33,896 nt of DNA. Source: a virus. The stretch lies in IMG/VR virus record IMGVR_UViG_3300031673_000270, positions 1-33,896 of that record, one strand, 5' to 3'. Of this stretch, positions 1 through 33,896 are shown piece after piece. The notes below the pieces were generated by a model. It saw only the letters and a program-made list of their open reading frames with translations, searched no databases and was not told the DNA's origin. How positions within the stretch are numbered: position 1 is the first letter of the stretch; each line of letters starts with the position of its first letter. Made by a program: the position numbers and the translations under genes.

Positions 1-2
1 TA

Positions 3-131
3 ACAGATGTTTTAGATATGATCAATATCTGTGTAGATATAGGGCACACAGAAGACGGCGTTTTTATAGCCGCTCCGAATTTAACCATCAATACTAACAT
101 AGAGCTTTTGGAGGCTTTCCAGCCTTCTTAG
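3..131 (+). CDS. C-terminal end of an unidentified phage protein (5' truncated by window edge)
   Basis: An open frame enters from the left edge and ends at the TAG at 129-131, giving 42 residues that finish in ELLEAFQPS. I do not recognise the family. The tail is hydrophobic/acidic with no low complexity, as expected of a real protein end, and the frame is open from the first base. It lies upstream of the tail sheath gene on the same strand. In many myoviruses that position holds neck, tail-terminator or other head-tail joining proteins, but nothing in the visible residues proves this. The stop lies only about 3 bases before the sequence shared with the second IS605-type copy, so the mobile element landed just behind this gene and left its coding sequence intact. 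Confidence 0.55.
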   Translation, partial: TDVLDMINICVDIGHTEDGVFIAAPNLTINTNIELLEAFQPS

Positions 132-158
132 GCTTTAAAGTCCCAACAACAAATGAAT

Positions 159-180
159 TCCACCGTCTTTAGACGGTGGA
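159..180 (+). repeat. Left-end palindrome of IS605-type element, copy 1
   Basis: A perfect inverted repeat with TCCACCGTCT on the left arm and its complement on the right, separated by TT. It is repeated exactly at 33666-33687 in the second copy. Its position near the left end, ahead of tnpB, fits the LE hairpin of IS200/IS605 elements. Confidence 0.75.
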
Positions 181-228
181 TACAACAATATTTCTCAACA
201 ATTGCGCATACTTCAGTATATATATTCA

Positions 229-378
229 GTGATCAAATCTTTCAAATTTAGAATCTATCCTACCGGTTCTCAAGAACGTAAAATTAGGAATATTCTACAG
301 CTATGTCAAAGCCTATATAACGGCGCTCTGGAAGAGCGCCGTAATGCTTGGTCAAAAGAAAAACGCTCTGTAAAATAA
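229..378 (+). pseudogene. tnpB: Truncated tnpB (IS605 OrfB) remnant, 49 codons
   Basis: The reading MIKSFKFRIYPT, followed by a helix with LYNGALEERRNAW, is the N-terminal signature of TnpB/IS605 OrfB nucleases. These are the RNA-guided relatives of Cas12 and are normally about 350-450 residues long. Here the frame stops at TAA 376-378 after 49 codons, because the element jumps directly from the early tnpB sequence to its right-end palindrome. The RuvC motifs and zinc finger are absent, so no nuclease activity is possible. The start is GTG (229-231) where copy 2 has ATG. Identity with the second copy continues through AAAATA at the deletion junction. Confidence 0.8.
321..341 (+). repeat. Palindrome inside the tnpB coding sequence, copy 1
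   Basis: A perfect inverted repeat, CGGCGCTCT and AGAGCGCCG around GGA, coding for part of the NGALEERR helix. It is conserved without change in copy 2. It could be a chance result of the amino-acid sequence or an mRNA/reRNA structural element. Confidence 0.45.
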
Positions 379-379
379 G

Positions 380-401
380 CTCCCGTCCTTTAGACGGGGA
401 G
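380..401 (+). repeat. Right-end palindrome of IS605-type element, copy 1
   Basis: An imperfect inverted repeat, CTCCCGTC (380-387) against GACGGGGAG (393-401), with one bulged G and a short loop. Its core resembles the left-end palindrome. In IS605 elements this region is also the 3' end of the TnpB guide RNA (omega/reRNA), so the bases from about 411 onward would be in the guide position. With most of tnpB deleted, only the RE hairpin of such an RNA remains. Confidence 0.6.
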
Positions 402-487
402 AGCGTTCACAAAAAGCTTTATGGTGATGGGAATAATATAGTATCTTAAGAGAATGGACTAACTTATCAACGTTAGAGGATTAATCG

Positions 488-2953
488 ATGCCAAACTTTC
501 CGGGCTCAGACCAAGCACTTCCTGGCGTATATACCCAGCCAATTACATTATCTAAAGGCGTTTCCATCCCTGGCGGCCAGCGATTAGCAGCGCTGATGGG
601 AGAGGGTTCTAGAGTAGAAACGCTGGTTGCTTCAGCAAACGGTGGCGGACAAGATGGACTGAACTCAACCTTTACCAGCACTACAGGACGTGATGGTCGG
701 CACTTCCAACTTAGCAACGCTCCCATAATTAGTAATCGTACCTCCCTGTATAAGAATGGTGTCGAACTAGTCGGTACTGAAGGAACCAACAACGGATCTT
801 CGTTTAGTTCAGAGTACGAATACAGAGTAGAAATTGCTGATGGAACGATTGAGCTGCAAGCTGCGGCTCTCGTTGATCAGGGCGGCGAATATTACTCTGC
901 TAGCGCATTAAATGTTGGTAATGGTACTATTGAAGACTTAACACTTGTCGATGTTAATGCTCCGTCTGAGAGTTGGACTGTGCGTTGTACTTCAGTACGA
1001 CGTGATGGATATGGCGATCCTATTGATGGTTATGCCAAGTTCGTAGTTCAAGGTACGGTTAGCGGTACAGTATTAGATGGTTATGGTAATCAAATCTTTT
1101 GGCAATCCAATGATACCATTGTTAGTAACGGTATTTTAAGTTTCTCTATTTCAGAAGGTAGCACCGCGTTTGTTGAGGGAGATCGGTTTACTATTGAAGT
1201 AAAGGGAGGCGTTTTGCTAGCTGGTGATAGTTTGACAGCAACATATATTGCTGTAACAGATATTAACGCACCCGAATTCTTTGCTGATATTAACTTGCTA
1301 ACCACCAAGCACGGGTCTCCTAGTTTAACTAACAGATTATCATTAGGCGCGCAAATAGCATTTTCTAATACTCCTCCTGGAGTGTGGGCAGTACAGGCAG
1401 CTCCCAGCGTACCTCGTCGGGTATCGTATACTCTTGAAGAGTCGGCGTCTGGTGGGTCATTAGAAGATGATTTGACATTTGCTCTTCCGGTCAATGTTAG
1501 ACCAGATACAGATACTAACATTAATTTCTTTGTTACTGATCCAGTAACTGGTGTGGAATCACAAGTAATCCCTAATAAGGTTGATTTTTATGATGCCACA
1601 ATTACCGCCAATCCGAACTCTTTCATTTTCGGCGCTGGGTATGTGTTCTCGTATACAGTAATTTTAGATGATACCGAAGGTGTGGTTAAAGAAGGTAATG
1701 ATGGAGTACTCACTTCATTAGGTACCGATCTGGCTACAATCAGCAGTGACGAGGTTGATTTCGGAGTAGACGATTTAAGTGCCACTCGTTCGTTGAAGAT
1801 TTTCAATGATGTGGCAGCAAACAACGGAACACACACTATTGTATCAATTACCGATGGTGTAATGACAATCCAGCACGAAACCGGTGGAACGTTTACCAAC
1901 GCGACTGCTGTTGAATTACAGGTTATTGATTCCTCAATTGAAGGTGCTAAGATTCTTTGGACTGATGATCTGGCGATGACTTTAGGACAGTCTTTAAGAG
2001 CTACTATTGTTGATACCCGCGATGCTGACTTCTTTGATGTGGGCTGGGTTTCTGCTTATGAAGCGTTAGAGGTTATTGAAACTGACATTGTAGTTCCGCT
2101 TCCGTCTCAGACTATTTCTGCTATTTTCCAAAACGGCAAGTCTCACGTAGAGGCGATGAGTAATATTAAGAACCGTAAAGAGCGAGTATTGTTCATTGGC
2201 GCCATTCAGGGATTAGAGCCAGCCAACGTATTAGGCACGCAGAATGCAGCAGTGGAAGATATTGGCATTTTGGAAGGAATTCAAGGCGATTCTGTAGCAG
2301 AGATTCTCGCTGGAGACATTGAGGATTTGGCGAATTACGGTGTACAGAATGCGTATGGAACAACTTATCGTGTAGTTTACTTCTACCCAGATGAGATTGT
2401 GGTTCAGATAGGTGCGGACAGAACATTGGTTGACGGATTCTTCTTAGCAGCTGCGGCAGCTGGTTATCTAACATCTTTGACCAACATTGCAATTCCGCTT
2501 ACCAACAAGACCATGAGTGGATTCACCATTCTCAGTGACAAGCAATACCGACCCATTATTTTGGAGCAATTAACTGCTGCTGGTATTACGGTAGTACAGC
2601 CGGTCACGGGTGGTGGTCGAGTTGTTCGTGGACAGACTACTACTAATAGTGGATATCTGGAAGAAATTGAAATTAGCATCGTCTTTATTCGTGACCGTAT
2701 TGCCAAGAATATGCGGCAGGCTTTCCAGGGTTTTATTGGAACTGCCGAATCCAGTCTTTTAAAGGGATCGTTAGTTTCGCGTGCCACCGGCATGTTGAAT
2801 GGTTTTGTCAATCAAGGATACATTACTGCATGGACTAATTTAAAGATTGATAGAGATGAAGTTGATCCGACCCAATGGAACATTCGGGTACATGTACAAC
2901 CTACATATCCAGTTAACTTTATTTATATCGAATTCACAGTTGGTATTCTTTAA
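488..2953 (+). CDS. Tail sheath protein (821 aa)
   Basis: This is the contractile outer tube of the tail. The N-terminus carries the PGVYT sheath motif (residues 12-16). The C-terminal third (about 560-821) has the usual sheath core: an ERVLFIGAIQG segment, the long helix around RDRIAKNMRQAFQGF, and a closing beta-hairpin ending YPVNFIYIEFTV, the part that interlocks subunits and wraps the tube. At 821 residues it is longer than T4 gp18 (about 660). The extra length is beta-rich insertion material at about 60-500, which in known sheaths decorates the outer surface; it includes a small module at about 416-483 that recurs in the 2218-aa protein. The start is fixed by AGAGGA at 475-480. The tube gene follows, the standard myovirus order. 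Confidence 0.9.
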   Translation: MPNFPGSDQALPGVYTQPITLSKGVSIPGGQRLAALMGEGSRVETLVASANGGGQDGLNSTFTSTTGRDGRHFQLSNAPIISNRTSLYKNGVELVGTEGTNNGSSFSSEYEYRVEIADGTIELQAAALVDQGGEYYSASALNVGNGTIEDLTLVDVNAPSESWTVRCTSVRRDGYGDPIDGYAKFVVQGTVSGTVLDGYGNQIFWQSNDTIVSNGILSFSISEGSTAFVEGDRFTIEVKGGVLLAGDSLTATYIAVTDINAPEFFADINLLTTKHGSPSLTNRLSLGAQIAFSNTPPGVWAVQAAPSVPRRVSYTLEESASGGSLEDDLTFALPVNVRPDTDTNINFFVTDPVTGVESQVIPNKVDFYDATITANPNSFIFGAGYVFSYTVILDDTEGVVKEGNDGVLTSLGTDLATISSDEVDFGVDDLSATRSLKIFNDVAANNGTHTIVSITDGVMTIQHETGGTFTNATAVELQVIDSSIEGAKILWTDDLAMTLGQSLRATIVDTRDADFFDVGWVSAYEALEVIETDIVVPLPSQTISAIFQNGKSHVEAMSNIKNRKERVLFIGAIQGLEPANVLGTQNAAVEDIGILEGIQGDSVAEILAGDIEDLANYGVQNAYGTTYRVVYFYPDEIVVQIGADRTLVDGFFLAAAAAGYLTSLTNIAIPLTNKTMSGFTILSDKQYRPIILEQLTAAGITVVQPVTGGGRVVRGQTTTNSGYLEEIEISIVFIRDRIAKNMRQAFQGFIGTAESSLLKGSLVSRATGMLNGFVNQGYITAWTNLKIDRDEVDPTQWNIRVHVQPTYPVNFIYIEFTVGIL
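1733..1936 (+). other. Small beta-module in the sheath shared with the 2218-aa tail protein
   Basis: About 68 residues (416-483), starting ATISSDEVDFG and passing through NNGTHTIVSI to VELQVIDSS. The spacing of an acidic-turn strand, a G-T-x-T/N-I strand and a closing V/I-rich strand matches two segments of the 2218-aa protein (26736-26950 and 27663-27870). By eye this is a small beta-domain reused between virion proteins; alignment is needed to prove homology. Confidence 0.4.
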
Positions 2954-2973
2954 TCAAACTAAAGAGGATATAA

Positions 2974-3645
2974 ATGCCAGTTAGAATAGAAGGACCGGGT
3001 AAAACCAGGATCAACTCGGTAGAAGGCGACGCGGCTAGAACTGCTACCCACCTATCTACTAATATATATATTTCAGTTAATGGAACATCGGTTGGTGCCG
3101 TACAATCTTTACAAGTTTCTGAAGAGCGTGGTGGTATAAAATTCATTGACGAGGTGGGAACTGATGGACACATTGATAGTGCGCCTAACGCTTCGACCAA
3201 CATTACCGGATCTTGTAAGCGTGTAAGGTTTGATGGGCAGAGAATTGCCGAGGCATTTATGCGTGGATTCGTTCACGTTCATGCGCAGCGAATTCCATTT
3301 GATATTGTTATTCATGATAATTTTAGTGGTGCTGACGAGGCTTCTATTGTTATTACTACCATTCGTAACGTATGGATAAAAGGTATTAGTTATGATTATC
3401 AGTCGGGCGATTTCGTAATTGTTGAAGATATGAGATGGGAAGCTGAAGGAATCGAAAGTACGTTACAGGGTGCTCCAGGAGAATCGGTAGTTGGTACAAC
3501 TAGCAACAATGCCGGTATTCCTCTAAGTGGTGATAGCGCATCCAACCCGTATGAAGTTTCGGCTGATACAGGCGATTATCGTGGTGCTCTTGATGCGCCT
3601 GGATTGCTTGAAGCCTTCAACGCTGCGGGCGGCAGAACCCGTTAA
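2974..3645 (+). CDS. Tail tube protein (223 aa)
   Basis: This protein probably forms the inner tail tube through which DNA passes. Evidence is its position directly after the sheath gene, its size (gp19-like tubes are about 150-220 residues) and its beta-rich sequence with ISVNGTSVGAVQSLQVSEE (33-51), KFIDEVGTDGHI (56-67), RVRFDGQRIAEAF (84-96) and QRIPFDIVIHD (105-115). These resemble tube proteins of large myoviruses. The last 50 or so residues are Gly/Ser/Ala-rich and probably flexible. AGAGGA at 2962-2967 precedes the ATG. The family call rests on motif memory and synteny, with no search run. A tail completion protein is the main alternative. Confidence 0.75.
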   Translation: MPVRIEGPGKTRINSVEGDAARTATHLSTNIYISVNGTSVGAVQSLQVSEERGGIKFIDEVGTDGHIDSAPNASTNITGSCKRVRFDGQRIAEAFMRGFVHVHAQRIPFDIVIHDNFSGADEASIVITTIRNVWIKGISYDYQSGDFVIVEDMRWEAEGIESTLQGAPGESVVGTTSNNAGIPLSGDSASNPYEVSADTGDYRGALDAPGLLEAFNAAGGRTR

Positions 3646-3720
3646 TTTGTTGGGTTTGCCCGTTATATATCCTTCATGAGCTAAAGCTAATTTTTAGCCA
3701 TATACAATAGGAGTGTAAGC
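3646..3720 (+). other. Intergenic leader of the tail chaperone gene
   Basis: This 75-base gap is the longest inside the tail operon. It contains a weak 6-bp hairpin (3680-3685 with 3693-3698) that has no following T-run, so it is not a convincing terminator, and a strong ribosome binding site, AGGAG at 3709-3713, ahead of the ATG at 3721. I see no promoter with good -35/-10 spacing. It may simply set the expression of the chaperone relative to tube and sheath. Confidence 0.35.
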
Positions 3721-4338
3721 ATGAGTAACGGGAAAAGGGTAAGAGGTATTTCCAGCCCGATGGGCAGATTAGCGTTTGCGCAACAAAAAGAACAAAAAGT
3801 CTTAACCGTAGATGATCCGACCGAACCAGTGGAACCAACCGAGGAAGATGTGGCGGAAGATGCGGAAAGAGCACTAATTGAAACCGTAGAAGCTGCTCGC
3901 CGAGAAAAGCGTGAAGCTCAGTTAAAAGCTTCTCCTAACGCTATTCGCAGATTAGAGATTTTGACTGGTATTGGTAGGTTAGGAGCTGAGGTAGATATTG
4001 ATGGGGTGGTTTTTTCCATACGATCGCTTAAAGGCAGGGAAATGCGTGATGTTATGGTGGCAATATCACAGGTAGATAATGCAATTGAGCAAATATTTGA
4101 GGTGCGGGCTCAGACTATTGCTAGAGCAATTTCTAAAATAGATAATCAGCCTTTTGATCTTGTATTAGGTTCTAGCGATTTGGATGATAAAATTCTATTC
4201 GTACAAGAGTTAGATGAAAATGTATTAGTAAAATTGCATAATGAATATACCGCAATGGTTAATGCTAGTAATAAAAAAGTAGAAGAAGATTTAGGTACTA
4301 CCGCTGAGGAGGTCGTAGAAAGCGTAAAAAAATCGTAA
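3721..4338 (+). CDS. Tail assembly chaperone, short (zero-frame) product (205 aa)
   Basis: By position (between the tube and tape measure genes) and by its frameshift signal this is the equivalent of lambda gpG: a non-virion chaperone that coats the tape measure during tail assembly. The N-terminal 70 residues are charged and probably coiled or disordered (acidic 31-50, then a Lys/Arg/Glu-rich helix). The rest is a compact helical domain with IRRLEILTGIGRL and SLKGREMRDVMVAISQ, typical of chaperones that also monitor tail proteins. It ends VKKS, with stop TAA at 4336-4338 placed 3 bases after a slippery heptamer. The start is set by AGGAG at 3709-3713. Weak sequence conservation is usual for this family, so context carries the call. 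Confidence 0.8.
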   Translation: MSNGKRVRGISSPMGRLAFAQQKEQKVLTVDDPTEPVEPTEEDVAEDAERALIETVEAARREKREAQLKASPNAIRRLEILTGIGRLGAEVDIDGVVFSIRSLKGREMRDVMVAISQVDNAIEQIFEVRAQTIARAISKIDNQPFDLVLGSSDLDDKILFVQELDENVLVKLHNEYTAMVNASNKKVEEDLGTTAEEVVESVKKS

Positions 4339-4688
4339 ACGACATAGAACACAGATTCATATGGGATTTATGTAAATTATATAAGAAATTACCAGATGAT
4401 CCGTGGTTTGAAGACATTGATGAATTTCAATGGCTTTGGATGTTCTATTCGTGGATAGCCGACAAGCAAGAGCGGCACGATATGTATCACGATTATGGAA
4501 CTTTTGTGGGATCATTTTCCAACCCCGAGATGGCACAGAGGATTTGGGATTCTAAAAACCCCAAATTCGTATCTACTGATGAAGAATTTGAGGAATCAAC
4601 TAAAAATGTTATGGAGATTGGTAAACAATTGGCAGCAAGTCAACCTAAACATCGTAGGCATCGCAGAAGGAAAGTGCTTAATAAATAG
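3721..4688 (+). CDS. Tail assembly chaperone, -1 frameshift fusion product (322 aa)
   Basis: A -1 slip on A AAA AAA (4326-4332) joins the 204 zero-frame residues to a second frame that is open without interruption from 4332 to the TAG at 4686-4688, adding 118 residues. This matches the lambda G/GT arrangement, in which a minor fusion product bridges the chaperone to the tube protein. The added domain begins IVNDIEHRFIWDLCKLYKK, contains PDDPWFEDIDEFQWLWMFYSW, and ends in a basic tail (HRRHRRRK). An in-frame ATG at 4440 has no good ribosome binding site, so independent translation is less likely. The tape measure ATG follows 8 bases after the stop, with AGGA (4687-4690) overlapping it. Confidence is high because the frames, slippery site and gene order all agree. 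Confidence 0.85.
4306..4332 (+). promoter_or_regulatory. Programmed -1 ribosomal frameshift signal
   Basis: The slippery heptamer A AAA AAA occupies 4326-4332 in the correct zero-frame phase (gtA AAA AAA tcg). A strong Shine-Dalgarno-like GAGGAGG lies at 4306-4312, 13 bases upstream, comparable to the stimulatory internal SD of E. coli dnaX. The zero-frame stop comes 3 bases after the heptamer. I see no strong stem-loop downstream, only a 3-4 bp TCGT/ACGA hairpin. Confidence 0.8.
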
Positions 4689-4696
4689 GATGTTAA

Positions 4697-6946
4697 ATGG
4701 CTGATACTATTACAGACTTGTCAGCTGACGCTATTCAAGCAATTAAAGATAAAGTTAATTCTTTAAATGAAACTGTTGATGGTTTTACTCAACACGTTGA
4801 TACTGCAATTACTCATTTTAAAGATCTTGCCGGTGTGGTGGGTTCTATCACTGATAGCGCCCAAAAATTTAGTGGCATATTAAAAAAGGGGTTTGATGGG
4901 TTTGTTGACGGAGCTAAAGAGGCTAAAGAGGGTGTTGAAAAGTTAACCTCTCTGGTGGGAGAGGGAGGGGCAGCCTTTACTAAATTTTGGAATGAAATAA
5001 ACAACCCAAGAGCCGCCAAAGAAGCAACCGATGGTATTAGAGATTATGCTCAAATAATAGGCACTAGCGCTGTGGTACGAGGGCTAACCGGAATTGTTGG
5101 TGCTGCTGTTCCCGCAACTGCCAGCATGCTTCTTTTAGGAGAAAGCGCCAAAGATAGTACCGGCTCTATTGCTAAATCTGCTGCGAATATTAAACTTTTA
5201 ACTGGTGCTATTCCAGGTTTGGGTGAAGTTTTGGGTGGACTGACAGAGGGTTTTTTTCAAAACTGGGAAGCAGTACGTGATGCTGAGAATGGTTTAAGAC
5301 GCATGTTGGCAGCTTCTGGCGATTTTAATTCAGTGTTTGGAAAATCTACTGATATTACCGATAATTTAGGAACATCTTTACAGCAGTATTATACATATTT
5401 ATACGACGTAGGTAATCGAACCGGAGAAACCACCGATCAAGTTGCCAAATATCAAAATGAGCTTGGTAAAATTACTAGTGCATATACAACGATGGTTGAT
5501 TTAGAGCCAAACAAACCGGTTCAATTATTAGATGCCGCAATTAGAACAGCTAAAGGTACTGGTCATGGCTTTAACGAAGTATTTAAGGTTATGAATGACC
5601 AGTTCCGTCGGTTTGGACAAGTAGGTAAAGAGCCGTTAGGGTTGTTTGCCCAGATGCATTATGCGGCACAAAATTTGGGTATCAGATTAGAATTCTTGAC
5701 TCAAAATGTTGACACAATTTCTAATAGTTTCAGAGCTTATGGAGATATGACTCAAGGCGCATTAAAACTTACTGAACATTTTTATGATGCGTTTAAAGGT
5801 GTAGAGGGGTTAGGACCGGAAACTATTCAAAATATAATAAAGGGAGTTTCCGGGTCAATAGAACAACTTAATGTGGCTCAAAAAGCTTTCTTATCTGCTC
5901 AAACTGGTGGTGCTGGCGGGTTGCGCGGTGCATACGAAATAGAAATGAAGTTGAAAGAGGGTAATATTCAAGAAGTTTATGGCTTAATGGAACAAGCCTT
6001 AAAACAGCAGTTTGGTGGAAGAATTACTACATTAGAAGAGGGGGCTCAGAGCGATACGGCGGCTGCCGAATTAACTCGTGAAGTAGCGTTTTTAAGGCAA
6101 GGACCATTCGGTGCCATGGTGAAGAATGATGCCGAAGCATATCGTTTATTAGAATCATTTAAAGCTGGAGAGACTCCCGAGGGCATTAGTCCAAAAGAAG
6201 CTTTTCAAAGTGCCATGACTGAAAGCGAAAGTATACAACAGCGGCATACCACAATACTTACTGGTATTGAAAACCAAGTTACTACAACCGCCAATTATGC
6301 TAAACAAATCAGTATCGAATTGGGCAGACCTTTCGTTGGTGTTGGTGCTAGTTCTTTGTTTGGTTCATTTGACGAAAGATTAAGGAGCAAACCAGCCTCT
6401 CCAATGGGGGTTGTAGAGCAACCATTAGACGTAGATACTGCTATGCAAAACATGAGTATTCAACTAGTTGATTCTATAAAAGATATTAAACACGCAGCAG
6501 TTGCTGGTTCGGCAAATATTCTACCAGAGCTGGCTAATACTTTTGGTATAGATCTCGAAAAAATACGCGCGAAGTTTGAAGCATATTCCGATAAAATGAA
6601 AGATAAAGAAGGTTTTGAGAAAGTGCTGGCTTTTGCTGGTGATTTTTTAAAGGATACGCTTGGTACGCGTGAGATAAGTAAACAAGAAGAAATACGTAAA
6701 GCACCACAAGCATTACCACAAACAAAACCACAAGCAACAGAAGTCCAAGGTGCAGAAACAACTGTTCGTGGGCAAAATCAAGTTCTACACCAGCGTATTC
6801 ATGTTACTTTCAAGCTTGATCCTAATAAGTCAGACTCAGGCGAGACAACTTTTGAGAACTCTACCGAATTTCCTAACCCATCAGCTCCAGCCTCTGCTAT
6901 TTCTCCGTCAGAAGTTTCTGTTAAAACCTCTGATACAGGATATTAA
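4697..6946 (+). CDS. Tape measure protein (749 aa)
   Basis: This protein sets tail length and occupies the tube lumen until DNA ejection. It follows the chaperone frameshift pair, the diagnostic place, and is a long, largely helical, Ala/Gly/Lys-rich protein with many TITDLS- and KDKV-type heptad stretches near the N-terminus. Two moderately hydrophobic Gly-rich segments (around residues 130-155 and 160-185, with TGIVGAAVPATASMLLLGE and LLTGAIPGLGEVLGGL) could interact with the host membrane, as tape measures often do. At roughly 0.15 nm per residue, 749 residues predict a tail of about 110 nm (a rule-of-thumb estimate). The C-terminal 70 residues are Gln/Pro/Thr-rich and likely flexible. The start ATG is served by AGGA at 4687-4690. 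Confidence 0.8.
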   Translation: MADTITDLSADAIQAIKDKVNSLNETVDGFTQHVDTAITHFKDLAGVVGSITDSAQKFSGILKKGFDGFVDGAKEAKEGVEKLTSLVGEGGAAFTKFWNEINNPRAAKEATDGIRDYAQIIGTSAVVRGLTGIVGAAVPATASMLLLGESAKDSTGSIAKSAANIKLLTGAIPGLGEVLGGLTEGFFQNWEAVRDAENGLRRMLAASGDFNSVFGKSTDITDNLGTSLQQYYTYLYDVGNRTGETTDQVAKYQNELGKITSAYTTMVDLEPNKPVQLLDAAIRTAKGTGHGFNEVFKVMNDQFRRFGQVGKEPLGLFAQMHYAAQNLGIRLEFLTQNVDTISNSFRAYGDMTQGALKLTEHFYDAFKGVEGLGPETIQNIIKGVSGSIEQLNVAQKAFLSAQTGGAGGLRGAYEIEMKLKEGNIQEVYGLMEQALKQQFGGRITTLEEGAQSDTAAAELTREVAFLRQGPFGAMVKNDAEAYRLLESFKAGETPEGISPKEAFQSAMTESESIQQRHTTILTGIENQVTTTANYAKQISIELGRPFVGVGASSLFGSFDERLRSKPASPMGVVEQPLDVDTAMQNMSIQLVDSIKDIKHAAVAGSANILPELANTFGIDLEKIRAKFEAYSDKMKDKEGFEKVLAFAGDFLKDTLGTREISKQEEIRKAPQALPQTKPQATEVQGAETTVRGQNQVLHQRIHVTFKLDPNKSDSGETTFENSTEFPNPSAPASAISPSEVSVKTSDTGY

Positions 6947-6948
6947 TT

Positions 6949-7893
6949 ATGCCTTTTCCATTTTCACCTACTGATGCATTTGAAGCTGGCGCCTTATTAG
7001 GAACCGGGAAAGCACAAGAGATAGGTACCGGTTTTGGCTTTGCAGCAGATGTTCCGCCCACCCCTAGTGGTTTGGGATCCAGACAAAGCCGAGTTCTCAA
7101 CAACAGGGTTGGCATATCCCGGCGCAAATTAATGCGTTGGATGGTTCCTGAACAGCCTATTGTTCAAATGTATATGAATCCGCAGCAAGTAGTGTCTCAG
7201 TACCGTAAGCAAATTTCAGAAACCAGAACTAAGGGTGGTTATGTTTTGCAATACTGGGGTGAAGAGATTACGGGCTTAAATATTAATGGTACTACTGGTA
7301 GCTCTGGTATTGAAGGAATAAACGTATTGTACGATATTTATCGTAATGAACAGCTTATGTTTGATCCATACGCTTTGTTTTTACAAGCCGAACAGGAAAA
7401 AGCAGAGGACGAGGATTTTACTGATTTCTTAGGGTTAGGATTTATAAATGATGCAAACTCAATACTTAATCCTTCATCTCAATCATCCAAGCCATCTACA
7501 AGAAATAAGCCAACTTTAGCCTCAATAGCTTTTACTGTAGAACTTTATTGGTCTGGTGAAGTATATCGTGGATATTTTAAGGACTTTACTGTAACAGAGA
7601 GCGCCCAGAATATTGGGCTGTTTGATTATGTGATGTCATTTCGTGTTACGCAGAAGCGCGGATTTCGTACCAATTTCTTCCCTTGGCATCGCAGTGCCAC
7701 TGATGGACCTAGCGATTCGCGTATGGATGGGACGCCGCACAGTTTCAGAACTACGGCTATTAATCAAGCTACTGCTAGTAGGAATGCTATTGATCAACCG
7801 TCATTGGGAAGATCTTTCGTAGATGCGCGAGGTCAATCTGGTAGAAGGACTAAGAGGATAGGGCAAAGCGGGCTAGATCCTTTTGAGGTGTAA
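6949..7893 (+). CDS. Tube-like/baseplate hub adaptor protein (314 aa)
   Basis: An unnamed structural protein between the tape measure and the giant hub protein. In other myoviruses this place is taken by the tube initiator or hub adaptor that links the tail tube to the baseplate. The sequence is beta-rich, with IVQMYMNPQQVVSQYRKQ, GGYVLQYWGEEITGLNINGTTG, IEGINVLYDIYRNEQ and IAFTVELYWSGEVYRGYF, then ENIGLFDY-type strands resembling tube-fold proteins in which a two-layer sheet binds the tube. The first 60 and last 60 residues are Gly/Ser/Arg-rich and probably disordered. It starts 2 bases after the tape measure stop, with AGGA at about 6936. The tube-like role is inferred from position and strand pattern. 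Confidence 0.5.
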   Translation: MPFPFSPTDAFEAGALLGTGKAQEIGTGFGFAADVPPTPSGLGSRQSRVLNNRVGISRRKLMRWMVPEQPIVQMYMNPQQVVSQYRKQISETRTKGGYVLQYWGEEITGLNINGTTGSSGIEGINVLYDIYRNEQLMFDPYALFLQAEQEKAEDEDFTDFLGLGFINDANSILNPSSQSSKPSTRNKPTLASIAFTVELYWSGEVYRGYFKDFTVTESAQNIGLFDYVMSFRVTQKRGFRTNFFPWHRSATDGPSDSRMDGTPHSFRTTAINQATASRNAIDQPSLGRSFVDARGQSGRRTKRIGQSGLDPFEV

Positions 7894-7894
7894 G

Positions 7895-10800
7895 ATGGGA
7901 TTTCTTTCTAGTTTAGGTAAGATGATTGATCAGCAAATTTCGCCTGGTGAAAATACTACCCGATCATTAGACAGTACTGACGATCCAGACAAAGTACAGA
8001 ATTTTGGTAAATTAGGAGAATTTGCTAAACGTATCGATCAGAGCGCTCAGCGATCTTATGTTGAGAGCGGATATATTCGTAATGTTCGTCCCCGTACAAT
8101 GGAGGTAATGCACCAAGAACCGGACGTGACAATAGTTGTTAAAAAACGTATGTTTTCGTCTTTGGTTGATAATTACAAATTTGAATTAATGGATAGTGCA
8201 GATAAATTATTTATTAGAGCGTCCAAACGTTTATTTAAAAACAAATGTCAAGTAATATCTACTTATGAACAGTTAACAAAAGTTGAAAAAGTAATAAGGA
8301 ACAAAGGTGCAATTGATGAGTATATGATGCCCATTATTTCTACGTTAGCTGATACACCTCTTTTACGTAACCAGATGAGCGCCAAAACACGGTTAGCGAT
8401 AGAAACAATGCAGAAGTTGTACCATCATTCCGAACCTTCTCAGTTTACTACCTGGATAACAGAACGTGATAACGCATTTGACCCAGAGACTGGAGAGGGT
8501 ACTGGGGTATTTGAGCTTACTTTAGTTTCCAATGTAAGTACCACTGGTTCTGTTGAATTTGGACAAGGTAACGGAAATTTAACTATAGAAGATCCTTACC
8601 GTATGATGGTAGTTACCGAGGCAGATATTGACAAAGCTATCGTAGATGCTGGAAATATTATTCAGCAGGGATTTTTCGATTTTACTCGGCGTGAGCTGGA
8701 ACAATTAAATAATGAATTAAATAGTTTGCTCTCTACTGCCCGCATGCGTCGGGGAGCCTCTCAAATCAAATTTATAACCAATGATGACACGCTTTTATAT
8801 AAGCGTTTGAGGGCGATAGTGGAGGAGGAGGGGGACGAGATTTTCTTTAATTACCAACCCCCTCAACCCGCCTCAGCATTATTGGGAGGAGCCCAACCCC
8901 TATTCGACACTCTTACTTCTCCAGCAGGAATGGTAGGGATATTAGATCCAGTTGAATTGGTAAGAGGAGTAGGGAAAGCAACAGAAGGCGCCATTGATGC
9001 TATTGGAGAAATGGGCAGAATGGACGTAGATATTGATCAAAACAATATTAGCGAACAGAATAAACTTCAAGGACAAGAGGTTTCTTTATTTAAACAAATT
9101 GTAGATAACACTTTTAAATTAATGAATTTGCGGCGTACACAAGACAGGGAAATGAGTGAAATAATGCAGACGCCAGAGGTAGAGTATGTACGCGAGAAGA
9201 TGCGTTTACACTTTGCCAACAAGCCTATTATACAGCCAATGGATTCTGTACATGTATTTATAAGCTCCAAGACCAGGATGGATAACAAAATCCTAGGTGT
9301 AAAACAAAGTTCATTTACTGCTAATAGTCTTTTCGGCGCTATAAATTCCACTATGGAAAACATAGAGCAGACACTAGGGGCAGTTTCTTCATTTTTTGGC
9401 AACACTAATTCAGGTATAGACATAGAAAAGACAGCCGTAGTAGGTCCAGATTTTCCCACTTGGCTATGGGTTTTATTAAGGAACGATTTCACTCGTCAAT
9501 CAGCTGGTATTCATGTATTTGGCGGATTGGTGGTAAGATCTTCCAGTAGTTATTCTGCCGGATCGGGTAAGCATAGTATTGTGGTTGGTATGAAAGATAA
9601 TACTGAGTATTTCCGAATGGGACAGATTAACCTCAAACCTTCTGTAGAGGTATTCAACACCGCCTTATATGATCCGCTTACTCCTTTTGAGTTAGATTTT
9701 GACGCTTCTACTGGTTTTCTTACCGGGAGCGTACCAGAATTGTTACCAGAGAATATTCGTTTATTAGAGTCAGGAATGGTACGTGGTGTAAATGGCAAAT
9801 ATCGTAATGTTAGTTTAACGCCTACTATCTATTTAGCTGCTGATGGGAAATTAATTAAAGGAAAGAATAACAATCTTACTTTCCGACGCGAGTTTTGCGA
9901 TCCTAATGGTTTTGTGTACCGCTGGAAAAGCGGTATAGGAGCCTTAACATTATTTGGAGATCCTCATCCCAGCAGCTCAGAGGAGCAGGAACGATCGGTA
10001 GCGCTTACTAAAAATCCATTTGCTGGACAAGACTCAATGAATGTTTTATCTCTATTAGTAACTGCTCAACCGTACAACTTCAATGCTTTCGTAAGTGGTG
10101 CGTTAAAGGTAGGCAACCTGACGCGTGATGATTTACGCAACGAAGCCGGGGCAGTATCATATTATCGCGGGTTATTGTCTGATTTGCACAAGGGAAATAT
10201 GGCTTGGGGTAATTTTATTCCTTTCAAGCAACTTATTGTTAGCGAAAAGTCGTATAAATTCATGGTTGGCGCACAGTTTGATATTACTGAAGCACATGCT
10301 CAAATTGACACACTAGTTAGGCAACGGGCAAGGATTTTTGATACACTTACGCAAACTACCGAAGGGGCAGCGTTTGCAAGCAACCCTCAGATATTTAATG
10401 TTGATGAAAATGGAAGGTTGAAAAACGTAGCTGATCTTCCCGAAGCAAGATCGTCATTAGCATCAACAGGTGCGCAAGCAGCGGCACAAAAATTAGTACA
10501 GTTAGATTTGGACATAGCCCGTGCCGAAAGTGAACTGTTGAGAAAAATTAACCGATCTAATTTAGGCGATGGCAGTTTGAAGATATTTGGCGATGATATA
10601 TCGTTTGATTCAGAGGCAATGACGGGCGGAGAACCGCTTACCGAAGAGAGCCGATTACAGCAAAGAAAAGAGCTACGTGACAAGCTTAATACTCTTACTT
10701 TGCGCCGGTTATGGAAAGTGAAAGCGAATGAAGATCCTAACCTGTTTATAGTTGATGATCAATATGATAAGAATTATGACATTCAAGCATTTGAAAAGAC

Positions 10801-13096
10801 TTTAGCTGAGGGATTGCAACTTTTAAGCAGTGATTACCAAGACATATACAGCCAGATTGATACTGTTAGAAAGCTGTTGGGTTTGGAGGTTTTTGCCGAT
10901 TCTCAGGGGCACATAAGAGCGCGTCCTCCTGGTTATAACAAAGTGCCTAGTTCTGTATTTTATAAGATGATTAGGGAAAAAGAGGTTACAGGAAAGAGAT
11001 TGTTCCCTAAGTTGTTGGAAGATTTGTTCCTGAACCAGATTGAAGGGCTTACTGATAAAATTGAGATTACCGAGGATGAAATACGATTAAGAACTGCCAA
11101 ACTTGGATATACTACAGACGCAGGAGCCCAATCATTTTTAAGCGGATCTAATTGGAGAAATACTGGTTCTAGTGGCGCTACGTTTACGTTCAAGTTCATT
11201 ACTGGTGAAAGTAATGGTAGGATAAGCGGACATACGTACGATAACAAAACGGGTGCTTTGAAACGAGTTTTTGCTACAGATTATCGCAGTATAGTACAAC
11301 AATCGTTGCCAGATTTACGAGATGCAGTTGAAGATAACGCTTTGTGGCCGCTTTCTCGGGTAGCAGATTCAGTTAATGGACAACTACAACAAACGGCGCT
11401 TTTTGACATTAGCACACAACTTAATGCCATCAATAATCCCAGTATATACAACGCTGCCGTTGCCACCTCATCTCAAAGCAAAGTAGAACAAATTAGAGAG
11501 CGTCTTGAATTAAAGAAAACCGGAAAGGTGGTGGTTCCGGAAGTGGGAAAGTCAGGAGAAGGACCAGCTTCACCTAGAACGCAATCAGATGCTTTAAAGA
11601 TAATTAATGATTTGGCCAGGCTAGTATCAGAGCGACAATCTTTACTTAAAATATATGCTTCTACGTTAAAGAATGCACAACAAGGTATTAATATTAATAC
11701 CGATCCAAAGACTACCCGGGCATTATTATATCCCAAACTGTATGGTAGGGAGAAAATTCCTTCTATAATCGAGCACATGATTGAGAACGAGGAAGTTGAC
11801 GATATAGGAGAGGGTTCTGGTAAAAGATATGTTATAGAAGAAAGTCAAATTATCAGTTTAAGTATAGAAGAAAAACCACCAGATTTTACTGTTATTGAAG
11901 CAACTGGTCTTTTTGGTGAAGGTTTAGCTATACCTCCTCAGAATTTAAAAGGAACCGCAGGTGGTAACGCGGTTACTACAGCCTGGGCTACTGATTATGA
12001 CATGTGGAGAATGTATGGGTTTAAAGCGCCACAACCTAAAATGTATCCTTTCCTATCTAATCCAGATACGCAATTGGCGCCAATGGTAGTGTGGTTATTA
12101 AATAATGAAAGAAGAAAGATTTTTCAAGGTGATTTAACAATTGCTGGTAACGAATATATGCAGCAAGGAGAGGTTATTTATTTAAAAGATCGGGATATGC
12201 TATTCTACATAGAATCAGTTAGTCAATCATTAGATTATAGTGGTAATTTTCAAACTAGGTTAAAACTAGTATATGGACACAATCCTGGAGAATATATTCC
12301 TACTATGTTAGATATTGTAGGAAAGTCATTATATTCTAAAAAACATCAAGCTAATCTTACCCGACATGTACGTCATGGTAACTCTGATGGCAGCGTTCCT
12401 TTGAATGTTTTGGTTACTGATGGAAATACTAGCGATGTGCAAGGGTTAGTTAGTGGTACTTATGGTGATAATAATCGTAAGATGTTAACTAATCTTTTAT
12501 TAGAAGTACACAACGCTATTGCTCCCGGTTTAAATAAAAAATTAATAATAGAACTTAGAGTTTATTATAATAGCAAAAAGGGACAAAGCTATGCCAACGG
12601 TTCTTTGTTAGCCAGCGCAACTGCGGCAACCTTTTGGTTATATAATCCTCAGGTATTTAGTCGTAGTAGTGACAGCGTACTGCCTGATGATTTGGGTAGT
12701 TTAGGTTTAGCAAATAACGAACGGGTAGAGCTAGTGGTGAAACCAGTAGATTTAGGTGCCGAAACAGAGTCGGTGGAGGATGCAGCACACATTAGTGTTC
12801 CGGCCCGATCTCCTTCTTCACATGCTTGGCACATGGCGAGAACATTGAGTACCAAAACACCGGTAATAGGAAGTGGTGCGGCAAATTCGATTATACCCGA
12901 AGCAAAAACATTATTTGAGAATGTTATTGATGTTTGGTCGCGATTTGAAACAGTAGATGAAACCGTTGAAACCAACGTATACACTATTGAGCGGCTGCAA
13001 GGAAACCAGGCAGCAACACAAAGAAGCCAAGCATTAGAAACGGCAGAACAACAAGTTATGGACACATTTTATCTAAGGGGCGAAAGAGAATCATAA
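7895..13096 (+). CDS. Giant baseplate hub protein (1733 aa)
   Basis: This very large virion protein probably forms the central baseplate hub (gp27/gp44-like role). The chosen start is the ATG at 7895 (MGFLSSLG), one base after the previous stop and preceded by GAGGTG at 7885-7890; an in-frame TTG at 7883 overlaps the upstream gene and is unlikely. Visible blocks are a basic N-terminal region (about 80-130), FITNDDTLLYKRL (about 292), KPIIQPMDSVHVFIS (about 440), a conserved-looking WLWVLLRNDFTRQ (about 523), helical linkers (850-930, 1180-1290), and a hub-type domain at about 1405-1465 with EYMQQGEVIYLKDRDMLFY and SVSQSLDYSG. The last element resembles the closing domain of XkdQ/gp44-type hubs. 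A further 270 residues follow it. Hub proteins are usually 350-500 residues, so most of this protein is unexplained. Confidence 0.6.
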   Translation: MGFLSSLGKMIDQQISPGENTTRSLDSTDDPDKVQNFGKLGEFAKRIDQSAQRSYVESGYIRNVRPRTMEVMHQEPDVTIVVKKRMFSSLVDNYKFELMDSADKLFIRASKRLFKNKCQVISTYEQLTKVEKVIRNKGAIDEYMMPIISTLADTPLLRNQMSAKTRLAIETMQKLYHHSEPSQFTTWITERDNAFDPETGEGTGVFELTLVSNVSTTGSVEFGQGNGNLTIEDPYRMMVVTEADIDKAIVDAGNIIQQGFFDFTRRELEQLNNELNSLLSTARMRRGASQIKFITNDDTLLYKRLRAIVEEEGDEIFFNYQPPQPASALLGGAQPLFDTLTSPAGMVGILDPVELVRGVGKATEGAIDAIGEMGRMDVDIDQNNISEQNKLQGQEVSLFKQIVDNTFKLMNLRRTQDREMSEIMQTPEVEYVREKMRLHFANKPIIQPMDSVHVFISSKTRMDNKILGVKQSSFTANSLFGAINSTMENIEQTLGAVSSFFGNTNSGIDIEKTAVVGPDFPTWLWVLLRNDFTRQSAGIHVFGGLVVRSSSSYSAGSGKHSIVVGMKDNTEYFRMGQINLKPSVEVFNTALYDPLTPFELDFDASTGFLTGSVPELLPENIRLLESGMVRGVNGKYRNVSLTPTIYLAADGKLIKGKNNNLTFRREFCDPNGFVYRWKSGIGALTLFGDPHPSSSEEQERSVALTKNPFAGQDSMNVLSLLVTAQPYNFNAFVSGALKVGNLTRDDLRNEAGAVSYYRGLLSDLHKGNMAWGNFIPFKQLIVSEKSYKFMVGAQFDITEAHAQIDTLVRQRARIFDTLTQTTEGAAFASNPQIFNVDENGRLKNVADLPEARSSLASTGAQAAAQKLVQLDLDIARAESELLRKINRSNLGDGSLKIFGDDISFDSEAMTGGEPLTEESRLQQRKELRDKLNTLTLRRLWKVKANEDPNLFIVDDQYDKNYDIQAFEKTLAEGLQLLSSDYQDIYSQIDTVRKLLGLEVFADSQGHIRARPPGYNKVPSSVFYKMIREKEVTGKRLFPKLLEDLFLNQIEGLTDKIEITEDEIRLRTAKLGYTTDAGAQSFLSGSNWRNTGSSGATFTFKFITGESNGRISGHTYDNKTGALKRVFATDYRSIVQQSLPDLRDAVEDNALWPLSRVADSVNGQLQQTALFDISTQLNAINNPSIYNAAVATSSQSKVEQIRERLELKKTGKVVVPEVGKSGEGPASPRTQSDALKIINDLARLVSERQSLLKIYASTLKNAQQGININTDPKTTRALLYPKLYGREKIPSIIEHMIENEEVDDIGEGSGKRYVIEESQIISLSIEEKPPDFTVIEATGLFGEGLAIPPQNLKGTAGGNAVTTAWATDYDMWRMYGFKAPQPKMYPFLSNPDTQLAPMVVWLLNNERRKIFQGDLTIAGNEYMQQGEVIYLKDRDMLFYIESVSQSLDYSGNFQTRLKLVYGHNPGEYIPTMLDIVGKSLYSKKHQANLTRHVRHGNSDGSVPLNVLVTDGNTSDVQGLVSGTYGDNNRKMLTNLLLEVHNAIAPGLNKKLIIELRVYYNSKKGQSYANGSLLASATAATFWLYNPQVFSRSSDSVLPDDLGSLGLANNERVELVVKPVDLGAETESVEDAAHISVPARSPSSHAWHMARTLSTKTPVIGSGAANSIIPEAKTLFENVIDVWSRFETVDETVETNVYTIERLQGNQAATQRSQALETAEQQVMDTFYLRGERES

Positions 13097-15258
13097 TGAG
13101 TTTATTACCTCGCCGTGCTACTATTTTAGGACCGGATACCACAAATCCCGGGCGAGTAATTGTTGGTTTAGATCGACAAACCTCAACTGATTCTAAATCT
13201 ACTTATTCAGTATCTATACCATTAGCTTATTCTGGTCCTAATGGAGAGATTATTGGAGGTTTTCCTGCGCGTGGTACTCCGGTTATGATTCAGCGCGCAG
13301 CGGGCGAATGGGTTATTGAAAGTATTATAAAATCCGATAATGTGTTTCCTAACACCAATCCGTTTGGTTTTGACGGAACAGAAGGAAACTTAATGGGAGA
13401 GCTGCGAAGCGGACGTATACTTTTACAGTCTGCTACCGCAGCTAACCGTTTGTATCTACACCCCACTGAGGGTATTAATATTGGTAATCAAACTAGCGCT
13501 CTTCACGTAGATACATTACGTGATACTATTACTCACGATTTTTCCAGAGAGATGGCTTTTACAGAAGGTCATCGCAAGGTAATAGGACGGGTAAAAAGAG
13601 ATGTAGCTGCCGATTCTTTACGCGGCATTTCTTATTCTACCCTTAACAGCAGCCAATATGACGATGAGCTTCGCGATGTGGGAATGAATCCGTCCCGTGA
13701 AGTTAGCTTTATGCATTCGTATTCTTCGATTAGAAACTTACCTCTAGTAGAAGATCGCGAAATTATATATGAACTTTCCAGCACTGACAATAGGGTTGAT
13801 TTTCGAACAGATCAAGAAGAAGCACCATTATACACTTCTCAAGAGAACATTAAACCTCCCAATGAGTTGTTAAAAATAGACAGTCGAGCCTATGCTTTTG
13901 GTCTCAGCTTACATGCGCCAAATCATTTGATGGAAATTGTACGAGGTACGGGTGTTGATGCGTTGGGTAATATTATTGATTTAAACCGCTCAGTGCTTCC
14001 CATTGGGCGGGAAGATAATTTATCTTTTGCACTTGATAGTGATAACAAAGAAGTATTTCGTAAAACCAGAGCTTTACATCGTCGCGCATTAGCTTATCAT
14101 TTTGAAATAAATGCTAGGAAAGCCAATGTAAGTCATGGTGATGATGACGATATATTTGAAGTGCCAAGCATAAATTCTAGAACAGATCATGCACGAGCAC
14201 GCAGTCGTTTCTTTGTAGATATCGACAAGGAAGGACAATTCAAAATTAACGTGCCTGCCTCAAGTGAAACGGGAAATATTCCCCTTCTAACCAGGTATGA
14301 AAATGCCTCTGTAATGTTGGCTGAGCAGAATAGCACTAATGATCCTAATAAGTTTGTAATTGAGGATAAGAACAATATTGACATTTATTTAGACAGTCAT
14401 GCAAACCATCAAACTATTGCGCTAAGAAATGTTAATACTGGAGAGATTGTTGGACCACAAGACAGAATTGATGAAAATGTTGTTATTCAGTATGGTACCG
14501 CTTATCATGATATATCAAAAAGCGGTTATCAGTTTACTAAACAGCGATTAGAAGATGACGTAGGAAAATTATTAGTCCGGTATATGGAGCCCCCAGACAC
14601 AGACCCTTCTGACACCACTTTTGATTTAAACGTACGGCAAGATAGTATTCAATACGATAAAATATTAGAGCCGTTTATTTTTGTGGAGGGCACGTCGGTA
14701 TCCAAATCAGAAGCCAATCCTAACGATGAACCAGACGCAGAACCGCTAGATTCTCTTCAGCACCCCAACGCAGGTGGGCGCAGTGGAATGATAAATCTAG
14801 ACGGATTTGTTTCAGTCAATATTGGTGCCAACACTATAGATAGGCAATCAATGTGGTTAGATTGTGCTGGCGGGATCGTTTCCAATATTGGACGTGACCG
14901 CCGAGGAATAAGCTATTGTGCCACTTTAGATGGTGATATGCTGATTCAGGTTGGGGGAATTGGAGTCGGTACTCAAAATGATAGTCGTTTTGTGAACGAG
15001 ATAGATGCTTATCGTCCCGGTGTTGTTGATTTACGTGTATTAAACAATGCAGGAATGACAATATTTCGTATAGACGAAAAGGGAATGACAGTATCAGTAA
15101 TGGGTCGCTGCACAGTGGCATCGCAACAGACGATGCTTTTCAAATCCAATACAGAGATATTATTTGAAGCTCCTTATATTGCCTTTTTTCCAGAAGGTTC
15201 AACTGAAACCAGCCCTGGTGTACGTCGTCAAGTTAAGAGAACTGGGACAGATATTTAA
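13096..15258 (+). CDS. Baseplate spike protein with OB-fold (gp5/gpV-like, 720 aa)
   Basis: Probable central spike under the hub. The first 95 residues look like the OB-fold of gp5/gpV-type spikes, with RRATILGPDTTNPGRVIV and FPARGTPVMIQRAAGEWVIESI. The middle contains DKEGQFKINVPASSETGNIPLL, a strand pattern seen in OB-fold spike proteins of large phages. The end (about 560-710) is a run of short strands such as RVLNNAGMTIFRIDEKGMTVSVMG, consistent with a beta-helix or beta-prism needle. No lysozyme or peptidase domain is apparent, and I see no histidine-rich metal-binding tip, so cell-wall digestion and tip functions must lie elsewhere. The gene overlaps the hub stop (TAATG at 13094-13098), suggesting translational coupling. 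Confidence 0.65.
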   Translation: MSLLPRRATILGPDTTNPGRVIVGLDRQTSTDSKSTYSVSIPLAYSGPNGEIIGGFPARGTPVMIQRAAGEWVIESIIKSDNVFPNTNPFGFDGTEGNLMGELRSGRILLQSATAANRLYLHPTEGINIGNQTSALHVDTLRDTITHDFSREMAFTEGHRKVIGRVKRDVAADSLRGISYSTLNSSQYDDELRDVGMNPSREVSFMHSYSSIRNLPLVEDREIIYELSSTDNRVDFRTDQEEAPLYTSQENIKPPNELLKIDSRAYAFGLSLHAPNHLMEIVRGTGVDALGNIIDLNRSVLPIGREDNLSFALDSDNKEVFRKTRALHRRALAYHFEINARKANVSHGDDDDIFEVPSINSRTDHARARSRFFVDIDKEGQFKINVPASSETGNIPLLTRYENASVMLAEQNSTNDPNKFVIEDKNNIDIYLDSHANHQTIALRNVNTGEIVGPQDRIDENVVIQYGTAYHDISKSGYQFTKQRLEDDVGKLLVRYMEPPDTDPSDTTFDLNVRQDSIQYDKILEPFIFVEGTSVSKSEANPNDEPDAEPLDSLQHPNAGGRSGMINLDGFVSVNIGANTIDRQSMWLDCAGGIVSNIGRDRRGISYCATLDGDMLIQVGGIGVGTQNDSRFVNEIDAYRPGVVDLRVLNNAGMTIFRIDEKGMTVSVMGRCTVASQQTMLFKSNTEILFEAPYIAFFPEGSTETSPGVRRQVKRTGTDI

Positions 15259-15269
15259 TGGGGTAAGTT

Positions 15270-17366
15270 ATGCCATGTAATCCAAACGACAATACATTTA
15301 ATCCAGTAATTCCACCAGGATGGCCAATCCCCGGATTACCAGGCTTACCCACATCTCCGATCCAGATACCGGATTTTGAATTTCCTCCAGGGTTCCCTCA
15401 GGACTTATTAGATTTGATTGATCAGCTTGGTGCGCTATTTCCTAGTGGAAAATTTAGTCCTAATCTTGACGATGCTGTTCATACTATACTTACCGCTCTG
15501 GCTAGTCTTTTCAATCAGATAGCTCCATATTTATCGTTTTATAAATTCATCATGGCGCTGTTAAACATGGTGCTATGTATTATTGAAGTATTTTGTTCTC
15601 TACCAAATATACCCAAAACATTACGTGCATTAAAACGATTGTTTAAAGTATGTTTACCTAACTTTTTAGCAATGTTTCCTTGGGCAGCATTACTAGCTAT
15701 GATTCTTGCTCTGTTATTGTTAATTATAGCTCTTATCATGTACATTATTGAAAAGCTATTAGCGCTAATTGAAGATTTATTACGTAATATTATCGCGTTA
15801 GGAGCGGCTATTACCTTAAATGACGAAGACGCACAAGCAGCAGTTATTATCAAACTATCTTCGTTGCTGTGTTTGTTAGAGAACATGTTTGCTATATTTG
15901 CAGCACTAGCAGCAATTATAGCTATTATTAATTCTCTTGCAGCAATGGCTGGTTTTGATGTATGTGGTGATGAGAATAATATTCTTGGTAATGTTAACTG
16001 TTGTGATGACGAAGCGTGTCCACCATTTATAGATGATCATCCTGATGGACACATTGACGACACCAACGGGATGCTATTGTATTACAAACGTATCACTGCC
16101 GGTTTTCCTACGGGTTCTATTTTAGGTAATTTTGATCGTCCAGAAGGGTGGCAATTTGTTAACAACAACAATTCACAATACCCGTTTAACTCTGTAATAA
16201 CAAGTTACAATGGTGGTGATGAATTTTGGCCGGAAGGCAAGACGTATAATGGAAAATCGTCACTAAAGAAGGTTCCATACACGGTTAATATAATTATTAG
16301 AAACTTCAATCCATATGTGTTTCATCCTACCGATACCGACGGACCGAGAGACTTCTTTGTTCAGGACGCTGTAGTGGCGTATCGTCCGTATGTTGGAGTA
16401 TATGATGAAGATAACAACCTTGATACTTCGATAAATTCGTATGGAACTTTTAGCCTTTTAGGAGGTGATGTATACCAAAACGAGATAGGCGAAGTGTACT
16501 ATGTTGACGGTAAGCCAGCAACGCTGGAAACTTTTATTCACCAAGATCCAATATACACTGGTGCCCAACCCTCAGGTGATGACGGGTATTACATGCGCGG
16601 TCTGGAGTTTGAATGGCATTTTAACCACGAAGCTTTGGTAGATAATCGGTTAATTACTTTTGGTTGTATTCCTGAGCTTAAACTCGAAAGAGCCGCTCTT
16701 CAGGCTCGTTTTCCTGATAAGCGTTCGCCCGACCAACAAGTGCCACCTATAACCACCGCACCATATGCCGGCACCATGATACCGGACTATACTAAATTGC
16801 AAGAGTGTGCTAATAATGCTATTGTAGAATTAAGAAAAGACGTGTCAGCTGATACAGTGGAAACATATAAAAACACTGTATTAGGCTGTCTTACAAGCGC
16901 ATTACAAGCCACGGAAGAATCGTACAAGAATGTATTGACCGTTGCGGTAGATCCTTTTGAAAGCGAATTATCAATAGATCCAGACGTTCAGTTTGTTACT
17001 AGAACAATTGCCGTAACAGTAACGTTGAATGATATTAATGGTGCAGCTGTAACTTCCGGAATACCAACCAGTATACAACAAGATATTGCTGATTTAATCG
17101 AAGGCTCTGTAACACTGGGGACGGTTTCTGATTTTACGTACGACGGACATACTAGTTTTGAGGCAGAAATCAGCAGCCCGATACCGGGTGATGGTGTTAT
17201 AAGTGTATCTTTTAATAACAACGTACTACAGAACGTTCTTAACCTAAACAACGATAATCCAACAGTTTTGGAAACCAATGAAAAAAGCTACACGTTTGTA
17301 GGAACAGCACCTGAAGATTCTGAGGCAGTTCGTCGCGATGCTACCGACGTTTCTAGGAGTGATTAA
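15270..17366 (+). CDS. Baseplate protein with hydrophobic membrane-type segments (698 aa)
   Basis: I do not recognise a named family. The N-terminus (1-45) is Pro/Gly-rich (PPGWPIPGLPGLP). Then come strongly hydrophobic helices at about 88-110, 131-166 and 192-228, the second an almost unbroken run of Leu/Ile/Ala. A cysteine cluster follows (Cys232, 244, 245, 250), and then a soluble, beta-rich C-terminal part of about 440 residues ending in a J-like domain with SIQQDIADLIEGSV. Such helices are rare in soluble virion proteins and suggest insertion in, or disruption of, the host membrane. It directly follows the spike gene, with GGGG at 15260-15263 as a plausible ribosome binding site. It could be a membrane-active tip or channel component; a non-virion membrane protein is less likely within this operon. 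Confidence 0.6.
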   Translation: MPCNPNDNTFNPVIPPGWPIPGLPGLPTSPIQIPDFEFPPGFPQDLLDLIDQLGALFPSGKFSPNLDDAVHTILTALASLFNQIAPYLSFYKFIMALLNMVLCIIEVFCSLPNIPKTLRALKRLFKVCLPNFLAMFPWAALLAMILALLLLIIALIMYIIEKLLALIEDLLRNIIALGAAITLNDEDAQAAVIIKLSSLLCLLENMFAIFAALAAIIAIINSLAAMAGFDVCGDENNILGNVNCCDDEACPPFIDDHPDGHIDDTNGMLLYYKRITAGFPTGSILGNFDRPEGWQFVNNNNSQYPFNSVITSYNGGDEFWPEGKTYNGKSSLKKVPYTVNIIIRNFNPYVFHPTDTDGPRDFFVQDAVVAYRPYVGVYDEDNNLDTSINSYGTFSLLGGDVYQNEIGEVYYVDGKPATLETFIHQDPIYTGAQPSGDDGYYMRGLEFEWHFNHEALVDNRLITFGCIPELKLERAALQARFPDKRSPDQQVPPITTAPYAGTMIPDYTKLQECANNAIVELRKDVSADTVETYKNTVLGCLTSALQATEESYKNVLTVAVDPFESELSIDPDVQFVTRTIAVTVTLNDINGAAVTSGIPTSIQQDIADLIEGSVTLGTVSDFTYDGHTSFEAEISSPIPGDGVISVSFNNNVLQNVLNLNNDNPTVLETNEKSYTFVGTAPEDSEAVRRDATDVSRSD

Positions 17367-19045
17367 TGGCAGCGATAGAAGTTAAAGCATATAACCCAGA
17401 ACCAACCGATGATACTCATGCGGTCAATACTGATATTAATGATCTATACAACCGTGTCATTAAAAAGATTGATTCTATCAGAAGCTCTACCAACATTATG
17501 GCTGGGCTAGGAATTACTGCCGCAGGAACACACACTATTGATACTACCATTAAACAATTAAACACCGATCAACAACCAAATGCGGTAAGGTTTATGGAAA
17601 GTAGGGCTCATGCATTTTACCGGGCGCTAGGACTACCAACCGCAGAGCCCGGTGGTACGTTTTATTCACCTGGACACAACCCCCGCACAGACAAAAACAA
17701 GAAATTAAATGAAGTAGACCAAAAACTATTATCTAATGAGACGGTAATTAGGTTGTTAGGAAAACGTGAAACAGATCCAAACGATCGGCGTAAGATTTTT
17801 GCTAACCAGGACATCAACTCTACTGCTTATTCATTAGCTATGCGTCATGTTTTACCATTTAATCTTATTGATAACAACAATACCGATCCTTTTTATAATG
17901 ATCCTCAAGCGTCTCAAATTGCGGTGAGATATCAAGAAATGGTATATTACTCATGTTATGTAGCAAAAAAGCCTATTGATCTTACTGGTAAATTAGCAAT
18001 CGCATCTAACCCAGCACACATTTTAAAGCCTTTTATTGTTAGCCCTACAGAAAAAGCATTACCTATCAACAAACGTGTGGCTGCTCCTTTTCTACCAGAT
18101 CCTAATGATTTAGTGATAGAAAAATCAGCCCCACCACTCCGTCGTCCCGAGATAGAGTACATAATTCGTCGCCGATTACAAAATGAGAAAACTATATCAC
18201 AAGATAGCGTTTTCTATAAAAACGTAGAAAGACTATTGGGCGATCCTACCAACCCTCAAACCACAGATGAAACACGCAGTTTTGTATTAGCTTTAACTGG
18301 TTCTGAGAATATTGGATCAACTTCCAGTGAGTTTCTTCGTATTGTACGTGGGCTTACCGATGTTCAGGTAACAGTAATAAGCATGTTTATTAGAGAGATT
18401 AAAGGTCTTATAAAACAATTAAACTTAGCTTTGAGGGAAATTGATTATCTTAAACAATATATTATTTGGCAACCAGTTCCTAATAAAGAAGGTCCAGAAT
18501 TTGGGGGAATGTCCAAATATGGGGGAGACGGATCAGCCACTTCTTTTATTACTCAAAATATAGCATCTCTGGAATTACAGCAACTATCACAACTAGTAAA
18601 TTCAATAGATTCAGAAGAATATGCGTTGGTGTTGGATGTAGATACCCAGGTAAATTTTGATGAAAACATTGCTGTATTAAAAAGCCGGCGTGAAAAATTG
18701 GGCTCTATCGGTATACAGCATTTGCGTGAAATTGAGCTAATCACAGGAGAGGTGAGTGGTTTGGGGCTTATTGATGTGTTAGCTATTCACACTGCATTAT
18801 GGGCCATAGATATAGATACTTTGCTGGGCTTTTTGGACGCTGATGCTTTTGATAGACTATATACTCACAATCATGAATTAAGAGTGAGTAACGTTAATAA
18901 TCGTAAACTTCAAGGCGCTCCGTCAATAAATGAAACGCTCCAAAAATTTGAACAGCAAGTACTTAATGTTTTATCATTTGCACAAGATGAGGTTGAGAGG
19001 AACAAAAAGAATCCGCGCCAAGTTCCAAGCAGTAATATAAGGTAG
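17366..19045 (+). CDS. Uncharacterised baseplate-operon protein (559 aa)
   Basis: The family is not recognised. It is a mostly helical, soluble protein with no signal peptide or membrane segment. Notable parts are a helical N-terminus with INDLYNRVIKKIDSIRSS, an Asn/Asp-rich middle, a helical hairpin with VISMFIREIKGLIKQLNLAL (about 340-360), and a helical C-terminus ending in a basic tail. It lies between the membrane-type protein and the gp25-like wedge gene, overlapping its upstream neighbour at TAATG (17364-17368) with AGGAG at 17354-17358. By position it may link hub and wedges, a role like gp53 or gp48/gp54 of T4, but no sequence motif supports a particular one. Confidence 0.5.
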   Translation: MAAIEVKAYNPEPTDDTHAVNTDINDLYNRVIKKIDSIRSSTNIMAGLGITAAGTHTIDTTIKQLNTDQQPNAVRFMESRAHAFYRALGLPTAEPGGTFYSPGHNPRTDKNKKLNEVDQKLLSNETVIRLLGKRETDPNDRRKIFANQDINSTAYSLAMRHVLPFNLIDNNNTDPFYNDPQASQIAVRYQEMVYYSCYVAKKPIDLTGKLAIASNPAHILKPFIVSPTEKALPINKRVAAPFLPDPNDLVIEKSAPPLRRPEIEYIIRRRLQNEKTISQDSVFYKNVERLLGDPTNPQTTDETRSFVLALTGSENIGSTSSEFLRIVRGLTDVQVTVISMFIREIKGLIKQLNLALREIDYLKQYIIWQPVPNKEGPEFGGMSKYGGDGSATSFITQNIASLELQQLSQLVNSIDSEEYALVLDVDTQVNFDENIAVLKSRREKLGSIGIQHLREIELITGEVSGLGLIDVLAIHTALWAIDIDTLLGFLDADAFDRLYTHNHELRVSNVNNRKLQGAPSINETLQKFEQQVLNVLSFAQDEVERNKKNPRQVPSSNIR

Positions 19046-19047
19046 AT

Positions 19048-19479
19048 ATGTCTTTTGATTTTAAGGTGGTTAATGGTGATTTAGTTATAGGTCCGAATGG
19101 AGATTTGGATATAGTAGAAAACACCGATAAGCTTATTCAAGACATTTTAAAAATATTGTTAACTCCTGTGGGTACTAACATATTCTTTCCTTGGTATGGT
19201 TCGTTGTTGTCTTCGGCTATGATTGGTTCTCCTATGGAGGATGAGTTTATTCAAACTGCCGCCTCCATGCAGATTAGTAATTCTTTACAAACGTTACAAA
19301 CTATGCAGCGCGATCAACTATCATCATTTCAACGTGTAACTGCTAGCGAGATGTTGGCAGCGATAAAGGAGGTTGCTGTAGAAAGGTCGCAGGTAGATCC
19401 GACATACTACTCGATTTCTGTCAGGGTATTAACTAAAGACCTTAAAACTGCTACTGCGGCTTTTGAAGTTACTTTATGA
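19048..19479 (+). CDS. Baseplate wedge protein, gp25-like (143 aa)
   Basis: A member of the gp25/gpW family, which starts sheath polymerisation at the baseplate. The length (143) fits the family (about 110-150 residues). The N-terminal DLVIGPNGDLDIVENTDKLIQDI (11-33) and the LTPVGTNIFFPWYGS segment (38-52) are the characteristic pattern: a GD-rich hairpin, a helix, then a P-x-G-x-x-x-FxxxYGS motif. The C-terminal strands (SISVRVLTKDLKTATAAFEVTL) complete the fold. It directly precedes the J-like gene, the conserved gp25-J order of myoviruses and contractile injection systems. It starts 2 bases after the previous stop. Confidence 0.85.
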   Translation: MSFDFKVVNGDLVIGPNGDLDIVENTDKLIQDILKILLTPVGTNIFFPWYGSLLSSAMIGSPMEDEFIQTAASMQISNSLQTLQTMQRDQLSSFQRVTASEMLAAIKEVAVERSQVDPTYYSISVRVLTKDLKTATAAFEVTL

Positions 19480-19488
19480 GGATTATAA

Positions 19489-22400
19489 ATGGCACAAATT
19501 AGATCACAAAACGAAATCGTCCTAAGCTTGCTTGATTTCTTTCGTGCTGCACAACCAGACTTAGATACTAAGCCAGGACAGGTGTCTAGAGATGTTCTGG
19601 TGGATGGAGTAGCAATACAACTTGCTAGACTATACGAAGAATTACAAAGGAACGCGGCGTTGTCGTCTTTGCGGTTGGCGTTAGGATCTGATTTGGACCG
19701 GTTAGCTTCTAACTATGGTGCCGTTCGTAAACGTGGAACGAAATCCGCTGGACCCGCCCTGTTTACTTTTGAAGAAATTGTTGCGGATATTGGGATTAAC
19801 TCTGGAAACATTGTTACTGCCAGAAATGGTGCTACATTTATTGTCTCTACTAATGCAGTGGTCAGCCCAGTATTTGTTAACTCATATAGAGCGTTAGCTA
19901 CTCGTTATAGAGCCGATCTTGATTTGGTGGGAATAACGGATGAATTTGCTATTGAAGTGCAAGTAGAAGGCACTGCTACTGGCGTACAAGGCAACGTATC
20001 AAAATATATATTAGTATCTACCGATATAGACGGTGTATCACATGTAACTAACGTTACTCCGTTTGGTGGCGGTTCAGCCCCTGAAGATGATGCAACCTTT
20101 AGAAGTCGTGTGTTGGCAATTTTCAGTGGAGCTAACACTGGTACCGCGTTAGGGTATAGAAATGCCGTATTGTCTGACCCGGCGGTTTTAGATGCTATTG
20201 TAATTCAGCCTGGCGATTCGCTTATGGTGCGTGATGGTACTCAGGTAGGTACTGATTCTGATGGAAATACAATTGTTATATCTGAAGGAACTGGTGGCAA
20301 GGTTGATATATATGTTTATGGAACAAGACTGTTAGAGGTTTTGGATAGTTATGTTTATAATGATTTAAGCAATACCGATGATCCCACTAATACCGCTAAT
20401 GATTTTGTGCTGGGACAAATTGATGGTGACGAATTAAAGACCGTTACTCAGCGCCGATTAGATAATTTACAGCAAGGTGTTTTGCCAGCTCAGCCAGCTA
20501 ATAACATAGTGTCTGTAAGTGGCTCCATTAGCGGAGCAAATTTTGTGCCCAAATCAGTTGATTCTTTAGGGCGAATATCGGGAAACTATGAATTAGTAGT
20601 AGATACTGGTGCCTTCGGCGGTAGTCCTTGGGGTTTTGATAAAATGCGGTGGATCTCAAGTTACATCAGTAATTATCCCGAAGACGTGACTAAAGGCGTG
20701 TTTAACGGACAGGACGCTTTGTCTTTTCCTGATGTTTTAGAAATAGGTACAATAACTCAAAATGTTAGTGTAGTAAATGAGAATAGTACCGTTTCTCGTT
20801 CAGACCGTAGCAGTATACAATTAAAGCATTCACCAATGACTAACGTGACTCGGGTGTTTAACCCCACTACTGGAGAACGATATGTAGTGGAATCGCAGAA
20901 TCCTGACGGTACTGGAGCAATCAACGAAACCGGACGTATTGTGATTAGTGGAAGTAGCTTACCTGCCGTCAGTGATACATTGCAAGTTGATTACACTTGG
21001 ATGTTTCATTTCGATCCTTGGTGGGATTATGATAATGGATTAACTATTCGCAATCCTCGCACAGTGAATGATAGCGTAGATTGGGGCTTTTCGAACGCGG
21101 TTAGGCGTGAACAAGCTACTCTGGTTTCTTCAGGTTCGGTATTGTTAGCTACCGTAACTCATCCCATTTCAACCGTTATTGATGTAAATGTTTTTGAAGA
21201 ACAAAACGTTTCTGTGTCCTTGGTGTCTGGACGTTTAGCTATAGTGGTTAACAACAGTGTAGAGAACGTTGTTGGCGTTGTCGACGCCATTAATGGCGCT
21301 GAGTTATGGAACACCAGTGATGATGATGGTTCGTTTAGTGGGTTTACAATCTTTTTGCCTACGGATACTTCGGCAGATTTTGGTGATGTTGTTACGGCGG
21401 TTTATAATGCGGTTGATGTTTATAACGTGGATGGATACCAAGGAAGTTTTAATAGTAATCAAATAACTATTGTTCCTTCCGTCACCGCAGTAGCTGGCGA
21501 AATAGTAGAAGTAAATTATCTTGCTAATGTTAATATTATATTACCCGCAACCCCAATATCATCTTTACCCGCAATTCGTAGTGGAAACAATTTTGATACC
21601 GTTGTTTCTTCGGGGGTGGGTAACCAGCCCACTACTCATTTGTTTTCTGGCAGCGGAGTGATAGAAAAGAATTTGCGACAAGCCCCTAGCCGATTAGCCT
21701 TAGCTGTTGCAGGATCAATATCAAGCGGTGTGTTTACAATTTCTGGCACCACCATGGTGGGGGTTTTTGATGCTGTTTATACTGTAGGTACAGAGGGACT
21801 TACTCTTAACTTGGCGAGTGCTCTTCGGCGCGAACTAGGTTTAGCCTCATCTGCATCCATACCAAGTAATTTATCAGTAGCTCGTGTTGTAAGTGTAGAA
21901 AAGGTAGATGCTACAATAAATTTGGATGTTTTAAGCGTTACTCATACATATGATACGTTGGGTTGCGCGCTTCGTGATAATAGTTTTGTGAAGGATGAGG
22001 CTATCATAAACACCGCTTTAGGAACTACCGAGGTAACATTACCAGATACCGCTGACAACCAAAGCAACGAGCCTCAGGTAGGAGATCGTCTTCGAGTTAC
22101 GTTTTACTATACTCTTACTAGCGATACGGAGAACGTATCATTTAGCCAAAGCGGTACTCTTCGTACGGAGAAGATATTTGCTATCATTGATAGTATTGCG
22201 GTTTCTAGCGGATTTAGTTCAACAATATCGCAATCTGCCACATTAACTATTACTAATATTAATCAACCCACACAGGGCACGAGGTATAAATCATATTACG
22301 ATTATACCGCTCCTCAGCCCAATGAACGAATTACGGTTAGATATAATTATAATAAATTAATAAGCGATTCTACTTTAAATATAGAAAACACTCGTCCCAT

Positions 22401-22731
22401 AACCGCCGATGTGTTAGGCAAAGCATCATTTAAGGTTTTGGTTGATGTTACCATGAATATTGTGGTTACCACATCGTTTGAAAACAATTCAGAAATAGTC
22501 AAACAAAATGTGCAAAACGCTGTATCATCAGCGCTGACTGCCACTCAGCTGGGTACTACTGTAGACTCTTCTGATTTGGTGGTGGTAGCCCAACAGATTG
22601 ATGGCGTAGACAGGGCGCGTATTTTGTTCTTTAATAAAGCTGATGAGGCAGGAACAGTACTGAGTATTACTGCTGCAAAGAATGAATTTTTAGTCGCTAA
22701 TGATGTAATTGTCACAGTGGAAACTAGATAA
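19489..22731 (+). CDS. Baseplate wedge protein, Baseplate_J/gp6-like, enlarged (1080 aa)
   Basis: This is the wedge protein that forms the ring around the hub. Residues 1-80 are the helical start with LALGSDLDRLASNYG, and about 90-300 is the J-type core with ATGVQGNVSKYILVS and FGGGSAPEDDATFRSR. The end (about 985-1080) carries the usual closing J domain (SSALTATQLGTTVDSSDLV, then DGVDRARILFF). Between them lie about 680 residues of beta-rich material, absent from classical gpJ (about 300 residues in P2). This insert includes KHSPMTNVTRVFNPTTGERY (446-465) and an ELW...GSFSGF module (605-643), both of which recur in the next gene. A Shine-Dalgarno TGAGGA overlaps the gp25 stop. The family call is firm; the insert's role is unknown. 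Confidence 0.85.
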   Translation: MAQIRSQNEIVLSLLDFFRAAQPDLDTKPGQVSRDVLVDGVAIQLARLYEELQRNAALSSLRLALGSDLDRLASNYGAVRKRGTKSAGPALFTFEEIVADIGINSGNIVTARNGATFIVSTNAVVSPVFVNSYRALATRYRADLDLVGITDEFAIEVQVEGTATGVQGNVSKYILVSTDIDGVSHVTNVTPFGGGSAPEDDATFRSRVLAIFSGANTGTALGYRNAVLSDPAVLDAIVIQPGDSLMVRDGTQVGTDSDGNTIVISEGTGGKVDIYVYGTRLLEVLDSYVYNDLSNTDDPTNTANDFVLGQIDGDELKTVTQRRLDNLQQGVLPAQPANNIVSVSGSISGANFVPKSVDSLGRISGNYELVVDTGAFGGSPWGFDKMRWISSYISNYPEDVTKGVFNGQDALSFPDVLEIGTITQNVSVVNENSTVSRSDRSSIQLKHSPMTNVTRVFNPTTGERYVVESQNPDGTGAINETGRIVISGSSLPAVSDTLQVDYTWMFHFDPWWDYDNGLTIRNPRTVNDSVDWGFSNAVRREQATLVSSGSVLLATVTHPISTVIDVNVFEEQNVSVSLVSGRLAIVVNNSVENVVGVVDAINGAELWNTSDDDGSFSGFTIFLPTDTSADFGDVVTAVYNAVDVYNVDGYQGSFNSNQITIVPSVTAVAGEIVEVNYLANVNIILPATPISSLPAIRSGNNFDTVVSSGVGNQPTTHLFSGSGVIEKNLRQAPSRLALAVAGSISSGVFTISGTTMVGVFDAVYTVGTEGLTLNLASALRRELGLASSASIPSNLSVARVVSVEKVDATINLDVLSVTHTYDTLGCALRDNSFVKDEAIINTALGTTEVTLPDTADNQSNEPQVGDRLRVTFYYTLTSDTENVSFSQSGTLRTEKIFAIIDSIAVSSGFSSTISQSATLTITNINQPTQGTRYKSYYDYTAPQPNERITVRYNYNKLISDSTLNIENTRPITADVLGKASFKVLVDVTMNIVVTTSFENNSEIVKQNVQNAVSSALTATQLGTTVDSSDLVVVAQQIDGVDRARILFFNKADEAGTVLSITAAKNEFLVANDVIVTVETR
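20821..20910 (+). repeat. HSPxTN module, copy in the J-like protein
   Basis: Residues 445-474 (HSPMTNVTRVFNPTTGERY) align by eye with HSPITNVFRVYNETSEEIY in the 2218-aa protein (24273-24360), with nearly the same spacing of hydrophobic and Thr/Asn positions. This is protein-level repetition; the DNA is diverged, so the duplication or exchange is old. Confidence 0.55.
21295..21420 (+). repeat. ELW/GSF module, copy in the J-like protein
   Basis: Residues 603-644: a VVGVVDAI strand, then ELWN, GSFSGFTIFL and GDVVTAVYN. The same order occurs in the 2218-aa protein (25206-25320) as VELWDAGGSFNGYVITL and GNLVRVIYN. It looks like a shared beta-sandwich unit. Confidence 0.5.
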
Positions 22732-25700
22732 TGGCAAATGTACGTATAACCAGATTTAGGGTGGTAAATAGTACGTCTTTAAGGGCGCAGTTTACTCATA
22801 ATCTAGATCCTACGTTGGATGAAACCAACGTTAGTATAACCGCCTTCACACCAGGAATACCAGATCCTGAAGTGGTTACCGCCACTGTAAGTGAAGATAT
22901 TATGTACATCTATACGTATCCACTTACTCCGTATGCGTATTATGATGTAGAGTTTAAATCTGTTGGCACAAAGCGATTCAAATCAGCTGATGGTACCAAT
23001 TTCTTATTTGAAGATGGGAGAACCAATGTTATTCGTGCATTAGGTGCAGAAGATCCCGCAGAGTCCATCACCGCTACTTTAAAACAGTATTTAAATCGTG
23101 GCGAGGGTATTTATAATCTTGATGTTGGTACTATAATAAATGATATTGCTAACTCTCAAGGTAGCCAAATTGGCAGAGCACTTTATGATATTAAACAGTC
23201 CCGCAGTGATAATTATTTAGAAGTTGATATTTATGATGAACGTAAAACGCGTGGACCTGGACCTTGGGATCGCCTCAATGAAGAGGGTGCGTTTGAAATA
23301 GTGCGAGTAGGAACTACCTCCACTAACGCCACGTTATCTGGTAGCATCAGTTTTACATCATTTCCATCAGACCCCATTACATTACAACAAGCCAGTATTA
23401 TCAACGAACGGCTGGTTGCAGGAACCGGAACATCTACTTTTAACGATCTGATACTAACTGTTGCTTACAGCCCTGTAATCAGTATGGATAGTTTAACAGT
23501 TTTATATCAAGCAGGGGGCACAGCTGAGTATGATATACGTTCTTTGGGATATCAAATTAAAAACCCCAGGTATGATACTAGTTTTGCTTCAACCTTAGTA
23601 ACCCTGGAAGATAATCAAATCAAGCTAAGTAATGATGTTTTGGAAAGTTCTACTTTTATTCTTCCTGCCGCTGGTGATGTTTTAGTTATTAACTATAAAT
23701 ATAAGAGTTTAGGTAAAATTGTTGATGCCACCACTGTGGTGGTTACACAAGTGCTAGACGCCACAAGGGAAGTTACACCCCCAATTATTAATGATTTTTA
23801 TTTGGAGCATGCTCCGGTGGTGACAGAAGATGACCAGGTTGCTACTGCCGCTGGCATTGCTTTTCTAGACCCCTTAGCTAATCCGCCCTTCTCTGACACT
23901 CACCCTGCGTTTGCTAAAGAAATACCATTTAGAACAGAAGGGCTTCCCCAAAGGGTTGGTGAATATAGCGTAGACTATACAACGGGCAGGGTGGTTGTAT
24001 ATGGTGCTGAAAGCAACGAAGGTACGGGAAATTTCCCACCAGTAGCTACGTATAAGTATCGTAATACGTTTAGTTCTCGTTTGGATTATACTTATAATTA
24101 TGATACTTATGAATTAGCAGCATCTCCGGTGCGTGATTTGGCGGGAGAAGTTGCGGAGATTTCTTTTGAATATGAAATGACTTTGGTGCCGGGGCAAGAT
24201 TTCGTTGCCCAACAGCATACTGAAGTTATTAATGAAAGAATAGAAAACAGGTTAGCCACTTTAAACTCGCTGTATATTCAGCATAGCCCCATTACTAATG
24301 TGTTCAGGGTCTACAACGAAACCAGCGAAGAGATATACACGATTAATCGGTTTAGTGACAACACTGTATACTTCTCTTACCGTACTGCGCCAAGAATAAT
24401 GGCTGTAAATAAAGAGCGCGCCTCATTCACAGATGTTCTCCATGAAGTCCTAATACTGGAAAGTGAGTTTACTAATACTTTAGGAACCCGAGTATTTAAA
24501 ATCACCTTAATTAATGACAATATTATAGGTAGCACTGAAGACGCAATTGGCAGCAGTTATAATTCAAGCGTTACATTTAGTCGGGCTGATATATTTGAAA
24601 CTGAACTGTATTTTGACGCACAAATATTGTCAGAAACCGCTAATACTAATCGTCTGACGGTAGGGCAGTATCAAATAGATTATCGTGAAGGTGTTGTTTA
24701 TGTTGGGGTCAGCGCTTCTCGAAACCTAGATTTGGGCTCTGTTAATTATAAAAACGGAATTGTTAAACCAGAATACCCGCATATAACCAGCGTATCAGAA
24801 GTTTATTATAGTATTAGCAATATTACCGGAATTGCTCAGCGTATTACTTATACCAGCATAGGCGATCAGGCTATCACACCGAGTGCATATGATGTTACAG
24901 ATGAACGGTTTTTAAACGAAGACACTACGTTGCCATACATCAATGCGGCGGGGCAAATTACTGTATCTGACAACATCAAAGCAGTGCGTGGAATATATGA
25001 TGTTTATGACTTAACTAATCACACCACTATCACTAATTTCGGCGCTGGCGCTACTGTGGCTGCTAACGTGATTACGTTAGACTCTGATGGAATAGAAAAA
25101 ACAGAGAATTATACTGTTGGTGTTGGCGGAACTGTTACTGTTCAGTATCTAACTCCTGGAGCAGCAATTGTAGGAGTAAGCTCTGTAATTAGAATAAGCG
25201 ATAATGTTGAGTTATGGGATGCCGGCGGATCCTTTAACGGGTATGTAATTACCCTGTCGGGAACCGGTACGCCAGTGCCTGGAAATTTGGTTCGGGTAAT
25301 ATATAATGTACAACTTAATGGTGGCGCCACTCCGGTGGTAGATTATAACCGTGGAGATTACTTTATTGATTACGAATATCTAGCCGATGAAATATTGGTT
25401 AGTTACGAATACGGTGATAACAAAATAGATTTTCGTGAGAGTTTAGAAATTGAAGAGGGTGACACATACTATGTTACCTATAAGATTGGTGCTTTGCGAG
25501 ATTCGTTACTGAACAATTTTGGAACGTTAGTAGATGTGCCTATTTTAAACAGTTTTGATACATCTCTGGATAGAGAAACGTATAGAGACGCGTTGCAAGC
25601 AGCTTTACAATCGTTTACAAAAGGTCCAACCGTTCCAGCAATGAGTTTGTTGGTATCTTTAATTACTAAGATTGATCCTCGTATTACTGAAGCGGTATTT

Positions 25701-28700
25701 GATGTCTGGTCTTTGGGGATTAGTAATTTGTACTGGGATGGGATAGATTATACTGGTACTCCAACCTTGATGTCGGGCAAGTTTGATTTAGGGGTTTTGT
25801 TGGATACTTCAGGTCAAACCATTACGTTCCCCGTGTCTAGTAATTTACGTTTAGAAGAAGGCACATTAGAATGCTGGGTCATACCGGAGTGGGATGGTTT
25901 AGATAATGATGCTACATTGACTTTTGGAGGGCTTAAGCGGGATGGGTATACCCTATCAGCCTCTAGTATATTTATTGGCGCCGATAGTCATAATCCTGTG
26001 TATGACGATAATTACACCTTTACTGTAAATCGTACTGATACATCCAGTCCTATTGGGTTACCTTCGGCAGTGTACACGCAGGCTGGTTTATTTGTTTATT
26101 ATAATGACGTCACCAAGCGCTGGTATATGCTGGTTAAGGACCGTCCAGATGGCTACACCTATGAGGGAACAATCCAATCTTCTGGGGAGGTATACGACGT
26201 AAAACATATACCCGATTTAGGAGAGGTAACTGACTCTTTACGAAGCTATACAGACAAGATAGAATTCATAATGAAGTTAGACAGTCACGATGCTGCCAGC
26301 CCAGACGGATATACAACTGGGGACGGTTATGTTCCGGGGTATTCTTTTGACGGGATAACCTTCATGGCAGATGATCAGCATTATATTTTCGATTTTGGAG
26401 GAACGGAAGCTACAAATCGATTTTCTCTCTACAAAGATGGACGAGGTTATCTTTCTTTTGAAGCTTTTGATAATGGTAGAAGCCCTACCGGCAAACATTC
26501 ATACAAAGTCAGCGCAGACGTATCTGCTTGGCTTGCTGGGCAAGCCCATCATGTTGCCATATCTTGGAAACTAGATACGTCCGATCGTCGTGATGAAATG
26601 CACCTTTTCATTGATGGGATAGAGGTTCCCAATATATTGCGTTATGGGGGTATCCCAACCGCAGCGTCCACCGATCGTTTTAGGACTGTTAAACCTGAAT
26701 ATATAGCCGGTACTGTTCCAGCAGTAATCAGAACTGAAGATGATATGATTACAATAGCGGGGTCTACATTTGTACGTTCTGTAAGTGTAGATTTCGATGC
26801 TGCTGGCGTGGTGCCAGGAGATATAATTCAAATTCTTGAATCAGGGTTTGGTACTTATACAATACTCACAGTAACCGGACATGTACTAGAGATAAGCGGC
26901 GCAGCTCCTTCTAGTTTTTCTGATGCTAGATTTACAATTAATCCTTATGCCGTTATTGTATCTAGCGCCATTGATTTATACAACAACATTGCAGTTTCCC
27001 TATTACGCGGAACAACCGAAACAGAGTTGCCAGGACTGCGCGCAGATGTGCCTGGATATAGTGTAGACAAAAACGCGTTATTACAAAATGTACTTACCAT
27101 ATTAGGGGATGCAGAGGTAGGTGATCAGATACTAGTCAGAACGCTGGGAATGAATTTCCGCCGTTGTCGTGACCGTATTTATTTGTGGGGAGACGTTAGC
27201 GTATTAAAGACGCAACTTCCTCCTCCTATAAATCTGGATGAAGTCAAGATTGTTCCAGTACCATTACCCTTATTACCTATTGGACCCAACAATGCAGTGT
27301 TTGTTGGCGGGCACTTTCTTGCTACAGGCATTGCCACTACTCAAACGTCAAATCAAGTAGAAGGAAGAAGGTTGGAAGTACGTATTACTGGTGGTAACGT
27401 AAACTTTGGTACGCCGGTAAGGGTTACTATCAATGGCACATCTACTGGTGGTGTAATTGAAAACCTGCTCTTTAATGCCGCAGGATCCCAAATTACCGCC
27501 AACAAATGGCAAACCATCACCTCGGTAGAAGTAGAAGTTGTTCCTCTTGTAGCTACTCGTGATTCTACAGCGGTAGAGATTAAAGAAGCATATACGATCA
27601 CTTATCCTGACGGTAATACTAATTATCCTATTGTTCGATTTAGTTTTAAGACCCAAACGGGATTCACCATAGAAGGAGATGGCAGCGCCATTGTTAGTGA
27701 TACTGAGGGAGTATTTGTAGACTCAGATATAGGAAACAAGCTGGTTATCAGCTCTCCAGCCTCGGTGGTTGGTACATATAATATTGTGGACAGAACATCT
27801 ACCACGGAAATTGAAATTTCACCAGCTCCCGGCGTCGCATTTACCAATGGCATATACGACATTTACAATGTATCAATTGGAAGAAGTGGGTTCCAGAACG
27901 GGTTCTTTACTTTCGAAACTGCCGGACAGGTAGATGGATACTACAACCTTCCGGCTGGTTATTATGAATTTGATTATTCAGCATGGTTAGAAGTGCCGTA
28001 CGATCACACCCAAGATTTTACTGCTTATATTGGATCGGATATCAACGGAGAAAAACAAGCCAAAGCTATCATTGATGAATTCCGTATTCTATCAGAAATA
28101 CGAACGGACACCAGAACTGGAGAATCCATTAGTGCTAATGAAGATTCGGTTACTACCGATTACAATGCTTTGAGAGAGTTCGAGCCCGATAGCAACACTT
28201 TAATGTTGCTTCATTTCAACAGCCTTCCATTTATTAATGATGCAGAGTTTTACTTAAGCTCAACCAAAGAGTATTTACAATCTGGCAACAGTATTAACAG
28301 CGAATTTAACCAAAGCGTGGTGATTACCGATCAACCACTTGAATTTAATAATACTGGGCGTTTAGCCACTACATCCGAAGGCACTATTGAGTTTTGGGTA
28401 AGTCCTCGATTTGATACGTATAACGATCCTAACACGAGGTTTTATTTTGATGCTTCTGGTTCTATTGTAGAGGAGACAACTTCGCTTACTGCTGGAACAG
28501 TACAAACGGCGGGTAGAATATCCAGTGTAATAAGTGTCAGGTTACAAACTGATACGCAGAACACAGGAACGGATTATTATGCAGCTGGCAGTATAGGAAG
28601 CGATTTTAGAACAATACAGCTAGGCAAAGCACTTCCATCTCAACAAACTCCAGTTAAAATTAACTATATACAGGCAGGTTTAGCGGGAGATCGTATTTCT

Positions 28701-29387
28701 ATATTTAAAGATGGTGATGGTTTCCTTAACTTTAATGTTAGGGCGGGTGGAGTTGACTATCAAGTTCGTCAACCTATTTTCTGGCAGCGTGACACTTGGC
28801 ATCGAATAATGTGTACCTACAAAATGAACAGTGCCAACAACAGAGACGAAGTAAGGTTATTTGCAGATGGGGAAGAGAGAGGGATGGTTCTTTTTGGAGC
28901 TGGGTTAATTTTCGGTACCGGAGTGGTTTTCGGACAAGGTTTAGCTGGTTTGGATAACAGTCGATTAATTGCTGATATAAACTTTTACGATCCGATTAAT
29001 CAATTTTATCTTGGATCGGATTATCTTCGCGTCCATACTGCACAAGCCCGGTTTGACAACCTTAAACTTAGCAATACTGCGCGAGCGCCAGTAGTGGTAG
29101 CTGGGCAGGCTAAAGACATTAATTACAGTTCTAATTTAGATGTAGTATTTCCTGTGGTAGAAGATGCATTTACCACATTTTTGATTAATTTTGACCAACT
29201 TGTTACCAAGACTGAGAATTTAGCTGTATTACGTGATGAACAGTTTGGCATATTCAACTTTACCATGGATATCATTGATTCTTTTGGCATAGTTACTGAT
29301 GATGCCAAGGTTCAACAAATCATAGAAACTCTTATTACGGCATTAAAACCAGCTCAATCGAAGGCAACAATTAACTATATAGAGTAA
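22731..29387 (+). CDS. Very large tail/baseplate protein with two LamG-like domains (2218 aa)
   Basis: Probably a peripheral baseplate or fibre protein that touches the host surface. The N-terminus (1-100) is an Ig/fibronectin-like strand series (VRITRFRVVNSTSLRAQF), followed by helical segments and many beta-modules. HSPITNVFRVYN (about 518-529) and VELWDAGGSFNGY (826-838) copy modules of the preceding J-like protein. Two concanavalin/laminin-G-like domains are visible: about 1020-1310 (EEGTLECWVIPEWDG, then HHVAISWKLDTSDRRDEMHLF) and about 1820-2115 (EGTIEFWVSPRFD, then DTWHRIMCTYKMNSANNRDEV). LamG folds bind glycans or proteins, so host-surface attachment is plausible. The gene overlaps the J-like stop (TAATG at 22729-22733) with only a weak Shine-Dalgarno, so translation is probably coupled. 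Overall identity to a known named protein is not recognised. Confidence 0.65.
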   Translation: MANVRITRFRVVNSTSLRAQFTHNLDPTLDETNVSITAFTPGIPDPEVVTATVSEDIMYIYTYPLTPYAYYDVEFKSVGTKRFKSADGTNFLFEDGRTNVIRALGAEDPAESITATLKQYLNRGEGIYNLDVGTIINDIANSQGSQIGRALYDIKQSRSDNYLEVDIYDERKTRGPGPWDRLNEEGAFEIVRVGTTSTNATLSGSISFTSFPSDPITLQQASIINERLVAGTGTSTFNDLILTVAYSPVISMDSLTVLYQAGGTAEYDIRSLGYQIKNPRYDTSFASTLVTLEDNQIKLSNDVLESSTFILPAAGDVLVINYKYKSLGKIVDATTVVVTQVLDATREVTPPIINDFYLEHAPVVTEDDQVATAAGIAFLDPLANPPFSDTHPAFAKEIPFRTEGLPQRVGEYSVDYTTGRVVVYGAESNEGTGNFPPVATYKYRNTFSSRLDYTYNYDTYELAASPVRDLAGEVAEISFEYEMTLVPGQDFVAQQHTEVINERIENRLATLNSLYIQHSPITNVFRVYNETSEEIYTINRFSDNTVYFSYRTAPRIMAVNKERASFTDVLHEVLILESEFTNTLGTRVFKITLINDNIIGSTEDAIGSSYNSSVTFSRADIFETELYFDAQILSETANTNRLTVGQYQIDYREGVVYVGVSASRNLDLGSVNYKNGIVKPEYPHITSVSEVYYSISNITGIAQRITYTSIGDQAITPSAYDVTDERFLNEDTTLPYINAAGQITVSDNIKAVRGIYDVYDLTNHTTITNFGAGATVAANVITLDSDGIEKTENYTVGVGGTVTVQYLTPGAAIVGVSSVIRISDNVELWDAGGSFNGYVITLSGTGTPVPGNLVRVIYNVQLNGGATPVVDYNRGDYFIDYEYLADEILVSYEYGDNKIDFRESLEIEEGDTYYVTYKIGALRDSLLNNFGTLVDVPILNSFDTSLDRETYRDALQAALQSFTKGPTVPAMSLLVSLITKIDPRITEAVFDVWSLGISNLYWDGIDYTGTPTLMSGKFDLGVLLDTSGQTITFPVSSNLRLEEGTLECWVIPEWDGLDNDATLTFGGLKRDGYTLSASSIFIGADSHNPVYDDNYTFTVNRTDTSSPIGLPSAVYTQAGLFVYYNDVTKRWYMLVKDRPDGYTYEGTIQSSGEVYDVKHIPDLGEVTDSLRSYTDKIEFIMKLDSHDAASPDGYTTGDGYVPGYSFDGITFMADDQHYIFDFGGTEATNRFSLYKDGRGYLSFEAFDNGRSPTGKHSYKVSADVSAWLAGQAHHVAISWKLDTSDRRDEMHLFIDGIEVPNILRYGGIPTAASTDRFRTVKPEYIAGTVPAVIRTEDDMITIAGSTFVRSVSVDFDAAGVVPGDIIQILESGFGTYTILTVTGHVLEISGAAPSSFSDARFTINPYAVIVSSAIDLYNNIAVSLLRGTTETELPGLRADVPGYSVDKNALLQNVLTILGDAEVGDQILVRTLGMNFRRCRDRIYLWGDVSVLKTQLPPPINLDEVKIVPVPLPLLPIGPNNAVFVGGHFLATGIATTQTSNQVEGRRLEVRITGGNVNFGTPVRVTINGTSTGGVIENLLFNAAGSQITANKWQTITSVEVEVVPLVATRDSTAVEIKEAYTITYPDGNTNYPIVRFSFKTQTGFTIEGDGSAIVSDTEGVFVDSDIGNKLVISSPASVVGTYNIVDRTSTTEIEISPAPGVAFTNGIYDIYNVSIGRSGFQNGFFTFETAGQVDGYYNLPAGYYEFDYSAWLEVPYDHTQDFTAYIGSDINGEKQAKAIIDEFRILSEIRTDTRTGESISANEDSVTTDYNALREFEPDSNTLMLLHFNSLPFINDAEFYLSSTKEYLQSGNSINSEFNQSVVITDQPLEFNNTGRLATTSEGTIEFWVSPRFDTYNDPNTRFYFDASGSIVEETTSLTAGTVQTAGRISSVISVRLQTDTQNTGTDYYAAGSIGSDFRTIQLGKALPSQQTPVKINYIQAGLAGDRISIFKDGDGFLNFNVRAGGVDYQVRQPIFWQRDTWHRIMCTYKMNSANNRDEVRLFADGEERGMVLFGAGLIFGTGVVFGQGLAGLDNSRLIADINFYDPINQFYLGSDYLRVHTAQARFDNLKLSNTARAPVVVAGQAKDINYSSNLDVVFPVVEDAFTTFLINFDQLVTKTENLAVLRDEQFGIFNFTMDIIDSFGIVTDDAKVQQIIETLITALKPAQSKATINYIE
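24273..24360 (+). repeat. HSPxTN module, copy in the 2218-aa protein
   Basis: Residues 515-543 with HSPITNVFRVYNETSEEIY, the partner of the J-like copy at 20821-20910. It sits in a similar beta-rich context, suggesting the two neighbouring genes share ancestry over part of their length. Confidence 0.55.
25206..25320 (+). repeat. ELW/GSF module, copy in the 2218-aa protein
   Basis: Residues 826-863 with VELWDAGGSFNGYVITL and GNLVRVIYN, the partner of 21295-21420 in the J-like protein. Confidence 0.5.
25780..26655 (+). other. LamG/ConA-like domain 1 in the 2218-aa protein
   Basis: Residues about 1017-1308. The hallmarks are a G-T-x-E-x-W-V strand (GTLECWVIPEW), an H-H-V-A-I-S-W-K strand and a LFIDG-E/I turn near the end, as in Laminin_G_3 domains. 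An insertion of about 150 residues separates the first and last blocks, unlike in the simplest members. Confidence 0.6.
26736..26950 (+). other. Small beta-module, copy 1 in the 2218-aa protein
   Basis: Residues about 1336-1407, running from ITIAGSTFVRSVSVDF through GDIIQILESGFGTYTILTV to FTINPY. The pattern matches the second copy at 27663-27870 and the sheath segment at 1733-1936. Confidence 0.45.
27663..27870 (+). other. Small beta-module, copy 2 in the 2218-aa protein
   Basis: Residues about 1645-1713, running from FTIEGDGSAIVSDTEGVFV through GNKLVISS and VVGTYNIVD to GIYDIYNV. It has the same strand order as 26736-26950 and lies between the two LamG-like domains. Confidence 0.45.
28195..29080 (+). 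other. LamG/ConA-like domain 2 in the 2218-aa protein
   Basis: Residues about 1822-2117. It has the EGTIEFWVSPRF strand, then DTWHRIMCTYK and NRDEVRLFADGEERG, with the same order of signature strands as domain 1 (W-V strand, H-x-x-x strand, R-D-E-x-x-L-F-x-D-G). The two domains probably arose by duplication within the gene. Confidence 0.6.
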
Positions 29388-29388
29388 C

Positions 29389-32289
29389 ATGACCACCAGA
29401 TTAGACGTATCGACAGTTCAGAATATTTGGCACGACGCTCAGCGTGTAGATAAATCCGACATGGATGTGGAGCAGAGTTGTAATAACCAAGTTAATTCCG
29501 CAATTGTTAACAACTTTATGGGTTCGGGGGTTCTACCAGACAACCCTCAACCGTTAGTATTATTCGATTCTGACGATCTCACCGGTATTCAGGCTGAAAT
29601 TTTAGCAGCTGGAAACTTTGATGGGACCGGACTTGACATTCATACTCAACCTAGCGATTCCAATCTGGGCAATCAAATTGAAGTGGAATTAACCGGTTCG
29701 GATGTGCTGGGCAGACTGAGTGTTAAAGTATTAATTATAGGCTTATCTTTTGAAGGAGAGTTACAGTTAGATAGATTTTATTTCTATGCAAATGAGAAAC
29801 AAGTTACCTCTAAACATTATAAACATATTTTAACTGTAATGTTTAATGACTTCAAAGGTAACAACAATTGTTCGCGTAGTCTAGGCGGTAGAATAGTAAT
29901 GCGTGAAGCAGCACCGTTCGAACTTTCTCGTGATACCAAGATGGTGGCACAAGATGTAATGCCCGATCTGTTTTTTAGGGATTTCAAACCCGCCGATCAG
30001 GCGTTGGGAATGTTTCCCACCATTCAGGCAGCAATTGGTTCGGTTTATGATGCTAACAATCTTAATATCGATGTTACCGGAAGACAACCACCCCGCTCTA
30101 TTGACCCTAATGATGTAACTACCCGTATTGGACAAAAGTTCCAGGCACGTTCGGATAATATTCAGAAGGTTACTTTGCTATTAGGTGTAGAAAAAGACAC
30201 CACAGTCAGTACTGAGCACTGGTATGATTGGGAAGGTGACTTAGTTGTTAGCATTTATCCTCTTCAAACTACTGTTAATTGTCCTACACAATTAGTTCCA
30301 GAATCAAGTATAGAGTACGATCCTGCTGCCGCTCCGGTAGCAGAGGTAAGTTTTAGTCAAGCAGATCTTAGAAGCATAGGATATGTATTAACAGGGGTAG
30401 CGCAGCCACTGGATATTATATTTAGCAATACCGCTATTGCACAAGCTGGAGGTATTACAGTTGGAAACTATTATGCCGTTACGTTTAGGCGCTCTGGTGC
30501 AGCCAATGCGGGAACCATCTTCTCTGAAATGGGCACCAACCGTTTAGATAACTCCAGGTTCACTATATACAGTGGCATTTGGACCGATGTGGTAGAAGAA
30601 GATTTGTGGTTCCAAGTTTGGTCAGATGCCGCTAAAGTTTCTGATGGTAAAGGTTATGATGCCGGAAATGGTATTCAATATCCTAAAACCACCATCGATA
30701 CGTCTACCGGAGCTTATATCGATAATGAGATTGGCGGTTTCTCGTTAGTTAACACAGGACAGAGTATTGTAAATACGGGAATAATTCAAGCCACCACCAA
30801 TGAAACCGTTACAGTACAAGATGAACGCACTGGAGATAACGTATATTCTCGCCAACAGTTTGTTCCTTCGTTTAGCTTTGTTACAACGTCAGAATTAACT
30901 ACTTTAAAACAAACAACGGAACCGCTAATTATTGGCTGCGCGGTAGATGTGAACCCAAAGGTAACAGACGTTATCATTGGTAGTCAAATCTATCCTGGAT
31001 TGGCAAAAGGCGACGATTTTATTATCATTAATCCCGGTGCGGATTTGTTGTCCGTTCGTTTGGTGGGACGTAAGCTGATTCCCAATAATACGTGTAATGC
31101 GTTAGATTATAGAATTTATGGTGTAGAACTGTGTGTAGACGGATACGGAGATGTCAACGGTGATGGGTATATTAATGATAGCGACATTACGCGTGCCAGC
31201 ACTCTTTTAGGGGAGAGTATTTGGTCCGCATCTACACAGCAAAAAATTGTAGATGGATATTTTTCTACTTTAGAGCTACTTCGGGCAGACGTGGATGGGG
31301 ATGGGTATATAACTGTTAACGATATTGATTTAATTACTAATTATGTTAATAGAAGTATAAACTCTTTTCCAGTAGGCACTTCTTTCAACCACCTTACATT
31401 AACCGTTCAACAAAGCATAGGTAGATATGATGGTTATTATGATTGTAATGGGCGGGTAAGGCTAGACGGCTATCACGAATATAACATTGTTGATCCGTCT
31501 TCATTAAGTGCAGCAGAGCTGGTTTACGATGGGTATTTGGCGGCAGTCAATATTGAAGCCTCCGATTCGGTATTTACTACAGTTCCTTTCCCAGGAGTTA
31601 CGTACGAAATAGATTTTCAGCCTTTCTGGCAAGACTATCTTTTGGTGTTTTCTAGCAGTGCTCGCATGTTGCCAGCCGCATTTACTTACGCTGCTAGCGC
31701 AACAAGCACTTCGTGCAGTACCGCTTTAACATTTGAATGTACTGACAGGAACACCACGGTTCCAGCTTGCGATCCCGGTAGGAACGATTTATTTGTTCCG
31801 GCTAATTTGATAATTGGTACAGGGGGAGAAATTCTTCGACCCAATGGCGACAACTACAAGGTAGACGTAGAAATAGGTACTGTAATTCTTCAGTTACCAG
31901 ACACGCCGTTATCTGAATCGATCATTGATGTATTCCGAAGTTTCGTGGCGGATCGTGGTGATGGTTTTACAAATAGCGGGTACGCTGCCATGCGATATTC
32001 TGATTGTACTACGGTGCAGCCAGAAGACCTGAGTTTGAACAAGATTAGATTCGGGGTATCTTTACAGTCATTTTCTAATTTAGATGGTTATTTTGTGGAT
32101 GACATCATCGGTGTGTATATGGATTACAATTCTGGTATTTTAAAGCTTACTATTAAGGATTTGTCGGTAGATACGATTTATCTTACGCTGGTAACCAAGA
32201 TTCAGATATTGGTATATCTTAAGAAAGCTGGTTGGAATAACGAGGTGCTAACGGTAGGACCGGACGAGGTGGCTGGTCTAATATCTTAA
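29389..32289 (+). CDS. Distal tail protein with dockerin-like domain (966 aa)
   Basis: Last gene of the tail operon, probably a distal baseplate or receptor-binding protein. Residues 1-230 look like a baseplate-attachment region, with a VEVELTGSDVLGRL-like strand set and YKHILTVMFNDFKG. Around 330-480 the sequence is beta-rich and carbohydrate-binding-like. At 588-599 and 634-645 are two canonical calcium loops (Asp588, Asn590, Asp592, Asn596, Asp599; Asp634, Asp636, Asp638, Thr642, Asp645), each followed by a helix, as in dockerin type I pairs. A degenerate third loop (DCNGRVRLDG) follows at about 690. The tripeptide DGY occurs about eight times. The C-terminal 200 residues are another beta-domain. 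The start ATG is 1 base after the upstream stop, with a weak Shine-Dalgarno. The intrinsic terminator follows 24 bases after the stop. Confidence 0.6.
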   Translation: MTTRLDVSTVQNIWHDAQRVDKSDMDVEQSCNNQVNSAIVNNFMGSGVLPDNPQPLVLFDSDDLTGIQAEILAAGNFDGTGLDIHTQPSDSNLGNQIEVELTGSDVLGRLSVKVLIIGLSFEGELQLDRFYFYANEKQVTSKHYKHILTVMFNDFKGNNNCSRSLGGRIVMREAAPFELSRDTKMVAQDVMPDLFFRDFKPADQALGMFPTIQAAIGSVYDANNLNIDVTGRQPPRSIDPNDVTTRIGQKFQARSDNIQKVTLLLGVEKDTTVSTEHWYDWEGDLVVSIYPLQTTVNCPTQLVPESSIEYDPAAAPVAEVSFSQADLRSIGYVLTGVAQPLDIIFSNTAIAQAGGITVGNYYAVTFRRSGAANAGTIFSEMGTNRLDNSRFTIYSGIWTDVVEEDLWFQVWSDAAKVSDGKGYDAGNGIQYPKTTIDTSTGAYIDNEIGGFSLVNTGQSIVNTGIIQATTNETVTVQDERTGDNVYSRQQFVPSFSFVTTSELTTLKQTTEPLIIGCAVDVNPKVTDVIIGSQIYPGLAKGDDFIIINPGADLLSVRLVGRKLIPNNTCNALDYRIYGVELCVDGYGDVNGDGYINDSDITRASTLLGESIWSASTQQKIVDGYFSTLELLRADVDGDGYITVNDIDLITNYVNRSINSFPVGTSFNHLTLTVQQSIGRYDGYYDCNGRVRLDGYHEYNIVDPSSLSAAELVYDGYLAAVNIEASDSVFTTVPFPGVTYEIDFQPFWQDYLLVFSSSARMLPAAFTYAASATSTSCSTALTFECTDRNTTVPACDPGRNDLFVPANLIIGTGGEILRPNGDNYKVDVEIGTVILQLPDTPLSESIIDVFRSFVADRGDGFTNSGYAAMRYSDCTTVQPEDLSLNKIRFGVSLQSFSNLDGYFVDDIIGVYMDYNSGILKLTIKDLSVDTIYLTLVTKIQILVYLKKAGWNNEVLTVGPDEVAGLIS
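31138..31360 (+). other. Dockerin-like tandem calcium-binding repeat
   Basis: Two loops, DVNGDGYINDSD (588-599) and DVDGDGYITVND (634-645), have Asp/Asn at positions 1, 3 and 5, Asn/Thr at 9 and Asp at 12. Each is followed by a short helix (ITRASTLLG and IDLITNYVN). The F-hand form (loop then helix, without a leading E-helix) and the roughly 46-residue spacing are typical of dockerin I. Confidence 0.75.
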
Positions 32290-32312
32290 AACCCAGACTA
32301 CAAAAATATGTG

Positions 32313-32342
32313 CCGGCTATTCGAAAGGATAGCCGGTTTTTT
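32313..32342 (+). terminator. Rho-independent terminator closing the tail operon
   Basis: A 10-bp stem, CCGGCTATTC (32313-32322) with GGATAGCCGG (32327-32336) containing one T-G wobble, is capped by a GAAA tetraloop and followed at once by six T residues (32337-32342). It is among the clearest intrinsic terminators possible. It lies 24 bases after the stop of the 966-aa gene and ends transcription of the tail operon. Confidence 0.93.
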
Positions 32343-32378
32343 GTCGAGAGTGATATAGACACTTATTTAGGAACAGAA

Positions 32379-33548
32379 ATGAAGATTAAGATACAGCAGT
32401 TTCTTTTTAACAAAAACCATTCCTGGGCAATTGTTGGGCAAAACATTGGGCGTGCTTTACTTAAAAAAGGACATGATGTTCATTTTATTTCAACCGATGG
32501 TGTGCAGGAAAAATTTATACCACCAGATTTAAAGTCGTATATTAGAGAAAAACCTCAAGGAACTTATGATGCGCAAATATCTTATACGGCAATGAAAAAT
32601 TTTCCTGCATTTTTAAAAAATGGAAATAAAAATAGAATTGGCATTTGGAATTTTGAAACAACAATTCTGCCGCCCGGTTTTGCTAAATATTATAAATTTA
32701 CAGATAAATTTTGTCCGTCCTCCAAATTCGCCGCCAAAATATTCTCTGACAATGGCGTTCCAGAAAACCACATAGAAGTTGTGCCGCACGGAATTAATGT
32801 TGAAGAATATAGGTCTTTTGAAAGATATCCTTTAAAAACCCAAAAGAGATATAAAATATTAGCTAATATTGCACAACCACACGTCAGGAAAAACATAGAT
32901 GGATTATTTGAATCATACGGTATGGCGTTTAATAAAAACGATGATGTATGTTTGGTAGCTAAAGTTAGTGCTAAAAAGATTCCATCTCCTCAAGTAATAA
33001 AAGCTAGAACCAGCCGTGGCATTAGAAAACAGCAACAAAAACAAAGTGAAAAAAAAGACAAAATTAGTCAGTTTGATGTGGATTTTTATAGTATTTATAA
33101 TGCATTCTGTAACAAATATCCAAACCATGCCGAAGTAGAAATAATAAACGAATTCGTACCAAGCATGGTGCCCATCTACAACGTGTGTGATATAGTATAT
33201 TCAGTTACTCATGCCGAGTGTTTTTGGCTGCCAGGATTAGAAGGAATGGCGACCAACAATCTTATTATTGCTCCTAATTGGGGAGGGCAATTGGAATATA
33301 TGAATGAAGGTAATTCTTTACTAATCGATGGAAAAGAGGGGCGTGCTCCCAAGAAGATGCAGTATTGGGTTCCGTCACCTTATGCAGCTACGTTTATTCC
33401 AGATTTGGACGATGCCGCGGCAAAGTTACAGCAGGGAGTGAGAGAGTACGATACACTGATGACGAAGTTCCGACCAGGAATGAACGAACAATTAACACGT
33501 TTAACCTGGAATAACGTAAGTCAGATGATTTTAGACCTCATGGAGTGA
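32379..33548 (+). CDS. Glycosyltransferase, GT4-like GT-B fold (389 aa)
   Basis: A nucleotide-sugar-dependent glycosyltransferase. The ATG at 32379 is chosen because TAGGAAC (AGGA at 32369-32372) lies just upstream. A longer frame from GTG 32310 would run through the terminator hairpin and is rejected. The N-terminal half has the acceptor-side pattern (AIVGQNIGRALLKKGHDVHFIS) and PHGINVEEY (136-144). The C-terminal half has QPHVRKNIDGLFESY (166-180), VYSVTHAECFWLPGLEGMA with the E-x7-E pair Glu280/Glu288, and APNWGGQLEYMNEGNSLLI. There is a basic insert at about 205-230 (ARTSRGIRKQQQKQSEKKDK), probably a loop. It lacks membrane segments. Possible targets are virion proteins, modified phage DNA or host surface sugars; the sequence does not decide. 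It lies beyond the terminator and so needs its own promoter or read-through. Confidence 0.85.
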   Translation: MKIKIQQFLFNKNHSWAIVGQNIGRALLKKGHDVHFISTDGVQEKFIPPDLKSYIREKPQGTYDAQISYTAMKNFPAFLKNGNKNRIGIWNFETTILPPGFAKYYKFTDKFCPSSKFAAKIFSDNGVPENHIEVVPHGINVEEYRSFERYPLKTQKRYKILANIAQPHVRKNIDGLFESYGMAFNKNDDVCLVAKVSAKKIPSPQVIKARTSRGIRKQQQKQSEKKDKISQFDVDFYSIYNAFCNKYPNHAEVEIINEFVPSMVPIYNVCDIVYSVTHAECFWLPGLEGMATNNLIIAPNWGGQLEYMNEGNSLLIDGKEGRAPKKMQYWVPSPYAATFIPDLDDAAAKLQQGVREYDTLMTKFRPGMNEQLTRLTWNNVSQMILDLME

Positions 33549-33549
33549 T

Positions 33550-33663
33550 ATGAAATACGATGATCCTAACGTAATGGCTCAAGAGATGTTGCAACATCCA
33601 CACTACATCATGGCAGCCGATTCTCCGCTCAAGTTAAAGTCCCAACAACACAACAACAAATGA
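33550..33663 (+). pseudogene. 5' end of an unidentified gene interrupted by IS605-type copy 2
   Basis: The ATG at 33550 lies one base after the glycosyltransferase stop with GGAG at 33542-33545, a good start context. The first 28 codons (MKYDDPNVMAQEMLQHPHYI...) read like a real, acidic/helical protein start. From 33634 the sequence is the mobile element, so the frame acquires nine foreign codons (LKSQQHNNK) and stops at TGA 33661-33663. The family is not recognisable from 28 residues. The rest of the gene, if still present, should lie beyond the right end of the element, outside the window. Confidence 0.6.
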
Positions 33664-33665
33664 AT

Positions 33666-33687
33666 TCCACCGTCTTTAGACGGTGGA
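33666..33687 (+). repeat. Left-end palindrome of IS605-type element, copy 2
   Basis: Identical to 159-180: TCCACCGTCT and its complement around a TT centre. Full conservation between otherwise diverging copies supports a functional role as the LE hairpin. Confidence 0.75.
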
Positions 33688-33731
33688 TACAACAATATTT
33701 CTCAACAATTACGCATACTTCAGTATATCTA

Positions 33732-33896
33732 ATGATCAAATCTTTTAAATTTAGAATCTATCCTACTGATTCTCAAGAACGTAAAATTAGGAATGTTCTA
33801 CAGCTATGTCAAAGCCTATATAACGGCGCTCTGGAAGAGCGCCGTAATGCTTGGTCAAAAGAAAAACGCTCTGTAAAATACAAAGAACAACAAAAC
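33732..33896 (+). CDS. tnpB: TnpB/IS605 OrfB RNA-guided nuclease (N-terminal 55 aa, 3' truncated by window edge)
   Basis: The visible 55 residues start MIKSFKFRIYPTDSQERK and contain LYNGALEERRNAW, the standard N-terminal beta-strand and helix of TnpB. The frame is open at the window edge (ending KYKEQQN) where copy 1 has a stop. TnpB cuts DNA guided by an RNA made from the element's right end and helps the element persist at its site; whether this copy keeps the RuvC Asp/Glu/Asp residues cannot be seen. It starts with ATG, against GTG in copy 1. A 9-bp palindrome lies inside the coding sequence (same as 321-341 in copy 1). It interrupts the gene starting at 33550. Confidence 0.85.
   Translation, partial: MIKSFKFRIYPTDSQERKIRNVLQLCQSLYNGALEERRNAWSKEKRSVKYKEQQN

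Follow-up and report, generated by a model that had tools for sequence, protein, structure and literature searches.

The 966-residue protein encoded at 29389..32289 (plus strand) of the window, by which we mean the whole 33,896-nucleotide stretch of viral DNA analysed here, carries an internal module that, as modeled, is a true dockerin fold with a double F-hand. The carriers of this protein are a jumbo myovirus family, and the lineage is widespread among metagenomic contigs. We consider it about two-in-three probable that the module serves as a calcium-stabilized structural joint inside a distal tail protein, as opposed to a cohesin plug. Dockerins have been studied chiefly for their binding to cohesins, and a jumbo-phage lineage that keeps the fold and its calcium sites, apparently without a cohesin, would be a naturally occurring example in which the fold serves as a structural joint; the split form of the family described below, with a domain between its F-hands, would be part of that example. 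A testable prediction is that these phages depend on calcium for tail assembly or adsorption, and the word “dockerin” in viral annotation calls for caution against inferring cellulosome biology.

Sequence and predicted fold of the dockerin module

The dockerin type I domain comprises residues 586–654 (31144..31350, plus strand, as are all window features given below). Pfam Dockerin_1 (PF00404) aligns to the 966-aa protein over the full model (1–57) with 31.9 bits, against a cut-off of 22.9, and an E-value of 1.5e-7, and a DNA-level search of the whole record with PF00404 gave 31144-31350 as the sole location (36 bits). The same profile was matched in 34 of 36 homologues, and since the ligand pattern is kept across the homologues as well, the dockerin match is not due to chance. 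Compared on its own with solved structures, the module finds cellulosomal dockerins (best E 1.3e-6, to 4uyp), and a profile built from the 36 homologues has 8x39, 4uyp, 4fl4, 1clc and 1ohz among its matches (best E 1.7e-9, to 8x39).

The two F-hand calcium loops lie exactly where the first-pass annotation, which had proposed a dockerin-like domain in a phage tail protein, had placed them. Loop 1 is DVNGDGYINDSD, residues 588–599 (D588-VNGDGYINDS-D599; 31150..31185), and loop 2 is DVDGDGYITVND, residues 634–645 (D634-VDGDGYITVN-D645; 31288..31323). Between them runs a linker of residues 600–633 (31186..31287), defined by the spacing from position 12 of one loop to position 1 of the next, which from the split-form model is also the site of an extra domain in a sister clade. 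The linker calls for one correction: it is longer than that of the C. thermocellum Xyn dockerin, with the Asp residues that start the loops 46 apart here vs. about 34, by alignment, in the Xyn dockerin.

Structure prediction agrees with the profile evidence. The AlphaFold2 model of the full protein, built from a 36-sequence alignment and free of ions, has a mean pLDDT of 84 and a pTM of 0.78, with pLDDT values of 86–94 in each 10-residue block over residues 581–660. Helices are predicted at 597–604, 614–621, 627–633 and 643–653, and those at 597–604 and 643–653 directly follow the two loops, so that the pair of loops carries the following helices as well as the profile match by which the earlier proposal was to be judged. 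The module is internal to the protein (residues 586–654 of 966), being entered through a long beta-strand at residues 574–585 (31108..31143) and left through another at residues 665–675 (31381..31413), both assigned by DSSP on the AlphaFold2 model. A Foldseek search against the PDB returned 4uyp_B, 4uyq_B, 4fl4_A, 4fl4_G and 8x39_A with a probability of 1.00, and the TM-scores by target for the single dockerins (4uyp, 4uyq, 4fl4) were 0.72–0.80.

The module is thus readily compared with the cellulosomal type I dockerins (C. thermocellum xylanase Y, 1ohz; ScaB, 4uyp; the Clo1313_0689 double dockerin, 8x39), which it resembles in the D-x-N/D-x-D-G spacing, the Asp at position 12, the helix after each loop, the length of about 69 residues, and the profile and fold matches. 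A cellulosomal dockerin is part of a secreted enzyme or scaffoldin and is usually terminal. The phage module differs in being internal to a tail protein, in its longer linker, in its unconserved contact positions and in that no accompanying cohesin was found, and in the sister clade it differs further by the domain between the hands.

Genomic setting and the two forms of the family

The order of genes upstream of the 966-aa protein is a sheath (phrog_2839), a baseplate protein (phrog_2669) and a baseplate J protein (PF04865), and the relatives are alike. The last of these is a baseplate J or wedge (gp6-like) protein at 19489..22731 (PF04865, 4.9e-18; phrog_6, 1.1e-32), and its presence identifies the block as that of the baseplate. 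It is followed by a 2218-aa tail protein with concanavalin-A-like/laminin-G domains (22731..29387; PF13385, 36.7 bits, above cut-off), which is the upstream neighbor of the dockerin protein in conserved synteny. Downstream lies a glycosyltransferase gene (32310..33548; PF13439 just above cut-off; phrog_2170, 9.9e-20). In the relatives checked, the syntenic block runs from the sheath through several large tail proteins to the baseplate J/gp6-like protein, the laminin-G-like protein, the dockerin protein and the glycosyltransferase; the glycosyltransferase is found 3' of the dockerin protein at 69 of 80 loci, and the remaining loci end shortly after or inside the dockerin gene.

Based on its position after the baseplate genes, as well as on the fibre-like C-terminal extensions of its relatives, we place the dockerin protein in the distal tail, associated with the baseplate, where it is probably an adhesin. 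The location assumed in the first-pass annotation is supported by synteny and extensions, just as the domain itself is by profile, predicted fold and conservation. No enzyme family was detected in the 966-aa protein with Pfam.

IMG/VR scans yielded homologues at 80 distinct loci, matching the protein over most of its length or in part; the contigs that carry them reach 481 kb. The counts given below refer to 69 distinct homologues and the per-position conservation to 65 representatives below 90% identity. The family has two forms. In the contiguous form (23 of 69), the last Asp of loop 1 and the first Asp of loop 2 are 35–37 residues apart. In the split form, which makes up a sister clade (46 of 69), both loops are retained with the F-hands 125–170 residues apart and a further domain of roughly 95–110 residues between them. 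In an unrooted tree of the N-terminal half, displayed with midpoint rooting, the two forms are fully separate, and the contiguous side has a support of 1.0.

A model of the split form (a 289-residue fragment from locus L062) has pLDDT values of 91–97 over the module, a helix after both loops and the same flanking strands, with fragment residues 19–30 and 211–221 as the counterparts of strands 574–585 and 665–675. From the retained loops we infer that the F-hands pair in the split form too, for which Foldseek gave no confident dockerin match covering both halves. The intervening domain is mostly beta in the fragment model and had no confident solved relative in a Foldseek search of the PDB.

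Variation in the family is located in the C-terminal half of the dockerin protein. Many members of the split clade carry an additional 110–330 residues at the C-terminus, often with the motif LPIxHGGTGLN and also with GTVLxSNGSxLSYQF (L051, L065, L066, L056 and others); these extensions resemble tail-fibre repeats. In some relatives (L062:9232-12852, L089:9241-11859), the dockerin protein is followed by a gene for nine or ten bacterial Ig-like domains (Big_3_5), which separates it from the glycosyltransferase. In a 458-kb relative (L001:9980-12924), the dockerin protein is split into frames of 88 aa and 912 aa, which may be a sequencing error or a true frameshift.

Calcium ligands, cohesin-facing positions and the role of the module

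Loop 1 has its full set of calcium ligands in 68 of the 69 distinct homologues, and loop 2 in all 69. Among the 65 representatives, D588, D599 and D645 never vary and residue 634 is either D (61 of 65) or N; positions 3 and 5 of the loops are D or N with few exceptions, and D, N, S or T predominate at positions 3, 5 and 9. From this ligand pattern we infer that both loops bind calcium. The split clade usually has F, M or L in place of G at position 6 of loop 2, and the most diverged member of the contiguous form (L090, 861 aa, truncated where its contig ends) has an intact loop 2 but a degenerate loop 1, DIVTNNKIDASD; given these changes, calcium affinity may differ among members.

The positions that would face a cohesin behave differently from the metal sites. 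We take the cohesin-contact positions of the 1OHZ dockerin to be 11, 12, 18, 19, 22 and 23, and 10 of the resulting 12 fall at the 6th–25th percentile of conservation, the exceptions being position 22 in hand 1 and position 23 in hand 2. Loop positions 10/11 are D-S and V-N in the 966-aa protein vs. S-T pairs in C. thermocellum, and the S-T/K-R recognition code is absent from it. Other cohesin types recognize other residue codes, so that cohesin binding as such could still occur. Read from the alignment, the conservation pattern is one in which the fold and the metal sites are kept and the outer face is free. Variable surface positions would also be expected of a fast-evolving binding interface.

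We also looked for the partner. No cohesin (PF00963) scored above cut-off in 34 records (33 of the group, several of them 200–481 kb, plus phage G), many of which are fragments and in which a strongly diverged cohesin could be missed. Below the cut-off, G007 and G010 scored 14.5 bits and phage G scored 18.7 and 14.5 bits. One such cohesin-like stretch of 14.5 bits, in a 1600-aa protein (L107), was set aside because Pfam finds nothing up to E 10 in the homologous 1737-aa protein of the window and because a four-sequence alignment shows little conservation of the stretch. The cohesin-like partner on the virion that had been suggested earlier thus goes unsupported at the sensitivity of the profile.

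Among the three functions offered by the first-pass annotation (a calcium-stabilized structural module, a plug for a cohesin-like partner on the virion and a means of attachment to a cohesin-bearing host surface), the structural module fits best, because its ligands and helix core are conserved, unlike most of the cohesin-contact positions, because it sits inside the protein, and because the sister clade tolerates a domain between the F-hands. Under this reading each loop would take one calcium ion, either during assembly or extracellularly, and the bound calcium would lock both helix-loop pairs together. The locked module would in turn set how the N-terminal half joins the C-terminal half, which is the variable one. 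For the sister clade, the calcium lock would also set how the extra domain is displayed. A joint immediately upstream of the variable C-terminal part seems plausible.

It is doubtful that the dockerin is instead a working calcium-dependent plug that connects the tail tip to a virion or host partner outside the recognized cohesin family, which, if true, would extend dockerin-partner pairs beyond cellulosomes to the assembly or attachment of a virus. The module could dock in a calcium-dependent manner to a protein of the same virion, with a socket not recognizably a cohesin, during assembly of the tail tip, as might be suggested by the fact that dockerins elsewhere are docking modules, by the location of the gene within a syntenic block of large tail proteins, and by a C-terminal part of varying length, after which separate genes of Ig-like repeats sometimes come. 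We find this unlikely, however, with no cohesin above cut-off in the 34 records, with the weak cohesin scores (14.5–18.7 bits) belonging to phage G, itself without a dockerin, and to a 1600-aa protein whose counterpart in the window shows no match, and with most of the cohesin-facing helix positions being variable.

A receptor-binding plug that fits onto cohesins of the host surface appears highly improbable, even though a dockerin fold does sit in a distal tail protein and cohesin-bearing hosts are generally known to occur in nature. The contact positions are mostly not conserved (including D-S and V-N at loop positions 10/11, where C. thermocellum has S-T), the module is internal with a domain between its halves in the sister clade, and no relative was found in the genome collection with two protein queries, the dockerin protein and the baseplate protein. 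The module might also bind some other outside target, such as a glycan or surface protein, with the fold as a scaffold for a binding surface formed either by the helix faces, which vary, or by the extra domain. Variable helix faces around a fixed core, the lack of a clear solved relative for the extra domain of the split clade, and the laminin-G-like and Ig-like neighbors are in keeping with such a role, but in members with fibre-like tails the likely receptor-binding tip is more C-terminal, making this reading quite unlikely in our estimation.

Known relatives and the DGY tripeptide

The best match among predicted viral structures is A0A6J5RS54, a 1332-aa protein of an uncultured Caudovirales phage in BFVD, which is a structural homologue over the full length, with a Foldseek E of 1.6e-98 and a TM-score by query of 0.82, and shares its family with the 966-aa protein. 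Its length suggests a longer form with a C-terminal extension. Since it bears the automatic name “Dockerin domain-containing protein,” a dockerin in such a phage protein is already present in public annotation; our literature search, which included dockerin together with “huge phages,” found no paper discussing one. Named phages gave no match to the 966-aa protein nor to the module alone. The nearest named relative of the J/gp6-like protein is the wedge protein of the Bacillus phage G baseplate region (gp188, gp189), with gp188 as the relative at 30.5% identity over 27%, and phage G, unlike the family of the 966-aa protein, is without a dockerin match.

The LysGH15 lysin is a phage protein with an EF-hand-like calcium site, and it differs in being an enzyme as opposed to a tail protein with a dockerin pair (PMC4022735). 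Mentions of dockerin for a VvAW1 gene (PMC3558961) and for a structure-template match of HSE2 (PMC5967307) are unrelated cases.

The tripeptide DGY occurs 8 times in the 966-aa protein vs. 0.28 expected from composition, and 5 times vs. 0.67 expected in the 2218-aa neighbor, with varied codons. Over the 80 loci, the observed/expected ratio for the dockerin protein is 33 in the contiguous clade and 20 in the split clade, compared to 12–13 in the case of the laminin-G-like protein; other proteins have 1.3 and the glycosyltransferase has zero, these ratios being descriptive only because related sequences are not independent. DGY could possibly be a modification or target motif for the neighboring glycosyltransferase. 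Such a sequon would lead one to expect the glycosyltransferase to be missing from DGY-poor loci, and this is not what is seen: these loci keep the gene, including two near-identical ones (L054, L079) where it accompanies a full-length dockerin protein without any DGY. The DGY sites are spread over 43 columns of the alignment; they lie largely toward the C-terminus, in that half of the protein, and their places often differ between the clades.
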